From NCBI RefSeq assembly GCF_000968535.2, contig NC_016112.1, positions 3,658,001 to 3,722,000 of the forward strand: 64,000 bases of DNA, read 5' to 3'. Below, one piece after another: positions 1-64,000 of the stretch. Origin of the DNA: Methylotuvimicrobium alcaliphilum 20Z. Its GTDB lineage: Bacteria; Pseudomonadota; Gammaproteobacteria; Methylococcales; Methylomonadaceae. How positions within the stretch are numbered: position 1 is the stretch's first letter; each line of letters opens with the position of its first letter. Below the pieces are notes generated by a model, which did no database searches, had not been told where the DNA came from, and saw nothing but the letters and a program-made list of their open reading frames with translations. A program made the position numbers and the translations under genes.

Positions 1-58
1 TAAATTCCTTAGTCCCCATTGGCTATGGTTAACTGTCTGGGATAATTTAGGTGCTGGG
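1..58. repeat. R-D 65-bp palindrome, cut by window start
   Basis: This is the right part of the small palindrome that ends in ATTTAGGTGCTGGG. Full copies elsewhere in the window are 65 bp with inverted ends CCCAGCACCTAAAT and ATTTAGGTGCTGGG. Here the left end lies outside the window. The remaining bases to 129 are a degenerate piece of repeat DNA (ACGGCGGTCCT resembles the shared repeat core) with no gene. In related bacteria cheB often follows cheA; no trace of it is visible in these 129 bases. Confidence 0.8.
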
Positions 59-129
59 TGAACGGCGGTCCTCGATAGACACATCTCATACCTTTTATTC
101 TTAGACGGTTTTTCGATCAAAAGGGAGTA

Positions 130-2415
130 TTAGCTTGCATATCGCTTCATTAAACCGGGCACGTCGAGAATCAGTGCAATGCGCCCGTCACCGGTGATCG
201 TCGCCCCCGAAAGCCCGTCCAAACCTTGCAATTTCGCGCCCAAAGCTTTAATGACAACTTCTTCCTGACCAATTAATTGATCCACGACAAAACCGACTTG
301 ACGCCCACCGGCATTGACCACGACCACATGCGCAGAAGCTTTTTTATTAAGTACATAATTCGGATCCTGCACGAGCCATTCGCCAAGATAAAATAGCGGT
401 AAGGCTTTGTTTCGAACCATGACGACCTGCTGCCCATCTACGACATTAGTCACACGCAGATCCAGATCGAGAATTTCCATCACGCTACCCAACGGTAATG
501 CGAAGGCTTGATCGGCCAGTTTGACCATCAATGTCGGCATGATCGCAAGCGTCAAAGGTACCTTGATGGTAATCGTGGTACCAACGCCTTCCTTTGAATC
601 AACCTCGACCGCACCGTTCATTTGAGAAATGCGGGTCTTTACAACATCCATACCGACGCCTCGTCCCGAAACATCGGAGATCTCGGATTTGGTCGAAAAT
701 CCGGGCATAAAAATTAAATTAAAACATTCGCGTTGATCCAGTCGAGCGGCGGTATCGGCATCCATTAAACCCTTTTCGACGACTTTGGCACGCAAAGCAT
801 TGGCATTCATGCCCTTGCCATCATCCTTAATCGATAACTCGATATGATCGCCTTGCTGCGAAGCGGTCAACACGACTACGCCTTCGGCCGGCTTACCTGC
901 CGCAGCCCGCTCTTCCGGGCTTTCGATACCATGATCGACCGAATTTCTCACTAAATGCACCAACGGGTCCGCCAAAGCCTCGACTAAATTCTTGTCGAGA
1001 TCGGTTTCTTCTCCAACCAATTCCAGCCTTATCTGTTTATTCAGGCTACGCGCCAGATCCCGGACCACGCGTGGAAAACGACCGAATACTTTTTTAATCG
1101 GCTGCATTCGAGTTTTCATGACCGCTAATTGTAGATCAGCTGTCACTACGTCGAGATTGGCAATGGCCTTGACCATCTGATCATCGCTATCGGATGCGGA
1201 TCTAAGCGTCTGAAAACGATTTCGCACCAAAACCAATTCGCCGACCATGTTCATGATATCGTCGAGCACCTGAGTATCGACTCGAACGGTGGGCTCGATT
1301 TGCGGGGCGCCTGAAGGGGCTGCTTTTGAAGCGGCGGGCTTTGGGTCTTTAGTGTCATGCTGCTCAATTGAACTAGCAGCGGACGATGACTTATTAGCAG
1401 GCGACGGCTTATCTTTATTATCGGGAACAGATTCGGCGACAGGTTGCTTTTCCGGCGCCTTAGGTGCTTGATCGCCGGTTTCAGCAACTACTGAAGGGTT
1501 GAACTTCCCTTTACCATGCAATTGATCGAGCAAATTTTCGAATTCGTCTTCGGTAATTTCATCGGAATCCGAAGCCGCCGACACCGATTTGTCGGCAGGT
1601 ATCGATACCGTTTCGGCACTTTCCGATTCGACTCCTGCATTCGATGCGGTTTCGCTTCGATCGGATTTGGGCGATGTCGGCGCCCCCCCTTTGCCATGTA
1701 ATGCATCGAGTAGTTGCTCGAATTCATCTTCGGTAATTTCATCGGCAGCCGAAGCCGGTTGCGACTCGCTGTGCGTTATTTTAGGCGCGGTCGGCGAAGC
1801 GCCTTTACCATGCAAGGTATCGAGCAATTGCTCGAACTCTTCCTCGGTGATTTCATCGGAGCCTGAACTATCGCCAACGCCTTCAGATTCCTCGTCGGCC
1901 ATATTCAGCATCGATTCGAATTCTTTCTCGACAATATCGATTTCATCGGCGGAGGCAATAGGCGATGGCTCTTGTTCTTGCTCTTCCACGCCCCTTTGTT
2001 TGGGCGCTTCTGCTTCGGATGCTTTGCCTGGGGACGTAAAAGCCTGAAGTTTGCTCAGCAATGCCGGCGATGCCGGTTCAGGTTCTTGTCCGGCACGGAT
2101 CTGACCGAACATTTCGTTAACAATATCCAGCACCTGAAGCACGACATCCATTAATTTAGGATCGACTTCTCTATCGCCTTGTCGAAGCACATTAAAGACA
2201 TCTTCAGCTTTATGGCAAACTTCAACCAAGGGGTCTATCGCTAAAAACCCGGCACCGCCTTTGACGGTATGAAAACCTCTAAATATGGCATTGAGTAAAT
2301 CGTAATCATTGGGCATCTGCTCAAGTTGAACCAACTGCTCGCCCAATAATTCAATTATTTCACCGGATTCGACTAGAAAATCCTGTAAAATTTCGTCGTC
2401 CAGATCAATCGCCAT
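130..2415 (-). CDS. cheA: Chemotaxis histidine kinase CheA with triplicated linker motif
   Basis: CheA autophosphorylates and passes phosphate to CheY at chemoreceptor arrays. The 761-residue protein has an N-terminal HPt domain with phospho-accepting His49 (FRGFHTVKGG), a long acidic, Ser/Ala-rich linker (about 110-375), then dimerisation, HATPase (HLVRNSVDHGIE; GRGVGMDVV) and CheW-like domains. The linker holds three near-identical 19-residue motifs at 187-205, 225-243 and 285-303 (DEITE.EFE then LLD.LHGKG) and a degenerate one at 157-171. No ordinary P2 domain is evident. The start has a good ribosome site (GAGGATTGAATT then ATG). It is the last gene of cheY-cheZ-cheA, 10 bp after cheZ. 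Family identity is certain; the role of the motifs is unknown to me. Confidence 0.97.
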   Translation of the reverse strand: MAIDLDDEILQDFLVESGEIIELLGEQLVQLEQMPNDYDLLNAIFRGFHTVKGGAGFLAIDPLVEVCHKAEDVFNVLRQGDREVDPKLMDVVLQVLDIVNEMFGQIRAGQEPEPASPALLSKLQAFTSPGKASEAEAPKQRGVEEQEQEPSPIASADEIDIVEKEFESMLNMADEESEGVGDSSGSDEITEEEFEQLLDTLHGKGASPTAPKITHSESQPASAADEITEDEFEQLLDALHGKGGAPTSPKSDRSETASNAGVESESAETVSIPADKSVSAASDSDEITEDEFENLLDQLHGKGKFNPSVVAETGDQAPKAPEKQPVAESVPDNKDKPSPANKSSSAASSIEQHDTKDPKPAASKAAPSGAPQIEPTVRVDTQVLDDIMNMVGELVLVRNRFQTLRSASDSDDQMVKAIANLDVVTADLQLAVMKTRMQPIKKVFGRFPRVVRDLARSLNKQIRLELVGEETDLDKNLVEALADPLVHLVRNSVDHGIESPEERAAAGKPAEGVVVLTASQQGDHIELSIKDDGKGMNANALRAKVVEKGLMDADTAARLDQRECFNLIFMPGFSTKSEISDVSGRGVGMDVVKTRISQMNGAVEVDSKEGVGTTITIKVPLTLAIMPTLMVKLADQAFALPLGSVMEILDLDLRVTNVVDGQQVVMVRNKALPLFYLGEWLVQDPNYVLNKKASAHVVVVNAGGRQVGFVVDQLIGQEEVVIKALGAKLQGLDGLSGATITGDGRIALILDVPGLMKRYAS

Positions 2416-2425
2416 AATTCAATCC

Positions 2426-3151
2426 TCAAAAACCCAAGCTGGATAGCAAGTCGTCAACATCGTCTTGGCTAGTCGCCACCGCGTCCTTTTTATCGTCAAC
2501 ACCGGGCACGACCGGTCCCGGTAATTCGACGTTCGACATGACCGTCTCTTTCGAAGCCGCTTTAACGCTTGACAAACGGATTAAATCGACCATGCCGTTT
2601 TCCAAGTCTTCGACCATTGCTATTACGCGCCGGATGATTTGCCCGGTAATGTCCTGAAAACCTTGAGCCATTAAAATATCGTTGAGCCCGTTTTGCATAA
2701 TTTCCAGCGATTTAACAGACTCATTGAAATATTCGGTGATTTCCTGACTCATGTCCTTGAACTCTTCGAAAGGCATTTTGCGAATCAAGAAACGTTCCCA
2801 GTTTTCAGCGAGCTTTGTGGCTTGTTCGTTGAGCATTCGCGCAACCGGGACGATATCTTCGACAACGGTCAAGGTTTGATCCGCTGCTTGCTCGGTCATT
2901 GTAATGACATAACGCAATCGTTCCTTCGCATCCGGAATTTCCTGCGCGGCAATCTCGGTGATTTTCGAATCCACAGAAAAATGCACCATGGCATCGTGCA
3001 ATTGCCGAGTTAACCTACCCACTTCAATGAACAACTGACTTTCGCGTATTCCGGCTATTTCATCGAGAATTCTGTCGGCCGTTTGCTCGTCTCCTTCTTC
3101 TAATGCCTTAAGCAGGTCTTTAACCTGACTAAGGCGATCTTTATCGGTCAT
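2426..3151 (-). CDS. cheZ: CheY-P phosphatase CheZ
   Basis: CheZ dephosphorylates CheY-P. The 241-residue protein is a helical rod with the family's catalytic segment QGFQDITGQ; by comparison with E. coli CheZ (Asp143, Gln147) the active residues are Asp167 and Gln171. The C-terminus ends DVDDLLSSLGF, the amphipathic CheY-binding tail typical of the family. The start is preceded by GAGGGGATTTA. It lies 14 bp after cheY and 10 bp before cheA, so the three are surely co-transcribed. Confidence 0.97.
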   Translation of the reverse strand: MTDKDRLSQVKDLLKALEEGDEQTADRILDEIAGIRESQLFIEVGRLTRQLHDAMVHFSVDSKITEIAAQEIPDAKERLRYVITMTEQAADQTLTVVEDIVPVARMLNEQATKLAENWERFLIRKMPFEEFKDMSQEITEYFNESVKSLEIMQNGLNDILMAQGFQDITGQIIRRVIAMVEDLENGMVDLIRLSSVKAASKETVMSNVELPGPVVPGVDDKKDAVATSQDDVDDLLSSLGF

Positions 3152-3165
3152 TAAATCCCCTCAGA

Positions 3166-3540
3166 TTAGCTGTCTATGCGTTCAAAGATTTTTTCGATTT
3201 TTTCTTTGAGCGTCGCGGCGGTAAACGGCTTGATGATATATCCATTGACGCCTGCTTGAGCCGCCATAATAATTTGCTCGCGCTTCGCTTCGGCCGTTAC
3301 CATTAAAACCGGGAGCGTGGCAAGATCCGGGTCGGCTCGAACGGCTTTCAGCAAATCCAATCCGGACATGCCCGGCATATTCCAGTCGGTCACTAGAAAA
3401 TCGATGCCTCCGGATTTTAGTCTCGGCAGAGCGGTTTTACCGTCATCGGCTTCGGCCGTATTAGTAAAGCCCAAATCCCTCAGCAAGTTTTTTATAATAC
3501 GTCTCATCGTCGAAAAATCATCCACAATGAGAATTTTCAT
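3166..3540 (-). CDS. cheY: Chemotaxis response regulator CheY
   Basis: Single receiver domain of 124 residues that binds FliM when phosphorylated and alters motor rotation. The phosphorylation site is Asp52 ([10 protein letters not shown]); the acidic pair is Asp7-Asp8, and the conserved Thr and Lys are in [13 protein letters not shown] and YIIKPFT. The reading frame extends 30 bp upstream to a GTG, but the start is placed at the ATG giving MKILIVDD, which matches the family N-terminus. First gene of the cheYZA unit; the 571 bp before it up to fliA are filled mostly by repeats. No convincing sigma-28 promoter was found. Confidence 0.96.
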
Positions 3541-3570
3541 ATTTTTATCCAAGGATAGTCTCCAACCCAC

Positions 3571-4111
3571 TCAACTTAATAAATAAAACTTTTTAACGTT
3601 TGATGCTGCGCATCGCATATCTTTTTCAATAGCACGGCCAACCCCCATCACGCTCTTTCCCAAGCTCCAGCTCTCATCGTGATACATAAGTCAAGAATTA
3701 CCGTTTTGCAATCTTAGCCAATGAGGCCTCGATACCATTTTTTGTCGCCCAACGTTCCCGACTTCGAAATCGCGATCTGGGGATCGCTCCCACAGAGCAT
3801 CCGGCCCCTTGTGGGAGCAACGCCTTCGTCGCGATTTCGAAGCCACTGATGTTCAATATCCGCAATTTTATCAAACAGCACAGCCGCGTAGGGTACGCTG
3901 TGCGTACCATGGTAACCCCGCAATGTCATGTGCCAACCGAACCGCCAGGGCACGGTTTTGGTACGCGCAGCGTACCCTACAATTTATGTATAACGATGAG
4001 AGCTAGAGCCTGAGTAACCGCACAAAGTATTTAGGGCAAAACGAAACATTCGGTACGGGTTACCGCAAAAGATCTACGCTAGGCATAACGTTCATGCCTG
4101 TAAAGCCCCAT
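3571..4111. repeat. Repeat island between fliA and cheY
   Basis: There is no gene here. A composite palindromic element (R-M) spans about 3652-4014, with ends GCTCTTTCCCAAGCTCCAG and CTCATCGT.ATACATAA on the left and TTTATGTATAACGATGAGAGC on the right. Nested in it are the R-E palindrome (3763-3843, TTCGAAATCGCGA against TCGCGATTTCGAA) and R-F (3888-3980, GGGTACGCTGTGCGTACC against GGTACGCGCAGCGTACCC). The same modules recur at 9554-9796, 13805-14228, 32970-33118 and 40209-40632. The island separates fliA from cheY, which are usually close. Confidence 0.85.
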
Positions 4112-4855
4112 TCAGTCGCCATTATCATGACCTTCTCGCCAGTCCGCAAGTCTCGCTCGCAATCTCAACATGGCCTGACTGCTGATTTGACTGACACGGG
4201 ACTCGCTAATATTTAAAATTTGGCCGATTTCGCGTAAATTTAATTCATCGACATAATACAGCGAAACCACGAGCTGTTCGCGCTCGGGCAAACTTCGAAT
4301 CGACTCGACTAACGCCTGATTGAATTTTTCTCGGCTTAATCGGTTCAACGGATCGTTTTTTAACGGCTGATTATCATAAAAAGCCGCATCGCCTTCTTCG
4401 GACAACTCCTCGACGCTCAAGGTACGACAGCATTGCGTATCTTGCAATATACGTCCGTATTCGTCGGCACTGATCCCCAAATACTCCGCGACCTCGCCAT
4501 CGTTGGCATCGCGGCCGGTTTTACTTTCGATGTGTCTTATCGCATCGCTCACCATACGCGCTTTTTTATGAACGGAACGCGGCGTCCAATCGGATCGTCG
4601 AACTTCGTCGAGCATTGCACCCCGAATGCGGATACCGGCATACGTGTCGAAACTGGCGCCTTGCGAGGCATCGAAATGCTTGATCGCATCCAACAAGCCG
4701 ATCATTCCGGATTGAATCAAGTCCTCGACCAATACCGTTTCAGGCAGTTTGGCCAATAAATGATAGGCAATCCGTTTAACTAAAGGCACATGCCGCAGTA
4801 CCAGGTCTTCTTTTTCACCCGATTGCACCGACGCATACATGGCCGCTCCCTTCAT
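4112..4855 (-). CDS. fliA: Flagellar sigma factor FliA (sigma-28)
   Basis: Sigma factor for late flagellar and chemotaxis genes. The 247-residue protein shows sigma-70 family regions 2 (DLIQSGMIGLLDAIKHFD; FDTYAGIRIRGAMLDEVRR), 3 and 4 (LPEREQLVVSLYY, LREIGQILNISESRVSQI). Two starts are plausible: the ATG at 4855, which overlaps the flhG stop and has AAGGA 6 nt upstream, and the ATG at 4840, preceded by AAGGGAGCGGCC. Both have good ribosome sites, so the start cannot be settled by eye. It is translationally coupled to flhG. Confidence 0.97.
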   Translation of the reverse strand: MKGAAMYASVQSGEKEDLVLRHVPLVKRIAYHLLAKLPETVLVEDLIQSGMIGLLDAIKHFDASQGASFDTYAGIRIRGAMLDEVRRSDWTPRSVHKKARMVSDAIRHIESKTGRDANDGEVAEYLGISADEYGRILQDTQCCRTLSVEELSEEGDAAFYDNQPLKNDPLNRLSREKFNQALVESIRSLPEREQLVVSLYYVDELNLREIGQILNISESRVSQISSQAMLRLRARLADWREGHDNGD

Positions 4856-5724
4856 GCAACATCCTTTTGTGCGCCGTATTGGATCATGCGTTCGATAAAG
4901 AACTCAAGATAACCGCCCGCTTGTCCTTTGATCGGCCAGCTATTTATTTGTCTTGCCACATTTTTCAAGGCCAGAGAGGCTTTACTGCGCGGATAGGCGG
5001 CGACGACCGGGCTTTGTTGCTGAACGGCTTTGCGTAAATATTCATCATAAGGTACCGCACCTGCAAACTGTAACGTCACATCCAGATATCGGTCGGTGAC
5101 TTTCGTCAATTTTTGAAAAAGATTCTGGCCTTGCTGTGCGCTTTGAACCATGTTAGTCAAAATATGGAAGCGGCTTAAGCCGTAATCACGATTTAAGAGC
5201 TTAATGAAAGCATAGGCATCGGTTAAAGAGGTCGGCTCGTCGCACACGACAACGATGACTTCTTGACAAGCACGGGCAAAATTAATGACGCTGGACGATA
5301 TACCCGCCGCCGTATCGACAATCAGCACATCCAAATCCTGATCGATATCGCTAAATGCCCGAATGACTGCGGCTTGTTCGACCGTCGACAAATCGGACAT
5401 ATGCTGCAAGCCCGACGAAGCCGGAATCACTTGCAACCCGGACGGCCCGGTCACGATAATTTCGTTCAATGTCTTTTCGCCTTTCAATACATGCGAAAGA
5501 TTGAATTTCGGATACATGCCCAGTAATACGTCGACATTGGCAAGCCCCATATCGGCATCGAGCAAGGCAACTCGCTTGCCTTGTTCGGCCAGTGCCAAAC
5601 CCAAGTTTACCGATAAATTGGTTTTCCCAACGCCGCCTTTACCGCTAGTGACCGCGATGACCCGAACGGGATTCGTTTTTTTCATTCTTCTGATTCCGGC
5701 TGCCTGATCGAATGGATTATGCAT
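4852..5724 (-). CDS. flhG: Flagellar number regulator FlhG/FleN (MinD-like ATPase)
   Basis: ParA/MinD-family ATPase that limits flagellar number, acting with FlhF and, in Pseudomonas, on FleQ. The deviant Walker A motif SGKGGVGKTN follows an N-terminal segment MHNPFDQAAGIRRM that resembles the FlhF-activating helix of the family. An upstream extension exists in frame, but this start fits the family; it overlaps the flhF stop by 8 bp and has AAGG just before it. The C-terminus carries the amphipathic MinD-type tail region. About 290 residues, normal length. Confidence 0.95.
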   Translation of the reverse strand: MHNPFDQAAGIRRMKKTNPVRVIAVTSGKGGVGKTNLSVNLGLALAEQGKRVALLDADMGLANVDVLLGMYPKFNLSHVLKGEKTLNEIIVTGPSGLQVIPASSGLQHMSDLSTVEQAAVIRAFSDIDQDLDVLIVDTAAGISSSVINFARACQEVIVVVCDEPTSLTDAYAFIKLLNRDYGLSRFHILTNMVQSAQQGQNLFQKLTKVTDRYLDVTLQFAGAVPYDEYLRKAVQQQSPVVAAYPRSKASLALKNVARQINSWPIKGQAGGYLEFFIERMIQYGAQKDVA

Positions 5725-7171
5725 AACCTTGCGCCACCCAGTCGTCATAATCAAGTATGGCATTATAATCGCTTTCTTGATCCGACTCTGCTGCGCACTG
5801 CTCAATTAATTGCTTGGCCGAGGCCACATGCAGATCCTCGGGTACTTGTTGTCCATCGGTAACATAAGATAGCGGCATGCGCTGTTCAATTAATGCCGAT
5901 ATTGCCGCCCCCTTGGTCGCTGCTTCGTCAAGTTTAGTCAATATGCCTGCTTCAGGCTGAAAAATTTGAAAGGCTTGGATAATCTCTTTCATCGCTTTGT
6001 ATTGCGTCGCGGCAGACATCACCAAATAAGGTCGAATGCGTAAGTCATCGTGCTGTAACGTTTGGATTTGCTCGGCCAAGCGTTGGTCGCGCTGACTCAT
6101 TCCGGCGGTATCGATCAAAATAAGACGCTTATCGGCAAAACCGTCGATCAAATTTCGCAGCTGCTCGGCATCGGCCGCCACACGAACCGGCACATCGAGA
6201 ATCCGGCCATAGGTATTGAGTTGATCATGCGCAGCAATACGATAATTATCGGTCGTGATCAACGCGACTTGTCTCGGCCCATGTTTCAAAATGAAGCGTG
6301 CCGCCAATTTAGCGATCGTCGTAGTCTTGCCGACGCCGGTCGGCCCCACCAACGCGGCGATTCCGCCATAATCCAAAAGCGCATCATTATAGACAGGCAG
6401 CACGTTAACCAACATTTCTTGAGCTTTTTTGAACGCTGGATCGATGGTTTGATAATTACTCAAGCGACCGGCGACTTTCATACTCAAATTTTTGGCGATC
6501 CCCATATCGACCAAACGATGCAACAATTCGACCCGCACCGGATTGCTTTGACTGTTTTGCCGCCAACCGATTTCCGACAGGCGGCTATTCATCGTCATCT
6601 TCAGCGATTTCAATTCCTGGAACATATCTTTGATAAGCTGATCGTTCGCACTGTTTTCGCGGGCGACCGAAACGGGCTCTTCGGCACGCGCCGACATCAC
6701 CGTTTTTTCCTGAATCGCAGGTGCCGGCTCGTCGGGAATTTCCTCTATTTTTGCCGATACAGCCGGCGCCGGCTTCTGTACCGGATCGGGCTGCAAACGA
6801 CGCGGACGATTTATTTGCATTTTTTCCGCATAACCCAGATATTCGTCAAAATCCCGACGCAACGGACGCGGCGGTACCGAACCGTCCGCCCCTTTTTTTC
6901 GAGTGCTACTAATAATCTGTGCCGATTTGTTTTCAGCCGCAAAATCCTGTAACGGGGGCTGTTTGACTTCGGGGTTTTGAGCTTTCCGCTCAGCCGCATC
7001 TTTTTGCAATTTATTATGAATGAGTTGCTCGTCAAAATCGCGAGCAGCGACGATTTCCACGCCGCCATCGACCGAGCGATTGGACATGATCACCGCATCG
7101 GCACCCAACTCATCTTTAACCATGCGCATCGCTTGGCGAATGTCCGATGCAAAAAAACGTTTGATTTTCAT
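5717..7171 (-). CDS. flhF: Flagellar biosynthesis GTPase FlhF
   Basis: SRP-type GTPase that places polar flagella. The N-terminus (MKIKRFFASDIRQAM) is the basic FlhF start, followed by a variable, Pro/Ala-rich linker and the NG domain with P-loop GPTGVGKTTTIAKLAARF, then DTAGMSQRD and TKLDEA. 484 residues, typical of Pseudomonas-type FlhF. It follows flhA by 16 bp and overlaps flhG, so flhA-flhF-flhG-fliA forms one transcription unit. Confidence 0.96.
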   Translation of the reverse strand: MKIKRFFASDIRQAMRMVKDELGADAVIMSNRSVDGGVEIVAARDFDEQLIHNKLQKDAAERKAQNPEVKQPPLQDFAAENKSAQIISSTRKKGADGSVPPRPLRRDFDEYLGYAEKMQINRPRRLQPDPVQKPAPAVSAKIEEIPDEPAPAIQEKTVMSARAEEPVSVARENSANDQLIKDMFQELKSLKMTMNSRLSEIGWRQNSQSNPVRVELLHRLVDMGIAKNLSMKVAGRLSNYQTIDPAFKKAQEMLVNVLPVYNDALLDYGGIAALVGPTGVGKTTTIAKLAARFILKHGPRQVALITTDNYRIAAHDQLNTYGRILDVPVRVAADAEQLRNLIDGFADKRLILIDTAGMSQRDQRLAEQIQTLQHDDLRIRPYLVMSAATQYKAMKEIIQAFQIFQPEAGILTKLDEAATKGAAISALIEQRMPLSYVTDGQQVPEDLHVASAKQLIEQCAAESDQESDYNAILDYDDWVAQGYA

Positions 7172-7187
7172 TGTACTACCCCGTCAA

Positions 7188-9281
7188 TTAGGCGCGTTGT
7201 CCAACCGTGGAAACCACTCTTATTTGGCGATCTTCAGGTATTTCATTGTAAGCCAACACATGCAAGCCTGAAATCGAATGACGGACGAAGCGAGCCAACC
7301 AGGGACGAACAAAGGACGAAACCAATAAAACCGGCACCTGTCCTTCCATTTCCATTTTTTGAGCACTCTCTTCCAGCGACCGATGCATTTGCTCGGCCAG
7401 CCCCGGCTCGATGCCGACACCGCCTTCACCCGCCGTCTGCAATGACTTATGCAACAATCGTTCCAACTCTGAATCCAAGGTAATAACCGGCAATTCCTGC
7501 TGTATCCCACTGATTTCATGAACGATTGATCGCCCTAGCGCCACACGGACCGCCGAGGTCAAGATATCGGGATCTTGACTCTTGACGCCGAACTCCGCCA
7601 AAGTTTCGGCAATCGTACGAATATCCCTAATCGACACATGCTCTTGCAGTAAGTTTTGCAACACCTTGACCACAACACCCAACGGCAATGTTTTTGGGAC
7701 CAGATCCTCGACCAGTTTCGGGGCGACTTTCGCAAGATTATCGAGTAACTGTTGCGCTTCTTCGTAGCCGAATAATTCATGCGAGTTGCTTTGCAGTAAA
7801 TGACTCAAATGCGTGGCAATAACAGTACCGGGATCGACGACGGTATAGCCCAACGTTTGCGCGTGATCTTTCTGACCCGCATCGATCCAAACCGCCTCCA
7901 GACCGAATGCCGGATCGCGACATTCCCGGCCTTTCAACGAACCGAAAACTTGACCGGGATTGATCGCCAATTCCAATTCGGGAAAGATCTCCGCCTCGCC
8001 CATGGTTACGCCCATCAAAGTGATGCGATACATCGTCGGCGACAAATCCAAATTATCGCGAATATGCACCGTAGGCACTAAAAAACCCAACTCCTGCGAC
8101 AACTTTTTACGCACACCTTTGATCCGCGTCATCAGCTGCCCTCCTTGATTTTTGTCGACCAATGGAATCAAACGGTAGCCGACTTCCAAGCCGATGATAT
8201 CGACCGGCATCACATCATCCCAACCCAACTCCTTGACCTCCGGTACGGTTTGGCGAACATCGAGCTCCCGCTTAGTTTCGATACTGGCCAAAACCTTCTG
8301 ACGCCTGTCGATCATATAAGCAGAACCGGCCATAGAACCGGCCAGCAGAATGAATACCAAATTCGGCATGCCCGGAATAACCCCCAAAGCCCCCATTACA
8401 CCGGCAGTGATATACAAGGCTTTGGAATTTTCGAAAAGCTGCGCGCTGACTTGCTGACCGATATCCTCGGTACCGCCTTTTACGCGCGTCACCACGATCG
8501 CCGACGCACTCGACAGCAATAGCGAAGGAATCTGAGCGACCAAGCCGTCACCGATAGTCAATAGCACATAAATTTCGCCGGCCTCTGCAAAACTCATTCC
8601 ATGTTGACCCACGCCGATCGCGAGTCCGCCGATAATATTGACGAATAAAATAATGATACCGGCAACCGCATCGCCTCTGACGAATTTACTGGCGCCATCC
8701 ATCGAGCCGTAAAAATCGGCCTCGGCGGCCACCTCGGAACGCCGCTCGCGCGCCTGATCCTGCGTAATCAATCCGGAATTGAGATCGGCATCGATCGCCA
8801 TTTGCTTGCCCGGCATCGCATCCAATGTAAACCGCGCGCCCACTTCAGCAACCCGACCCGCACCTTTGGTCACCACGACGAAATTGATCACAACCAAGAT
8901 CGAAAACACCACCAAGCCCACCGCGAAATTACCGCCGATGACGAACGAGCCGAACGCTTCAATCACCTTACCCGCCGCCGCACCGCCTTGATGTCCCTCG
9001 AGCAAGACGATTCGTGTCGACGCCACGTTCAATGCCAGCCTCATCAAAGTCGCCACCAAAATTACCGTCGGAAACACCGAAAACTCCAGCGGATTCAGCA
9101 TATAAATAACGACCAACAGAATAATCAGAGAAAAGGCAATATTGAACGTGAAAAACAAATCCAACAAAAACGGCGGCAACGGCAGGACCACCATCGACAA
9201 AATCATGATGATCAGCAGCGGCGCGCCGAGTCCTGAGCCGCTTATCATTTTTAAGGTATTTAAAATTCGGGTAAGGTCCAT
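7188..9281 (-). CDS. flhA: Flagellar export gate protein FlhA
   Basis: Inner-membrane component of the flagellar type III export gate that binds substrate-chaperone complexes. 697 residues: about 8 N-terminal membrane segments, the conserved FHIPEP-family cytoplasmic loop (MPGKQMAIDADLNSGLI) and a large soluble C-terminal domain. Start ATG is clear. It is normally close to flhB; here 665 bp of repeat DNA separate the two. No good sigma-54 site was found directly upstream. Confidence 0.97.
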   Translation of the reverse strand: MDLTRILNTLKMISGSGLGAPLLIIMILSMVVLPLPPFLLDLFFTFNIAFSLIILLVVIYMLNPLEFSVFPTVILVATLMRLALNVASTRIVLLEGHQGGAAAGKVIEAFGSFVIGGNFAVGLVVFSILVVINFVVVTKGAGRVAEVGARFTLDAMPGKQMAIDADLNSGLITQDQARERRSEVAAEADFYGSMDGASKFVRGDAVAGIIILFVNIIGGLAIGVGQHGMSFAEAGEIYVLLTIGDGLVAQIPSLLLSSASAIVVTRVKGGTEDIGQQVSAQLFENSKALYITAGVMGALGVIPGMPNLVFILLAGSMAGSAYMIDRRQKVLASIETKRELDVRQTVPEVKELGWDDVMPVDIIGLEVGYRLIPLVDKNQGGQLMTRIKGVRKKLSQELGFLVPTVHIRDNLDLSPTMYRITLMGVTMGEAEIFPELELAINPGQVFGSLKGRECRDPAFGLEAVWIDAGQKDHAQTLGYTVVDPGTVIATHLSHLLQSNSHELFGYEEAQQLLDNLAKVAPKLVEDLVPKTLPLGVVVKVLQNLLQEHVSIRDIRTIAETLAEFGVKSQDPDILTSAVRVALGRSIVHEISGIQQELPVITLDSELERLLHKSLQTAGEGGVGIEPGLAEQMHRSLEESAQKMEMEGQVPVLLVSSFVRPWLARFVRHSISGLHVLAYNEIPEDRQIRVVSTVGQRA

Positions 9282-9946
9282 GATTTAGTCTTGGTAATCG
9301 CTCGGCATAAATTAAGATTGATCGAGGCAATAGGAGCCAAAAGCTGGCAACCCCGGTTAAGGCGGATTAGTCGTGGCATTTACTTTGATGAATAAGTACT
9401 TAAGGAGACACTTACCCAATGGTTTCCAGGTCGGAGCGCTCCATCGCTCTCGAACCGCAGAGCGGTTCGGGCTGCATTCCCACGCAGAGCGTGGGAACGA
9501 TGAAAAAGCACGTAGCCCGTATGCAGCGTAGCGGAATACGGGACTGGCGCGGCCCCGAAATCGCGATCTGGGGATCGCGCCCACAGAGCATCCAGCCCCT
9601 TGTGGGAGCGACGCCTTCGTCGCGATTTCGAAGCCGGGTACGCTAAGCAACAATAAAGGGTATCGAGGTCTCATTGGTTAAGATTGTAAAAGGGTTATTT
9701 TTGACTCATGCATAACGATGAGCGCAGAGCGTGGGAACGATGAAAGGGCTTATATTAGCGTAGCGGGGTTGCCATGGTACGCATAGCGTACCCTACATGA
9801 CCCACCCTTCCCCTTTCCTCTTTCCTCTTTCCTCTTTCCTCTTTCCTCTTTCCTCTTTCCCCTTTCCTCTTTCCTCTTTCCTCTTTCCTCTTTCCTCTTT
9901 CCTCTTTCCCCTTTCACCTTTGACCTTTCCTCTTTCCCCCACCTCC
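9282..9946. repeat. Repeat island between flhB and flhA
   Basis: There is no gene here. Contents on the plus strand: R-J pieces (GTTCCCACGCTC type) around 9472-9500 and 9722-9740; an R-E palindrome at 9554-9634; an inverted R-M end at about 9658-9722; part of R-F at 9764-9796; and a long heptamer array at 9808-9938. Several short open frames in it read through repeat sequence only and are not credible genes. Confidence 0.85.
9808..9938 (-). repeat. Heptanucleotide array (TTTCCTC)n after flhB stop
   Basis: About 18 copies of a 7-bp unit, mainly TTTCCTC with variants TTTCCCC, TTTCACC and TTTGACC. The array starts 8 bp after the flhB stop. On the flhB sense strand it is pure purine (GAGGAAA repeats) and so carries a run of Shine-Dalgarno-like AGGA motifs in the flhB-flhA intergenic RNA, if the two are co-transcribed. 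Similar arrays lie after tadD and glgX. Confidence 0.95.
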
Positions 9947-11077
9947 CTACTCTTTTCGAAACTCTTCAGGGATCGGCAAATCTTGCGGCGGCGACGGCTC
10001 TTCCCAACCGTAAGCCTTGGCTGTTTTTAACTGATACACATAGGCCAGCACCTGCGCGACCGCCAAAAACAAGCCTTGCGGTATCTCCTGTTTCAAATCG
10101 GTAGAGTAATACAAGGCCCGAGCCAGAGGCGGTGCAACCAATAGCGGCACATTCGCACCGGCCGCCAAATTGCGAATTTGCGCCGCAATCAGATCGGTAC
10201 CCTTGGCAATGACCTTCGGCGCAGCAGACGAATTTTGATCGTATTGCAATGCCACGGCAAAATGCGTCGGATTGGTTACGATGACATCGGCCTTAGGCAC
10301 TTCCTCCATCATGCGCCGTTGCGACATTTCCATTTGTATCCTGCGCTGACGCCCTTTGATTTCCGGATTTCCTTGAGACTCCTTCATTTCGTCGCGCACT
10401 TCCTGGCGTGTCATTTTCAACTTTTCATGATGATCCCAGAGTTGGTAAGGTACATCGACCATCACGATCAAAATCAACGACGCACTCAACACCAAAAAAC
10501 CGAAACCGATATGAGACAAGGCATGCTGAACAGCCTGCCCCAAGGGCTCTGCACTCAAGCCAAGAAACTCGTTCAAAAACGACTTATATAAGATCATTGC
10601 AACGCCGAACACCAACAAAAATTTGATCAGCGCCTTCAACAACTCGATCAATCCTTTTTTCGAAAACAAACGGGCCAACCCCTTGATCGGGTCGAGTTTT
10701 TCCAGCTTCGGCGTCAACGCTTCCCAACTGAACACCCATCCGCTCAGAACCAAGGGTCCAATCAACGCCGCGACAACCAATACCGCCAAAAACGGCGAGA
10801 TGAGCCAGAAAGCATCGAGCAAGGCCTGCTTAAAATACTTAACCGGACTTTCGGGCGCGAAAATAACCTCCCTGCTCAATTGGAACTGGGTTTGCATAAT
10901 CTCGATCATGCCTTGACCGATATATCCGCCCATGAATAACAGCAATACCGAACTGGTGACCAGCATCACAAAAGTATTGAGCTCCCTAGACCTTGCGACT
11001 TGACCTTTTTTTCGAGCATCTTCAAGCCGCTTCGCCGTGGGTTCTTCTGTTTTATCCTGACCGGTATCTTCTGCCAT
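9947..11077 (-). CDS. flhB: Flagellar export switch protein FlhB
   Basis: Membrane protein that switches export specificity from hook to filament. 376 residues with about four membrane segments and the cytoplasmic domain containing the autocleavage site NPTH (Asn269-Pro270). The N-terminus ([25 protein letters not shown]) is classical. Starts 9 bp after the fliR stop, so it belongs to the fliL-to-flhB unit. The stop is followed directly by a heptamer array. Confidence 0.97.
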
Positions 11078-11086
11078 GTCGACCTG

Positions 11087-11860
11087 CTACAGACGCAGCA
11101 CCTGCTCTAGAAGCTCATAACCCTCAGCCATGACACCGGTAAATTGTTGCAGCATAGTCGGCAAGGTCAGCCAGATCAGCAGCAAGCCCAGCATCAACGT
11201 AACCGGAAAACCCACCGCAAAAATATGCAACTGCGGGGCGGCGCGTGCCGCGACGCCAAAACTGACATTGACCATCAGCAAACTCGCCATGACCGGCAAA
11301 GCCAATAACAAACCCGAGGCAAACAAGCGACTGCTCCATGCAATAATCGACCAAATTTCGGCCTGCACCAACCCATCGACCGCAATCGGCACGGTATTAA
11401 AGCTATCCAACACCATGCGAATCAACATCAAATGCCCATCTAAAACAAAAAAAATCAGCGTACTGACGATAATATAAAACTGTGCCAACACCGGAATTTG
11501 TTGACCGCTTTGCGGATCGACCATCGATGCAAACCCCAAGCCCATGCTATAAGCGATCGTTTGCCCGGCAAACACTACGACGCCAAAAACCATTTGTATG
11601 ATGAAACCGCTCACCAAGCCGATTAAAACCTGCTGCACCGACACAACCAAACCCTGATAACTCCACATAGGCACATCGGGCAATGGAGGCAGCAAAGGCA
11701 TGACGACCAAAGTCAAGCCCAGTGCAATAACTAACCTCACCCGAGGCGGCACGCCTTGCATGCTAAACAACGGCGCTGCAACTAGCATCGCGCCGATGCG
11801 CATCAACGGCCAAATAAACGACGCAACCCAATTCAATAATTGGGCTTCGGTAAAATTCAA
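11087..11860 (-). CDS. fliR: Flagellar export protein FliR (TTG start)
   Basis: Membrane component of the flagellar export gate with about six membrane segments. No ATG precedes the family N-terminus: the frame offers TTG codons at 11872 and 11860. The second gives (M)NFTEAQLLNWVASF, which aligns with the start of other FliR proteins and has a weak GGGTAGG before it; it overlaps the fliQ stop either way. Typical length (about 257 residues). Position between fliQ and flhB is canonical. Confidence 0.94.
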   Translation of the reverse strand: MNFTEAQLLNWVASFIWPLMRIGAMLVAAPLFSMQGVPPRVRLVIALGLTLVVMPLLPPLPDVPMWSYQGLVVSVQQVLIGLVSGFIIQMVFGVVVFAGQTIAYSMGLGFASMVDPQSGQQIPVLAQFYIIVSTLIFFVLDGHLMLIRMVLDSFNTVPIAVDGLVQAEIWSIIAWSSRLFASGLLLALPVMASLLMVNVSFGVAARAAPQLHIFAVGFPVTLMLGLLLIWLTLPTMLQQFTGVMAEGYELLEQVLRL

Positions 11861-11864
11861 TCGC

Positions 11865-12134
11865 CTACCCAATCATTTCAGGAATATCACGAATCAATTG
11901 CTGAAAAAAATCCAAGTACATTTGCAGCATCCAGGGCCCCATCGTCATCATCACGATACCGATCGCGATAAGCTTGGGAACAAAGGTCAACGTCATTTCG
12001 TTGATCTGAGTGGCGGCTTGAAACATCGCGATAATCAAACCGACTATCAATGACGGCAATAACACCGGCGCGGTCAACTTAACCGCCACCCACATCGCTT
12101 CCTGACTCACCGTGTAAATCGTTTCCGGAGTCAT
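11865..12134 (-). CDS. fliQ: Flagellar export protein FliQ
   Basis: Small (89 residues) gate subunit with two membrane helices and the family pattern MTPETIYTVSQEAMW at the N-terminus and AATQINEMTLTFVPK in the loop. It forms the FliP5Q4R1 export gate with its neighbours. It starts 16 bp after fliP and overlaps the start of fliR. Confidence 0.96.
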   Translation of the reverse strand: MTPETIYTVSQEAMWVAVKLTAPVLLPSLIVGLIIAMFQAATQINEMTLTFVPKLIAIGIVMMTMGPWMLQMYLDFFQQLIRDIPEMIG

Positions 12135-12150
12135 CGCTCCCTCCTAATGA

Positions 12151-12897
12151 TCAAGCCACATAAAAACTGGCCGCGAGCATTTCCATGATCAGCGACCACC
12201 CGTCTGCCATCACGAACAGCATTATCTTAAAAGGCAGCGATATAATCATCGGCGACAGCATCATCATACCCATCGACATCAATACGCTAGCAACCACTAA
12301 ATCGATCACCAGAAAAGGCAAAAAAATCAAAAAACCGATTTGGAAAGCCGTCTTCAATTCGCTGGTCACATAAGCCGGTAACAATACCGAAAACGGCACA
12401 TCGTCGACCGATTCGACTTCTTCGTGACCGGAAATCCTGAGAAACATTTCGAGGTCGGATTCGCGAGTCTGCCTAATCATGAATTGCCGAAAAGGCACCG
12501 ATGCATTCTCGACAGCGGTCAACACATCTATTTTTTCCTCGAGATAAGGCTGAATCGCATCGCGATTGACCTTGTCGAATACCGGCGCCATGATGAAAAA
12601 CGTCAAAAATAACGACAAACCCAACAAAATTTGATTACTCGGCGCTTGCGCGGTCCCTAAAGCCTGACGCAACAGTCCCAAAACAATCATGATCCGAGTA
12701 AACGAAGTCATCGTCAGTAACAAGGACGGCAAAACCGTCAACATTGTCATTAACGCGAGGATCTGAATCGTTACCGAATAGGTTTGGCCGCCCTGTGCGT
12801 TGGTCGTAACCGTAAACGCCTCGACTCCAGTTGCATGAAGCGGCATCGGCAGAAGAACGGCGAAAACGAAACCGCACGTCCGCAAAGATTTAACCAT
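12151..12897 (-). CDS. fliP: Flagellar export protein FliP
   Basis: Core export-gate protein of 248 residues, with a cleavable signal peptide ending near LHATG and four membrane segments. Family motifs: [18 protein letters not shown] and the C-terminal [14 protein letters not shown]. The start overlaps the end of fliO by 8 bp, indicating translational coupling. Confidence 0.97.
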
Positions 12898-13327
12898 TGC
12901 CGCGCCTCTTCATCGCTTGCATCAACTTTTGTGAAAACACGCTGGGGCCACCTGGTTCGCCACGATCGCTAACCAGGCGATCCTCGCCGTCCAAGACCAA
13001 TAACGCCTCTATCCTTCCCGGCGTGACGCCCAAGACCAGTTGTTTATTACCGACCTCTAGCAAAACGACTTTTTCGCGCATGCCGAGGGACAAGCCGCCC
13101 AGCACCCGCATTTTCGCTTCACCGCCAACCGGCAACCCGCTTAATTTGCGTAACGACCAAACAAAAACCCCAAAGATTCCCAATACGAAGATAAGCGCCA
13201 GGCCCCATTGCAACACGTCTTGAAAACCCACATTTTTGACCGCAACTCCGGATACTTCGGATACGGGCGAGGCAAAAACCGACGGAAGGTATGCGTAAAA
13301 CAAAACGCTTAAGATAAACCTAACCAT
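12890..13327 (-). CDS. fliO: Flagellar protein FliO
   Basis: Accessory membrane protein that assists assembly of the FliP ring. About 145 residues: N-terminal signal-like segment, one strong membrane span ([19 protein letters not shown]) and a small cytoplasmic domain of the FliO/MopB type. The first possible start is a TTG; the ATG one codon later, overlapping the fliN stop as ATGA, is chosen. Confidence 0.93.
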
Positions 13328-13764
13328 CAACGAAGCTTTTTAACCCGTTCGGTTGGGCTGACTACATCAGTCAAGCGAATCCCAAACTTATCGTTTACCA
13401 CGACCACTTCGCCATGAGCAATCAACGTGCCATTGACCAGAACATCCATCGGCTCGCCCGCAAGACGATCTAACTCGACCACCGAACCTTCGTTCAATTG
13501 CAATAAATTCCTGATGCTCACCTGAGTCCGACCGATCTCCATCGACATGGTCACCGGAATATCGAGAATGATATCCATTTGAATCTCATTGCCGGACTCC
13601 CCCAACTCATTCGCTTCATGGGGTTGATTATCGAATTGATCGAACGATGCCGTCTCGACATGATTGCTATTTTTGGCGCTCTTTGTTTCGGCTTCGGACT
13701 CGGCCTGCTCGTTCATAGCCGCCGCCCAATCGTCACCTAAATCCGAATCGTCTTGTTCACTCAT
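13327..13764 (-). CDS. fliN: Flagellar motor switch protein FliN
   Basis: C-ring protein. 145 residues: a variable acidic N-terminal half and a C-terminal SpoA domain (IPVTMSMEIGRTQVSIRNLL, LAGEPMDVLVNG, IAHGEVVVVNDKFGIRLTD). It overlaps fliO but is separated from fliM by 972 bp of repeats, although the two are adjacent in most genomes. The ribosome site is weak (AGAGATAGCGATA before ATG). Confidence 0.97.
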   Translation of the reverse strand: MSEQDDSDLGDDWAAAMNEQAESEAETKSAKNSNHVETASFDQFDNQPHEANELGESGNEIQMDIILDIPVTMSMEIGRTQVSIRNLLQLNEGSVVELDRLAGEPMDVLVNGTLIAHGEVVVVNDKFGIRLTDVVSPTERVKKLR

Positions 13765-13936
13765 TATCGCTATCTCTGTTTAAAACCATTTCCTAAATCC
13801 CATCTTCGCTCTTACCCAAGCTCCAGCTCTCATCGTTATACATAAGTCAAAAAATACCCTTTTGCAATCTTAACCAATGAAACCTCGATACCCTTTATTG
13901 TCACTTAACACCCGCGGATCTCCCTCACCTAACGCT

Positions 13937-14070
13937 CACTGCCATTAAGTTAAGCCGTTCGTGGTGAGCCTGTCGAACCATGGACGGCTTAACTTATCGA
14001 CCCAGGATTTTTCCATTCCCCCTTCGACAGGCTCAGGGCGAACGGAAAAATCCTTAACTTAATGGCAGCG
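13937..14070. mobile_element. R-I element with 12-bp flanking duplication
   Basis: A 134-bp palindromic element with ends CACTGCCATTAAGTTAAG and CTTAACTTAATGGCAG and internal arms CGAACGG/CCTTCGACAGGCTCAG. It is flanked by the 12-bp direct repeat TCACCTAACGCT (13925-13936 and 14071-14082). The related locus at about 40490 has TCACCTAACGCTAGGTGA uninterrupted, so this looks like an insertion with target duplication. A second, shortened copy is at 53454-53535. Confidence 0.7.
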
Positions 14071-14389
14071 TCACCTAACGCTAGGTGATTTGCGTAGGGT
14101 ACGCTGTGCGTACCATGGTAACCCCGCGATGTTCATGTGCCAACCGAACCATTAGGGCACGGCTTTGGTACGCGCAGCGTACCCTACAATTTATGTATAA
14201 CGATGAGAGCTCCTGCTTGGGTAAGAGCATATTTTAGCCTTTTGACCTCGATGCCATTTAATGTAATTTGGCATTCTCGACCCCGAAATCGCGATCTGGG
14301 GATCGCTCCCACAAGACATTCGCCGCCTTCTGTGGAAAACCACTAAGGATTCGGTCATAAATAACTTCCCTATTTTTAATGCAAGGTAA

Positions 14390-14668
14390 GGAACGAGCAT
14401 GAAATAATTTAGACAACTGTCGGAAGGGGGTTTGGTGGCTCGATTGACAGGTGTCGGCGGCAGGGCAGATTTTTGCTCCTCGGCAACTGCTCCTGCGTTG
14501 CCCTAATACACGCCATCCCTGGCGTAATGCAAAATCTGCATTCATGCCATCCTTGGCAATCAGTCGCCGCCGTCAAGCCTACATGGACGTATTCACGGCG
14601 TCCTGTCAAGCGAGTCACCAAACCGCCACAAAGCCTACTACTTGTATAAGTTATTTTGTGCATATTCC
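14390..14668. mobile_element. R-B MITE-like element, TAA duplication
   Basis: A 279-bp element starting GGAACGAGCATGAAATAA and ending TTATTTTGTGCATATTCC (imperfect inverted ends, 14 of 19 matching in the best-kept copies), flanked by TAA on both sides (14387-14389, 14669-14671). The interior is an imperfect hairpin: GGTGGCTCGATTGACAGG pairs with CCTGTCAAGCGAGTCACC, and it contains the shared core TACATGGACGTATTCACGG. It has no coding capacity. Other copies: 51168-51557, 53262-53625, and the left part at 63713. Confidence 0.75.
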
Positions 14669-14736
14669 TAAGCGAGTTACCGAACCCGCTACAAAACTCA
14701 TAGCTCCAGGAATTTATTGGCACGAACCCCTTACCG

Positions 14737-15717
14737 TCAAACATAATCGGGGTTTACCTTGTTAACAATCTTGATCGCGTAATTACCGTCCGATAAACCA
14801 ATCTTGCCTTCAAATACCGGAATGGTCTGCGCTCTCAAGCGCACGATATCCGGCATATCGACCGGTATCACATCGCCTTTTTTCAATTGCATGACGTCCT
14901 TAACCGTCATTTTTTTCTCGATCAGCAAGCTATCGAGCGTGACGGCCACATTCATGACACTTTTTCTCAGTAACTCCTGCCAACGCCCGTCCGTCTCGCC
15001 CCGATCGCTGATCACCTGATCGAGCAATTCCCGAATCGGCTCAATCATCGTATAAGGCATGACGATATTGATATCCCCGCCGCCGCCATCGAGCTCGACA
15101 TGCATCGTCGAGATCACAACAATCTCCGATGGACTGACGACATTCGCGAATTGCGGATTAACTTCGGAAGTCAAATATTCAAACTGCAACGCTAAAACCG
15201 GCCTCCAGGCTTCCTGTAAATCCTTGAAAATCATATCGATAAACAAACGAATCACCCGCATCTCGGTCGGCGTAAATTCACGGCCTTCGACCTTGTTATA
15301 AAACTGCCCGGTACCGCCAAAAAAATTGTCCACTGCGGTAAAAACCAAGCGCGGCTCCATAACGATCAAAGCACGGCCTTTCAACGGCATAAATTTAACA
15401 ATGTTCAGATTGGTCGGCACGAACAAACTCTGAACATATTCGGAAAATTTTTGTACTTGTATACCTGAAATCGAAATTTCCGCCGAACGCCTCAAAAAAT
15501 TGAACAAGGTAATTCGAAAATAGCGTGCGAAACGTTCATTGATCATCTCCAACGTCGGCATTCGGCCGCGAACGATGCGCTCCTGACTGGTAAAATCGTA
15601 CGCTCGCGCGCCGGTGTATTCCTCTACATCATCGGTTTCGGTTTCGATTTCGCCATCGTCGACGCCATGCAACAAAGCATCGATTTCTTCTTGCGAAAGC
15701 AGGTCTGCAGTAGACAT
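14737..15717 (-). CDS. fliM: Flagellar motor switch protein FliM
   Basis: C-ring protein that binds CheY-P. 326 residues: the N-terminal CheY-binding peptide (LLSQEEIDALLHG), the CheC-like middle domain and the C-terminal SpoA domain. Starts 2 bp after fliL. The stop lies at the edge of a 972-bp repeat island that separates it from fliN. Confidence 0.97.
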   Translation of the reverse strand: MSTADLLSQEEIDALLHGVDDGEIETETDDVEEYTGARAYDFTSQERIVRGRMPTLEMINERFARYFRITLFNFLRRSAEISISGIQVQKFSEYVQSLFVPTNLNIVKFMPLKGRALIVMEPRLVFTAVDNFFGGTGQFYNKVEGREFTPTEMRVIRLFIDMIFKDLQEAWRPVLALQFEYLTSEVNPQFANVVSPSEIVVISTMHVELDGGGGDINIVMPYTMIEPIRELLDQVISDRGETDGRWQELLRKSVMNVAVTLDSLLIEKKMTVKDVMQLKKGDVIPVDMPDIVRLRAQTIPVFEGKIGLSDGNYAIKIVNKVNPDYV

Positions 15718-15719
15718 AA

Positions 15720-16220
15720 TTATTGCATCACGAATGAAGTAAAAAACACTTCCTTGAGAGACTGTTTACCGGTCATTTTTTCCAAGACCGAACTCACCTC
15801 GGCGTGCACCGCTTCCCTAAGCGTCTCCTTACCCTCCCGAGAATTAAGTTCATCGGAACTTTGCGCGCTAATCAACATTAAGAGATTATTTCGAATCATA
15901 GGGTCATGTTTTTTTAAGTCTTCTATGGCTTCTTGATTATCAACCAACAACGATATCGAGACCTGCATCAACCGCATTCTCGAACCCGCAGGAAAGTTTA
16001 CTATCAGCGGTTTACTAAAATCGTAATAAAAAACCTCGGGCTTGGCTTCAGATTTTTGTTCGGACTCTGCAACGTCGGCCGCATTCTCGGAATCATCACC
16101 GGCAAGAAAAAAATAAGCGCCGCCCGCGCCCGCCAATACCAGCAAAACAGCCAATATGATGATAATGAGCGTCTTAGACGACTTCTTTTCGCCTTCCGCT
16201 GTTTGATTTTTTTCCGCCAT
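15720..16220 (-). CDS. fliL: Flagellar basal body protein FliL
   Basis: Single-pass inner-membrane protein that supports stator function. 166 residues: short cytoplasmic lead, one membrane helix at about 18-36 (TLIIIILAVLLVLAGAGGA), acidic linker and periplasmic FliL domain ending VFFTSFVMQ. First gene of the minus-strand fliL-to-flhB run; a sigma-54 type promoter lies 34 nt before its start codon. Confidence 0.96.
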   Translation of the reverse strand: MAEKNQTAEGEKKSSKTLIIIILAVLLVLAGAGGAYFFLAGDDSENAADVAESEQKSEAKPEVFYYDFSKPLIVNFPAGSRMRLMQVSISLLVDNQEAIEDLKKHDPMIRNNLLMLISAQSSDELNSREGKETLREAVHAEVSSVLEKMTGKQSLKEVFFTSFVMQ

Positions 16221-16253
16221 ATATATTTACCTTGTTATCTCAATTCATGATTC

Positions 16254-16269
16254 AGCAATAAACAAACCA
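16254..16269 (-). promoter_or_regulatory. Candidate sigma-54 promoter of the fliL unit
   Basis: On the minus strand the 16 bases TGGTTTGTTTATTGCT have the invariant GG and GC separated by exactly 10 bp, and match the sigma-54 consensus TGGCACGN4TTGCW at TGG, the pyrimidines, G and TTGCT. The site is 34 nt upstream of the fliL ATG. Class II/III flagellar operons of polar flagellates are commonly sigma-54 dependent (FleQ/FlrA/FlrC type activators). Confidence 0.6.
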
Positions 16270-17040
16270 TAATTAACTTATGATTATAGATCATCACCTT
16301 AACTAATTACCTTAAAAGCGTTACGATAACGGTGACAAATTTTAGCCACTTTTCGAATCGTTATTTTGTTCTACAGTATAAAGCAGACTTGCGGCATTCG
16401 CTCCGGGTTATGTCTCGAACTGTCGTTTACCGAACGTTAGCCGAGCGAATATCTAACCTATGCAGTAGCGAGGATGGCGTGAATGCAGGCTTTGCAAGAT
16501 CAAAATCAATCGTGCATATTCATAGTAGAATAAACAATCAAAGCTACAAATACCGTTTTCCTGAAATCATTCGAAAGATAAACAGTATTTTGGTGATCCG
16601 TCCACCCGGTGAAATTATTGTAGCCGATTCATGCCTCAACTTTGCTCGGCATAAACGGAGTACAATATTTGCTAATTTCCTTTAATGCGTTTTATGGTTA
16701 ACCTACGACTCTAAAAATGTAATGGTTCAGCCCCTTTTTATACCCGTAGTAGATCAAAATTCGGCGCCGGGGTGTCCGCCAAAGGACGCCGTGAATACGT
16801 CCATGTAGACTCTATGCCAGCTCCATTCTGGCAAAGCCTTTGCCGCACACCCCGACGCCTCCTCGGGCACTGCCGAAATTTGAAGTGCAAAAGGTATAAT
16901 CAAGTTGGATTTTTACCGCACCCTTCTAAAAAAAGGGATTGAGGGGAATTTATTTAAATAGTCGCCTTTACCAAGAGGGAGACGGAATACTTACCTGAAA
17001 ATTACTTTTACGCCATGGCTTTACGACGGAATAAACGAAC
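16270..17040. repeat. Long gap between fliL and the diguanylate cyclase, with an R-C element
   Basis: A complete R-C element occupies 16739-16899: it starts TATACCCGTAGTAGATCAAAA and ends TTGAAGTGCAAAAGGTATA, and contains the shared core in inverted form plus stems CCAGCTCCATTCTGG. The part before it (16330-16690) has one open frame from a GTG (16332-16685) without a ribosome site and containing a repeat-like stretch (GGATGGCGTGAATGCAGG), so I do not call it a gene. The rest may hold promoters for both flanking genes. Confidence 0.6.
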
Positions 17041-18162
17041 TTGATCGACCCTCATCGACTTTCCACACAATTGATCCGGCATCTCTATCGGCATTCAACA
17101 AGAGATCTTGCCGTTCATTGTGTACATACCGGCCTTATTGCAGCATACTTATGGTTCGAACTTCCCTTATCGATATGGGGGGCTTGGCTTGCTATTGCCT
17201 TGCTTGCCGGCTTTTGGCATTGGTATAGAAGCACCCAGGCGCTCCGCCATATTCCCGACGATACCATTAAGGGCGACACGATCGTGCCCGACATTGTCGC
17301 GGCCGGCATTGCCGGATTAAGCCTTGGCGTCAGCGCGCTCCTATTTCCCTTGCTATCGTTAGACACCCGCTTATTCGTCTTCATGATGCTGAGCGCTGTC
17401 GCCGCTGCAGCAATGCCTAGGCTTAGCACCTTGCCGTCGGTCTATGCGGCATTCTTATTCGGAATCTTGCTACCATTAATTGGTATTTTAATCGTAATGG
17501 ACAACGAGCCCGGCTTAAGCTCGATTCCCGCTATATTGATACTGGGCGGCAGCCTCTTTTATTCCGCTTATCGACTGCATTCCGATTTAATGGACGGCCT
17601 GCTTTCCCGCTTCGGTTTGGAAAACGAGGCCGGACAAGACAAATTGACGGGCCTTGCGAATCGACGCCGTTTCGATTTCGTACTACAACAAGAATGGGCG
17701 CATGCACTTCGATACAGAACCCCGATTTCCTTGATCATTATGGATATCGATTTTTTCAAGAAATACAACGACCATTACGGCCATCAAGAAGGAGACGACT
17801 GCTTGGAGCAAGTCGCGGGCGCGCTCGCCGAATCGGTTAAGCGGGCGATCGACCTAGTGGCGCGTTATGGCGGAGAAGAGTTTGTCGTACTGCTCAGTAA
17901 AACGGCGCGTGACGATGCCTATGCGATCGGCGAGCGGATGCGCCAAGCCGTCGAGGATCTCGAAATTGCTCACGAACAATCGACGCTAGGCCATGTCACG
18001 ATTAGCCTCGGAGGTTTTACAACATTTGCGAGGGAAGACATGAAGGCCGAAGACTTGGTAAAACTAGCCGACAAAGCTCTATACCGCTCTAAAGAAAGTG
18101 GGCGCAACAGGGTCACCTGGTATGACCCGAAACTGGACGATCCTGAAACGGCGGAGTTGTAA
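17041..18162 (+). CDS. Membrane diguanylate cyclase (GGDEF)
   Basis: Makes cyclic di-GMP from two GTP. 373 residues: five or six N-terminal membrane segments (about 27-175) without a recognised sensor domain, then a GGDEF domain starting at DKLTGLANRRRFD (about 200). The active-site motif is GGEEF at 277-281, and an inhibitory RxxD site (RAID, 268-271) sits five residues before it, so product inhibition is expected. The start is a TTG; no earlier ATG fits and the next Met would remove membrane segments. It sits between the flagellar and Tad pilus loci, convergent with tadG, which suggests but does not prove a role in the choice between swimming and attachment. Confidence 0.9.
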   Translation: MIDPHRLSTQLIRHLYRHSTRDLAVHCVHTGLIAAYLWFELPLSIWGAWLAIALLAGFWHWYRSTQALRHIPDDTIKGDTIVPDIVAAGIAGLSLGVSALLFPLLSLDTRLFVFMMLSAVAAAAMPRLSTLPSVYAAFLFGILLPLIGILIVMDNEPGLSSIPAILILGGSLFYSAYRLHSDLMDGLLSRFGLENEAGQDKLTGLANRRRFDFVLQQEWAHALRYRTPISLIIMDIDFFKKYNDHYGHQEGDDCLEQVAGALAESVKRAIDLVARYGGEEFVVLLSKTARDDAYAIGERMRQAVEDLEIAHEQSTLGHVTISLGGFTTFAREDMKAEDLVKLADKALYRSKESGRNRVTWYDPKLDDPETAEL

Positions 18163-18219
18163 TAACGCAGCCATTAACCAAACCCGCGATTTGTTATAAT
18201 GGCTCTCATGACGTTCCAT

Positions 18220-18300
18220 GATGGGTTTCGCTCCGCTCTACCCATCCTACATTAAACTTCCGACTCTGTAGGATGGGTAGTAGCGAAGCGGAAACCCATC
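18220..18300. repeat. R-K palindrome between convergent genes
   Basis: An 81-bp near-perfect inverted repeat with arms GATGGGTTTCGCTCCGC and GCGAAGCGGAAACCCATC, and inner arms CTACCCATCCTACA/TGTAGGATGGGTAG. It lies between the ends of the diguanylate cyclase and tadG. It could act as a bidirectional terminator or be another dispersed repeat; I see no second copy in the window. The remaining bases up to 18437 hold nothing recognisable. Confidence 0.7.
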
Positions 18301-18437
18301 GCTTTGTTTGAAGCGCAGGTACGGCCAATAGCGATTTAGCTGCGGCGGGGAGTAGCGTTTAGCTTGATGCGTATGGTTATTCAACCCGTCCTGCATAGCA
18401 TGAAGCCCCCCAATCTTCCGTAGAAACTGGAAAAAAC

Positions 18438-20228
18438 TCATATCAACAAGTCAGGCCGACCTGAATCCAGATCAATCAGCTTAACATCTGCATAACCGAT
18501 CTCAACCCCCAATACACTCAACAGTGCATCCAACACAGGCGCAACGGCCGCCAAAATGATACGAACTAAACCTGCGGCAATGCCTAAAGAGTTCAGATCG
18601 ACACCGGCAACGTTTACCAAGTTTTCGTCTTCGAGCGCATTGGCCAAGCTTTGTCCCACATTGCTATCGGCCCGTTGAATCTGCGGCAAGGTGCCGACTT
18701 CAAATTGCAAACTTTCCTCTATCGCATCGCTCAAATTTAGCGACAGGCTCAGCGGCACCTGAATATCTTCATAACTGGGGAACAATAATAACCTAACCAC
18801 TTTTAGGTTAAGCGTCACAAGAACATCGAGATCGACGCTGGCGATGCCTTTCTCGACGCCGATAGTCACGAGCGAGTTCGGACTCCCCGGGCCGGCGCAT
18901 TGAATGCTTTCCAGACAGGCGCGGCCTTGGGCAACCTCGACCGCTAAATTGATGAGCACATCGACATCGATCAAATCCGACGAGTCCAACAACGCCCCCA
19001 ACAGATTGAACAAACCGTTTAACAAGTCAGCCAACAAGCCTTCACCGATCAATCCGCCGACGACACTTTTGACTAACGAGCCCTGAGCCGTTAAGTCCAG
19101 TCTGACTTGCGCGGTTTTCGCCTCGGTGCGGCAATTGCCGTCTACGTCCATTCCAGGCGGGCCTATGGCGAGTTGCGGCAGCTCTATCACATATAGCACA
19201 GTGTTTAATGCAAGCCCTCCCGGCAATCCGAAATTCAAAGGCAGCGTCAGCGCGTTGTCACCATTGGCGACCAAGGCTGTCGTGGTAAGCAGATCGAGCA
19301 AATTAACCTCGACCGAAGCTGCCTGCTCCACATTCGGCGCGGTCACGGCCAAGACGTCCCCTAATGTCAGCTCGGCATTGGAAACGGCGGCACTCGCCAA
19401 GGTCTGCATTGCCGCGACTACCTCTAATGCCACGACATCGGAATCGTTCACCGCATTCGCGTAAATTTGCAGCAACTCGCCTACCGACAGCGGGGCTTTC
19501 AACAACTCATTGACGGTGCCGACGCCGGCCGCGGCTTGCACCAGACTCAGCAGAGAAATATTAGTATTCGCAATACCTTCATAAGAAACCGCACTGAGAT
19601 CGAGTGAAGATCCCAGAATCTCTCCGAGTAAGATATTGAGAACCGTCGATTTCTCGCTATCCAACGACAACAATCCGCTACCGACGGAAAACCCGGCCAA
19701 TGCCCGGCGTTCGGCGACCGCAGTCGCTTGCAAGGTGGCCTCTCGTCCTAGTATTCCGCCGGCGAATAGACTCGCCGGCACGGTATTGCCGGCGGTCACC
19801 CGCACCGCCGTCGACGTGGCCGGATTATCCATCATGAAATGCCTGACGCCGCCCTCGCCCAGCGAGATCGTACCCAGTAAAACTTCCAGCGTTCTGTCGC
19901 CGGCCACCGGATGATTATTGCGCGCCGCGCTGGCCTGCGCGGCCGCTTCCGCGGTCGATAAACTGCCGTCGCCGCACCAACCGGATTGCGAGGAGGCATC
20001 CAAGGCCGCCATATCGGCTACGGTCTGCAAGCGCCGCTGCTCCATCATCAAGCGCCCGGTATCGACTGCCAGCGCGGTAAACAAGATCGACAGCAGCAAT
20101 ACCATCGCACCCAGAATACCCAAGGCGCCTCGTTGTCGAGTGAGCGATCGTGCGCAGCGGCTGGGGCTTTCCCAAGGTTTGTTTAACGAATGCATGGCGT
20201 TACTGCTCAACTCTTGCTCCAACGGCAT
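18438..20228 (-). CDS. tadG: TadG-like Tad pilus protein
   Basis: Large pseudopilin-like membrane protein of the Tad locus. 596 residues: a basic N-terminus then one membrane helix (about 33-56) of the TadE/TadG type (RQRGALGILGAMVLLLSILF), the conserved follow-up DTGRLMMEQRRLQTVADMAALD, and a long Leu/Val-rich extracytoplasmic part with few charges. The ATG at 20228 has no ribosome site; the ATG at 20195 (MHSLNKPW) is an alternative. It is the last gene of the Tad cluster and convergent with the diguanylate cyclase. Confidence 0.85.
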   Translation of the reverse strand: MPLEQELSSNAMHSLNKPWESPSRCARSLTRQRGALGILGAMVLLLSILFTALAVDTGRLMMEQRRLQTVADMAALDASSQSGWCGDGSLSTAEAAAQASAARNNHPVAGDRTLEVLLGTISLGEGGVRHFMMDNPATSTAVRVTAGNTVPASLFAGGILGREATLQATAVAERRALAGFSVGSGLLSLDSEKSTVLNILLGEILGSSLDLSAVSYEGIANTNISLLSLVQAAAGVGTVNELLKAPLSVGELLQIYANAVNDSDVVALEVVAAMQTLASAAVSNAELTLGDVLAVTAPNVEQAASVEVNLLDLLTTTALVANGDNALTLPLNFGLPGGLALNTVLYVIELPQLAIGPPGMDVDGNCRTEAKTAQVRLDLTAQGSLVKSVVGGLIGEGLLADLLNGLFNLLGALLDSSDLIDVDVLINLAVEVAQGRACLESIQCAGPGSPNSLVTIGVEKGIASVDLDVLVTLNLKVVRLLLFPSYEDIQVPLSLSLNLSDAIEESLQFEVGTLPQIQRADSNVGQSLANALEDENLVNVAGVDLNSLGIAAGLVRIILAAVAPVLDALLSVLGVEIGYADVKLIDLDSGRPDLLI

Positions 20229-20411
20229 TCGCGCCGAATATTACTGTGAAAGTTCGTAGATTGGGACTCTTTATCTAAATTTTCGATATGAAAAACAATG
20301 TCGGTTCCGAGGAAGGTGCGGTTGCTCGCAAGACAGGTGTCTGGCGAGTAACCGGACCCGCCACCCTGAGCATTTTCATTATCCGGGGTGATGACAGCAT
20401 CTTCATGATCG

Positions 20412-20690
20412 TTAGTTCGAAGAACCGCTGCTTATGCCGTCTTGATTCATTTTGAAATACTCGGGAATTGTATGCGTGAAGCTTTCGACATAGCGCTTAT
20501 GAATCTCGTGCGCGACCGGCCCCGAAACCGTCTGCCGCGTCGAAGAAGCCACGCTTCCGCTCCGTTGCAGTTCCAGCCAGCGCCGGGTGTCCTCTCCGAG
20601 CGTACGCTCCTTCGGAGATTCGGCAAGCGCACTGCCGGCGTTAAACAAAAATATCAGCGACAAGCCCGCCGCGATCGAATTAATGGACAT
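20412..20690 (-). CDS. DUF3613 family secreted protein of the Tad locus
   Basis: Small protein (92 residues) with a signal peptide cleaved after SALA, followed by a conserved pattern LGEDTRRWLELQRSGS and HKRYVESFTHTIPEYF, which I recognise as DUF3613, a family typically located in Tad loci of beta- and gammaproteobacteria. Function unknown. The second of two tandem ATGs is chosen because it lies at a better distance from the AGGGGG ribosome site. Spacing to tadG is 183 bp. Confidence 0.8.
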   Translation of the reverse strand: MSINSIAAGLSLIFLFNAGSALAESPKERTLGEDTRRWLELQRSGSVASSTRQTVSGPVAHEIHKRYVESFTHTIPEYFKMNQDGISSGSSN

Positions 20691-20800
20691 CATTCCCCCT
20701 TTAATAATCTAAGTTTATCTCGGTCCCACCGCGCCAGCGTAGGAGTCCTAAAAATCGTAATTACCGCCTTGCCAGTAAATATTCAGTCCCCTTTTTTTAA

Positions 20801-21112
20801 GGCTATGTTCGCGTTAATAGTTGATACTTTTGAACTTAAAGCCAACATGAACCCCAAGGATTCAACTCTGAATAACTTTTTTTTCAATATCGCGCCAATG
20901 GCTGAAAGGAGGGTACGGTTGCTCGATTGACAGGTGTCGGCAGCAGGGATAGCTGCCGTCAAGCCTACATGGACGTATTCACGGCGTCCTGTCAAGCGAG
21001 TAATCGTACCCTCTTCCACGCTCAGTGTATTGGAAAGCAATCATTGACTATTTCCTAAGTGGTTTATTTAGTAGGAAAGAGAATCGTTTCAACTGCTAAC
21101 GCGAACATAGCC
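20801..21112. mobile_element. R-A MITE-like element with 8-bp duplication
   Basis: A 312-bp element with inverted ends: left GGCTATGTTCGCGTTAATAG, right end reading GGCTATGTTCGCGTTAGCAG on the other strand (16 identical bases, then a close match). It is flanked by TTTTTTAA at 20793-20800 and 21113-21120. The interior is a hairpin (GGGTACGGTTGCTCGATTGA pairs with the right-hand CGAGTAATCGTACCC) and holds the shared core TACATGGACGTATTCACGG. It has no transposase. The other copy is at 57168-57719. Confidence 0.85.
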
Positions 21113-21385
21113 TTTTTTAAGGGGGAGGCCATCAAGTACACCTGAATTACCGTTATTTGCCAACGGGATCTGAATACTTACCCTTGCTATCTTAGCTAAT
21201 GCGACCTCGATACCCTTTATTGTTACCTAACGCACCCGGCTTCGAAATCGCGACGAAGGCGTCGCTCCCACAAGGGGGCTTCACCGACACCGGGGCGGGT
21301 TATTCAATCCGCCCCATACATTCTATTTGCTTTGGCCACGGTCGAAACGTTTAGGACGGGGTTACAAACCCTGTCCTGCCAAGTC

Positions 21386-21420
21386 TCTTTCCTCTTTCAC
21401 CTTTCACCTTTCTTCTTTCA
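21386..21420 (-). repeat. Short heptamer array directly after tadD
   Basis: About five 7-bp units of the type TTTCCTC, TTTCACC and TTTCTTC. The array ends at the base before the tadD stop codon, so on the tadD sense strand purine-rich GAAAGRNG units follow the stop immediately. Confidence 0.85.
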
Positions 21421-22146
21421 TCACTCCCCTTCACCTTCCACGTCCAAAGACGCCTTAATTCCCTCGGCTTGCAGCTGCAACTGTGCAACCGTTTCCGCGT
21501 CCATGCGCAAATGCTCGGAAAAAACCCGTAACTCCTGCTCCTTGCCCATCATCGACAGCAGCAAGATCATGTTACTGGCGGCTAAACGATCGCCGCCATC
21601 GAGCTCCAGAACCGTCAAAAACTCTTCGCGAGCCGAATCGAAGCGGCCGCCCAGCAGCAAGGCATAACCTAAATCGTTGCGTACGCGTAAATCGACCGGC
21701 AATTCATCAGCGGCTTTTTGTAAATAATAAATAGCCTCATTAATACGTTGTTTTCTACCGGCGATCAGCCCTAGCCCGTGATAACCCCTGCCCGCCAAGC
21801 AACTTTTCAGTAACTTACGGTAAAACGTTTCGGCCTTGTCCGCGTGATCCGTCCTGCGCAAAATTTCCGCACGCAAGTAAGCAGCCTGCAACGAGGACGA
21901 GTGCGTTTCGTCCAAGTGCGCCAATGCCGCGTAAAGCTTTCCGCCATCCATGAGCTGGCGGATCAAATCGAGTTTGACGTTTTGCTCCGGTTTGGGATCG
22001 TCTCCGCAAGATCTCGCAAGAACCTGAGCCTGATCATTCCGATCCCTGTCGATACCGTCTTTGGGCGGCAACAGTCCGCAGCCGGTCATCACCGCTCCGA
22101 CAATACTCAGCAAGACGCCAACGCGCACACGTTCACCCGGCAACAT
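21421..22146 (-). CDS. tadD: TadD-like TPR lipoprotein
   Basis: Tetratricopeptide lipoprotein of the Tad machine, thought to help secretin or pilus assembly. 241 residues: signal peptide with lipobox-like VMTGC (Cys23), then TPR-like helices (AAYLRAEILRRTDHADKAETFY, VRNDLGYALLLGGRFDSAREEF). The start overlaps the tadC stop by 14 bp, so it is coupled. The stop is followed by a heptamer array. Confidence 0.85.
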   Translation of the reverse strand: MLPGERVRVGVLLSIVGAVMTGCGLLPPKDGIDRDRNDQAQVLARSCGDDPKPEQNVKLDLIRQLMDGGKLYAALAHLDETHSSSLQAAYLRAEILRRTDHADKAETFYRKLLKSCLAGRGYHGLGLIAGRKQRINEAIYYLQKAADELPVDLRVRNDLGYALLLGGRFDSAREEFLTVLELDGGDRLAASNMILLLSMMGKEQELRVFSEHLRMDAETVAQLQLQAEGIKASLDVEGEGE

Positions 22147-23065
22147 TCATCAACCCCCTCGCCAAAGCCAAAAATCCCGGCCCGGCCAGAAAAATCAGCA
22201 AGGCCGGAAAAAGAAAAATCATCATCACGATCGACATTTTAGCGGACAAGCGATTGACATATTCGCGCATCGCCGATTGTTGACGCTCTTCGATCAATTG
22301 CGCAAAGTTCGCCAACGACTCGCGGATATTACCGCCATAGCGCGTGACTTGTTTGATGATCGCGACTGTATCGCTCAACTCGTTCACCTCGAGCGGCGCG
22401 GCCATCTCGCTCAGAGCTTCGGCCCTATCGTGTCCGGCGTCGAAGCGCTGCAGCACACCAACTAATTCTTCTGAAAGATTGGGCATCAAAATCCGCCCTT
22501 CTTCGTGCATCACGCGTATGGTATGTTCGGTAGAAAGCCCCGCATCGAACAGCATGCGCAATAAATAAATCGCGGTAGGCATTTCCCGGGCCAACGCATT
22601 ACGGCGCGCGGCGGCGCGGTAGCGCAAGAGATAACGCGGCGCGAGAAAGCCCAACACAAAGGCGACGAACACCAACGCCATTTTTTGCGTCCCCGTCATA
22701 TCGCCATCAGCGGCGCCAAAAACCCCGCCGAGCAACGCCAAGGCAAAGGGTGTCAGCCAAGTTGCCGACCAAAACACCAGACGTTTGCGCGGCGCGTGCC
22801 AACCGGCCTGTTTCAAGAGCCGAGTCATTTCTTCCTGGTCCGATCCGACGAATATTTTGCCCAGCGTTTTACCGCCCATGCGTTCCGCCGACGCCAATAT
22901 CCAGCCTTCTTCGGGACTTCCCGAACGCACCCCGGTCTTGAGCAATTCATGGAACCGGCGCTGCGCCGCCGGCGAGGCGTTGCCGGAACGATTTGCCGTC
23001 CACAGCAGTAACACGCCCGCCAACGCCAGCAGCAAAGCCATCGACAGATACATCCACAATTCCAT
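22133..23065 (-). CDS. tadC: Tad pilus inner-membrane platform protein TadC
   Basis: T2SF-family platform protein. 310 residues: an N-terminal membrane helix, a cytoplasmic stretch, and the family domain with TAIYLLRMLFDAGLSTEHTI and SLANFAQLIEERQQSAMREY, then C-terminal membrane helices. Lies 12 bp after tadB and overlaps tadD. Together with TadB it forms the platform on which the CpaF ATPase acts. Confidence 0.92.
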   Translation of the reverse strand: MELWMYLSMALLLALAGVLLLWTANRSGNASPAAQRRFHELLKTGVRSGSPEEGWILASAERMGGKTLGKIFVGSDQEEMTRLLKQAGWHAPRKRLVFWSATWLTPFALALLGGVFGAADGDMTGTQKMALVFVAFVLGFLAPRYLLRYRAAARRNALAREMPTAIYLLRMLFDAGLSTEHTIRVMHEEGRILMPNLSEELVGVLQRFDAGHDRAEALSEMAAPLEVNELSDTVAIIKQVTRYGGNIRESLANFAQLIEERQQSAMREYVNRLSAKMSIVMMIFLFPALLIFLAGPGFLALARGLMNVAG

Positions 23066-23077
23066 AAACGACGATTC

Positions 23078-23980
23078 CTATATGCTTTTAATCATGCGCC
23101 ATAAGATAACGGCTCCGGCTATTTGCATGCCCGTCGCCACGATCAGCATGATTTTCCCGGACGGGTCCTGCCACATAGTTTCCAAATACTTCGGATTCAT
23201 GATCATGATATAGGCGGCCATGCCCGGCGGCATCAAACCCAGCACCCAGGCGGTTACCCGGGTTTCGCCGGTCAACGACCGCAACTCCCGCCGCACCGCC
23301 TCGCGTTCGTTGATCATGTTGGCCACGCTTTGCAGCAAATCCCGCACACTGCTGCCGTAACTACGATTGATCCTAATCGCCAAGGCCAGTAAATATAGCT
23401 CATCGATCCGATACAGATTGGCGGCTTCCTGAATCGCCTCGCCCAAATCGGCACCCAATTCGTTGGCGCGGAATATACGGCCGATAATGCTCTTGAGCGG
23501 ATCGGGCGTTTCCTCGGCGGCCAGCCGTAACGAGCCTTCCATGCTTCGGCCGGTGCCGAGCCCTCGAAGCACTTGATCGAGAAACAAAGGCAGTTGCATC
23601 AAGATCAACCGGATGCGTTTTTTTGCTTTATATACCAGCCACAGATAGACGACCGCCACAACAGCCAAGGGTACCGCCAAGCCGAACGCTAGACCTTTCG
23701 CTAAGCCTGTCAGGATAGCCATCAACAACAAACACAAGATACCCGAAACAAACTGCCGAGGCTTAACTTCCATTCCTGCTCGCCAAAACAGGCGATCAAG
23801 CCATGGCAAGCGCCGGCTTTCCTGGGGCAACAGCACTTTCGCCTCCATTCCGGAGGCTTCGGCCATGCGCCGCCCCACTTTCTCGACGAGAGCTTCCTTT
23901 TGACTACGCGAATAGATGAACAACGCACCGGCCAGCAATGCGACGGCCAGCGCGAAAATCATAATTTGCTGGCTAAGCAA
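23078..23980 (-). CDS. tadB: Tad pilus inner-membrane platform protein TadB (TTG start)
   Basis: T2SF-family platform protein of 300 residues with an N-terminal helix, two central helices and the conserved LFLDQVLRGLGTGRSMEGSL and RINRSYGSSVRDLLQSVANM segments. The TTG at 23980 is favoured as start because AAGGAG lies 7 nt before it; it overlaps the cpaF stop by 8 bp. An ATG at 23962 is the alternative. Confidence 0.92.
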   Translation of the reverse strand: MLSQQIMIFALAVALLAGALFIYSRSQKEALVEKVGRRMAEASGMEAKVLLPQESRRLPWLDRLFWRAGMEVKPRQFVSGILCLLLMAILTGLAKGLAFGLAVPLAVVAVVYLWLVYKAKKRIRLILMQLPLFLDQVLRGLGTGRSMEGSLRLAAEETPDPLKSIIGRIFRANELGADLGEAIQEAANLYRIDELYLLALAIRINRSYGSSVRDLLQSVANMINEREAVRRELRSLTGETRVTAWVLGLMPPGMAAYIMIMNPKYLETMWQDPSGKIMLIVATGMQIAGAVILWRMIKSI

Positions 23981-25259
23981 AATTTGCTCCTTCGCCGGAG
24001 TAAACCGCGCCGGAATCGGCTTCGAACTTCTGCCCGGAGGGGCGGCTGTTGATCACGGTAAAACACTTACGAAGCCGGTCGTAACCGAACAATTCGTTGA
24101 GCATGATCTGCCCGTCACGCAAATCCCCAACTTCGGTTATCGATGTGATGCGGCGCGTGCCGTCGGAAAAACGGGTAATTTGCACGATGATATCGATTGC
24201 GCAGGCAATCATTTGCCGAAGAATTTCTATCCCGCCTTGAAAATTCGCCAAGGCCGACAACATTTCCAGCCGGACCAGGGCATCCCTGGCGCTATTGGCA
24301 TGCACGGTGCTCATCGAACCGTCGTGCCCGGTATTCATCGCTTGCAGCACGTCCAATACCTCTTCGCCGCGAACCTCGCCCAGAATGATGCGATCGGGAC
24401 GCATCCGCAAGGCATTGCGCACCAAATCGCGCGCTTTAACTTCGCCCTCGCCTTCCACATTGGGCGGACGCGTTTCCAGGCGCACCACATGACTGTGGCC
24501 CAACTGCAATTCAGCGGCGTCCTCGATTGTGACTATCCTTTCATTGACATCGATGAAGCGGCTCAGAATATTCAATAGGGTCGTCTTACCGGTGCCGGTA
24601 CCGCCGCTGATCAAAATATTGCAACGGTAAGTCACCGCCTTGCGTAGCAATTCCAGCATCGCTTCATTGATCGAACCGTATACCAATAAATCCGAATCGC
24701 GTAACGGGTCTTTCCGAAACTTACGCACCGAAAGACAAGGGCCGTCTATCGCCAATGGCGGAATGATCGCATTGACCCGGCTGCCGTCGGGCAGGCGGGC
24801 GTCGACCATAGGGCTCGACTCGTCCAGACGACGCCCGAGCGGCGCGATGATTCGGCGAATGACGCGCAATACATGATCGTCGTCGATAAACCGCAAATCC
24901 GCCTTTTCAACTAGGCCATTACGCTCGAGAAAAATATTCTTCGCGCCATTGACCATAATATCGCTGATCTTGTCGTCGGCCAGCAACGACTCGAGCGGTC
25001 CGAACCCGGTTAGCTCGCTAATCATATCTTCGGTCAGGTCGTCGAGATCGTAACTGGTCACGGCAATTTGCCGTTGTCCGGCGTAACGCGACACATGATC
25101 GAAAACATATCCGCGAATTTGCTCGCGCGACCAATCATTAAGCGGCACGCCATCATCTTCGACGCAGTCGATCAAATAACGATGCAAACTGTATTTGAGA
25201 TCCTGATAGGTCTCGGTATGCTTTAAACTGTAGTCATTGAGAGGATACTTGAACGCCAT
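23973..25259 (-). CDS. cpaF: Tad pilus assembly/retraction ATPase CpaF/TadA
   Basis: Secretion ATPase (VirB11/GspE superfamily) that powers Flp pilus assembly. 428 residues; Walker A GGTGTGKTT at 219-227, Walker B-like RPDRIILGEVRGEE and the His-box HDGSMSTVHANSA. The N-terminal domain contains DKISDIMVNG, typical of CpaF. Lies 11 bp after cpaE and overlaps tadB. Confidence 0.95.
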   Translation of the reverse strand: MAFKYPLNDYSLKHTETYQDLKYSLHRYLIDCVEDDGVPLNDWSREQIRGYVFDHVSRYAGQRQIAVTSYDLDDLTEDMISELTGFGPLESLLADDKISDIMVNGAKNIFLERNGLVEKADLRFIDDDHVLRVIRRIIAPLGRRLDESSPMVDARLPDGSRVNAIIPPLAIDGPCLSVRKFRKDPLRDSDLLVYGSINEAMLELLRKAVTYRCNILISGGTGTGKTTLLNILSRFIDVNERIVTIEDAAELQLGHSHVVRLETRPPNVEGEGEVKARDLVRNALRMRPDRIILGEVRGEEVLDVLQAMNTGHDGSMSTVHANSARDALVRLEMLSALANFQGGIEILRQMIACAIDIIVQITRFSDGTRRITSITEVGDLRDGQIMLNELFGYDRLRKCFTVINSRPSGQKFEADSGAVYSGEGANFA

Positions 25260-25270
25260 TCCCGATACTC

Positions 25271-26491
25271 CTACCTAGTGCCAAACCACGCCAACACATT
25301 CTTGAAAAAACCCGTATCCTTGTCTGGCTTTCGCGCCTCGTCTGCCTTACCGCGACTGACGATTCTTTTCGCCAGTTTTTTTATCGCCAACGTGTAAGGG
25401 TCGCGAGGCGCGCATTTAAACAAACTATCCCCGGAATTCATCATCGCCAGGCGCGCCATTCCCGAAGGCGGCAAGGTAGCCTGCAAGGGCAAGCCAAAGC
25501 CTCGGGACAGACTCTCGGCATCGGGCGGCAATTGCGGCAAATAGCGGTCGACGACCAACTCGACCGAATCCATCGAGATTTTATGTTCGATCATTTTTTT
25601 CACCAACTGCATGTTTTGCTTACAGCTGGGAACGCTCTGTTCGACCACGACCAGCGTATTATCGGCATTGCTCAGCAACAGATATAGAAAATCCGACCGC
25701 GGCACTCCGCCCAGATTGATCACGATTCGAGGAAAATATCGGCGTAACATGCCGAGCAATACATAGATATCGGCCGAAGTAATCTCGCTCATCGCGCCTT
25801 GCTCCTCCGGTAAGGCCAACAAACTTAGCCCGCTTTCATGCTTGGCGAACGCGCTATCGATCAGCATCGAATCCAGCCGGCGCAGACTGCGCACCGCGTC
25901 GATGAAACTGTATGGCGAAGCGAGCCCGAGATAGGTCAAGGTATCTCCGGCCGGATTACCGAGATCGATCAACAAGGCATTGCGTTCGGTGCGCTCCCCC
26001 TGCATCGCCAAGGCCAGATGCAATGCGAGCATCGGCGTGTCGGAACCGGGCCGGGCGCTAACCAACGCCGTGATCGCGCCGACCGATTCGGTCGGGATAT
26101 TGGGGGCGGGCGCTCGACTTGCCAAGCGCTTGACCAAATTGATCACTTCACCGGGCCGGCTCAGGGTCAAAATGAAATCGCGCGCGCCTGAGCGCATTGC
26201 CGAAAGTATCAGTTCGTTATCGGCCTGTTCCGCCATTGCGATAACAGAGAGCATCGGTTTAAAAGCCACCAAGCCTTCTATTAGCGCCGCGTCCTGTCGG
26301 TGAGATTGAGCATGCAGCAACACGAACACGACCTGCGCCCCGGTCAAGTCGAGAATTTGACGCACACGCTCCAAGGATGGCGAATCGGCGACAACCACCT
26401 CTCCTTCGTCCTTGAAAACCGTATTCAGCCAGCGGATATGATCCTGATCGTTGGTAACGGCAATGAAACTTTGTTTGCGAATAGCAGCCAT
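25271..26491 (-). CDS. cpaE: Tad pilus localisation protein CpaE/TadZ, degenerate Walker A
   Basis: 406 residues: an N-terminal receiver-like domain (about 8-125) without obvious phosphorylation chemistry, then a MinD/ParA-like domain that in the family places the pilus machine at the pole. The expected Walker A (KGGxGKT/S) is replaced by SARPGSDTPML at 145-155: the glycine remains but neither lysine is present, so ATP hydrolysis is doubtful. The switch region LLIDLGNPAGD is recognisable. It lies 3 bp after cpaC and 11 bp before cpaF. Confidence 0.88.
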   Translation of the reverse strand: MAAIRKQSFIAVTNDQDHIRWLNTVFKDEGEVVVADSPSLERVRQILDLTGAQVVFVLLHAQSHRQDAALIEGLVAFKPMLSVIAMAEQADNELILSAMRSGARDFILTLSRPGEVINLVKRLASRAPAPNIPTESVGAITALVSARPGSDTPMLALHLALAMQGERTERNALLIDLGNPAGDTLTYLGLASPYSFIDAVRSLRRLDSMLIDSAFAKHESGLSLLALPEEQGAMSEITSADIYVLLGMLRRYFPRIVINLGGVPRSDFLYLLLSNADNTLVVVEQSVPSCKQNMQLVKKMIEHKISMDSVELVVDRYLPQLPPDAESLSRGFGLPLQATLPPSGMARLAMMNSGDSLFKCAPRDPYTLAIKKLAKRIVSRGKADEARKPDKDTGFFKNVLAWFGTR

Positions 26492-26494
26492 AGG

Positions 26495-27844
26495 TCAATC
26501 CGAAAATCCAGAGCGTACTGGTGTTTTAGTTTTAAATTCTCCGGTTTCCTTAAAAAACACCTCGAAGAAATTAGGATCGTATTTCCGGAAGCGTTCGCCC
26601 GGCATCGGCGGCAAATCGGCGCCCTTCGCGAGCGGCTGCACCACATGCGGAGTTACCACCATAATTAGCTCCCTATCGTTGCGATCAATATGTGTGGACC
26701 GAAAAAATGCGCCGAGAACCGGAATATCACCTAGCCATGGGAATTTATCGACGCTGCCGATGGTATTCTGGCTGACCAAGCCGCTGATCACGAAGCTCTC
26801 GCCGTCGCCCAACGAAATACTGGTATCGGTTCGGCGGACGCGCAAGGCCGGCACCGCGACGCCGCCGCTTTGAATAGCGGCGGTAAAATCCAGCTCACTG
26901 ACTTCGGGGGCGACTTTTAAAGCGATACGGTTTCGATCCAGCACAGTCGGCGTCAACGACACACGCACCCCAAACTCCTTGAATTCAATGGTATTACTGC
27001 CAGACTGAGCGCCACCTTGGGGAACGGGAATAGGAAATTCACCGCCCGCCAAAAAATTAGCGCTTTGCCCGCTCATCGCCATTAACGAGGGCTCGGCCAA
27101 TGTATAAGCGAAACCGTTGTTTTCGAGAACGGATACCACACCGAGTATGCCTTCGGTAGCATTCCCGTAGAGAAAATTGAAGGCCTGGGCATGCGGAAAA
27201 AAACCGCTGCTCAACAAAGATAAAGCGCCTTCGCCGGCGGATTGAACGCCGGTCATATTGCCCGGCGTGGATAAAGCCAGTGTCGTGTTGGCCGTGTTTT
27301 TACCGAGAAACAGGCCTGCGTTCTGCAAGCGTCTGCGGCTGACTTCGACGATCTTGATATCGATTTGCACCTGTGTCTCGAAATCCAGCACACTGGCGTC
27401 GATCGCTGCATCGCTTTTCGTATCCAGAGCCTGGCGCACTTGGGCGTGATCTTCCAATGAGCGGCTACCGCCCGATAAGCCAAGTTTATCGCCGGCCTCC
27501 CGCACTTGAAAATCGGCATTATCGAGCCGATTAACCGCGCGTTGCTTCAAATCGGCCGACGCCACGACCAACAATTCGACCTGCAGACTCGGTTGTTCGG
27601 CGTCATCACCGTACCACACCATTAAATCCGTTTTGCCGGGCTTTTTTCCCATCACCAACAACAGATTGCCATCGACTTGTAAATCGGCAATCTCGTCATT
27701 ACCGATAGCGGCTCGCTTGATCGCTCTATCGGAAGGCGCGCGCCACTGCTTGCCCACCTCGAGATCGATGCTCAGTTTAGCCGCAGCCGAAACGTCTCCT
27801 ATCGCCAAAAGCAGCACGGCTAGTATAACTTTCAATATATTCAT
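26495..27844 (-). CDS. cpaC: Tad pilus secretin CpaC/RcpA
   Basis: Outer-membrane secretin of the Flp pilus. 449 residues: signal peptide ending near VSAAA, a BON/pilus-secretin N domain (DLEVGKQWRAPSDRAIKRAAIGNDEIADL), then the secretin core (VQIDIKIVEVSRRRLQNAG, GGEFPIPVPQGG, VRRTDTSISLGDGESFVISGLV). It has 95 bp before it to cpaB and is followed at once by cpaE. Confidence 0.94.
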   Translation of the reverse strand: MNILKVILAVLLLAIGDVSAAAKLSIDLEVGKQWRAPSDRAIKRAAIGNDEIADLQVDGNLLLVMGKKPGKTDLMVWYGDDAEQPSLQVELLVVASADLKQRAVNRLDNADFQVREAGDKLGLSGGSRSLEDHAQVRQALDTKSDAAIDASVLDFETQVQIDIKIVEVSRRRLQNAGLFLGKNTANTTLALSTPGNMTGVQSAGEGALSLLSSGFFPHAQAFNFLYGNATEGILGVVSVLENNGFAYTLAEPSLMAMSGQSANFLAGGEFPIPVPQGGAQSGSNTIEFKEFGVRVSLTPTVLDRNRIALKVAPEVSELDFTAAIQSGGVAVPALRVRRTDTSISLGDGESFVISGLVSQNTIGSVDKFPWLGDIPVLGAFFRSTHIDRNDRELIMVVTPHVVQPLAKGADLPPMPGERFRKYDPNFFEVFFKETGEFKTKTPVRSGFSD

Positions 27845-27939
27845 TGGTATAAAGATAAACCGCTCTTTAAAATTTAGTTATTATTATTGATCAAGCGCGC
27901 CTAGGGTTGCGCATCGTATCCCTCGGTAACCATTTGAAT

Positions 27940-28944
27940 CTAAGGAGGAAAGGATAAAGTTTGCGTTGAATAGCCCCTTTGAGCATTACCCCTATGAATG
28001 ACTATACCGGCTTTTGCCTCGCTTTCATACGTTATGCCCATCTCCTCGTATTCACCATGACGCCCGCCTCGAACGAGATCTTTCAATAGCACTTGATACC
28101 TTTCATCCAAAGCGACTTCCGGTTGGGGAAGCGACAAACCGGCTTGCAATAAAGCCTCTTCGTCGACCGGCGAAACGCTTTCTTCGGGCCCTCGCAAAGC
28201 AAGACGAATTCTACCGCCGGATTCGGCCAGCATCAGCGTCGAAGTATCTGTCTCACTAATCGCCAACACGGCCGTTTTACTTTTTTTGCCGGTGGGTTCC
28301 ACGTCCTTTTTTTGCCGCGTCGATGCAGGTTTACTAGCGCCATCCTTAGCTTTGGCCTGATCCTTTCCGCTCGACCGAGCATCCTCCTCATCCACACTTT
28401 GCTCCGGCAAGCTCAACATATTGCCGAAAGCCAGCACGCGCACATCCGACAATACGACTTGCGCCGAGCTATCGTTGCCGACTTCCCGGTCGCTACGCAA
28501 ATAAAGCAACACATCGACATGATCGCCGGGTTCGATGAATCCTCCGGCACCGATCACCTCATCCACTTTGACGGCAAGCGCGCGCTCTCCGGGCCGCAGA
28601 GCCAGCGCCAATTGGCTATACGTTGGAAAATGACTGCCGAGCAGCATTTCGCCGGCGACAATATCGACTCTGGTTTTACGTCCGGTTAACTCGGCCGCCG
28701 ATGCAAAAGAGCGCACCGGACGCGTCGGCACGACTGCAGTGGTTAAATCCGCCTCGGCGATAACCTGACCGGCCGGAATATCCCTCGCCGCAAAAACCAC
28801 TTCCTCGCCTTTCGGCTGGACTTGCTCCACAACTGCCGGCTCGGGTTTCGCTGGAGTCTGGCTGGCTTTATAGCCGAGATAACCGATAGCCACGGCTCCG
28901 ATTGCCAATAAAATTGCCAATACCCGTAACACCGTACTGTTCAT
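27940..28944 (-). CDS. cpaB: Tad pilus assembly protein CpaB/RcpC
   Basis: Periplasmic SAF-domain protein thought to link the secretin to peptidoglycan. 334 residues: N-terminal membrane anchor (VLAILLAIGAVAIGYLGY), SAF domain (VVFAARDIPAGQVIAEADL), RcpC domain (RALAVKVDEVIGAGGFIEPGDHVDVLL) and a charged Lys/Ser-rich insert (about 190-225). 836 bp of repeats separate it from tadE upstream. Confidence 0.92.
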   Translation of the reverse strand: MNSTVLRVLAILLAIGAVAIGYLGYKASQTPAKPEPAVVEQVQPKGEEVVFAARDIPAGQVIAEADLTTAVVPTRPVRSFASAAELTGRKTRVDIVAGEMLLGSHFPTYSQLALALRPGERALAVKVDEVIGAGGFIEPGDHVDVLLYLRSDREVGNDSSAQVVLSDVRVLAFGNMLSLPEQSVDEEDARSSGKDQAKAKDGASKPASTRQKKDVEPTGKKSKTAVLAISETDTSTLMLAESGGRIRLALRGPEESVSPVDEEALLQAGLSLPQPEVALDERYQVLLKDLVRGGRHGEYEEMGITYESEAKAGIVIHRGNAQRGYSTQTLSFPP

Positions 28945-29153
28945 GACGACTCCTGCTTGCTTTTACGGCTCATTGTAAATGGAAAATTTGCCGGGTAGCT
29001 ATTCTACGACATTAACCCGCGTACTTTATCGTTATTGCTATGTATGTATACCTTTCGCACTTCAAATTTCGGCATTGGCGTACCTGATTAGCAAGTTTCT
29101 TTAGCTAAAGCCCAAAGATCAGCATTACCCCTAGCAAGACGGGGTTCGTAAGC

Positions 29154-29358
29154 CATGCGCGTCAAGCTAAAAACGGCCACCCACATCACGCTTTTTCCCA
29201 AGCTCCAGCTTGGGAAAAACACCCCGGAAGCTCCAGCTTCCTGAGACCGACACAACCTCCGCTCACTCTCAACCCCGACTCGCTCGTTCAATTTTTCTTG
29301 ATTGTCGGGAAGCTAGAGCTTCCTGATCAGGTTACCCAAGCTGGAGCTTGGGTAACAG
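29154..29358. repeat. R-H repeat, copy 1
   Basis: About 205 bp with three strong hairpins: CCCAAGCTCCAGCTTGGG, GGAAGCTCCAGCTTCC and, at the right end, ACCCAAGCTGGAGCTTGGGT. A nearly identical copy, including the leader GTCAAGCTAAAAACGGCCAC, lies at about 42650-42857 between scpA and scpB. Confidence 0.85.
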
Positions 29359-29532
29359 CATATTTTAGTTTTTACGACTACGACTGGCCCCTGCTCGGAC
29401 ACTTGGCTTCGGCAAGCTGAAGCATCTTGCTAATCAGGTTAGCGTATGGAGGTGCCGGGGTTTGATCCCTCACCTAACGCTAGGTGAGGGAACAGCATGG
29501 ATGCTGTCAAAGAGTCTACATGGACGTATTCA

Positions 29533-29666
29533 CCCAGCACCTAAATTCCATAGCCCATTGGCTATGGTTAATTGTCTTAGATAATTCATCCAGCACCTAA
29601 ATTAGCCATAATTTTGAATCATTGCCAAAGACCCATGGAATTTAGGTGCTGGATTTAGGTGCTGGG
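29533..29666. repeat. R-D palindrome with a second R-D variant inserted
   Basis: The outer 65-bp type element (CCCAGCACCTAAATTCC ... TTTAGGTGCTGGG) is interrupted by a variant unit that starts CCAGCACCTAAATTAGCC and ends GGAATTTAGGTGCTGGA. The variant unit alone recurs at 63806-63883. Confidence 0.75.
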
Positions 29667-29780
29667 CCTTTGACGGGCACCCCGGCGCCGAAATTTAACT
29701 AGCAAAGGGTATATAAGGGCGCTGAGAATAGGAATGAATCCCATGATGGGTTCCCAGGAAGCGCATGACAAGTTTTTTGC

Positions 29781-30287
29781 CTACAAAACCTGCACGGCGG
29801 CCCGGCCGATCAGGTCGTCGGGCACTCTCGGCACATCGCCGATGACCGGAAAACGCAAGATCGGCACCAGCGGATTGGCTCGATAACCGGCATATCTGAC
29901 GGTCACGATCAAGATATCATTGTCCCATGTGAGATTCACATCGGCATTCGCGCGCGCGGACGGCAGCAGGGTATCATCCAGAAACGCTTCGACGACATCG
30001 CGCACCCTCGCTTCGACGCCAGTGAGATAGGCGGCTTCGGCATTTTCTTCATCGTCGAAATAACTCCGCTCCACCGCAACGCCCGCCCGGGCACCGGCGG
30101 ACGCCGCGTGATTGAAGACCTGCATCATCATCATCGGAATCGAATAACTGACGATCGCGTAAAACAGCGTGAAAAAAATGACGAACAGCAGGGCCGCCTC
30201 GATCGCCGCCGCGCCGCGTTGGCCGCGCAAGCGGCCGGAAGGAGGTTTGATGTTGGTATCTCCGATAGGACTCGCTACCTGTCTCAT
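29781..30287 (-). CDS. tadE: TadE-like minor pseudopilin
   Basis: Minor pseudopilin of the Tad system, 168 residues. The N-terminus carries the prepilin-like motif QRG/AAAIEAALLFVIFF with Glu at +5, followed by a hydrophobic helix and a soluble domain. The frame runs further upstream, but the ATG at 30287 is chosen: AAGGA lies 7 nt before it and it starts 25 bp after tadV. The predicted maturation enzyme is the adjacent TadV. Confidence 0.88.
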   Translation of the reverse strand: MRQVASPIGDTNIKPPSGRLRGQRGAAAIEAALLFVIFFTLFYAIVSYSIPMMMMQVFNHAASAGARAGVAVERSYFDDEENAEAAYLTGVEARVRDVVEAFLDDTLLPSARANADVNLTWDNDILIVTVRYAGYRANPLVPILRFPVIGDVPRVPDDLIGRAAVQVL

Positions 30288-30312
30288 GACCAGTCCTTTA
30301 TGTTGAAGCCGC

Positions 30313-30840
30313 TCAACCGCGCAGCGACAGCGAAAATCCGGAAGCGGCGGCAAACAATGCCACGAGGAAACCGGCCGCCAGCGCCGCACCGAACGGCAGG
30401 AACCTGCCTTTGGGTTCCGGCACCCCGGCAAGGGAAATACCCAAGCGCACCAACAAAAACGACCAGCGGTAGGCCGTCAGCCACAAGATGACTGTTACGC
30501 CTGACAGCAACCCCGCCACGACAAAGGTAATCAGTACCGCATCGACGCCGCCGAGCAAGCCCATCGCGGCAAATAATTTGACATCGCCCGCACCGAGTTT
30601 TTTGAACACATAGCCGGGCAGCGTCATGACCAGCGCCAAGGCCCAGCCGGCCAAAGCCGACATAAAAGTCAACCCCAGCCAGCCTTCCCCGATTACCGCA
30701 TAAGCGGCCAGCGCCGCCAAGTGCGCGCCGAGTGTCAGTTTATTGGGTAGGCGGCGTCGAACGAGATCATACAGGCCGCAAACGACGGCCCACACACCTA
30801 AAATCCAAATCGGCACCGACGCCGCCGCTAATAGGTTCAT
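30313..30840 (-). CDS. tadV: Prepilin peptidase TadV (A24 family)
   Basis: Aspartic peptidase that processes Flp and TadE-type prepilins. 175 residues, about six membrane helices, and the two catalytic aspartates at Asp25 (YDLVRRRLPN) and Asp86 (GAGDVKLF). It lacks the N-terminal methylase part of PilD, as is usual for TadV/CpaA. It lies 67 bp after flp. Confidence 0.92.
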   Translation of the reverse strand: MNLLAAASVPIWILGVWAVVCGLYDLVRRRLPNKLTLGAHLAALAAYAVIGEGWLGLTFMSALAGWALALVMTLPGYVFKKLGAGDVKLFAAMGLLGGVDAVLITFVVAGLLSGVTVILWLTAYRWSFLLVRLGISLAGVPEPKGRFLPFGAALAAGFLVALFAAASGFSLSLRG

Positions 30841-30907
30841 GCTGTGAATCCACGATCAAACCTGGTTGCGCGCATTAATTCAACACGGCCGAAATCGACA
30901 AACTAGC

Positions 30908-31093
30908 TCAAGGACCAGGAGTCAGTGCGTCTTGAATACCTTGAAAAATTGTTGTTACAGCTGTGTTGATGCCGGGGACGAATGCAACCAACGCAATCGC
31001 AACCATCGCGGCAATTAGCGCATATTCGATACCGCTCGCACCTTCTTCGTCTCGAAGAAACTCGCCCCACCATTGTTTAAATTGAATGTTCAT
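30908..31093 (-). CDS. flp: Flp major pilin
   Basis: Major subunit of the Flp/Tad pilus, 61 residues. The short basic leader ends at Gly18, then ASGIEYALIAA: cleavage after Gly18 puts Glu at +5 and Tyr at +6, the Flp signature. A single hydrophobic helix follows. The ribosome site AAGGAGAGG is 6 nt before the ATG, stronger than any other in the cluster, as expected for the most abundant product. First gene of the Tad cluster. Confidence 0.95.
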   Translation of the reverse strand: MNIQFKQWWGEFLRDEEGASGIEYALIAAMVAIALVAFVPGINTAVTTIFQGIQDALTPGP

Positions 31094-31554
31094 TTTTAAC
31101 CTCTCCTTGGGTTATCAATCGATAGTGCCCAATTCTGTTTTTGTTAAGAGCCAACGATTCCATTCGACATTTTTAAACCACCCTAAGAACGCTTGGATCT
31201 TCGGTCGGTTAGTTTTTTTTATTATATTTTTCCTTACTCAGCATGATTACAGATAACCGGATTGAAAAAAACCCGTGTTGTCACAATTCGAGAAACCTTT
31301 TCAATATTTTCCGAGACCGGTTCATATCCTCTATAACAGTACACTCATGGATTTCTTCAATACGGTATTAACTTACAGTTTCCTAAACGAAAGCGCCTTG
31401 ATTTCGTGCCGAACAATCGGTTCGGATTGCCAAAGGTACAGGTCAGTTAGCCGAGTCGATTCTCACAGGGAAAACGATAGAATTCCCTGCCAAGGCTTTG
31501 ACAATCAAGGACAAAAAGTCTAACAGCCAACCCCATGACCTGTCAATTTATTCC
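31094..31554. other. Gap upstream of flp; holds its leader, no gene
   Basis: On the minus strand this region gives flp an AT-rich upstream region with a likely promoter at 31221-31226. The part nearer 31555 is the downstream flank of the symporter gene. A plus-strand open frame (31275-31523) has no ribosome site or recognisable product. None of the dispersed repeats is evident, which is unusual for a gap this long here. Confidence 0.5.
31221..31226 (-). promoter_or_regulatory. Candidate -10 box of the flp promoter
   Basis: Perfect TATAAT on the minus strand in an A-rich context (AAATATAATAAAAA). The -35 region at 17 bp spacing (TAATCA) matches TTGACA at only three positions, so an activator may be needed. 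It implies a leader of about 120 nt before flp. Confidence 0.4.
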
Positions 31555-32922
31555 TTAGCGAGTTACTCGGTTTTTCAGCCGATGCCCCGCGTCATTCGAA
31601 CGCGCGTTAAAATAACGCCGCGTTTCATCCCGCACGACTTTGGACAACAACAACAGCCCTATCAGATTAGGGACGGCCATCAAACCGTTCATCAGATCCG
31701 AGAAATTCCACACCAAGTCCAGCTGCAGCATCGCACCGACCGGAATGACGGCCACGAAGGCGACACGATAAAGAACGACGACTCTCGCACCGAGCAAATA
31801 TTCGATCGCTTTCTCGCCGTAATAACTCCAGCCGATCAAGGTCGAAAACGCGAACAAGCCGGTCGCCGACGCTACGATCAATGTGCCCTTATCCCCCAGC
31901 GTTTCGGCAAAGCTCAAACTAGTCAATACGCCGGCGCTGACGCCTTCGGTCCACGGCGTCGCGGTTAGAATGACCAGCGCAGTAATCGTACAGACCAGCA
32001 AGGTATCGATAAAGGTCTGCGTCATCGATACCAATGCTTGCTTGACCGGATCGCAAGTCCGCGCGGCCGCGGCGGCAATCGGCGCGGATCCGAGCCCGGA
32101 TTCGTTGGAAAACACTCCGCGCGCCACGCCGAAGCGGATGGCCGAGGCAAGGGTCGCGCCGGCAAATCCGCCGCCCGCCGCGATCGGGTTGAAGGCATGA
32201 TAAAAAATCAGCCGCAAGGCTTCCGGCACTTGATTGATGTTAATAGCGACCACGGTCAACGCGGCGCCGATATATAGCACGATCATGAACGGCACCAGCA
32301 TCGAGGTAAATCGGCCGATCGAGCGAATACCGCCGATTAGCACGAAGCCGGTCAACGACATCAAAACAACGCCGGTCACCCAGGCTTCAACGCCGAAGAT
32401 ATTGCCCAACATAACCGCGACCGAATTGGCTTGCGTCATGTTGCCGATGCCGAACGCCGCACAGGCCGTAAACAGCGCAAACAGCCAGCCCAGCCAAGGG
32501 AGCCCCGCACCCTTCGCAATGTAATACATCGGCCCGCCGCGCATACCATGCTTGCCTTGCTCACGATATTTAACCGCCAAGACCGCCTCGGCATACTTTG
32601 TCGCCATGCCGACAATGCCGGTCATCCACATCCAAAAGACCGCTCCGGGCCCACCTAGCGTAATCGCGGTTGCCACGCCGACGATGTTGCCGATTCCGAC
32701 CGTGGCCGCCAATGCCGTGGTCAAGGCCGCAAAATGACTGATATCGCCGACACCCTGATGATCCTTGTCGAAAATTAATTTCAAAGCGTGCCCGAGCGCG
32801 CGGAATTGCAAGCCGCGCAACAGAATCGTCAAATACAGTCCGGTACCGACTAGTAAAATAAGCATCGGTGCGCCCCAGACCCAGCCTGACAAAGTCGCAA
32901 CAAAATTTTCAAAGGTTTCCAT
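31555..32922 (-). CDS. Sodium:alanine/glycine symporter (AGCS family)
   Basis: Inner-membrane Na+-coupled amino-acid carrier. 455 residues with about 10-11 membrane segments and family signatures GGPMYYIAKGAGLPWLGWLF, GVARGVFSNESGLGSAPIAAAA and TPWTEGVSAGVLTS. The open frame extends 111 bp upstream into repeat sequence; the ATG giving METFENFVATLSGWVWG matches the family start. Substrate (alanine or glycine) cannot be told from sequence by eye. Stands alone. Confidence 0.92.
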   Translation of the reverse strand: METFENFVATLSGWVWGAPMLILLVGTGLYLTILLRGLQFRALGHALKLIFDKDHQGVGDISHFAALTTALAATVGIGNIVGVATAITLGGPGAVFWMWMTGIVGMATKYAEAVLAVKYREQGKHGMRGGPMYYIAKGAGLPWLGWLFALFTACAAFGIGNMTQANSVAVMLGNIFGVEAWVTGVVLMSLTGFVLIGGIRSIGRFTSMLVPFMIVLYIGAALTVVAININQVPEALRLIFYHAFNPIAAGGGFAGATLASAIRFGVARGVFSNESGLGSAPIAAAAARTCDPVKQALVSMTQTFIDTLLVCTITALVILTATPWTEGVSAGVLTSLSFAETLGDKGTLIVASATGLFAFSTLIGWSYYGEKAIEYLLGARVVVLYRVAFVAVIPVGAMLQLDLVWNFSDLMNGLMAVPNLIGLLLLSKVVRDETRRYFNARSNDAGHRLKNRVTR

Positions 32923-33149
32923 GGATATTCTCGTTATTGGTATTCGGTTTTCTGGTGCCCACGGAGAGCACTCATCGTTATACATAAATCGTGTATTACC
33001 GTCATGCCATAGCGCATGCGGCCTCGATACCATTTATTATCACCTAACTTTCCCGGCTTCGAAATCGCGATCAGGGGATCGCTCCCACAGAATTCGGAAC
33101 CCTTTTGTGGGAACGATGAAATTAAAAGCCTAAGATAGCGTCTCAGTCC
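32923..33149. repeat. R-M and R-E repeats before the symporter
   Basis: Contains an R-M left end (about 32970-33034, CTCATCGTTATACATAA to CTCGATACC) and an R-E palindrome (33057-33118). No gene. Confidence 0.75.
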
Positions 33150-33632
33150 TCAGTTCGCGTCGAAGTAATGCCTATTTTGAAACGCGGCAAAGAGTTTATC
33201 GAGCAAAACCTTTTCGCTATCGACGATACGGCCCCGCAAGGCATAGGGGTACTGTGTCGTACAGGCAGCGGCAATGTCCATGCAATATTTCAGAATGCTT
33301 CGATTTCGCTCGGAATCGGCCGATGACGCAGAATCGAGGACCAATTCGCTCAGCGCGTCAAGCAGTCTTTGCGGCGGTCGCCGGTGCGCGAAGCGCTCCA
33401 AAAAATCATTGGCATCCTCGGTCGTTATCAATGGAATTCCCGCCGCGCGGTCAAGGTGCGCAATGTGTTCTATCGTAAAGTGATACAGCAATGCCAGCTC
33501 GGCTGGTTGATTTTCGCCGTCGGCCCATATCATTTCAATTAACGGGATCAGATCTAGGAAATAGTAATCCGAAGGTTTAAGCTCGAACTCTTTTGCCAAT
33601 AATTCAAAGTTATTTTGTTTGTCGTTACTCAT
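33150..33632 (-). CDS. TerB-like uncharacterised protein
   Basis: 160-residue soluble helical protein without signal peptide. The segment LIPLIEMIWADGENQPAEL resembles the TerB/DjlA-type helical metal-binding fold (IEVAWADGxID pattern), but I cannot assign a function. Clear ATG start, weak ribosome site. Flanked on both sides by repeats, with no operon partner. Confidence 0.6.
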   Translation of the reverse strand: MSNDKQNNFELLAKEFELKPSDYYFLDLIPLIEMIWADGENQPAELALLYHFTIEHIAHLDRAAGIPLITTEDANDFLERFAHRRPPQRLLDALSELVLDSASSADSERNRSILKYCMDIAAACTTQYPYALRGRIVDSEKVLLDKLFAAFQNRHYFDAN

Positions 33633-33985
33633 AGCGCAACCATAATGTTAATCCTGCTTTAACATTTACCTATTATACCTTTCACACTTCAAATTTCTTG
33701 GCAGAAACAAAACGTTGGGTACCTTTTGCGGGACGGGTTATTTAACCCGTCCCCAATGTTTCGGTTTGCCCTAAACATTTCGGCTTACTTCGGCCAAAGT
33801 CGAAACGTTTAGGACGGGGTTGCAAACCCCGTCCTGCTAGGTTACTTATTATTTCTGGACAGCTTAACTTAGTATTTGGCCTTGGCCTGGACGGGCTAAA
33901 TAACCCGCCCCGCAAAGGAGCCATCTTTTCTCGGTTTCGAACTCCGCACAACTAACTCGCAAAATACGCAGCCTTTTTTCAGGCA
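33633..33985. repeat. Repeat-filled gap between csp and the TerB-like gene
   Basis: Holds an R-C left end (33674-33697, TATACCTTTCACACTTC), an R-G unit (33728-33838: GCGGGACGGGTTATTTAACC, a TCGGCCAAAGTCGAAACG arm, and the stem GACGGGGTTGCAAACCCCGTC) and a further half unit (33886-33912). No gene. Confidence 0.8.
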
Positions 33986-34024
33986 TAAAAAAACCCGCGC
34001 TCAGTTCATGAGCGCGGGTTTTTT
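33986..34024 (-). terminator. Rho-independent terminator of csp
   Basis: Perfect stem AACCCGCGCTC/GAGCGCGGGTT with a short loop, flanked by A-runs on one side and T-runs on the other, so it can terminate in both directions. It lies 8 bp after the csp stop on the minus strand. Confidence 0.92.
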
Positions 34025-34032
34025 AAACCGGT

Positions 34033-34254
34033 TTAGATAACCGTGACTTCTTCGGCTTGCGGACCTTTTGGACCGCGAGTAATTTTAAACTGAACGTGTT
34101 GGCCTTCATCCAGTGATTTGTAGCTGCTGGTGCCGCTCAGGATATTCCGGAAATGGACGAAAACGTCCGGACCTTGTTGTTGTTCGATAAAACCGAAACC
34201 TTTATCTGAATTAAACCATTTAACGGTGCCGGTAGTCATTGCTGCAGTATTCAT
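34033..34254 (-). CDS. Cold-shock domain protein (CspA family)
   Basis: Single-stranded nucleic-acid binding protein of 73 residues with RNP1 KGFGFIEQQ and RNP2 VFVHF motifs. The ATG giving MNTAAMTTG has AGGA 6 nt upstream; a second ATG five codons later is possible. An AT-rich leader precedes it and a strong terminator follows, so it is a monocistronic unit. Which Csp paralogue it is cannot be told. Confidence 0.94.
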
Positions 34255-34809
34255 AGTAAGTCCTATAAAATTTTAAATTAAAAGCCTTAAGAAAGGCGGG
34301 TAAAGCTGATAACGATGGAGTTACTATATGAAAAACAGGACGAATAACTACTGAAGAGACATCGAAATGGTAAACAAAGGTAAATCTAGTTTTCTAGCTG
34401 GAACTCATTGTAGGCCGATTATTAGCATTGTCAATTTAATTCTGGAAAATCCGTCGATTTATTCTGTTTCCCAAGGTTCTTCGCTCGTTGTTATACCTTT
34501 CGCACTTCAAATTTCGGCAGTGCCCGAGGAGGCGCCGGGGTGTCCGGTCGATTTTCGCTCCTGCAAAATCGACATTCACACCATCCATGGCGCTCATAAA
34601 GGCTTTGCCAGCATGGAGCTGGCATAGAGACTACATGGACGTATTTACCCAGCACCTAAATTCCATAGCCCATTGGCCATGGTTAATTGTCTTGGATAAT
34701 TTAGGTGCTGGGTTCACGGCGCGTCCTTTGACGGACACCCAGGTGCCGAATTTTGATCTACGACGGGTATATAACGATGAGCGCAAAGCGGGGGCTTGAC
34801 CGATTTAAC
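34255..34809. repeat. Gap with csp leader and R-C element
   Basis: The first about 110 bp are the AT-rich leader/promoter region of csp (possible -10 TATAGT on the minus strand). A complete R-C element occupies 34492-34771 (TATACCTTTCGCACTTC ... CTACGACGGGTATA) with the shared core at about 34632-34720 interrupted by R-D (34648-34712). A small open frame at 34367-34627 overlaps the element and is not a gene. Confidence 0.8.
34648..34712. repeat. R-D 65-bp palindrome inside R-C
   Basis: Starts CCCAGCACCTAAATTCC and ends ATTTAGGTGCTGGG, with an inner arm pair GGCCATGG-type loop. It interrupts the core ACGTATT|CACGG of the surrounding R-C element at the same point as the copies at 51262 and 57520. 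Confidence 0.85.
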
Positions 34810-36195
34810 TCAACGATCCGCCAACGTCGTAATTATCGGAAACTGAACGCCTTGACGCTGACGGAATCCAATCAACGGTGCGATGCCTTTCGATAACAAA
34901 GCATTGACTTGAGTCTCATTCAATAATGTTTCGGCGCCGGGCTGCAAAACCGGCTCATCATCCAAGATATAACTAAATACCGGCACATCGCTCATCAATA
35001 ATGCATTGTCCGTACTGTCTTCTTGAGTCATTCTTATTAGCGCACGAGCGCATAACAGGGCCGGATTTCCCCATAGCAGTTCATTCCGGACAGGGACCTC
35101 CGAACACTCTTCAAAAGCCAATGTTTCAACCGGGTCACGCTTCAATCCGTAGGGTAATCTCAATAAGTAGCGAGGATATGCCAGCACCACGCTATCGGCA
35201 TTAATCTCGCTAAGGTATCGAGTCCAATCGCCGTCTTTTTTAGACTCCCCTAAGATCGCGCTATCGATCAATGACTGGCCCGCAGCACCAAGAAAACAGC
35301 CGCCGCAAGCTTTTGCCGTAGCACCCAAAAACTTAAGCAATTCAGCATCTTCAGCACTGCCGGCAAAGCTAAAATCGCCGACCAACAATACATCCCGCCC
35401 TTCGTCGTCCAATTGAACATGCGCCAACAAGCGCTCTTTAAACTCGCTGCCCCCTTCATTGACAGCGGCCATTAATTCGGCTTGGCTGATATCGACTAAA
35501 AAGAAGCACTGCTCGTCCGCATACTCTTCATTGACTAGCGCTTCGGTGGCTCGCCAAAGGGACTCGAGGCTTTTAAAATCCTGTCGTTGCAGTAGGGTTC
35601 GCAAAAATTGGCTGACCGTCTTTTCGATTACATCAATCAAAGCCTGATACTGCAAACTAACATCCTTGGTTATATAAGGCGACACGACCCGTTCGATCAA
35701 CCTTTCCACCGTGTCGGCTTTATCGGTCTTGGGCTCCGGCGCTTTGCCCAGCAAACGTTGCAAGGTATCCGCTTCGGTCTCGGCATCGACTTGCTGCGTT
35801 TGGGCCGAAATGTTTTGATTAGGGTCGGTTTGATTGAACGATTGAATTTTCGCCGCAGCCTGCGCCGCCGTTTTCGGGTTACTCAACGCTTTTTTTAATT
35901 CGAGCAAGTCAGCCAAAATCCGGATTTTGTTAAACCAGGCATCCGGATGAAAGTCTTCGATCGATTCAAAATGCAATGTCACACCCGAGTCAAGATCGAG
36001 CGTCGGCCTGATTTGAGTCATTACCGGCTCAAAAGTATCGCTGTCGATCCTTTGAATATTACGTTGACTCCACGCAGTATCACGCTTTCCGGAAAAATCC
36101 CCCAACACATAAATTCGATAGGCGTTAGCGTGTTCTTTTTTAGATGCGATGCCCCGGGCATTAAGTCCCATCTTAAAATCGATTCTACTTGACAT
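34810..36195 (-). CDS. Fused type VI secretion sheath protein TssB-TssC, orphan
   Basis: 461 residues. The N-terminal part (about 1-120) resembles the small sheath subunit TssB: YRIYVLGDFSGKRD, IDSDTFEPVMTQIRP and the LHFESIEDFHPD segment followed by LLELKKAL. A low-complexity Gln/Asn/Thr linker follows, then a TssC-like part (ALIDVIEKTVSQFLRTLLQ, RQDFKSLESLWRATEALV) and the AYPRYLLRLPYG segment. No other T6SS gene is in the window. Start chosen at ATG 36195, with GGGAGA before it, rather than 54 bp upstream. It follows the ATP-grasp gene by 329 bp on the same strand, with repeats between. Function is unknown; a sheath of a contractile injection system is inferred from family only. Confidence 0.8.
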   Translation of the reverse strand: MSSRIDFKMGLNARGIASKKEHANAYRIYVLGDFSGKRDTAWSQRNIQRIDSDTFEPVMTQIRPTLDLDSGVTLHFESIEDFHPDAWFNKIRILADLLELKKALSNPKTAAQAAAKIQSFNQTDPNQNISAQTQQVDAETEADTLQRLLGKAPEPKTDKADTVERLIERVVSPYITKDVSLQYQALIDVIEKTVSQFLRTLLQRQDFKSLESLWRATEALVNEEYADEQCFFLVDISQAELMAAVNEGGSEFKERLLAHVQLDDEGRDVLLVGDFSFAGSAEDAELLKFLGATAKACGGCFLGAAGQSLIDSAILGESKKDGDWTRYLSEINADSVVLAYPRYLLRLPYGLKRDPVETLAFEECSEVPVRNELLWGNPALLCARALIRMTQEDSTDNALLMSDVPVFSYILDDEPVLQPGAETLLNETQVNALLSKGIAPLIGFRQRQGVQFPIITTLADR

Positions 36196-36524
36196 GCTTT
36201 TTCTCCCAACCCGACCGATAAAACCGGACAGTAGCAGACACGGTTTCATCAGACAAGCAATGAAATCGAATCGTCACATTACGGTGCAAAGCTTTAGCCT
36301 CGCGGTGATCGACAGTCTCGCAGAGTAAGCCTCGCGTGCCTTTTTTAGTTTAGGCTGAGTAACTACGGATGACTTGCGAAATGGTGCGCGGGGCGGGTTA
36401 TTCAACCCGCCCCGAACGTTTCGATTTGCTTCGGCCACGATCGAAACGCTTAGGACGGGATTGCAACCCCGTCCTGCCAAGTATCCTACAATTAACTTTG
36501 AATTTTGATCTACGATGGGTATAG
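36196..36524. repeat. R-G unit and R-C right end before tssBC
   Basis: R-G occupies 36388-36479 (GGGGCGGGTTATTCAACCCG and a GGACGGGATTGCAACCCCGTCC stem). The right end of an R-C element (TGAATTTTGATCTACGATGG GTATA) lies at about 36499-36522, two bases before the stop codon of the ATP-grasp gene. No gene. Confidence 0.8.
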
Positions 36525-37478
36525 CTACCGGTATAGTTTTTTGGCGAGTTCTACGCGTTCCGCAGCCGTTTCAGGAATTTTTTTGAGCTTCTCGACGGCT
36601 TCCAATCGGGGTAATAGCCCTTTTTTGTTGGCTAATTGAATGCTTAACCCGGGGCGAGCGTTGATTTCGAGCATCAGCGGACCGAGTTTCGAATCCAATA
36701 CGATATCGACGCCGATATAACCGAGCGAAACCAACTCCTTGCAACCCGCCGACAACAGTAAGATTTCCTCCCAATTCGGCAAGTTTAGTCCTGTAATCGT
36801 ATTCCCTGAATCAGGGTGCGCATCGATCATATCGTTTTGCCATACACCGGTCGTGGTGACGCCTTGTTCGATATCGATACCCACACCAATCGCGCCTTGA
36901 TGTAGATTGGCCTTACCGTCGGAAAGCCGAGTCGGCAAACGCAGCATCGACATTACCGGAACCCCCATAAAAATAATCGTCCTGATATCGGGAACGCCTT
37001 GATAGCTCACTAGATCGAATACCGGATCGAAATCGACCCGGTATTCAATCAAGGCGACATCCGGTTGCCCGCCCAAACTGTACATGCCGCTCAATATATT
37101 GGAAATATGATGGCCGATTTCCTCTTCGGTCAACAAGGTGCCGTTCAGTTTGCGATAACAATTCTTGCTGCGACCATTGACAACGATAATCCCCTCGCCT
37201 CCGCTGCCATGCGCAGGCTTGATTGCAAACTCGTCGTAGTTTTTGAGCTTTTCGGCTAAACCGGCAATTTGATACTCCGCTTCAATGACCGCATAGAGTT
37301 CGGGGACGGCAATGCCTGAAGCTTGTGCGAGCTTTTTAGTTCGCAGCTTATCGTCGACCAACGGATAATATTTACGCGGATTGTAACGCAGTATGTAGTC
37401 GCCATTACGCTGATTCATCCCCAATAAACCGACATCTCTTAGCCGTTTCGAGGGGCGCAAATAATTTTTCCAAGACAT
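36525..37478 (-). CDS. RimK-like ATP-grasp ligase (alpha-L-glutamate ligase homologue)
   Basis: 317-residue ATP-grasp enzyme of the family usually annotated as alpha-L-glutamate ligase-like. Seen: an N-terminal SWKNYLRPSKRLRDVGLLGMN stretch, the ATP-binding segment FAIKPAHGSGGEGIIVV, and the C-terminal metal/phosphate site ILLSAGCKELVSLGYIGVDIV with LMLEINARPGLSIQ. It has a good ribosome site (AAGGATAGTCGC then ATG) 5 bp after the transglutaminase-like gene. Family knowledge: this gene almost always pairs with the two genes upstream; the acceptor substrate is not known to me. Confidence 0.88.
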   Translation of the reverse strand: MSWKNYLRPSKRLRDVGLLGMNQRNGDYILRYNPRKYYPLVDDKLRTKKLAQASGIAVPELYAVIEAEYQIAGLAEKLKNYDEFAIKPAHGSGGEGIIVVNGRSKNCYRKLNGTLLTEEEIGHHISNILSGMYSLGGQPDVALIEYRVDFDPVFDLVSYQGVPDIRTIIFMGVPVMSMLRLPTRLSDGKANLHQGAIGVGIDIEQGVTTTGVWQNDMIDAHPDSGNTITGLNLPNWEEILLLSAGCKELVSLGYIGVDIVLDSKLGPLMLEINARPGLSIQLANKKGLLPRLEAVEKLKKIPETAAERVELAKKLYR

Positions 37479-37482
37479 GCGA

Positions 37483-39003
37483 CTATCCTTTTATGACGGA
37501 ACGAAACCGCCACAGCTCAGTTAGGCGATAGCCGGTATAGCGACCTAACAATAAGGTAAACGCTAGAAACGTCAATAATAATTCGGGAAATACAAAAATA
37601 AGATGCTCGAGTACGGGATGCGACATCAGCAAATAACCGATCGATGCAATAAATAAACTACCGATGCACTGTTGCAGCGCCTCCGAAGCCCCGTGCTCTT
37701 CCCAAACCAAGGACATTCGTTCAATCGTCATCGAAATAATAACCATCGGGAACAAGGCCACGGACAAGCCGCGATCGATACCCATTTTATGGCTCATCAA
37801 GCTTAGCAACGTCATCAATATCACAACGATGATCAGCACACTTGCGAGTCTCGGAACCAGCAGCAAACGCAAATATTCCAGATAAAAACGCAGCATCAAA
37901 CCGAATGCGATAAGCAAACCAAATAAAAAAAGCCCCCAAGACAAGCCGGTCTCTCGAAACGCCATCCCGATCAAAATCGGCATAAACGTGCCGAATGTTT
38001 TAAAGCCAACGACATTTCTCAGAACAACGATCAGCAAGGCGCCGATCGGCATCATCAATAAAATCCGGTAAACATTCTGAGTTTGAATCGGTAAATGGAA
38101 TAGCGAGAACTCCATAATCGGCGAATCGATTTTACCGATTCGCTTCTGGGTTACCGCCGCCAAACCGAGCGATTGCTTATAGACCGAAAAGTCAATTTTC
38201 TCTGACTTCCCTCCCGTCACTGTCAGTAAGGGCGCGCTCCCGTAATACCAAATGATTGAATTTTCGGGAAAACCGGATGCCCCCGAATGCGGATCAAAAG
38301 TTAACCATTTTTCACCGTTGTGCACCTGAAGCCAAGGCACCAACTTACTGTGCCTAGCTCCATCCTTGAGCATCAGAATGTTGACTTGACGAGTCGGAAT
38401 CCTCGCCCCATGCAAAACATCGATCACTCGCTTCATCCACGCTTCGGGGCCGGTCGCGTCTTTTTTGATTATTTTGACATTGTCGTCAGGACTTGGCGCA
38501 TTTAACCTTCGCAATAACTCTTGAGTAAAGGATTTGATATCCGCCGATTTGCTTCTGACATCGTCCAACAATGCCGAAACGGCCGTCTGCATTATCTCCG
38601 GATACTCGGGCTCTTCAGGATAAGGAACTTTTTTATCGGTAAAAGCTTCTTTTTCACCAGGAACGATTTGCATCCGGTAATACAACGTCTGTTCGCCTGC
38701 CGGTCGCCGAACCGCCCATTGAGCGATTCGATTATGATTGACGCTTTCAAGGGTAAGACCGTATCGACCGGAAACAAAGTTTTCATCCAAAAACATATAT
38801 CCGGGAATTTGTTTCGGCAACATTAAATCGACTTTGGAAGGGCCGGGAGAAGGTTTATAGCTTACCTTGGCTTCCACAGCCCAAATAATCTCATCCTCGA
38901 CCGGTAACAAAGGTAGATTTAGCTCTGTAATTTTGTAATATGTGACCACGACGCTCAATCCGACCAGGATAAACGCCAAAACATTGACATGAAGGTTTTT
39001 CAA
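37483..39003 (-). CDS. Inactive transglutaminase-like protein with 7 TM segments
   Basis: 506 residues: N-terminal membrane helix (VLAFILVGLSVVVTYY), a periplasmic region with a transglutaminase-like fold that lacks an evident catalytic Cys (segment GARIPTRQVNILMLKDGARHS, then WLQVHNGEKWLTFDPHSG), and a C-terminal block of about seven membrane helices. The start is a TTG; no alternative is close. Known as a family that sits between an aspartic retropepsin-like protease and an ATP-grasp ligase, as here. Repeat DNA (R-C) separates it from the protease gene. Confidence 0.88.
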   Translation of the reverse strand: MKNLHVNVLAFILVGLSVVVTYYKITELNLPLLPVEDEIIWAVEAKVSYKPSPGPSKVDLMLPKQIPGYMFLDENFVSGRYGLTLESVNHNRIAQWAVRRPAGEQTLYYRMQIVPGEKEAFTDKKVPYPEEPEYPEIMQTAVSALLDDVRSKSADIKSFTQELLRRLNAPSPDDNVKIIKKDATGPEAWMKRVIDVLHGARIPTRQVNILMLKDGARHSKLVPWLQVHNGEKWLTFDPHSGASGFPENSIIWYYGSAPLLTVTGGKSEKIDFSVYKQSLGLAAVTQKRIGKIDSPIMEFSLFHLPIQTQNVYRILLMMPIGALLIVVLRNVVGFKTFGTFMPILIGMAFRETGLSWGLFLFGLLIAFGLMLRFYLEYLRLLLVPRLASVLIIVVILMTLLSLMSHKMGIDRGLSVALFPMVIISMTIERMSLVWEEHGASEALQQCIGSLFIASIGYLLMSHPVLEHLIFVFPELLLTFLAFTLLLGRYTGYRLTELWRFRSVIKG

Positions 39004-39040
39004 AACGATTGCCGTATTAATTAATTGTTGTTATGGGACC

Positions 39041-39249
39041 TATACTCATCGTAGATTAAAATTCGGCCTCGGGGTGCCCGTTAAAGGACGCCGTAAATAC
39101 GTCCATGTAGGCTCTATGCCAGCTCCATGCTGGCAAAGCCTTTATGAACGCCATGGATGGCGTGAATGTCGATTTTGCAGGAGCGAAAATCGACCGGACA
39201 CCCCGAGGCCTCCTCCGGCACTGCCGAAATTTGAAGTGCGAAAGGTATA
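39041..39249. mobile_element. R-C MITE-like element inside the protease-transglutaminase unit
   Basis: 209 bp, starting TATACTCATCGTAGATTAAA and ending GAAGTGCGAAAGGTATA, with the shared core in inverted form (GGACGCCGTAAATACGTCC) and stems CCAGCTCCATGCTGG and GCCATGGATGGC. Ends read TATACC/GGTATA type, compatible with insertion at TA. It fills most of the 270 bp between two genes expected to be one operon. Confidence 0.75.
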
Positions 39250-39273
39250 AGATCAGAAAGAAACGATATCGAA

Positions 39274-39840
39274 TTATTCTTCCACGACCGGCTCCGGAAA
39301 ACCAGGGGAACAAATAATATTTTTTAATCTTTTGGAATGTTTATGCCTCACGCTTGGATCAACAATGACCTTGTTTTCCAGAAACCTACGACCTAGCAAG
39401 ACCGGATAAATATAGTTGCCTCGGTCAGCCAGTGTGAACTCCGTCTCGTAATAATTTGAATTCATACAAAACCCTAATTCCACAACGAAACGCTTCGCCG
39501 ATTCCAGTTTATGTCTTTTAATTCGCGTTTCCCTGACAACCGGCAGCTCTACAGTAGTCGCTTGAGCTTTTTTTTCCAAACCTTTCGGCAATGTAAAACG
39601 AACCCAGCTTTGCCCGTCCCGCTCGAACTCTTCAACATTTTTAGCATGGATCGATGAGGTTCTAGCACCGGTATCAAGCTTTGCTCGAAACCGTATTTGC
39701 GCCGGAGATAGAATAATGTCTTCCACCCACCCTGCGATAATTTTTTGATCTTCATATGCGCTGGCTCGACCAAAAGGACTTAACATGACCAACACAATGA
39801 AAAGGCTTATACTAACATTTCGTTTCATCATATTTTTCAT
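39274..39840 (-). CDS. Retropepsin-like aspartic protease (annotated ATP-dependent zinc protease)
   Basis: 188 residues with a signal peptide (cleavage near ASA/YEDQ) and the compact retropepsin-like domain: active-site region FRAKLDTGARTSSIHA with Asp-Thr-Gly, followed by VRFTLPKG and the RRFLENKVIVDPSVRHK segment. The older name zinc protease is not supported by any metal motif I can see. First gene of the three-gene set with the transglutaminase-like and ATP-grasp proteins; likely periplasmic. Confidence 0.85.
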   Translation of the reverse strand: MKNMMKRNVSISLFIVLVMLSPFGRASAYEDQKIIAGWVEDIILSPAQIRFRAKLDTGARTSSIHAKNVEEFERDGQSWVRFTLPKGLEKKAQATTVELPVVRETRIKRHKLESAKRFVVELGFCMNSNYYETEFTLADRGNYIYPVLLGRRFLENKVIVDPSVRHKHSKRLKNIICSPGFPEPVVEE

Positions 39841-40288
39841 TAATAATCATATAGTTAAACCACCCATAAAGAGGGACTGATGCAGCACAATGTTTATAGC
39901 TTGTTTTTTTGTAATTATTCAGCATAAGTCATGTATGAGAAGGTGCCAGGCATTGATTTATAAGGCTGTCTGCAACAGGACGTTGCAGTCAGAGCTTACA
40001 GGGATGTATTAACGCGTCCTTAGAAATCAATACCTGACACCAACCTACCGCATGCGCTGAATAGTTACGTTTTTTTATTACCATGAAAGGAAGAAAATTG
40101 AGCGCTTTATGAATCGTCCCAATATCACAGATAAACCCAATGCAGTAATACCATGTTTGTAACCATTCAACCCCCCGGCAATTATCGTTCCCACGCTCTG
40201 CGCTCTGCGCTCATCGTTATACATAAGTCAAAAATTACCCTTTTGCAATCTTAGCCAATGAGGCCTCGATACTTTTTATTGTCATTTA

Positions 40289-40468
40289 GGATTTCGTGAT
40301 AAATAACGTCCTGGAACTATGCGCTTTGTTGAGGATTCGGTAACTCGCTTGGCAGGACGCCGTGAATACGTCCTTGTAGGCTTGACGGCGGTTTTCCCTA
40401 CCGCCGACACCTGCCAATCGAGCAACCGAACCCTCCCTAAAATAGGGAAGTTATTTACGAGCAAATCC
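40289..40468. mobile_element. R-B-type element with TTA duplication
   Basis: 180 bp; left end GGATTTCGTGATAAATAAC, right end reading GGATTTGCTCGTAAATAAC on the other strand, flanked by TTA at 40286-40288 and 40469-40471. The interior holds the shared core in inverted form (GGACGCCGTGAATACGTCC) and the hairpin arms GGATTCGGTAACTCGCTTGG and CCAATCGAGCAACCGAACCC. Closely related to R-B by its ends and the 3-bp duplication. Confidence 0.75.
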
Positions 40469-40865
40469 TTAACACCCTCGGATCTCCCTCACCTAACGCT
40501 AGGTGATCCGCGTAGGGTACGCTGTGCGTACCATGGCAACCCCGCGTTGTTCATTTCATGTACTAACCGAACCGCTAGGGCACGACTTTGGTACGCACAG
40601 CGCACCCTACAATTTATGTATAACGATGAGCGCAGAGCGTGGGAACGATAGGAAAGCCCCTTCACACAAGCCCTTGCTTACCAGCCTCGAGAAGCTGGAG
40701 CTTCTCGTACTGCATTCCCAAGCAAAGAGCTTGGGAACGAGCGATGCAGTAATACAATGTTTGTAACTATTCAGCCCCGCAATTATCGTTCCCACGCTCT
40801 GCGTGGGAACGCCTGAGCACCGCTCCAGCGAAATTGAAGCCCACGCAGCCATTCCCTGCTCCCCC

Positions 40866-40902
40866 TGCTTACCGCTTACCGCTTACTGCTCACTGCTCAC
40901 TA
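40866..40902 (-). repeat. Heptamer array after rluB
   Basis: Five units of 7 bp (CTTACCG and CTCACTG variants) ending about 10 bp after the rluB stop. On the sense strand they read GCRGTRA, again purine-rich. Confidence 0.8.
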
Positions 40903-40911
40903 AATTAAAAC

Positions 40912-41751
40912 TCACTCCTTGTTTTTTTTATAGAATCCATGCTTCTTAACACCCTGCTTTCCGGGCGCTAACGGCTTTTCCTTAGGTAAGCCGACCGATT
41001 CGAGCAAGACATCCAAGGTTTTCGATTCCAATTCGTGAAAAGCATGAGATTTTAATCCTTCCGGCATCATCAGCAAACCATAGCGTACGCGCATCAAGCG
41101 ACTGACGGTTACTCCTTGGGATTCCCATAACCGTCTAACCAAACGATTCCGCCCTTCACTAACGACGACGTGATACCATTTATTAGCGCCTTCCCCGCCG
41201 TGAAATTTAATATCGTCGAATTTTGCCGGCCCATCGTCAAGTTCAACACCTTGTTTCAATCGTTCGAATACCTCATCGGAAACCTCGCCCAAAATCCGCA
41301 CGGCATATTCTCGATCGACTTGCATCGACGGATGCATCAATCGGTTGGCCAATTCGCCGTTATTGGTCAGCAACAGCAAGCCTGAAGTATTGATATCGAG
41401 ACGCCCAACCGAAATCCAGCGGCCGACTTGCAACTTAGGTAATTGCGTAAAAACGACCGGCCGGCCTTCCGGATCTTGCCTTGTCACGACCTCACCGACC
41501 GGTTTGTGATAAATCAATACTCGGGTAGTTTGGTGCGCAAACTTTTCCCAATGGACGACTCGGCCGTTAAGTTGCAGATGATCGCCGTTTTGGATTCTAT
41601 CACCGAGTTTCGCCTGCACGCCGTTAAGCCTGACTCGCCCTTCTTCTATCCAGCGTTCGATTTCGCGCCTCGACCCCATACCGCCGCGCGCCAAGATTTT
41701 TTGTATGCGTTCGCCGGTTTCATCCTGGGGTTTGGTCAATGTTTTTTTCAT
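40912..41751 (-). CDS. rluB: 23S rRNA pseudouridine synthase RluB
   Basis: RsuA-family pseudouridine synthase that modifies U2605 of 23S rRNA. S4 domain at the N-terminus (ERIQKILARGGMGSRREIERWI) and the catalytic Asp in GRLDINTSGLLLLT. The frame extends 120 bp further into the end of scpB; the ATG at 41751 (MKKTLTKPQDETGERIQ), with GAGGA upstream, fits the family better. A Lys-rich tail follows the domain. Last gene of the scpA-scpB-rluB run. Confidence 0.93.
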   Translation of the reverse strand: MKKTLTKPQDETGERIQKILARGGMGSRREIERWIEEGRVRLNGVQAKLGDRIQNGDHLQLNGRVVHWEKFAHQTTRVLIYHKPVGEVVTRQDPEGRPVVFTQLPKLQVGRWISVGRLDINTSGLLLLTNNGELANRLMHPSMQVDREYAVRILGEVSDEVFERLKQGVELDDGPAKFDDIKFHGGEGANKWYHVVVSEGRNRLVRRLWESQGVTVSRLMRVRYGLLMMPEGLKSHAFHELESKTLDVLLESVGLPKEKPLAPGKQGVKKHGFYKKNKE

Positions 41752-41770
41752 CGCGACGGAGTCCTCTACT

Positions 41771-42430
41771 TCATTCTTCCGTACTTTGGACGAAGGTCTC
41801 GGCTTCTGCTTTAAATTCGGTGTCCTGCCCTTGTTCTGCGACTTCTGGTCGGTTGTTTTCTTGCTGTTCACTCTGTTCCTGCATTAGTTGCTGATTACTG
41901 GCTACCGATAAATCCAATTCTTTGATTTCCTGTAATGTCGGAAGCTCATGCAAGGAAGATAAATCGAAATAGTCCAAAAATTGTTTAGTCGTACCGTATA
42001 GCGCTGGGCGCCCCGGCACTTCTTTGTGCGCAATGATCCTGATCCATTCGCGTTCGAGAAGCGTGCGAATGATATTCGAGCTGACCGCAACACCGCGAAT
42101 ATCTTCGATATCGCCTCTCGTAACCGGCTGTCGGTAGGCAATAATCGCCAGCGTTTCCAACAAAGCTCTGGAATATCTAGGCGGTTTTTCCTCGAATAAG
42201 CGTCCGACCCAAAATGATAATTCCGGCTTAACCTGAAAACGGTAACCGCTCGCTACTTTTTTCAAGGCTACAGGCCGCGTTGCGTAATCTTCTACAATTT
42301 CGTCAACGGCTTTTTGCAGCGTTTCGATTTCGGGCTGTTCGAGTTCGGGAAAAGTTTGCTGGAGTTGTTTGACCGTCATCGGTTTATCCGATGCGAATAA
42401 TAGGGCTTCGACGATTCGTTTGATATCCAC
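41771..42430 (-). CDS. scpB: Condensin subunit ScpB (GTG start)
   Basis: Winged-helix kleisin-associated subunit of the SMC-ScpAB complex. 219 residues: MDIKRIVEALLFASDKPMT start, two winged helices (RYSRALLETLAIIAYRQPVTRGDIEDIRGV) and a Gln/Glu-rich tail. The start is GTG with no clear ribosome site; upstream lies a 466-bp repeat island that separates it from scpA, with which it usually overlaps. Confidence 0.94.
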   Translation of the reverse strand: MDIKRIVEALLFASDKPMTVKQLQQTFPELEQPEIETLQKAVDEIVEDYATRPVALKKVASGYRFQVKPELSFWVGRLFEEKPPRYSRALLETLAIIAYRQPVTRGDIEDIRGVAVSSNIIRTLLEREWIRIIAHKEVPGRPALYGTTKQFLDYFDLSSLHELPTLQEIKELDLSVASNQQLMQEQSEQQENNRPEVAEQGQDTEFKAEAETFVQSTEE

Positions 42431-42896
42431 GAGAGTTGCTAGAAAGTTGCTTTTTTTAAGACAATACGTATTGTTAAATTTTTTCTCGCGCAGATGCGAA
42501 AGGGCGTAGAGGTGGTTTTACGAATTCGGTAATTCACCCCCTTCTGCGGGACGAATTATTTACCCCGTCCCCAACGTTTCGGTTTGTCCCCAAATATCTT
42601 GGATTGCTTTAGCAGGGTCGAAACATTTAAGACGGGGTTGCAACCCATACGCATCAAGCTAAAAACGGCCACCCCATATCTCGCTCTTTCCTAAGCTCCA
42701 GCTTGGGAAAGACACTCCGGAAGCTCCAGCTTCATGAGACCGACACAAGCTCCGCACATTCTTAATCAACCCCGACCTTCTCGTTCAATCTTCTTTGTTT
42801 GTCGGGAAGCTAGAGCTTCCTGATCAGGTTACCCAAGCTGGAGCTTGGGTAACAGCAAAATTCCTCTGCGCCTTTGCGCGAGAATCTTATTAAAAC
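42431..42896. repeat. Repeat island splitting scpA from scpB
   Basis: Contains R-G (about 42545-42647: CGTCCCCAACGTTTCGG and GACGGGGTTGCAACCC) and R-H copy 2 (about 42650-42857) with its AAGCTCCAGCTT and ACCCAAGCTGGAGCTTGGGT stems. No gene. Confidence 0.85.
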
Positions 42897-43712
42897 TTAA
42901 GCACTTGCAGCAACCGCTCTGACCACGATTTCGGTCAAAGGTTCGTGTTGAATGATTTCAATCAAGCCTTCTTTACTGAGCTCGAGAATGGCCAAAAAAG
43001 TCACGACGACGCCATGGCGTCCTTCTTGAGTCAGAAACAATCGATTGAAAATGACCCCTTCCCCGCCTTTGAGCCTCTCCAAGACGCTCGACATGCGCTC
43101 CCGAACCGATAAAGGCTCTTTAACAATGTGATGATGGCTTAATTGGTCGGCACGCTTTAATACGTCTTGCAAAGCCAATAACATTTCTCGCAGTTGAATA
43201 TCAGGTAACGGGCGTTCGATTTCAATCATCGATACGTCGGCCTTGGCAATGAACAGATCACGCTCTAACCTCGACATGCCATCAATGTCCTCGGCCGCCT
43301 TTTTAATGACCTCATATTCCTGCAACCTGCGGATCAATAAAGCTCTCGGGTCTTCATCATCCTCTTCTTCGGCGACCTGCCTAGGCAGTAACATGCGCGA
43401 TTTAATCTCGGCCAACAGAGCCGCCATGACTAGATATTCGGCGGCCAATTCGAGCCTAAGCTCGGTCATCATATCGATGTAACCAATGTATTGCCGAGTA
43501 ATCTGCGCGATCGGAATATTCAGGATATCGAGATTCTGCCTCCGGATCAGATAGAGCAACAAATCCAGCGGTCCTTCAAAGGTATCGAGAAAGACACGCA
43601 ATGCATCGGGCGGTATGTAAAGATCCTCGGGGAACTTCATGAACGGCGCGCCCTGAACGATAGCCAGCACTTCTTCGACCGGGGGTAAATCTTCCGCTTG
43701 CGCTACTTGCAT
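42897..43712 (-). CDS. scpA: Condensin kleisin subunit ScpA
   Basis: Kleisin that bridges SMC heads. About 271 residues: N-terminal SMC-binding region (LRVFLDTFEGPLDLLLYLIRRQ), helical linker with an acidic stretch EEEDDEDPRAL, and C-terminal winged helix (VTFLAILELSKEGLIEI). The frame has a TTG two codons upstream with AAGGTGA at better spacing, so the exact start is uncertain. Follows the M50 protease gene by about 40 bp. Confidence 0.95.
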   Translation of the reverse strand: MQVAQAEDLPPVEEVLAIVQGAPFMKFPEDLYIPPDALRVFLDTFEGPLDLLLYLIRRQNLDILNIPIAQITRQYIGYIDMMTELRLELAAEYLVMAALLAEIKSRMLLPRQVAEEEDDEDPRALLIRRLQEYEVIKKAAEDIDGMSRLERDLFIAKADVSMIEIERPLPDIQLREMLLALQDVLKRADQLSHHHIVKEPLSVRERMSSVLERLKGGEGVIFNRLFLTQEGRHGVVVTFLAILELSKEGLIEIIQHEPLTEIVVRAVAASA

Positions 43713-43751
43713 CGCCAATAGATCACCTTAACCGAAAACCGCTCAAAAGCC

Positions 43752-44408
43752 TTATCCTAACCCAGCTAATGAAAAAAACATATTTTGCGCCAAAAACATC
43801 GGATAACCCAGTATGACATTCAATGTGCCGGTGAATAACATCAGCAATAATATCAAAAAACCGTAACGCTCTAATTTGTTGTATTGCCAAGCCCATCGAT
43901 TCGGCAAAATGCCCGACACGACACGACTGCCATCCAAAGGCGGTATCGGTATTAGATTAATCAGTGCCAGAACCAGATTGATCGATATCCCCGCAATGCC
44001 CCAATAGATCATCGGCAGTGTCATGAAATCGACATTGATCATGACACCCGCTCGAGCGATCAACGCCCACCCCACAGCCATCAGTAAATTCGATACCGGG
44101 CCCGCCAATGCGACGACGGCCATATCCTGCCGCGGATTCTTGAAATTTCGCGCATCGACGGGTACCGGCTTTGCCCAGCCGAATATAAAACCGGTTCCAG
44201 TCAATAACAATATGCCGGGCAGAAGAATCGTACCGACCGGGTCGATGTGTTTCAACGGGTTCAAGGTCAATCGACCGAGCATTTTAGCGGTATTGTCGCC
44301 GTATTTTTTGGCGACCCAACCGTGAGCGGCTTCATGCACGGTAATTGCGAAAATCACCGGAATAACCCAGACGATAATACGCTGGATCAAAGATAGTTCG
44401 TTCATCAT
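43752..44408 (-). CDS. Site-2 protease family membrane metalloprotease (M50)
   Basis: 218 residues, about five or six membrane helices, zinc motif HEAAH at 25-29 and the second metal ligand in PPLDGSRVVSG. A short-form site-2 protease without PDZ domain; substrate unknown. Two tandem ATGs start it. Placed between yciO and scpA, an arrangement common in gammaproteobacteria. Confidence 0.92.
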   Translation of the reverse strand: MMNELSLIQRIIVWVIPVIFAITVHEAAHGWVAKKYGDNTAKMLGRLTLNPLKHIDPVGTILLPGILLLTGTGFIFGWAKPVPVDARNFKNPRQDMAVVALAGPVSNLLMAVGWALIARAGVMINVDFMTLPMIYWGIAGISINLVLALINLIPIPPLDGSRVVSGILPNRWAWQYNKLERYGFLILLLMLFTGTLNVILGYPMFLAQNMFFSLAGLG

Positions 44409-44423
44409 AGAGGGATTTCTCGG

Positions 44424-45074
44424 TTAGTCCAACATCGGTGCTTGGCCTTTTCCTTGCCTGATAATTTCGAGATTTTTTCCCGAACATTCAATGATTGTAG
44501 TCGGTTCGTCCGGCACGATACCGGCATCGATCACGAGATCGAGTTCGTGCTCGAGTCGATCGCGAATTTCATAGGGATCGGATAGAGCCGACGACTCGCC
44601 CGGCATAACCAGCGTCGAGCTGAACAACGGCTCTCCAATAGTCTCCACTAGTAATGAGGCGATCGCGTGATCAGGCACCCGAATGCCTATGGTTTTTTTC
44701 TTAGGATGTTGCAAGCGGCGCGGCACTTCGCGCGTGGCATTCAGGATAAAAGTGAACGGCCCCGGCGTCAATGCCTTGATCAACCGATAGGCGTCGTTAT
44801 CGATTTTGGCAAAATTGGACACCTGAGTTAGATCCTGACAAATCAAGGTAAAATTGTGTTTATCGTCCAATTGCCTAATTCTACGAATTTTGTCCAACGC
44901 CTGCTTATCGTCCATTTGACAGGCAATCGCATAGGACGAGTCGTTCGGATAGGCAATCACTCCACCATGCTGCAAGATCTCGACTGCTCGATTGATTAAC
45001 CGTTGCTGCGGATTCTCGGGATGAATTTGAAAAAATTGCGCCATAGTATGCGTGCTTGAAATAAATTCGGCCAT
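44424..45074 (-). CDS. yciO: YciO family protein (Sua5/YciO/YrdC superfamily)
   Basis: Related to the threonylcarbamoyl-AMP synthase TsaC, but the sequence FFQIHPENPQQRLINRAVEIL...GGVIAYPNDSSYAI and FTFILNATREVPRRL follows E. coli YciO, whose role is less clear. The family-like start is the ATG at 45044 (MAQFFQIHPEN); the ATG at 45074 adds 10 residues. Lies 10 bp after tsaB, which may hint at a link to tRNA t6A synthesis. Confidence 0.9.
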   Translation of the reverse strand: MAEFISSTHTMAQFFQIHPENPQQRLINRAVEILQHGGVIAYPNDSSYAIACQMDDKQALDKIRRIRQLDDKHNFTLICQDLTQVSNFAKIDNDAYRLIKALTPGPFTFILNATREVPRRLQHPKKKTIGIRVPDHAIASLLVETIGEPLFSSTLVMPGESSALSDPYEIRDRLEHELDLVIDAGIVPDEPTTIIECSGKNLEIIRQGKGQAPMLD

Positions 45075-45083
45075 TATACCCGA

Positions 45084-45767
45084 TTATCGCTCCGATTCTT
45101 TTTTTGCGACTTTATCGCGTAAATAAACCGGCATCGCCTGTTCAACCGGCACGGCTTGACCCAAGTTGAAGCTTCGCGCGCCGAGCAGCGCTATCGCCGA
45201 GGCTTTCGGCAAAGGCGTGTCGTCGACGCCGGCAAGCCAAGCATTCAAGCGCTCGTCCAATGCTTCACGGTAGGTTTTCCAGCCGCTACCGATGCCGTAG
45301 CCTTTTATTTCGGGGAAGTCGACGTTCTCAGCGGGCCCTACCGACTCGGAGCCGAGCAATTCGGCAAAACCCTGGTCGTTTTTACGGTAAACACCCCAAA
45401 ACACTTCACCCATGCGCGCGTCCATACAGGCAAATACCACATCCCGGCCCGCGCGTTCAAAATAATTCTGAGCCAAGGCCGCCAGCGTCGAAACCGGCGC
45501 GACCGGCAAATCCAAACCTAGTGCGATACCTTGTATCACGCCGGTCGCAATTCTGACCCCGGTAAAAGAACCGGGGCCCCGACCGAATGCGAGTCCATCC
45601 AAATCCTGAGGCACGAGCCCCGCCTCGGCCATCAGCGAATCGATCATCGGCAAGATCAATTGCGTATGCGTTCGCGGCGCCAGTTCGAAGCGTTCCAAGA
45701 TTTCGCCATCAATATATAAGGCGGCCGAACAAGCTTCGGTCGCGGTATCCACTGCCAATAACTTCAT
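45084..45767 (-). CDS. tsaB: tRNA t6A biosynthesis protein TsaB
   Basis: Scaffold protein of the TsaBDE complex that makes threonylcarbamoyladenosine in tRNA. 227 residues, ASKHA fold; N-terminal MKLLAVDTATEACSAAL and the FGRGPGSFTGVRIATGVIQGIA signature. Overlaps the yoaA stop by 4 bp (ATGA). The yoaA-tsaB pairing matches E. coli. Confidence 0.95.
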   Translation of the reverse strand: MKLLAVDTATEACSAALYIDGEILERFELAPRTHTQLILPMIDSLMAEAGLVPQDLDGLAFGRGPGSFTGVRIATGVIQGIALGLDLPVAPVSTLAALAQNYFERAGRDVVFACMDARMGEVFWGVYRKNDQGFAELLGSESVGPAENVDFPEIKGYGIGSGWKTYREALDERLNAWLAGVDDTPLPKASAIALLGARSFNLGQAVPVEQAMPVYLRDKVAKKESER

Positions 45768-47683
45768 GTATTTCGCTCGTTTTGAAAAAAGGCCCGAACA
45801 TCCTCGATATCGCGGGTTCGCCGCATCGGCGGTACACTATCGAGAAACATTTGTCCATAGGCGCGTTTTAACAGCCTTGGATCGCAGACCAGCAAGACCC
45901 CGCGATCGCTGACATCGCGAATCAAGCGGCCGACGCCTTGTCTCAATGCGATCACCGCGGCCGGAATCTGGTATTCCAAAAAGGGATTCAAACCTTGCCG
46001 CTCCATCGCGCCGAGTCGAGCCTTCAAGACCGGGTCGCTTGGCGAGGCGAACGGCAATTTATCGATAATCACGCACGACAAAGCCTCGCCGCGCACATCG
46101 ACGCCCTCCCAAAAACTAGCCGTGCCCAGTAAAATAGCATTACCGGCCCGTTTAAATTCATCCAACAAGATTGCTTTCGGCCGGCTGCCCTGCACCAACA
46201 AGGGATATTTGATTTTTGGCCTAAGCAAAGACTCCGCTTCTTTCAAGGCGCGATGACTCGTAAACAGAAAAAACGCCCGCCCCCGGCTCGCTTCGAGCAC
46301 CGGCAACGCAAATTCGACAATCGTCCTGGTAAAGTTCGGATCGGCCGGTTTCGGCAACCCTTTCGGATGATAAAACAGCGACTGCTCGGCGTAATCGAAC
46401 GGGCTTTCCCAACTGACGCCCTCGGCATTCGCAAGCCCCAAACTTTTCGCGAAATGCTCGAATTTATTCGCAACACTCAAAGTCGCCGAGGTAAATATCC
46501 AGGTTGCTTTATGCTGCTGCATAAAGGCACGGAATTCGGAGGCAATGTCGATAGGCGTCCGGCTGAGCGTGAAGGTCTTCTTATGGGTTTCGTACCAGCG
46601 TATCCACTTCCCGTCGTTCTCTTCGAGAATGGCCCGTAGTTGATGCCCTAGTTCTTCGGCGCGTTTGAAACAAGATTCCAATCCTTTGGTCTTGACCGAC
46701 GCCAATTCCAATTGCACGGTCAGACGTTGAAGTTGTTCCTGCAATTCGGACAGGCCCGAGGAAATTTTCGGATGAGTCTCGATTTCGCGCCACTCGCCTC
46801 TTTTTAGTTCGATGCCGAATGCCAAGCGTAAATCTTTGATCTGATGCTCCAGATCATCGCAGGCGGTGCGTAATTCGGGTAGATCGGTCGCATCCTTGAA
46901 ATATTCAACCAAGGCATCCTTAGCCAAATCGCTCAATTGCCGGGCGCCGACCGTGATACCCAAAAAGTTCGAGGCGGTATCGGCCAATTGATGCGCCTCA
47001 TCGATGATCACAATTTCGGCATCGGGCAGCAACTCACCGAAGCCGATTTCGCGAATCGACCAATCCGCGCACAACAAATGGTGATTGATAACCAGTATAT
47101 CGGCTTCCTGGGCTTTTTTTCGCGCCTTGACCAGAAAACATTTTTCGTAATCGGGACAGTCCTGGCCGAGACAATTATCGGCGGTCGAAGTTGCTTGAAA
47201 CCACACCGGGTCGCTTTCCGGCACATCCGGCATTTCGGCGACATCGCCCGATTTCGTTCGGTTGGACCACGATTTGATTTTAGTCAGCGACGCCGCATCT
47301 TCTTTACTGAAACCCAAGGACGAGTTGAGTGCGTTGCCGAGCCGATAAATACACAGATAATTGCTACGGCCTTTCAGCAAAGCGGCCGCGAACGGCACGC
47401 TCATCGCTTTGCGAATGACAGGAATGTCGTTGTTGAACAATTGATCCTGGAGATTTTTGGTACCGGTCGATACGATCGCTTTGCGTCCCGACAGAATCGC
47501 AGGCACTAGATAAGCGAAAGTTTTGCCGGTGCCGGTGCCGGCTTCGGCGATCAAATGGCGCTCTTGCTCGATCGCATCACTAACCGCACAAGCCATTTCA
47601 ACCTGCGCCGCACGCGGCAAATAACCGGGAATAACTTTCGATAACGGCCCGCTGCTGGTAAAAAACGCTTCCAATTCGCTCAC
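45764..47683 (-). CDS. yoaA: DinG-family DNA helicase YoaA
   Basis: XPD/DinG superfamily 5'-3' helicase. 639 residues: Walker A EAGTGTGKTFAYL, iron-sulphur cluster cysteines in NYLCIYRL...CLGQDCPDYEKCF, DEAH box VIIDEAHQL, and C-terminal GTASFWEGVDVRGEALS and GVGRLIRD. Length and order match YoaA more than DinG; E. coli YoaA works with the polymerase clamp-loader subunit chi. GTG start. Lies 9 bp after lpxD. Confidence 0.93.
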   Translation of the reverse strand: MSELEAFFTSSGPLSKVIPGYLPRAAQVEMACAVSDAIEQERHLIAEAGTGTGKTFAYLVPAILSGRKAIVSTGTKNLQDQLFNNDIPVIRKAMSVPFAAALLKGRSNYLCIYRLGNALNSSLGFSKEDAASLTKIKSWSNRTKSGDVAEMPDVPESDPVWFQATSTADNCLGQDCPDYEKCFLVKARKKAQEADILVINHHLLCADWSIREIGFGELLPDAEIVIIDEAHQLADTASNFLGITVGARQLSDLAKDALVEYFKDATDLPELRTACDDLEHQIKDLRLAFGIELKRGEWREIETHPKISSGLSELQEQLQRLTVQLELASVKTKGLESCFKRAEELGHQLRAILEENDGKWIRWYETHKKTFTLSRTPIDIASEFRAFMQQHKATWIFTSATLSVANKFEHFAKSLGLANAEGVSWESPFDYAEQSLFYHPKGLPKPADPNFTRTIVEFALPVLEASRGRAFFLFTSHRALKEAESLLRPKIKYPLLVQGSRPKAILLDEFKRAGNAILLGTASFWEGVDVRGEALSCVIIDKLPFASPSDPVLKARLGAMERQGLNPFLEYQIPAAVIALRQGVGRLIRDVSDRGVLLVCDPRLLKRAYGQMFLDSVPPMRRTRDIEDVRAFFQNERNT

Positions 47684-47692
47684 AAGATAGCT

Positions 47693-48727
47693 TTATTGTT
47701 CAAGTTTGCCGAGTCTGATTTCGATATCCTTGATTTTTTTCAGCAATTCCGGCAATTTAGTCAATGCAGCCAGCTCTTTCCAAGCGACTTTTCTATCTTT
47801 CGCGGGACTGCCGAATACCTGCGTAGCCGGTGCAATATCGTTCGATACGCCGGAGCGCGCCATCACGACAGCGTGATGACCGATTTTGACATGATCGGCG
47901 ATACCTGCGCTGCCTGCCAGAATCGCATTATCTTCGATAGTGCACGAACCCGAAATACCGGTCTGTCCGCAGATAATTACATTATTGCCGATCGTGTTGT
48001 TATGACCGATTTGCACCAGATTATCGATCTTCGACCCCGAACCGATCACGGTAGAACCTAATGTGCCACGGTCGATACAGGTATTCGCACCGATTTCGAC
48101 ATCGTCCTCGATAATGATATTGCCGACATGCGGCACTTTAATATGCTGCTCATTGCGCTGCTTATAACCGAAACCGTCCGCACCGATCACGGCACCAGCA
48201 TGTATTACGACATTGTTACCGATACGACTGCGATCATAAATTACGGCATTCGGGTGAATACGACAATTAGTGCCCAGCATGACATCCTTGCCGATATAGG
48301 CGCCGTTAAGGATCTCGCAACCCTCGCCGATCAAACAACCTTCGCCGATACTGACAAACGGCGCAATATAAACGTCATGAGCTATCATTGCCGAATCGGC
48401 TATACAGGCATGTTTCGAAATTTGTTTCGGAAACTCTGTCGCCGGGTAAAGTAGATGAATCGCTTTGATAAAACTAATCTCGGGATCTTTGCAAACCAGC
48501 AGAGCCATATGCTCCGGCGGATCATCGTGAAGTGCTTCGCGTTTGATAAAACAAGCGGCCGCCTGGGAATTCGAAAAATATTGTGCATATTTGGGATCGT
48601 TCAAGATGGTGATTTGTCCAGCGGCAGCCGCTTTGATATCGGCCGCCGAAGTAATGGAACACTGCTTGTCTCCGCCGACAATTTCCGCATCACAATGCTT
48701 GGCCAACTCTTCTAGGATTAATGTCAT
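47693..48727 (-). CDS. lpxD: UDP-3-O-acylglucosamine N-acyltransferase LpxD
   Basis: Third step of lipid A synthesis. 344 residues: N-terminal UDP-binding domain, a left-handed beta-helix of hexapeptide repeats ([19 protein letters not shown] and following), the catalytic-region [11 protein letters not shown] and a C-terminal helix. It is away from the usual skp-lpxD-fabZ-lpxA-lpxB cluster, so it may be a second LpxD copy. First gene of the lpxD-yoaA-tsaB run. Confidence 0.92.
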
Positions 48728-49082
48728 AAATATTTAAGGTTCAAGGTTCAAGGGTTAAGATTAAAGGTTTAAGGTTCAAGGTTCAAGGTGATTTAATTCC
48801 TTGCCCCTTGAACCTTAAACCTTAAACCTTCCACCTTTTTCCCTTAACTAAATATTTTCATTCTGTGTTTGACATTATTTTAGGTTAGAATAGCCAGTTT
48901 TTTGAAACTGGATGAGAATAAAGACTACGCCGGAACTTTCGGAATCTCATCAGTGCCCGGCTTCGGCTTGCTTTGATATCCGAGCTCCAGTCGTTCTTTG
49001 CCGGGAAAAGCCTACTTTCAGGACAATATCTTGGGAGTCCGTCGAAAAAAATTTTTAATGCCTTAACCTTTAGAGTAACAAC
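48728..49082. promoter_or_regulatory. Divergent lpxD/fusA intergenic region with structured fusA leader
   Basis: From left: heptamer repeats (48735-48838) on the lpxD side; TTGACA at 48869-48874 and TAGAAT at 48886-48891, too close (11 bp) to be one promoter; then possible leader hairpins: CCAGTTT/AAACTGG (48894-48911), CTGGATGAGA/TCTCATCAG (48908-48953, mutually exclusive with the first) and CCCGGC/GCCGGG (48956 to about 49014). The overlap of the first two stems could allow switching. A 48-codon open frame (48912-49058) has no ribosome site and is not called. Confidence 0.45.
48735..48838. repeat. Heptamer repeats AAGGTTC/GGTTTAA with inverted copies
   Basis: Units of 7 bp (AAGGTTC, GGTTTAA variants) run on the left side, and inverted units (GAACCTT, AAACCTT) on the right side after GCCCC, giving a possible long hairpin. 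Located in the lpxD upstream region. Confidence 0.85.
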
Positions 49083-51167
49083 ATGACAGACCTATCGCAT
49101 TACAGAAACATCGGCATCTTCGCTCACGTCGATGCTGGCAAAACCACGACTACCGAGCGTATTTTAAAACTCACTGGAAAAATCCATAAACTAGGCGAAG
49201 TTCACGAAGGCGAATCGACCATGGACTTTATGGATCAAGAAGCCGAGCGCGGCATCACGATCCAATCCGCGGCGACGACTTGTTTCTGGAAAGACCATCG
49301 ATTCAATATCATCGACACCCCGGGCCACGTCGACTTCACGATCGAAGTTTACCGCTCATTGAAAGTTCTCGACGGCGGTGTAGGCGTTTTTTGCGGTTCC
49401 GGCGGCGTAGAACCACAATCGGAAACTAATTGGCGTTATGCGAACGACTCTAAGGTTGCCCGTGTCATTTATGTCAACAAACTAGATCGTATCGGCGCCG
49501 ACTTCTACCGCGTCGTTAAACAAGTCGAAAACGTGTTGGGCGCAAACCCAATCGTCATGACACTTCCAATCGGCACTGAAGATAAGTTTGTCGGCGTGGT
49601 CGACCTGTTGACCGAAAAAGCTTGGATCTGGGATAACTCAGGCGACCCACTGAATTACGAAATTCAAGACATTCCGTCCGACATGGTCGAAGACGTCAAA
49701 CAATGGCGCGCGGAATTGATCGAAAAAGCGGTCGAACAAGACGATGACGTCATGGAAAAATATCTGGAAGGCGAAGAACCCGATATCGATACATTGAAAC
49801 GTTGTATCCGCAAAGGCACGATCGAACTGAAACTATTCCCGACTTATTGCGGTTCGTCATTCAAAAACAAAGGCGTGCAATTGGTTTTGGACGCGGTCGT
49901 CGACTATTTGCCAAGCCCAACCGAAGTCAACCCGCAACCTGAAGTCGACTTGGAAGGCAACGAAACCGGTAATTTCGCGGTCGTCGACCCGAACCGTCCT
50001 CTGCGTGCATTGGCGTTCAAAATCATGGACGACCGTTACGGCGCATTGACCTTTATTCGCATTTATTCAGGTCAATTGGGGAAAGGCACGAACGTACTGA
50101 ACACCTTTACCGGCAAAACCGAGCGTATCGGCCGTATCGTCGAAATGCATGCCGATTCGCGCGAAGAAGTTGAATCTGCACAGGCCGGCGATATCGTCGC
50201 GGTATTGGGCATGAAAAACGTCCAAACCGGACATACTTTGTGCGATCCAAAAGATCCGGCTACATTAGAGCCGATGGTATTCCCAGACCCGGTTATCTCG
50301 ATGGCGGTCGCACCAAAAGATAAAGGCGCGTCCGAAAAATTGGGCGTAGCACTGGGCAAAATGATTCAAGAAGACCCATCCTTCCGCGTAGAAACCGATA
50401 TCGACAGCGGCGAAACGATCCTGAAAGGCATGGGCGAACTGCATCTCGACATCAAGGTCGATATTCTGCGCAGAACGCACGGCGTCGATGTCATCGTCGG
50501 CAAGCCGCAAGTAGCCTACCGCGAAACCATCACGCAACGCGTCGAAGACAGCTACACGCATAAAAAGCAATCGGGCGGTTCCGGTCAATACGGGAAAATC
50601 GATTATTTCATCGAACCGGGCGAACCGGGCAGCGGATTCGTTTTCGAATCGAAAGTTGTCGGCGGTAACGTGCCTAAAGAATACTGGCCCGCCATTCAAA
50701 AAGGTTTTGAATTGAGCATGGCCAAAGGCGTACTGGCCGGTTACCCTTGCTTGGACTTTAAAGTTACACTTGTCGACGGTGCCTTCCATGCGGTCGACTC
50801 ATCGGCAATTGCATTTGAGATCGCCGCGAAAGCCGCTTATCGTCAATCGATTCCGAAAGCCGGCCCGCAATTAATCGAGCCGATCATGAAAATCGACGTG
50901 TTCACTCCAGAAGATCATGTCGGTGACGTCATCGGCGACTTGAACCGCCGTCGCGGCATGATCAAATCTCAAGAAGCCGGCGTAACGGGCGTTCGCATCA
51001 AGGCCGAAGCGCCATTGAGCGAAATGTTCGGTTATATCGGCGATTTGCGCACGATGACTTCAGGCCGCGGACAATTCTCGATGGAATTCTCGCATTATCT
51101 GCCGTGCCCGAAAAATGTAGCGGACGAAGTCATTAAGGAAACTTTAGAGCGCAACGCGAAAAAGTAA
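49083..51167 (+). CDS. fusA: Elongation factor G, EF-G2 type
   Basis: Translocase GTPase. 694 residues with P-loop [15 protein letters not shown], switch [22 protein letters not shown], and domains III-V ending in [24 protein letters not shown]. The start [20 protein letters not shown] and the motif [21 protein letters not shown] match the second EF-G of Vibrio and relatives rather than the str-operon EF-G; no rpsL, rpsG or tuf is nearby. Preceded by a structured leader. Its TAA stop coincides with the target duplication of an inserted R-B element. Confidence 0.95.
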
Positions 51168-51261
51168 GGAACGAGCATGAAATAACGTCGACAACTTTGG
51201 AAGGGGGTTCGGTGGCTCGATTGACAGGTGCCGGGCCGTCAAGCCTACATGGACGTATTTA

Positions 51262-51326
51262 CCCAGCACCTAAATTCCATAGCCCATTGGCTATGGTTAA
51301 CTATCTTTGATAATTTAGGTGCTGGG
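51262..51326. repeat. R-D 65-bp palindrome nested in R-B
   Basis: CCCAGCACCTAAATTCC ... ATTTAGGTGCTGGG, with inner arms ATAGCCC/GGCTATGG. Inserted in the shared core between ACGTATT and CACGG. Confidence 0.9.
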
Positions 51327-51385
51327 TTCACGGCGTCCTGTCAAGCGAGTCACCGAACCGCAGCAAAGCCTACTATACTTATAGA

Positions 51386-51529
51386 GTAACTATTCAGCCC
51401 CCGGAAATTATCGTTCCCACGCTCTGCGTGGGAATGCCTGAGTACCGCTCCAGCGGTACGAGACGCTAGAGCATCTCGATCTTCATTCCCACGCCGGAGC
51501 GTGGGAACGATAGGGGCGTGAATAATTAC
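51386..51529. mobile_element. R-L element with 8-bp duplication CTTATAGA
   Basis: 144 bp; left end GTAACTATTCAGCCCC, right end reading GTAATTATTCACGCCCC on the other strand. Flanked by CTTATAGA at 51378-51385 and 51530-51537. The interior consists of R-J hairpins (GTTCCCACGCTCTGCGTGGGAA). Other R-B copies lack it at this position, so it is a later insertion. Confidence 0.85.
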
Positions 51530-51578
51530 CTTATAGAAGTTATTTTGTGCATATTCCTAAGCTTCCTTTATTTTAAAG

Positions 51579-51616
51579 ATTGCCGGACGAGTCATTCGTC
51601 CGGCAATTTATTTTTA
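51579..51616 (+). terminator. Rho-independent terminator downstream of fusA
   Basis: Perfect 12-bp stem ATTGCCGGACGA/TCGTCCGGCAAT with loop GTCAT, then TTATTTTT. It lies 412 bp after the fusA stop, but directly behind the right end of the inserted R-B element; it is probably the original fusA terminator. Confidence 0.9.
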
Positions 51617-51900
51617 CTCTCCTCTCCTTATCGCATTCATGTCCGGCAGCTTCAGCCGATAATCTTTTCAGTAATTCCCAGTTTAAACATATTTTCGCAA
51701 TTTAGGGTGTGGAGCATGCCTGTCGAGGAACGCCGTGAACCCGTCCATGGGGGCTTGACGGCGGCTCCCTGCTGCCGACATCCTCTCCAAGCATACTCCA
51801 CACCCTTTTTTTATCCTCAAATTGGGAATTGCTGTAATCTTTTGCTCTTCCATCAGAATATTAGTAAGCTCGGCATCATCCCTCTATCAGGAACACAGCC
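51617..51900. repeat. Palindromic element before the DUF1704 gene
   Basis: About 51670-51833: outer arms CAGTAATTCCCA/TGGGAATTGCTG, inner arms AGGGTGTGGAG/CTCCACACCCT followed by seven T residues, and a degenerate inverted core (GGAACGCCGTGAACCCGTCC). It could also terminate transcription. The last 60 bp hold the DUF1704 gene leader. Confidence 0.7.
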
Positions 51901-53232
51901 GTGGCTCATTCATCCTATCGGGAACGCCTGCTGGCACTTTCCGACCGTCTCATTCAAATTCAAAAACCAATTCAAATCCTCGATTCAATTAAATGGCCGC
52001 GCAATTTTCGCGAACAATTTTTCGCCGGCGACTCTCAATTTCTTCCGCCCGCCGACCGTGAATTCTATCAACATCAAGCGCTAAGCTTCGACGCAGTCAG
52101 CGTATACGCCGCGCTGAAGGACTTAAGTCGAGACATTACTAAAAACTTGGGATACAACGATTCGCTCGGCTCGATTCTGCAAGATACGGTTAGTCAATAC
52201 ATGCGCGTGATCGATTTATTACATAGCCGCGGCACTCCCGATTTTTTAATCCATAGCCACGCACTTTACGGTTCGGCGCGAGATCATTTACTCGGCGACA
52301 ATAAAACCCTTTTGGAACTCGGTGAACGATTATGCGCCATTTTTTCGTTGCCCGGAGCCAAACATCTTAACCGCGCTCACCCGAAAGAAATAAATGCCGA
52401 AACCGCAGTAGTGTCGCTGAGACAACGCCTATCAAGCCATTTCGACGACGGCGCCTTGAGCGTCGTTTTGAGTGATGGCATCGTATCCGATGCCTCGGCC
52501 GGCGGGGATAAAATCAAAATCAATAATAACGCTTGGTTTTCCGAGCTCGATTTGAAAGTCTTGGAAGTGCATGAAGGGTGGGTACATGTCGGCACCACAT
52601 TGAACGGAAGATTACAACCTTGGGCCACCTGGCTTAGCGTCGGTTCGCCGCGCATCACCGCGACACAAGAAGGTTTGGCCGTTTTGATCGAAACCCTAAC
52701 GTTCAGCTCTTTTCCCGATCGCGCTAGACGCATCAGCGACCGAGTCATTGCGATCGACCTTGCCGAACAAGGCGCCGATTTCATTGAAGTTTACCGTTAC
52801 TTCCTGGAACGGGACGTAAGCCCTCATGACAGTTACACGATCGCTCAGCGCGTGTTTCGCGGCGGCATGGTCGAAGGCGGCGCTTGCTTCACGAAAGACC
52901 TATCCTATGTCCGAGGCTTTATTGAATTAGTCAACTTCATCCGTAGCGCAACGCTGGAAGGTGTGCCGGAACTTTTGCCCATGCTGTTCGCCGGCAAGGT
53001 CACGCTGGACGACATCCCTATCCTTTATGAACACTACTTGGATGGCTTAATTGCAGAGCCAAAGTACCTGCCACCTATGTTTAGGGATCTCAACGGGCTT
53101 TATGTTTGGTTCGGTTTTGCCTCGGGCATCGCGCAAATCAACATCGAAAATGTACAGGCTCATTTCAATCAGCTATTTCAAAATCTACCAAGAACGCCAA
53201 ATCAAGCGTCTGAAGATACCGAAATCGATTAA
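51901..53232 (+). CDS. DUF1704 (QEGLA motif) putative zinc metallopeptidase
   Basis: 443 residues, no signal peptide or membrane segment. Has the metal-type motif HEGWVH (224-229) followed by TQEGLA (255-260), the hallmark of the family annotated as flavohemoglobin expression-modulating QEGLA protein. Family knowledge: the eukaryotic relatives (KIAA0895/MATCAP) are HExxxH tyrosine carboxypeptidases acting on tubulin; bacterial substrates are unknown to me. GTG start with AGGA about 9 nt upstream. Stands alone between repeat islands. Confidence 0.85.
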   Translation: MAHSSYRERLLALSDRLIQIQKPIQILDSIKWPRNFREQFFAGDSQFLPPADREFYQHQALSFDAVSVYAALKDLSRDITKNLGYNDSLGSILQDTVSQYMRVIDLLHSRGTPDFLIHSHALYGSARDHLLGDNKTLLELGERLCAIFSLPGAKHLNRAHPKEINAETAVVSLRQRLSSHFDDGALSVVLSDGIVSDASAGGDKIKINNNAWFSELDLKVLEVHEGWVHVGTTLNGRLQPWATWLSVGSPRITATQEGLAVLIETLTFSSFPDRARRISDRVIAIDLAEQGADFIEVYRYFLERDVSPHDSYTIAQRVFRGGMVEGGACFTKDLSYVRGFIELVNFIRSATLEGVPELLPMLFAGKVTLDDIPILYEHYLDGLIAEPKYLPPMFRDLNGLYVWFGFASGIAQINIENVQAHFNQLFQNLPRTPNQASEDTEID

Positions 53233-53261
53233 CATTGAACGAACGCGAAACATTATCCTTA

Positions 53262-53625
53262 AGAACGAGCATGAAATAACTTCGACAACTTCTAGGAGGG
53301 GGTTCGGTGGCTCGATTGACAGGTGTCGGCGGCAGGGCAGATTTTTGCTCCTGCAAAACCTGCATTCACGCCATCCATGGCGTTTGCAGATTTTTGCTCC
53401 TGCAAAATCTGCATTCACGCCATCCATGGCAATCAGATTCCGCCGTCAAGCCTCACTGCCATTAAGTTAAGGATTTTTCCGTTCGCCCTGAGCCTGTCGA
53501 AGGGTGAATGGAAAAATCCTGGGTCGATAAGTTAAGCCTACATGGAAGTATTCACGGCGCCTGTCAAGCGAGTCACCGAACGCCGCAAAGCCTACTACTT
53601 GTAGCAGTTATTTTGTGCATATTCC
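53262..53625. mobile_element. R-B element with TTA duplication and nested R-I
   Basis: 364 bp; left end AGAACGAGCATGAAATAAC (first base changed from the usual GGAACG), right end TTATTTTGTGCATATTCC; flanked by TTA at 53259-53261 and 53626-53628. R-I (53454-53535) sits in GTCAAGCCT|ACATGG with GCCT repeated on both sides. A 60-bp segment with CCATCCATGGC is tandemly duplicated at 53340-53430. Confidence 0.8.
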
Positions 53626-53647
53626 TTAGTAGGCTGCCGTACCATTG

Positions 53648-53786
53648 TATACCTTTCGCGCTTCAAATTTCGGCAGCGCCTAAGGATTTCGTGATAAATA
53701 ACGTCCTGGAGCTATGAGTTTTGTTGAGGGTTCGGCAACTCGCTTGATAGAACACCGGCGCCGAATTTTGATCTGCGATAGGTATA
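53648..53786. repeat. R-C element, short and chimeric
   Basis: 139 bp from TATACCTTTCGCGCTTC to ATCTGCGATAGGTATA. The interior has been replaced by the left part of an R-B-type element (GGATTTCGTGATAAATAAC) and lacks the shared core. Confidence 0.7.
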
Positions 53787-53896
53787 TCAGAAATCAATGT
53801 ATTGATGCAAAATCGTAATAAAATACAGCTAATTTTCCTTGGCCTGTAATTCGTAATACTATAGCGCTTTAAATTTACTTTTCCCGGAGACTTTTT

Positions 53897-54514
53897 ATGC
53901 ACAACAGGCGCCCGCTGTCACTACTCTTTTTATTGTTTTGCTTAGTCACGACTTTGTACCCGCTTAATGCCGCAGCTAACCTGACCCCGCCTCAACAAAT
54001 CATTCAAAACAGCTCGGATAGAATCCAACAGGCGCTCAGCCAGCCTATCTATCACAACGATTTTGCCAAAGCCACACAATTTGTCGATGGCGTAGTCGGC
54101 GACTTCGTGGACATGGAGAGAGTCGCGATTTTGGTTTTAGGCCGGCATATCCGTCAAGCCACGCCAGCTCAAAGACAACAATTTATAAAAGAATTTAGAA
54201 CATTACTGGTACGAACTTATACTAAAGCATTTCAAGAATATACCGACTGGCAGATTACTTTCGCACCCCAGATCAGCGGTGAAGATCCAACCCGAACCAT
54301 TGTCCGAACTATTGTCAATCAACCGGGCCAACAACCTATTAATATTAACTATCGCATGATGAAAGACAGAAGCGGCGAATGGAAAGTTTTCGATATCCTG
54401 ATCGAGGGTGTCAGCCTCGTCACTAACTATCGATCGACTTTCAATCGGGAAATTACCCAAACGGGATCTATCGATGGCGTTATCAAGATGTTGGTCGATC
54501 GTAACAGACGCTAA
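53897..54514 (+). CDS. MlaC/Ttg2D-like periplasmic lipid-binding protein
   Basis: 205 residues: signal peptide (hydrophobic LSLLFLLFCLVTTLYPL, cleavage near AAA/NLTPP), then the MlaC (toluene tolerance) domain with FVDMERVAILVLGRHIRQATPAQRQQFIKEF and DRSGEWKVFDILIEGVSLV. In the family it carries phospholipid between outer-membrane and inner-membrane complexes. No mlaDEF genes are nearby. GGAGA lies 7 nt before the ATG. Confidence 0.88.
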   Translation: MHNRRPLSLLFLLFCLVTTLYPLNAAANLTPPQQIIQNSSDRIQQALSQPIYHNDFAKATQFVDGVVGDFVDMERVAILVLGRHIRQATPAQRQQFIKEFRTLLVRTYTKAFQEYTDWQITFAPQISGEDPTRTIVRTIVNQPGQQPININYRMMKDRSGEWKVFDILIEGVSLVTNYRSTFNREITQTGSIDGVIKMLVDRNRR

Positions 54515-54609
54515 GTCCACTTAAGTAATGAGCCGACCGAGAGCCAAGCAGACCCAACGCCTCTCTATTCAGTCTTTACTGTCGCTCTGAAAAACAAAAA
54601 AATAACGCC

Positions 54610-55134
54610 ATGCAACTTGCAATCACCGTACTTGGAAAACGTCAGTCTCAATATATCGAACCTATCCTAGCCGCCGTTAGCCGGTGTAAGTGTAGTATTG
54701 CTGAAATACGGTCGACCGACTTGGCCGAATCTACAGCTGCCTACATGTTAATCGAAGGTAATTGGAACCATATTGCCAAACTCGAAAATCTGCTTGAAGT
54801 CCTGCAAAAGCAACTAAAAATTCACATTCATAAAGCACGACAAGAAAAATCGGGGACGCCCAAGTCCGGCCTGCCCTATACTCTCGAAGCGATGAGTCTG
54901 GATCAAAACGATATCATCCTGTCTATCGTAACCTTTCTCATGGAACGTAACATCGCAATAGAGGAAATCAAAGCCTACCGCTACCCAGCTGCCTATATTC
55001 AAACACCGGTTTTTTCGACACAGCTCATCATTATCATTCCATCGGAACAACGTTTGTTGCAACTTCGCGAGGATTTCCTCGATTTTTGCGATCAACTGAA
55101 TCTCGATGCCATTCTCGAACCCATTAAACGCTAA
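54610..55134 (+). CDS. gcvR: Glycine cleavage system regulator GcvR
   Basis: 174-residue double-ACT-domain protein. In E. coli GcvR binds glycine and GcvA to control gcvTHP. First ACT: MQLAITVLGKRQSQYIEPILAAV; second around ILSIVTFLMERNIAIEEIKAY. 9 bp before bcp, as in many gammaproteobacteria, so the two are co-transcribed. Ribosome site weak. Confidence 0.85.
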   Translation: MQLAITVLGKRQSQYIEPILAAVSRCKCSIAEIRSTDLAESTAAYMLIEGNWNHIAKLENLLEVLQKQLKIHIHKARQEKSGTPKSGLPYTLEAMSLDQNDIILSIVTFLMERNIAIEEIKAYRYPAAYIQTPVFSTQLIIIIPSEQRLLQLREDFLDFCDQLNLDAILEPIKR

Positions 55135-55143
55135 CTGATTATT

Positions 55144-55617
55144 ATGACAACGCTTAGCATAGGCACCGCCGTGCCCGATTTCGAAGCCGCCTCAACCGGC
55201 GATAAAACCATAACGCTCTCCGACTTTTTAGGAAAAAATGTTGTTATCTACTTTTATCCAAAAGATAACACGCCCGGATGTACGCAGGAAGGCATCGCTT
55301 TCCGCGACCATATTGACGAATTTAACGCATTTAATACGGTCATTCTCGGCGTTTCACGAGATTCGGTTAAAGTTCACGAAGGCTTCAAGTGCAAACAGGC
55401 ATTCCCGTTCGACTTGCTGTCCGATAAAGATGAAACCCTGTGCAACTTGTTTGGCGTCATCAAGATGAAGAACATGTACGGCAAGCAAGTCCGAGGCATC
55501 GAACGCAGTACTTTTTTAATCGATGAGCAAGGCATCCTAAGACATGAGTGGCGCGGCGTAAAAGTCAAAAACCATGTCGCAGAAGTCCTGCAAGAACTGA
55601 AAATCTTGACACAATAA
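55144..55617 (+). CDS. bcp: Peroxiredoxin Bcp/PrxQ
   Basis: Thiol peroxidase of 157 residues. Peroxidatic Cys46 in YPKDNTPGCTQEG. The resolving Cys of many Bcp proteins, five residues later, is absent (GCTQEGI), so it either acts as a 1-Cys enzyme or uses another Cys such as that in FKCKQ. Follows gcvR. Confidence 0.94.
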   Translation: MTTLSIGTAVPDFEAASTGDKTITLSDFLGKNVVIYFYPKDNTPGCTQEGIAFRDHIDEFNAFNTVILGVSRDSVKVHEGFKCKQAFPFDLLSDKDETLCNLFGVIKMKNMYGKQVRGIERSTFLIDEQGILRHEWRGVKVKNHVAEVLQELKILTQ

Positions 55618-55716
55618 TATAATCATCGCATCAAATTCGGTTTTTCTTGCCCCTCACCTCGACCCTCTCCCGAGGGAACGAATGCGCCGAAACTTGAAGT
55701 GCGAAAGGTATAATTA
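55618..55716 (+). promoter_or_regulatory. phoH upstream region with R-C right end supplying the ribosome site
   Basis: The R-C terminal sequence GCCGAAACTTGAAGTGCG then AAAGGTATA lies at about 55686-55712. Its AAAGG (55704-55708) is 8 nt before the phoH ATG at 55717 and is the only Shine-Dalgarno-like sequence there. Confidence 0.6.
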
Positions 55717-57129
55717 ATGAATATTCAAAGCTCACCAAAACTCAAATTGTTCGTCCTTGACACTAACGTGCTGATGCACGATCCCGCCGCGATTTTCCGT
55801 TTTCAGGAACACAACATATTTATTCCAATGGTCGTTCTCGAAGAACTCGATCATAGTAAAAGAGGGCTATCGGAAGTCGCCCGAAACGTCCGCCAAGTCA
55901 GCCGTTTTTTGGACGAACTGATTCAGGGTGCGACGTCCGAATCGATTGAAGACGGCTTTCCTCTTTCGCGTATCGAACACGCCCCCGATAGCGACATACA
56001 ATTCGGACGCCTTTATTTCCAGACCCGCCAACTCACTTCAATGCTTCCCGACTCGATGCCGGGCCATATTGCCGATAATTCGATTCTGGTCGTCGTGCTG
56101 GCTTTAACGCAAAAATACCCCGATACCAATATCACTCTGGTGTCGAAAGACATCAACATGCGCATCAAGGCGGCGGCGCTGGGATTACATGCCGAGGATT
56201 ACCATAACGACCAAACGCTTGACGATATCGAACTACTGTATCGAGGATCGGCCGCTCTCGAGTCGGATTTCTGGGATATTCATGGCAGCAAGATGGAATC
56301 TTGGCAGGAAAACGACCGAACATTTTACAAGCTGCAAGGACCTCTCGTTAGCGAATGGTATCCGAACCAGTATTTATATATGGATAACGACAGCGACTTC
56401 GAAGCCATCGTCAGAAGCTGCGACGGTAAAAGTGCGGTACTCGAACTAGCGCACGACTACCGAACGCCTCATAACAATGTATGGGGAATCACAGCCAAAA
56501 ACCGCGAACAGAATTTTGCGCTCAACGTGCTGCTCGACCCGGAGATCGACTTCGTAACGCTTTTAGGCACTGCTGGCACGGGCAAAACCCTATTGGCATT
56601 GGCAGCCGGTCTGGAATTAACTCTGGAAGAAAAACTCTACAACGAAATCATCATGACCAGGGAAACCATTCCGGTCGGAGAAGACATCGGCTTTTTGCCC
56701 GGTACCGAAGAAGAAAAAATGGCGCCGTGGATGGGGGCTTTAATGGACAATCTAGAGCTATTAGGTAGTCGTTCGGGACACAACGAATGGCAACAAGGCG
56801 CGACCAGCAACCTTGTTATGAACCGGATTAAAATTAGGTCGCTCAACTTCATGCGCGGTCGCACCTTCCTAAACCGTTACTTGATCATCGACGAAGCGCA
56901 AAATCTGACTTCCAAACAAATGAAAACGTTGATCACCCGAGCAGGCCCCGGGACCAAAATCATTTGTATCGGTAACCTAGGTCAAATCGATACACCCTAT
57001 TTGACGGCCACCACATCGGGACTCACTTATATTGTCGACCGTTTCAAGACCTGGCCGCATGCCGCGCACATCACCTTGAAACAAGGCGAAAGATCCCGTC
57101 TAGCCGATTATGCGTCGGAGATTCTATAA
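55717..57129 (+). CDS. PIN-PhoH fusion ATPase (PhoH2/YlaK type)
   Basis: 470 residues: N-terminal PIN nuclease domain (FVLDTNVLMHDPAAIF, VVLEELDHSKRG, DTNITLVSKDINMRIKA) and C-terminal PhoH helicase-like ATPase (Walker A GTAGTGKTLLAL, Walker B YLIIDEAQNLTSKQMKTL). The fusion suggests an RNA unwinding and cleaving enzyme; the role in vivo is not known. It follows bcp by 99 bp, with a repeat end in the gap. Confidence 0.92.
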   Translation: MNIQSSPKLKLFVLDTNVLMHDPAAIFRFQEHNIFIPMVVLEELDHSKRGLSEVARNVRQVSRFLDELIQGATSESIEDGFPLSRIEHAPDSDIQFGRLYFQTRQLTSMLPDSMPGHIADNSILVVVLALTQKYPDTNITLVSKDINMRIKAAALGLHAEDYHNDQTLDDIELLYRGSAALESDFWDIHGSKMESWQENDRTFYKLQGPLVSEWYPNQYLYMDNDSDFEAIVRSCDGKSAVLELAHDYRTPHNNVWGITAKNREQNFALNVLLDPEIDFVTLLGTAGTGKTLLALAAGLELTLEEKLYNEIIMTRETIPVGEDIGFLPGTEEEKMAPWMGALMDNLELLGSRSGHNEWQQGATSNLVMNRIKIRSLNFMRGRTFLNRYLIIDEAQNLTSKQMKTLITRAGPGTKIICIGNLGQIDTPYLTATTSGLTYIVDRFKTWPHAAHITLKQGERSRLADYASEIL

Positions 57130-57167
57130 GCCTAACGATCTTGGATATGCATGACGGGCTTTGCAAT

Positions 57168-57719
57168 GGCTATGTTCGCGTTAATAGTTGATACTTTTGA
57201 ACTTAAAGCCAACATGAAACCCAAGGATACAACTCTGAATAACTTTCCTTTATTCAATATCGCGCTAATGGTTGTAAGGAGGGTACGGTTGCTCGATTGA
57301 CAGATGTCGGCGGCAGGGCAGATTTTTGCTCCTCGGCAATTGCTGAGTTACAAGGATGTAACGAATGCAGAAAATGCAGGAGCATTTTTCTGCCCTGCAT
57401 CGCCTAAAGCGCCTACTGTTGGTGCCCTAATACACACCATCCATGGCGTAGTGCAAAATCTGCATTCATGCCATCCTTGGCAATCAGATTCCGCCGTCAA
57501 GCCTACATGGACGTATTTACCCAGCACCTAAATTCCATAACCCGTTGGCTACGGCTAATTAACTTGGATAATTTAGGTGCTGGGTTTACGGCGTCCTGTC
57601 AAGCGAGTAATCGTACCCTCTTCCAAGCTCAGTTTATTGGAAAGCAATCATTGACTATTTCCTAAATGGTTTATCTAGTAGGAAAGAGAACCGTTTCAAC
57701 TGCTAACGCGAACATAGCC
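57168..57719. mobile_element. R-A MITE-like element, long copy
   Basis: 552 bp with the same inverted ends as the 20801 copy (GGCTATGTTCGCGTTA). Larger because of an internal hairpin stretch (about 57310-57490) and the nested R-D at 57520-57584. No 8-bp flanking duplication is visible (TTTGCAAT left, TTCAAAAA right). The right end is one base from the perM stop. Confidence 0.8.
57520..57584. repeat. R-D 65-bp palindrome nested in R-A
   Basis: CCCAGCACCTAAATTCC ... ATTTAGGTGCTGGG inside the core ACGTATT|TACGG, the same point as in the R-B and R-C copies. Confidence 0.9.
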
Positions 57720-57720
57720 T

Positions 57721-58821
57721 TCAAAAAGCCGTATTCAATCCGCTATCGCCGACCTTAGGCCAAGCTCTAATCACCGCTTTAACCACAGTAGCCAGCGGAA
57801 TGGCGAAAAATACCCCCCAAAACCCCCACAAGCCGCCGAAAAACAAAATAGCCACGATAATTGCAACCGGATGTAAATTGACCGCCTCGGAAAAAAGCAA
57901 GGGAACCAACACGACGCCATCTAATGTCTGAATGACAGCATAGGCAATCAAAACATACATAAACTCATCAGTCGTCACCCCCCATTGAAAAAATGCCACG
58001 CCCAATACCGGAATAGTGACCAAGGTAGCGCCGACATAAGGAATAATCACCGACAGCCCTACCAGAAAGGAAAGCAAGACGGCGTAATTCAGGTTCATTG
58101 ATGAAAAAGTAATATAACAAGCCGACATCAAAATAATGATTTCAGCGAACTTACCTCTTATATAGTTGCCGATCTGGCTGTTCACTTCCATCCACACGTT
58201 TTGAGTCAACAATCGGTCCCGCGGCATAAACTGTCCGATCCAGCCGACTATGACCGATTTGTCCTTCAAAAAAAAGAACACCATCATCGGCACCAAAAAC
58301 AAATAAACGATTGCCGTCATGATCCCGACCAACGATGCGGCCGACATTGTGACCAAGTCCTGACCGTAACTCAACAATTTTTCTTGAATAATCAACGTAA
58401 TTTCCTTGACCCTTTCCTTAGATAACAACTGAGGATACAACTCCAGCATTCTAATGATTTCACGCTGAATTCTTTTAATGATTTCAGGAAGATGATTAAC
58501 GAACGCAAAAGCTTGCTCCGACAGCATCGGTATCAAGATAAAAATCAAAAACCCGAATACGGCTATAAATCCTATAAAAACCATATGCACGGCGACCAAG
58601 CGCGGCATTTTGAGCGATACAGCCTTTTGCACCAGTCCTTCTAATAAATAGGCAATCACTACCGCAGCAAATACCGGCATCAGAAAATCGGATAACGACA
58701 CCACCAAAACCAAACTTAACAGAATGATGATTAGCAGCGCCATTGCCTGAGAATTAGGCAGAATGCGTTTTAAACTATTCTTGAGAAAATCGAAATAAGA
58801 AAAGTCGGCTTGTGAAGTCAT
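57721..58821 (-). CDS. perM: AI-2E family transporter (PerM-like)
   Basis: 366-residue membrane protein of the AI-2E/PerM family with about seven or eight membrane segments and the family features (VVSLSDFLMPVFAAVVIAYLLEG; GLSVIIPYVGATLVTIPV). Substrate unclear. Its stop lies one base beyond the R-A element, so the C-terminus could have been altered by that insertion, although the length is normal. Confidence 0.9.
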   Translation of the reverse strand: MTSQADFSYFDFLKNSLKRILPNSQAMALLIIILLSLVLVVSLSDFLMPVFAAVVIAYLLEGLVQKAVSLKMPRLVAVHMVFIGFIAVFGFLIFILIPMLSEQAFAFVNHLPEIIKRIQREIIRMLELYPQLLSKERVKEITLIIQEKLLSYGQDLVTMSAASLVGIMTAIVYLFLVPMMVFFFLKDKSVIVGWIGQFMPRDRLLTQNVWMEVNSQIGNYIRGKFAEIIILMSACYITFSSMNLNYAVLLSFLVGLSVIIPYVGATLVTIPVLGVAFFQWGVTTDEFMYVLIAYAVIQTLDGVVLVPLLFSEAVNLHPVAIIVAILFFGGLWGFWGVFFAIPLATVVKAVIRAWPKVGDSGLNTAF

Positions 58822-58923
58822 TATTTATCTAATAGTTATTATTATTCTCCGGACATTCTACCGGATGTCAGCCAAGCTTTGTTACTATACTTTTCGCACT
58901 ACAAATTTCGGCGATGCTTAAGG

Positions 58924-58974
58924 ATAGTGAATAGTGAATAGTGAATAGTGAATAGTGAATAGTGAATAGTGAAA
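58924..58974. repeat. Heptamer array (ATAGTGA)n
   Basis: About seven perfect copies of ATAGTGA, preceded by a degenerate R-C left end (CTATACTTTTCGCAC, 58883-58915). Lies upstream of perM and downstream of glgX. Confidence 0.95.
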
Positions 58975-59009
58975 TGGTGCGACATGTTAACCACTTGTCA
59001 AGCCCTAAT

Positions 59010-59049
59010 TTCCCCTTTCCCCTTTCCCCTTTCCTCTTTCCCCTTTCCT
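59010..59049 (-). repeat. Heptamer array (TTTCCCC/TTTCCTC)n after glgX
   Basis: About five 7-bp units that end one base before the glgX stop codon; on the glgX sense strand GAGGAAA/GGGGAAA units follow the stop immediately. Same unit type as after flhB and tadD. Confidence 0.92.
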
Positions 59050-61161
59050 CTAGACTAATTTACTTCGCGCTTCAAAAACCATAACACTTCGAGCCTCGAC
59101 AGCACAAGCCAAACCTACCCAAACGGATTGATCAGACTTCTCGACAACATCCAAAGGCGACGCTTGCCCGGTATCGATCGCAAGATGCCAAAACCGGTCG
59201 GAAACCGGGGGTAGTTGCGCGGCGATTTTATGATCCGACATGTTTAATAAGACATACAAGTCTTCTTCGTCGACGGTTAAACCCGCCAGCATAAAAGCCA
59301 AAAACCGGACCTGCTCATCATCCCATGCCGGCTCACCGAGGTCTGCATCATGCCAAACGATATCCGGAAGATTGCGCGCCGGAATGATCTCGCCGGTCAA
59401 AAAACTGCTACGATTCAGGCTCGCATGACGGCGCCTCAAGGCAATCAATTCTTTAACAAAACGAAGCATATCGCTATTTTTTTCAACGAGATGCCAATCG
59501 AACCAGGAAATTTCGTTATCCTGGCACCAAGCATTATTATTGCCGTCTTGAGTACGCAACACTTCATCACCGGCGTTTAACATCGGCACCCCTTGACTTA
59601 ACATCAACAGACTCAACACATTTTTGGCTTGCTGCCGGCGTAACTCATTAATTTTTCGGTTGAACGTTTCACCTTCGACGCCGCAATTCCAACTCAGGTT
59701 ATCGTCGGTGCCGTCCCTATTCCCCTCGCCATTTGCCTCGTTATGCTTATGTTCATAAGTTACCCAATCGTGCAACGTAAAACCGTCATGACACGTTACA
59801 AAATTGATACTGTTGACCGGCAAACGGTCGCCGTCCGCGTAGAGATCGCTACTGCCGGCAATATTGGTGGCGACAGCCCCGATTAAACCCGGATCGCCCC
59901 TGACGAAGCGGCGGATCACATCACGGTAACGGCCGTTCCATTCCGACCAAGTCATTCCGGGAAAGGCGCCGACTTGATAGAGCCCTTCGGCATCCCATGC
60001 TTCGGCAATCAAAGGCAATTCGGACAACAGCCTGGACGACTCGATTCGCCATGGCAACGGCGGATGATCCATCGGTACACCGTTGTCTCCCCGCGCAAAC
60101 ACGCTGGCCAAATCGAAGCGAAATCCGTCGACATGCATCTGCTCGACCCAGTATTCCAAGCAATGAACAATGAATGCCGTCACCATGGGATGGTTACAAT
60201 TGAGAGAATTTCCGCAGCCACTGAAATCCAGATATCGCCTCCGGTCTTCAGCATCGAGATGATAAAAAATATCGTTCGCCAAGCCCTTGAAATTAATTAA
60301 CGGCCCCTCTTCATTGCCTTCGGCGGTATGATTGAAGACTACGTCGAGAATAACTCCGATATCTGCCGCATGCATGGCTTTGACCAATGTTTTAAACTCT
60401 TCCTCGTGCGTGCCTAATTCCGGGGTTATGCAAAAGCCGGGATGCGGACTGTAAAAACTATGCGTACTGTAACCCCAGTAATTTTTAAGCCCTTTGGCTT
60501 GAACCCCTGGCGGCACATGCTGTTCGTCGAATGCCATCACCGGTAACAATTCTACATGCGTTATACCCAAAGCCTTTAAATACGGTATTTTTTCGATTAA
60601 GGCGGAAAATGTACCCGGATGACTGGTTTTCGAAGATTTATCTTTGGTAAAGCCCCCAACATGTAACTCATAGATAATTGCCCCTTCGAGCCCACGTTTG
60701 ATCGTTTGCTCACCCTCCCAATCGAATCGGGAATCGGTAACGACGGCTCGAAACGAATGATGGCCAGCTTCATTAGGGTCGCAAGCTAGGCTTCGATTCC
60801 ACATCGCATCGGTTACTGCGCGAGCCCAAGGATCGAGCAGTTCCTTGCGGATGTTGAAGCGGCGTCCGCTCTCGGCGGTATCGTTCGCACCATCCGTCCG
60901 CCAGGTATAATGTGTTCCCAAAGGGAGCTCCTCGACGAACACATGCCAATAAAAATAAGCACGATGAGATTTACTGTCGAGCGAAATAATCTGAAACGGC
61001 TCGGGACTATCGGCAGCTTTATAAAGCAATAATTCAACTCGGCTCGCATGACGACTGAAAACCGAAAAGTTGATGCCTCCGTTCATTGGCGTTGCGCCGG
61101 GCGGAAAACGAACCCCGGAACGAAAGCAATAGGATTCGGTGAGTGCAATGCTACTGTCCAT
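59050..61161 (-). CDS. glgX: Glycogen debranching enzyme GlgX
   Basis: Isoamylase-type GH13 enzyme that removes short branches from glycogen. About 703 residues: N-terminal CBM48 (FRSGVRFPPGATPMNGGINFSVFSRHA), catalytic barrel with VVFNHTAEG, VDGFRFDLASVFAR, PLIAEAWDAEG and FVTCHDGFTLHDWV. The first possible start is a TTG; the ATG at 61161 (MDSSIALTES) is chosen. No other glycogen gene is in the window. Confidence 0.94.
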   Translation of the reverse strand: MDSSIALTESYCFRSGVRFPPGATPMNGGINFSVFSRHASRVELLLYKAADSPEPFQIISLDSKSHRAYFYWHVFVEELPLGTHYTWRTDGANDTAESGRRFNIRKELLDPWARAVTDAMWNRSLACDPNEAGHHSFRAVVTDSRFDWEGEQTIKRGLEGAIIYELHVGGFTKDKSSKTSHPGTFSALIEKIPYLKALGITHVELLPVMAFDEQHVPPGVQAKGLKNYWGYSTHSFYSPHPGFCITPELGTHEEEFKTLVKAMHAADIGVILDVVFNHTAEGNEEGPLINFKGLANDIFYHLDAEDRRRYLDFSGCGNSLNCNHPMVTAFIVHCLEYWVEQMHVDGFRFDLASVFARGDNGVPMDHPPLPWRIESSRLLSELPLIAEAWDAEGLYQVGAFPGMTWSEWNGRYRDVIRRFVRGDPGLIGAVATNIAGSSDLYADGDRLPVNSINFVTCHDGFTLHDWVTYEHKHNEANGEGNRDGTDDNLSWNCGVEGETFNRKINELRRQQAKNVLSLLMLSQGVPMLNAGDEVLRTQDGNNNAWCQDNEISWFDWHLVEKNSDMLRFVKELIALRRRHASLNRSSFLTGEIIPARNLPDIVWHDADLGEPAWDDEQVRFLAFMLAGLTVDEEDLYVLLNMSDHKIAAQLPPVSDRFWHLAIDTGQASPLDVVEKSDQSVWVGLACAVEARSVMVFEARSKLV

Positions 61162-61755
61162 ACCATTCAACCTGTGCCAGCAAAAATTTCATTATATACC
61201 CTCACACTTCAAATTTCGGCATTAGTCTATAGAGGTGCTGGGGTGTTCGACAAAGGCTTTGCCAGCATGGATGCTATCATAGAGCCTACAGGGACGTATT
61301 TATACCTTTCGTACTTCAAATTTCGGCAGTGCCTGAGGAGGTGCCAGGGTGTGCAGTAAAGGCTTTCCCAGCATGGAGCTGGCTAGAGCCTACAGGGACG
61401 TATTTACCCAGCACCTAAATTCCATAGCCCATTGGGCATGGTTAATTGTCTTGGATAATTTAGGTGCTGGGGTCACGGCGCCCTTTGACGGACACCCTGG
61501 TGCCGAATTTCGACTAGCGATGAGCATACTTGGATCCGAAAATTTTGCGGGGTTTGCAAAGCTTTTTTCTTGAGAGGCTAGTGCAGGTCTTATCGACACG
61601 GTTTTATGTGCGGCTCTAAAATTTGCTTGAATGTCAAAGAGGCCATTATAATCGTCCATAATTCAACCGCACCCATATCCAATTCCAGCGCCGTAATTAA
61701 TTTCGATGAAATCGCAGTTTGGAACCAAGTCGGTTAGCTTTTTGTCTCATCGCGC
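61162..61755. repeat. Gap between divergent glgX and bepA with R-C array
   Basis: Two R-C left ends in tandem (61195, TATACCCTCACACTTC; about 61300, TATACCTTTCGTACTTC), each followed by a GGCTTTGCCAGCATGG-type stem and a copy of the core (ACAGGGACGTATT). The second core is interrupted by R-D (61407-61471) and the unit ends about 61527 (CGAATTTCGACTAGCGATGAG). The remaining 230 bp should hold the promoters of both genes; I could not identify them. Confidence 0.75.
61407..61471. repeat. R-D 65-bp palindrome nested in R-C
   Basis: CCCAGCACCTAAATTCC ... ATTTAGGTGCTGGG in the core ACGTATT|TCACGG. Confidence 0.88.
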
Positions 61756-63210
61756 ATGACTAAAAAACCGGCCTTATTCTTAATTTTAAGTTTGTTTTTA
61801 CAAGGCAACCGCCCTTTCTCGCCGGATATAACCAAAATCGAATTACCGGATATGGGCGACTCTTCCGGCACCTTGATCTCGCCCGCTCAGGAACAACAAT
61901 TAGGCGCGGCATTTTACCGAAGCCTGCATTCGCAAATCGCCATCAGCCAGGACGCTGAAATTCAGCAATATATCGAAGGAATCGGTCGGAAACTAGTGGC
62001 CAACAGCGATACCCCGGGCAATCCGTTTCATTTTTTCGTGGTCATGGATAACGCGATCAATGCTTTCGCCGGACCGGGCGGGTATATCGGCATCAATTCT
62101 GGACTCATATTGACATCCGAGGCGGAAAGCGAACTTGCTTCGGTGATGGCGCATGAGATCGCTCACGTTACCCAACGCCATCTTTACCGTGCGTTCGAAG
62201 CCGCCAGCCGTCTATCCATACCGACCGCAGCGGCGACTTTGGCGGCGATCTTAATCGGCACACAATCACCGGAACTCGCTCAAGCGGCGATCATGGCCGT
62301 TCAAGCAGGCAGCATACAGTTTCAGATCGATTTTACCCGCGATAACGAACAGGAAGCCGACCGGGTCGGTATGCAAACGCTTGCGGCATCCAATTTCGAC
62401 CCGCGTAGCATGCCGATTTTTTTTGAGCGCTTGCAACAATCCAGTCGTTATTATGGACGGGGCGTTCCCGAATTTTTAAGGACTCACCCGGTAACTTCTT
62501 CTCGGATCTCCGACACCCGTGGCCGGGCCGAAAAATATCCCTATCAACAATATCCCGATTCAATGGGTTATTTGTTGACACGGGCAAAACTCAGAGTACT
62601 TAGCGCCAACGATTACACACCGGTTTTAAATTATTTCAAACCTCGACTTAGCCAAGGCACGCAACAACAACGAGCCGTGGCTCGTTACGGAACGGGTCTT
62701 GTTCATCTAAACACAAGAAACTTCCAAGAAGCCGAACGAATTTTCAAGGCCTTAACCCAGGAATATCGCGAGCAGCCTCAGTTTGCGACAGCTTACGCTC
62801 GATCCGCATTGGAGGCACAAAACTTTTCAAATGCCTTAGCGCGCTATCAAGCAGCAATGCAGCAATTCCCTGGCAACCAAGCGATCAAGCTCGAAACCCT
62901 ATCCGCATTGCTGAAATCCGGCAACCCCGAACAAGCCAGACAAATTTTGCAAATGCTGGATGCGAGTACAAAACGGCAACCCGTCTATTTTAAATTGCTG
63001 GCGCAAATCTACAGCGATTTGAAGCAACCTGCCGAATCGCATCGCTATCTGGCTGAGTATTATTATGCAATGGGCCAAACCGACGCCGCCATCACGCAAA
63101 TCAAACTCGCTCAAAAATCGCCGGGGATCAATTATTACTTATCGGCAATTCTCAACGAACGATTGGTTTTTTTTATACGTGAAGAAGAACAGCGCAAACG
63201 CAACCAATAA
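61756..63210 (+). CDS. bepA: Periplasmic M48 metalloprotease/chaperone BepA
   Basis: Helps outer-membrane protein (LptD, BamA) assembly and removes misfolded forms. 484 residues: hydrophobic signal-like N-terminus, zinc motif HEIAH (133-137) with the third ligand in NEQEADRVGMQ, and C-terminal TPR repeats (LVHLNTRNFQEAERIFKALT and following). The signal sequence is short (LFLILSLFLQG) and lacks a clear AxA site, so the true start could differ. Ribosome site weak. Confidence 0.93.
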   Translation: MTKKPALFLILSLFLQGNRPFSPDITKIELPDMGDSSGTLISPAQEQQLGAAFYRSLHSQIAISQDAEIQQYIEGIGRKLVANSDTPGNPFHFFVVMDNAINAFAGPGGYIGINSGLILTSEAESELASVMAHEIAHVTQRHLYRAFEAASRLSIPTAAATLAAILIGTQSPELAQAAIMAVQAGSIQFQIDFTRDNEQEADRVGMQTLAASNFDPRSMPIFFERLQQSSRYYGRGVPEFLRTHPVTSSRISDTRGRAEKYPYQQYPDSMGYLLTRAKLRVLSANDYTPVLNYFKPRLSQGTQQQRAVARYGTGLVHLNTRNFQEAERIFKALTQEYREQPQFATAYARSALEAQNFSNALARYQAAMQQFPGNQAIKLETLSALLKSGNPEQARQILQMLDASTKRQPVYFKLLAQIYSDLKQPAESHRYLAEYYYAMGQTDAAITQIKLAQKSPGINYYLSAILNERLVFFIREEEQRKRNQ

Positions 63211-63384
63211 AACCCAACTCTTTTACTTGGTTAGAATCAAACTGAATGCAACCTGAACAATTAATTACAACTGGCAGACAGTGCCGTTCAATTTACCAAA
63301 TAAGCAATTACTAATCGTTTATATCCCATTGTTTTTCAAATATGTTTTCGACCCGAAACTATTTTTTAACTAAAATCGTTTTTT
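63211..63384. other. AT-rich gap after bepA
   Basis: AT-rich, no gene, no repeat family recognised and no clear terminator for bepA. Confidence 0.5.
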
Positions 63385-63416
63385 TTGATAGACATCACTG
63401 ATTTTAATGATATAAA
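63385..63416 (+). promoter_or_regulatory. Candidate promoter of the small RNA
   Basis: TATAAA at 63411-63416 with either TAGACA at 63389-63394 (16-bp spacing) or TTGATA at 63385-63390 (20 bp). AT-rich context. Confidence 0.45.
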
Positions 63417-63421
63417 ATCCT

Positions 63422-63597
63422 TTTCAGCTTACGGAGTGAGCCCGATTAAATAATCGGTAATGAGGAGGACGAGGCTTCAACGCCTTGAATTATAACAATA
63501 ATAAACGAGCAAACTGCTTGGTTGTCTTGGCGACAACAACGTTCAAATAAATAATAACAATAACAACCTGAACACGCCCGCTTTATGCGGGCTTTTT
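63422..63597 (+). ncRNA. Candidate structured small RNA
   Basis: About 175 nt between a promoter-like sequence and a strong terminator, without a credible reading frame. Perfect hairpins: CCGATTAAATAATCGG (63442-63457), AGGCTTCAACGCCT (63472-63485) and GTTGTCTTGGCGACAAC (63521-63537), joined by A-rich single-stranded stretches with repeated AACAATAA. One GAGGAGGA stretch (63462-63469) could pair with a ribosome-site complement or bind CsrA. I do not recognise the family. Confidence 0.45.
63576..63597 (+). terminator. Rho-independent terminator of the small RNA
   Basis: Stem GCCCGC/GCGGGC with loop TTTAT followed by TTTTT. Confidence 0.85.
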
Positions 63598-63712
63598 ATT
63601 GCCCTAAATTTTTTGCTAGCGGAATATTAAACCCAAGTTGCTATTAAGGTATTACGCTGCCTGGCCCCGCCAGAAGCGAGCGTTAGCGATTTAGCAGTGG
63701 AATCTATGCTTA

Positions 63713-63940
63713 GGAACGAACATGAAATAACCTCGACAACTTCTGGAAGGGGGCTTGGTGGCTCGATTGACAGGTGTCGGCGGCAAGCCTACATGGACGT
63801 ATCTACCCAGCACCTAAATAAGCCATGATTTTGAATCATTACCAAAGACCTATGGAATTTAGGCGCTGGATTTAGGTGCTGGGTTCACGGCGTCCTTTGA
63901 CGGGCACCCCGGTGCCGAATTTTGATCTACGATGGGTATA
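63713..63940. repeat. Chimeric R-B/R-C element with nested R-D variant
   Basis: Starts as R-B (GGAACGAACATGAAATAAC, preceded by TTA) and carries the hairpin arm and core ACATGGACGTAT, interrupted by the 78-bp R-D variant (63806-63883); after the core it continues as an R-C right half (GGTGCCGAATTTTGATCTAC, GATGGGTATA). It appears to be a recombinant of two families through the shared core. Bases 63941-64000 hold nothing recognisable. Confidence 0.75.
63806..63883. repeat. R-D variant
   Basis: CCCAGCACCTAAATAAGCC ... GGCGCTGGATTTAGGTGCTGGG, matching the inner variant unit of the 29533-29666 composite. Confidence 0.8.
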
Positions 63941-64000
63941 ATATGCACCGAGTCGAATCAATCCGGCGTGAATTCACTACAACAAATCAATGCTCTTCAA

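What the first reader, a model, noticed from the sequence alone, without database searches (positions are those of the whole stretch)
34810..36195. Orphan TssB-TssC sheath fusion outside a T6SS cluster
A single protein contains a TssB-like N-terminal part and a TssC-like part joined by a low-complexity linker. No baseplate, tube, ClpV or membrane-complex gene is nearby. It is downstream of the protease/transglutaminase/ATP-grasp set on the same strand. It could be a relic, part of a dispersed contractile system, or a sheath-like protein with a different role.
Basis: partly seen in the sequence, partly recalled or inferred. Interest (0 to 1): 0.6.

Follow-up and report, generated by a model that had tools for sequence, protein, structure and literature searches.

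The report
Truncated single-chain secretion-sheath protein, conserved
A methane-eating bacterium carries, far from its type VI secretion gene cluster, an intact protein that copies one whole building block of the contractile sheath in a single chain but lacks the block's inner connecting part; related bacteria keep the same protein, often inside the cluster, so it is probably an overlooked accessory of the machine rather than a relic.

Summary
ORF 36195-34810 (minus, 461 aa) joins a TssB-like part (aa 4-114) to a TssC-like part (aa 140-461). It is not a full TssC: it ends at TssC residue 373 of 499, so the C-terminal gpW/gp25-like domain (VipB_2) that makes the tube-facing 'handshake' layer is missing. 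The genome has a complete T6SS 1.47 Mb away with separate tssB and tssC. The fused gene is intact and under purifying selection (dN/dS 0.17-0.32). Among 151 Methylomonadaceae genomes it is in 34, all T6SS-positive, and in none of 84 T6SS-negative ones. In several other genera, in other Gammaproteobacteria and on Alpha-/Betaproteobacterial plasmids it lies inside or beside a complete T6SS cluster with separate tssB and tssC. All fused proteins form one clade apart from canonical TssC and the tandem second TssC. Retained: an N-terminal strand matching the TssB donor strand, the contraction-specific acidic residue (VipB D333), and a linker helix mirroring the cognate TssC N-terminal (ClpV-class) helix. 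I read it as an accessory sheath-protomer mimic, most likely one that joins but cannot extend the sheath; that mechanism is inferred. I found no description in the papers searched.

The parts
34810..36195 (-). gene for the fused TssB-TssC(N-domain) protein, 461 aa plus stop
   Evidence: orthologues share the same start, M(S/P)(S/G)RIDF
36203..36207 (-). ribosome-binding site GGGAG, 7 nt before the ATG
   Evidence: sequence
36160..36186 (-). aa 4-12 RIDFKMGLN, aligned with the TssB N-terminal donor strand (beta1) region of canonical TssB; TssB residues 1-17 are absent
   Evidence: hhalign; donor strand described in PMC5807055. That it still acts as a donor strand is inferred; pLDDT here is below 50
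35854..36186 (-). TssB-like part, aa 4-114, equivalent to TssB 18-137 of 176
35746..35778 (-). linker helix aa 140-150 (TEADTLQRLLG), counterpart of the TssC N-terminal helix of the ClpV/TagJ coevolution class
34813..35778 (-). TssC-like part, aa 140-461, equivalent to TssC 18-373 of 499; the C-terminal VipB_2 domain is missing
   Evidence: structure match Z 26.3 to 5n8n_B residues 53-373
34915..34917 (-). codon of E427, equivalent to VipB D333, the residue needed for contraction; acidic in 46 of 49 fused proteins

Best explanation
It is an accessory component of the cell's own type VI secretion system: a single-chain mimic of one TssB-TssC sheath protomer, made only of the middle and outer layers and lacking the inner domain. 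Shown: it is intact, selected, confined to T6SS-bearing genomes within the family, one clade, and truncated at the same place everywhere. Inferred: through the retained TssB-type N-terminal strand and the retained sheath interface it docks onto canonical subunits at the distal, growing end of the sheath. With no acceptor sheet for the next protomer's arms and no tube contact, it ends or limits growth (a cap or chain terminator, or a brake when abundant). Its linker helix lets it be handled by the cognate ClpV/TagJ recycling route.
For: Found only with T6SS in the family: 34 of 67 TssK-positive genomes, 0 of 84 TssK-negative. Inside or beside T6SS clusters in other taxa. No fused protein has VipB_2, while divergent TssC and tandem TssC2 do. 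Predicted fold is a TssC middle/outer-domain match: Z 26.3, rmsd 3.1 A, 289 aligned, ending at TssC1 residue 373. D333-equivalent is acidic in 46/49. Linker helix type agrees with the class of the genome's canonical TssC wherever both were read. One clade, 100/100. Published: the inner domain carries the handshake (PMC5807055); sheath grows at the distal end (PMC5511345); sheath subunits altered elsewhere co-assemble and block T6SS (PMC5797969). The family has a single short TssA and no second TssA-like (TagA-type) gene.
Against: No interaction, localisation or phenotype data. The N-terminal strand is low confidence in both models. In Methylotuvimicrobium and Methylomonas the gene is unlinked to the T6SS and shares no T6SS neighbours. 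About half of T6SS-positive Methylomonadaceae lack it, and they also lack TagA, so it is not the obligatory terminator. One fragmented genome (G364) has the fusion but no TssC or TssK hit. It evolves much faster than TssC, which also fits a looser partner than a lattice subunit.
Confidence: 0.4

Rival explanations
1. Soluble regulator: it never enters the sheath but competes for ClpV/TagJ, or holds free TssB or TssC, tuning recycling or preventing premature assembly.
For: The linker helix mirrors the class-specific TssC helix. Ser/Thr kinase genes of one family lie near it in five loci. Fast evolution.
Against: It keeps the whole protomer fold and the D333-equivalent lattice residue, more than a decoy needs.
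Confidence: 0.22
2. Ordinary co-polymerising alternative sheath subunit, mixed along the sheath.
For: Sheath fold; retained N-terminal strand and D333-equivalent.
Against: Without VipB_2 it cannot form the inner handshake layer that holds the sheath together (PMC5807055). Canonical TssB/TssC is always present where checked in good genomes.
Confidence: 0.1
3. Spike- or baseplate-associated part, for example a first ring whose missing inner domain is supplied by the gp25-like TssE, or a VgrG-linked loading or quality-control factor.
For: vgrG is a close neighbour in L049, L100, L101, L111, L113, L116 and L118. TssE and VipB_2 both belong to the gpW/gp25-like type.
Against: vgrG is not next to it in most other loci, including Methylotuvimicrobium and Methylomonas. 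Seven loci is a weak signal inside clusters that contain vgrG anyway.
Confidence: 0.15
4. Relic or gene-fusion accident without function.
For: Isolated locus flanked by intergenic repeats; reduced domain content.
Against: dN/dS 0.17-0.32, same truncation point across 49 proteins, conserved motifs, intact frames in many genera.
Confidence: 0.03
5. Part of a second, dispersed contractile system such as an eCIS or prophage tail.
For: The genome also has an eCIS/phage-tail-like locus with its own sheath near 2.47 Mb.
Against: The fused protein resembles T6SS sheath (Z 20-26) far more than eCIS or phage sheaths (Z up to 16). No full-length phage relative. It tracks T6SS.
Confidence: 0.03

Closest known systems
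Canonical T6SS sheath pair TssB/VipA plus TssC/VipB (PF05591; PF05943 + PF18945)
   Same: TssB-like and TssC N-domain-like sequence and fold; N-terminal strand region; D333-equivalent acidic residue; TssC-type N-terminal helix
   Different: One chain instead of two; no PF18945 inner domain; no TssB N-terminal 17 residues (the end to which TagJ binds in TagJ-type systems); separate fast-evolving clade; always an extra copy
Second TssC of tandem tssC-tssC2 clusters (ImpD / Agrobacterium TssC40, PMC3702570)
   Same: An additional TssC-like protein next to the sheath TssC; TssC40 is needed for Hcp secretion and is not redundant with TssC41
   Different: Tandem TssC2 proteins have no TssB part and keep the VipB_2 domain; they fall outside the fused clade. 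That these TssC2 are ImpD orthologues is my reading of their position, not tested
TagA / TssA cap proteins
   Same: Proposed site of action, the distal end of the sheath (inferred)
   Different: ImpA_N family, unrelated in sequence; only one short TssA per genome here
Single-chain sheath proteins of eCIS, R-pyocins and phages
   Same: N- and C-parts in one chain with the same core fold (Z 10-16 over model residues 21-461)
   Different: Those keep their inner domain and form the sheath itself; sequence identity 6-14%

Membership tests
T6SS sheath small subunit TssB/VipA | PF05591 match over most of the profile | tested here: met
   aa 4-117, profile 8-133 of 155, E 1.2e-13, above cut-off; NCBIfam TIGR03358 below its cut-off, 48.6 of 97 bits
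T6SS sheath small subunit TssB/VipA | separate protein with its own N-terminal helix and C-terminal part | tested here: not met
   fused; TssB residues 1-17 and 138-176 have no counterpart
T6SS sheath large subunit TssC/VipB | PF05943 N-terminal domain | tested here: met
   aa 185-445, E 2.1e-21
T6SS sheath large subunit TssC/VipB | PF18945 C-terminal gpW/gp25-like domain (inner layer) | tested here: not met
   absent in the window protein and in all fused proteins tested; present in canonical TssC and TssC2
T6SS sheath large subunit TssC/VipB | NCBIfam equivalog TIGR03355 above cut-off | tested here: not met
   72 bits against a cut-off of 271.5
T6SS sheath large subunit TssC/VipB | assembles into the contractile sheath | not testable with these tools
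   needs biochemistry or microscopy
ImpD/TssC40-like tandem second TssC | same clade as tandem TssC2 proteins and possession of VipB_2 | tested here: not met
T6SS accessory component | occurs only with, and in part inside, T6SS gene clusters | tested here: met
   34/34 in TssK-positive family genomes, 0/84 without; in or near clusters; exception outside the family: G364, fragmented
T6SS sheath cap/terminator | localises to the distal sheath end and stops growth | not testable with these tools
   inference from domain content only

The most novel reading that the evidence does not exclude
A so far undescribed T6SS accessory family: a natural, single-chain, inner-domain-less sheath protomer that joins the canonical sheath as a chain terminator or brake and is cleared through the same ClpV-class helix. 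It would be a sheath-derived length or activity control, distinct from TssA/TagA caps.
Probability: 0.35. Interest if true: 0.75.

Novelty: new variant of a known kind. Interest (0 to 1): 0.58.

Why it matters
RefSeq labels such proteins simply 'contractile sheath large subunit', which hides a distinct, widespread family. If it caps or poisons the sheath, it gives a genetic handle on how sheath length, number and firing are limited, an open question since sheath growth at the distal end was shown. It also warns that TssB/TssC hits outside clusters need not be relics or second systems.

Tried and rejected
Relic: rejected by selection and conservation. Second contractile system: the eCIS-like locus near 2.47 Mb has its own phage-type sheath. 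Phage origin: only weak partial hits in two unannotated phage records. ImpD/TssC40-like identity: rejected by domain content and tree. Complementing PF18945 gene elsewhere in the genome: only the canonical TssC has it; two gp25-like hits are TssE and one in the eCIS-like locus. TagA replacement: the whole family has only one ImpA_N gene with or without the fusion, so the absence of TagA does not discriminate. Conserved neighbours of the gene in Methylotuvimicrobium/Methylomonas: none beyond the genus. Rfam on 28-43 kb: nothing. Literature searches for TssB-TssC fusions, TssC paralogues and COG3516/COG3517 fusion found no description; these cover open-licence papers only. Neither model says anything certain about residues 1-22, 122-140 or 150-177.

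Full report
OBSERVATION. The minus-strand ORF 36195-34810 encodes 461 aa. The ATG has GGGAG 7 nt upstream, and orthologues begin at the same residue, M-x-(S/G)-R-I-D-F. Pfam finds VipA at aa 4-117 (E 1.2e-13) and the VipB N-terminal domain at aa 185-445 (E 2.1e-21), and nothing else above cut-off. NCBIfam finds the TssC and TssB equivalogs well below their cut-offs. PDB sequence matches are T6SS sheath chains only. The upstream Zn-protease, transglutaminase/7TM and ATP-grasp genes are confirmed.

WHAT IS MISSING. A profile comparison places fused aa 140-461 on TssC 18-373 of 499 (E 2e-54), and fused aa 4-114 on TssB 18-137 of 176 (E 1e-15). The C-terminal 126 residues of TssC are absent. They contain Pfam VipB_2, the 'tail sheath gpW/gp25-like domain'. 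In 151 family genomes every VipB_2 hit lies at a canonical TssC and none at the fusion. A home-made model of this domain finds all canonical TssC and divergent tandem TssC2 proteins but no fused protein (best E 1.3). In the P. aeruginosa sheath the inner layer is built from TssC beta11/beta12 plus a donor TssC beta13 and a donor TssB beta1 (PMC5807055). Equating the lost part with the beta11-13 region is my inference from its C-terminal position and the Pfam domain.

STRUCTURE. AlphaFold2 with 39 orthologues gives mean pLDDT 79.8, pTM 0.80 (the 30-sequence model gave 73.5). VIA-align gives Z 26.3, rmsd 3.1 A, 289 aligned residues, model 170-461 on TssC1 53-373 of 5n8n. Other T6SS TssC chains score 20-25; single-chain eCIS, pyocin and phage sheaths score up to 16 over model residues 21-461. 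The fused chain therefore looks like a sheath protomer without its inner domain. Residues 1-22 and most of the linker are low confidence.

GENOME. The genome (G000; a Methylotuvimicrobium, since M. buryatense 5G is 93% identical at the protein; probably M. alcaliphilum, from my own knowledge and not tested) has a complete T6SS near 2.21-2.23 Mb with FHA, TssK, TssL, TssM, TagF, TssA, TssB, TssC, Hcp, TagJ, TssE, TssF, TssG, ClpV and VgrG (names of these genes other than TssA, TssB, TssC, TssE and TssK rest on my reading of the proteins and on their order, not on a family search). The fused gene is at 3.69 Mb.

DISTRIBUTION. In 151 Methylomonadaceae genomes the fusion occurs in 34. All 34 have TssK; none of the 84 TssK-negative genomes has it (Fisher 2e-15, not corrected for phylogeny). 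In Methylotuvimicrobium the neighbourhood is conserved within the genus only, and in Methylomonas it differs. In other genera of the family the fusion lies within about 35 kb of tssC or directly in the T6SS cluster; L054, for example, has it next to tagF-tssM-tssL-tssK-fha. Outside the family it occurs in 17 further gammaproteobacterial genomes in two samples, 15 of them TssK-positive; the others are G364 and G358, both fragmented. It also occurs on plasmids of Rhodobacterales and Eleftheria terrae, inside clusters that also carry tssB and tssC; RefSeq calls it 'contractile sheath large subunit'. Nearby genes recur: vgrG next to it in L049, L100, L101, L111, L113, L116, L118; Ser/Thr kinases of one family in five loci; FHA-SLT, HEAT and DUF922 proteins in a few genera.

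EVOLUTION. Fused proteins form one clade against canonical TssC (100/100) and against canonical plus tandem TssC2 (100/100), so a single origin is not contradicted. Some long branches make the inner order unsure. dN/dS between orthologues is 0.17-0.32 at unsaturated distances. Canonical TssC stays about 80-90% identical between genera of the family, while the fused protein falls to 30-50%.

MECHANISTIC CLUES. (1) The N-terminus of most fused proteins keeps an alternating strand pattern (RIDFTMGF, LKFDFRFS, RFDFSFNW) aligned with the TssB beta1 region, and lacks the N-terminal 17 residues of TssB; [quoted passage not shown] (2) The linker holds a helix. Where the canonical TssC is of the TagJ type (DFSALLxKEFKPKS) the fused helix is mostly LxRLLG; where it is LLEQAI- or LLSQIM-like, the fused helix is (L/I/F)LD plus hydrophobics, e.g. 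canonical GLLSQIMTETRMKPSD against fused SFLDSIMQETQNRPSG in G838. This matches the ClpV/TssC coevolution classes of PMC4239648; it may reflect a single event, as those fused proteins are related. (3) VipB D333, needed for contraction (PMC5797969), is acidic in 46 of 49 fused proteins. (4) Subunits with altered linker or D333 co-assemble and block T6SS, and the sheath grows at the distal end (PMC5511345).

INTERPRETATION. A protomer mimic that can offer a donor strand and lattice surfaces but has no acceptor domain would stop propagation where it joins. I therefore favour a cap/terminator or brake on the resident T6SS (confidence 0.4 for the mechanism; about 0.85 that it is a functional T6SS accessory). 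A soluble ClpV/TagJ- or TssB/TssC-binding regulator is the main rival, then a baseplate/VgrG-associated role. Nothing here shows binding or localisation.

NOVELTY. No paper in the open library describes it. The closest precedent, Agrobacterium TssC40/ImpD, is a separate TssC homologue (PMC3702570); tandem TssC2 proteins of this general kind keep VipB_2 and fall outside the fused clade. I class it as a new variant of a known kind: an accessory paralogue of T6SS sheath proteins.

Noticed in passing
L116 13009-16674 and L118 12913-16662 (Rhodobacterales plasmids): The fused protein there is over 1000 aa: an extra TssB-like stretch lies several hundred residues upstream of the complete TssB-TssC fusion. 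The RefSeq start codon of L116 (13483) omits the first TssB-like stretch.
   Followed up: partly
C-termini of fused proteins in L110, L116, L117, L118: Acidic tail of about 100 aa with repeated LDDLLA-like motifs ending in (M/L)D(A/P)(E/D)LxALLxxL; possibly a short binding motif like the TssC N-terminal helix.
   Followed up: no
window 34491-34648 and 39093-39250: 158-nt inverted repeat, 96% complementary, flanking the fused gene and the ATP-grasp/transglutaminase genes; further 25-30 nt repeats at 33799, 36440 and 42617.
   Followed up: no
G000:C2 2461000-2480000 (L139): The same genome carries an eCIS/phage-tail-like locus with a phage-type sheath, a VgrG-like spike and a gp25-like protein.
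   Followed up: partly
L119-L128 (Gammaproteobacteria): T6SS clusters with tandem tssC-tssC2 (ImpD-like). Both keep the VipB_2 domain; most TssC2 form their own clade, while the lone TssC of L129 and L130 stand apart.
   Followed up: partly
L050 60-1754, L054 2347-4026, L056 1813-3507, L058 2879-4555: FHA domain joined to a transglycosylase (SLT) domain with a transmembrane-like stretch, next to or near the fused gene in a few genera; possibly a phospho-regulated wall-opening enzyme of the T6SS.
   Followed up: no
G039, G051, G097, G107, G117, G126, G131, G137, G143: A second T6SS type in Methylomonadaceae with a divergent TssK (about 95-125 bits) and mostly no ImpA_N gene; the fusion is absent from these genomes.
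   Followed up: no

Follow-up and report, generated by a model that had tools for sequence, protein, structure and literature searches.

A probable small RNA gene of Methylococcales with Hfq-, CsrA- and Shine-Dalgarno-like modules, and a candidate CU-rich partner RNA

The window (the whole stretch of 64,000 nucleotides that was analysed, from Methylotuvimicrobium alcaliphilum 20Z) very probably includes the gene for a small RNA (sRNA) at about 63389-63597, one of an sRNA family that, on comparative sequence grounds, belongs to the order Methylococcales and is common to most of the genomes sampled. The original prediction of an unrecognised small RNA gene is upheld by conservation across the order, covarying hairpins, a conserved promoter, neighbours that differ between families and the lack of a match to any Rfam family at cut-off. 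What we say of its protein binding, of the direction of regulation and of its physiological role is offered as suggestion. It is quite possible, although we stop short of calling it probable, that the RNA is an Hfq-bound decoy that mimics a Shine-Dalgarno sequence and opposes CU-rich sRNAs, and possibly binds CsrA as well. The combination of Hfq-, CsrA- and Shine-Dalgarno-like modules with an adjoining candidate partner RNA would give a direct entry to post-transcriptional control in methane oxidisers.

The gene and its predicted parts

The locus comprises a promoter-like element, a compact structured stretch and a terminator, with features as follows.

63389..63418, + strand: promoter-like element, -35 TAGACA and -10 TATAAAAT, preceded by a T tract; conserved in the 30-locus alignment
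63425..63597, + strand: predicted sRNA transcript, ends placed from promoter and terminator; the whole-RNA model R1 (see below) matches 63425-63601 at 171.9 bits
63427..63441, + strand: hairpin 1, with GGA (63433-63435) in the loop; an exact ANGGAN hexaloop is present in 30 of 73 sequences, the window not being one of them
63442..63457, + strand: hairpin 2, a covarying stem
63462..63469, + strand: GAGGAGGA, Shine-Dalgarno-like and complementary to CU-rich sRNAs of relatives
63470..63487, + strand: hairpin 3, from the fold
63494..63504, + strand: A-rich tract 1 (AANAANAA), from the motif count
63506..63537, + strand: two adjoining hairpins, from the fold; variable among relatives
63550..63566, + strand: A-rich tract 2 (AANAANAA), in the loop of a predicted helix at 63541-63573
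63576..63597, + strand: intrinsic terminator, stem 63576-63592 and T run

The promoter-like sequence, strong terminator and compact unit without a reading frame that had been described for this locus are all confirmed. The promoter-like element, TAGACA-18-TAAAAT, matches the consensus at 10 of 12 positions; a promoter scan by itself performs at chance level (3 found, against a mean of 2.4 in shuffles), and the element is kept across the alignment of 30 loci. There are four open reading frames of at least 20 codons, the longest of 22 aa, and the 176 nt from 63425 to 63600 have a predicted fold of -52.4 kcal/mol (z -5.18), with none of 200 shuffles as good. What is generally looked for in an sRNA gene, namely its own promoter, the lack of an ORF, an intrinsic terminator and conserved structure, is therefore found here. 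The sRNA has a single match in the genome to which the window belongs, both by DNA and by covariance model.

In the minimum free energy (MFE) structure of the full-length RNA there are hairpins at 63427-63441, 63442-63457, 63470-63487, 63489-63502 (weak), 63506-63520 and 63521-63537, then the terminator, and also the helix at 63541-63573 that encloses the second A-rich tract. Hairpins and A-rich tracts are thus present as originally described, but the number of three hairpins was too low. In the same structure 63459-63466, which comprises the first five bases of GAGGAGGA and the three preceding bases, is paired with the U tail; GAGGAGGA is unpaired when 63425-63490 is folded alone.

Covariation in relatives had been proposed as a check, and the 5' hairpins do covary. 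For the two stems of this 5' domain 97.9% of cells are paired, against a mean of 89.1% in 500 shuffles of the 3' letters, none of which came as high, in a set of 16 of 42 sequences picked for clean alignment, so that the count leans towards structure. A slid-pairing control gave 31-51% of cells paired. Both sides change in 4 of 9 pairs, and the count of pair types is unremarkable (136 of 500).

With regard to the neighbours, the upstream ORF at 61756-63210 (+) is one that we take to be bepA, for an M48 peptidase, and the nearest long ORF downstream is convergent. Of 30 f1 loci examined, 28 have a bepA match beside the sRNA, whereas the 11 sRNA loci of other families have none (loci of about 1.5-2.3 kb on each side in both cases), and it is because the match is confined to f1 loci that we treat the sRNA as a stand-alone gene. 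A leader or attenuator is rejected, as there is no same-strand gene close downstream. It is highly improbable that there is no gene here of its own, and that we are dealing with a bepA 3'UTR, a cis leader or a chance structure: the frequent adjacency of bepA in f1 would suit such a reading, but the conserved promoter, the loci of other families and the convergent downstream ORF all argue against it.

Distribution in the Methylococcales

The sRNA has a DNA match in 95 of the family's 151 genomes, from 25 of 29 genera, and the promoter, first hairpin, purine motif, A-rich tracts and terminator are common to the 30 loci aligned. R1, a whole-RNA covariance model built on 28 sequences, matches 189 of 251 Methylococcales genomes in 39 of 48 genera, seed genomes being counted in. 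The positive families are f1, f2, f4, f5 and f6, the neighbours of the sRNA changing from one family to another, and R1 matched no genome of f7 in this search of 251 genomes. Over the class R1 matched 3 of 369 genomes, each of them Methylococcales. R2, a model of the 5' domain that was searched over the class, gave 14 matches outside the order at 18.8-22 bits, compared with 53.4 for the window, and these are taken as background. There may be a diverged homologue outside the order, since a genome within it (G153) scores just 21.4 bits with R2.

The loci L116 and L118-L127, from genera g11, g12, g14, g15 and g23, are weak R1 matches (39-47 bits). They resemble a paralogous sRNA family that has the purine motif, and GGACGAAGCCC or a near-identical sequence before the terminator.

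Rfam gave no match at the gathering cut-off in the window, in 20 relatives or in 12 partner or paralog loci, which is in keeping with the RNA having been unrecognised. Permissive thresholds added sub-threshold matches alone, mostly on the terminator, and the best of those below cut-off, Trp_leader with 26.6 of 41 bits (E 0.0044), probably arises in that way. In titles and the starts of abstracts, in a literature coverage that left most subscription journals outside, no native Methylococcales sRNA family was found; a synthetic sRNA is reported to be in use in Methylomonas (PMC7720504).

A CU-rich sRNA and its complementarity to the purine motif

In six loci of f4 and f6 (L072, L074, L075, L076, L079 and L062) there is a convergent unit just beyond the sRNA terminator, consisting of a promoter-like sequence, a short variable part, UCUCCUCC and a terminator of its own, with a TCATAAGA element upstream in all except L079. 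This convergent CU-rich sRNA has no Rfam match. From those six sequences we built R3, a model of the final 45 nt of the CU-rich sRNA. With E values to 0.05, a level at which about a dozen chance matches are expected, R3 has matches in 165 of 251 genomes, and we excluded L159, L162, L167, L169, L189, L209, L228, L241 and L248 as coding or not CU-sRNA-like. Matches of at least 40 bits are in 49 genomes (hand count), belonging to f4, f6, f7 and f8. R3 matches in f1 are weak (35.5 bits at most), and those examined are mostly CU-rich sRNAs with a conserved upstream element of the GCGACAAT..TGTCAC type.

The first sRNA is also present in 18 of the best 30 CU-sRNA loci by R3 score. Among these 30 the two genes are tail-to-tail within 220 nt in 16 of the 20 loci of f4 and f6, six of them being the R3 seed loci, and recognition of the first sRNA in the two f8 loci is weak (19.7 and 33 bits). 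Eight f7 loci have the CU-sRNA with no second GAGGRGGA nearby. The CU-rich sRNA of the f1 genomes examined is elsewhere, and not beside the first sRNA. The window genome has one match, of 21.5 bits, at C2:791886-791930, and this carries the f1 upstream element.

Several other observations on the CU-rich sRNA can be recorded here. In f8 a diverged first sRNA adjoins it in L204/L130 (the same place) and L136, and in L204/L130 sits between two matches of the CU-sRNA model. The f1 loci L190-L203, L210-L227 and L163 have CU-rich sRNAs behind variants of GCGACAATnTGTCACGCGACAATnTGCCACATTCC, an upstream element that, we presume, resembles PrrA/RegA-type sites, and genomes G015, G024, G257 and G260 have two CU-rich copies 175-221 nt apart. 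A weak match to the CU-sRNA model in the window at 17759-17799 (-), with E 0.071, is probably chance as its flank looks like coding sequence. We also dismissed as chance a CU-rich motif found close to the sRNA in L006.

Of 73 sequences of the first sRNA, 65 have GAGGRGG. Pairing with the CU-rich sRNA was tested in 53 genomes (35 of f1 and 18 of f4, f6 and f8), being those for which both RNA sequences were available. In f4, f6 and f8 the best helix lies on the purine motif in 18 of 18 genomes and runs for 10-21 contiguous pairs, G-U included, and in none of the 18 does more than 1 of 200 shuffles reach the duplex energy of the real RNAs; in 11 of them there are 16-21 contiguous pairs, extending past the core motif. 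The best helix is on the motif in 31 of the 35 f1 genomes, and the genomes with no more than 10 of 200 shuffles as good number 8 of 35 by helix score and 9 of 35 by duplex energy, the clearest pairings being of 15 contiguous pairs in G074 and 14 in G043. For the window genome the helix is of 7 contiguous bases, with 90 of 200 shuffles as good, and the duplex energy (124 of 200 as good) is no better than chance; four other genomes of the genus gave 17 to 96 of 200 by duplex energy.

When partners were swapped between genera in 20000 permutations, 2348 did as well within f1 and 3106 within f4/f6/f8, no clear loss in either group; over all genera 0 of 20000 did as well, which arises because the families differ from one another. 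From the helix, duplex-energy and partner-swap results we therefore grade pairing of the two sRNAs as likely in f4, f6 and f8 and as possible in f1, making no such claim for Methylotuvimicrobium. GAGGAGGA had been put forward as a CsrA site or antisense seed, and it is the second role, as a pairing seed, that gains support, in other families; the GGA loop of hairpin 1 is the better CsrA candidate.

Possible functions and comparison with known systems

Counted without alignment, 47 of 73 distinct sequences have a GGA-loop hairpin within their first 24 nt (8.6 when shuffled), and 30 have an exact ANGGAN hexaloop with at least 4 closing pairs (0.2 when shuffled); the AANAANAA motif averages 5.78 per RNA, against 0.46 in shuffles, and occurs at least once in all 73. 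The 73 sequences are related to one another, and these motif counts are hence not independent. CsrA is encoded in the window genome with L4 and R44 kept (positions counted by hand). The sRNA could be a CsrA/RsmA antagonist in the role of CsrB or RsmY/Z, with hairpin 1 and GAGGAGGA jointly titrating CsrA, and the hexaloop is of the type that RsmE is reported to bind (PMC7652899). No CsrB or RsmZ was found above the Rfam cut-off in 41 relatives, in a search that for RsmZ had no control genome over cut-off and gave a single sub-threshold match (29.6 bits, G019). However, the window RNA has three GGA in all, one of them in a hairpin loop, and so is without the many GGA loops of CsrB and RsmX/Y/Z; it has the GGA hairpin but not the exact hexaloop, GGA is absent at the place of loop 1 in 12 of 73 sequences, and GAGGRGGA, which reads GAGGGGGA in many relatives, does not fit ANGGA. 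We consider this role unlikely.

Sponging of Hfq in the manner of CrcZ, in which the AANAANAA tracts would titrate Hfq, with or without Crc, off A-rich leaders, we regard as distinctly improbable. The window RNA has six overlapping AANAANAA positions, and Azotobacter CrcZ is reported to have six Hfq-bound motifs of this type, in loops (PMC5429807). But the six positions make two tracts, not six, the promoter is sigma70-like rather than RpoN, Rfam gave no match, and tracts of this kind, resembling the ARN tract in MgrR, a class II Hfq sRNA, are reported for class II sRNAs too (PMC6239178). Rather unlikely also is an ordinary mRNA-pairing Hfq sRNA, the complementarity to the CU-rich sRNAs being a by-product of Shine-Dalgarno-like and anti-Shine-Dalgarno-like motifs. 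The partner swaps within families and the lack of significant pairing in the window genome are as such an RNA would have them, but not the tail-to-tail neighbours, nor the long helices that run beyond the core motif in 11 of the 18 f4, f6 and f8 genomes.

The reading that we prefer, that of a decoy, is as follows. The sRNA would be transcribed from its own sigma70-like promoter and act in trans; of the trans-acting RNA originally proposed, the stand-alone conserved gene is supported and the trans action is our suggestion. The window RNA has the ARN/AAN tract and U-tailed terminator of class II Hfq sRNAs, and by analogy with these it is most likely retained on Hfq through its A-rich tracts and U tail. 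Hfq is encoded in the window genome, with F at position 25 of the distal face (counted by hand) in place of the Y of E. coli, for which the distal-face mutant is Y25D (PMC6239178). GAGGRGGA would draw CU-rich sRNAs into pairing and away from the ribosome-binding sites that they would cover without it, and it is for this reason that the sRNA would work as a decoy or sponge. The complementarity is there in f4, f6 and f8 and suggestive in part of f1, the genus of the window excepted. The GGA of hairpin 1 would probably bind CsrA as well. Counting against the decoy are the chance-level pairing in the window genome, the small share of f1 genomes with few shuffles as good, the partner swaps without clear loss, the f7 loci that have the CU-rich sRNA but no second GAGGRGGA nearby, the F at position 25 of Hfq, and those bases of the motif that the full-length MFE structure pairs with the U tail, which Hfq would need to free.

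More tentatively still, there could be a methanotroph circuit across the order, in which an Hfq-held Shine-Dalgarno mimic, also able to catch CsrA, is set against CU-rich anti-Shine-Dalgarno sRNAs. The genes are tail-to-tail in f4 and f6, and in f1 the CU-rich gene is elsewhere, multi-copy in several genomes and behind a conserved GCGACA..TGTC-type upstream element.

Among known systems, CrcZ and CrcY of Pseudomonas and Azotobacter resemble the window sRNA in their reported Hfq-bound AANAANAA motifs (PMC5429807). The window sRNA differs in having two tracts only, together with a GGA-loop hairpin and GAGGRGGA; we noticed a sigma70-like promoter and no RpoN promoter, and scans with all of Rfam gave no match, which would separate it from CrcZ if the library holds a CrcZ model. 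McaS of E. coli is named as a class II Hfq sRNA (PMC6239178), and it has GGA motifs and is proposed as a CsrA antagonist (PMC7652899), a combination of traits like that seen here, but the window sRNA has no Rfam match and, among the genomes sampled, is confined to Methylococcales. The A-rich ARN-type tract is shared with class II sRNAs such as MgrR (PMC6239178) and ChiX. Unlike them, the window sRNA has two tracts, and is purine-rich where they have a typical seed.

Sponges of the SroC type are RNAs that base-pair with another sRNA. In contrast to SroC we have here a stand-alone gene, which in f4 and f6 is often tail-to-tail with that of its presumed partner.
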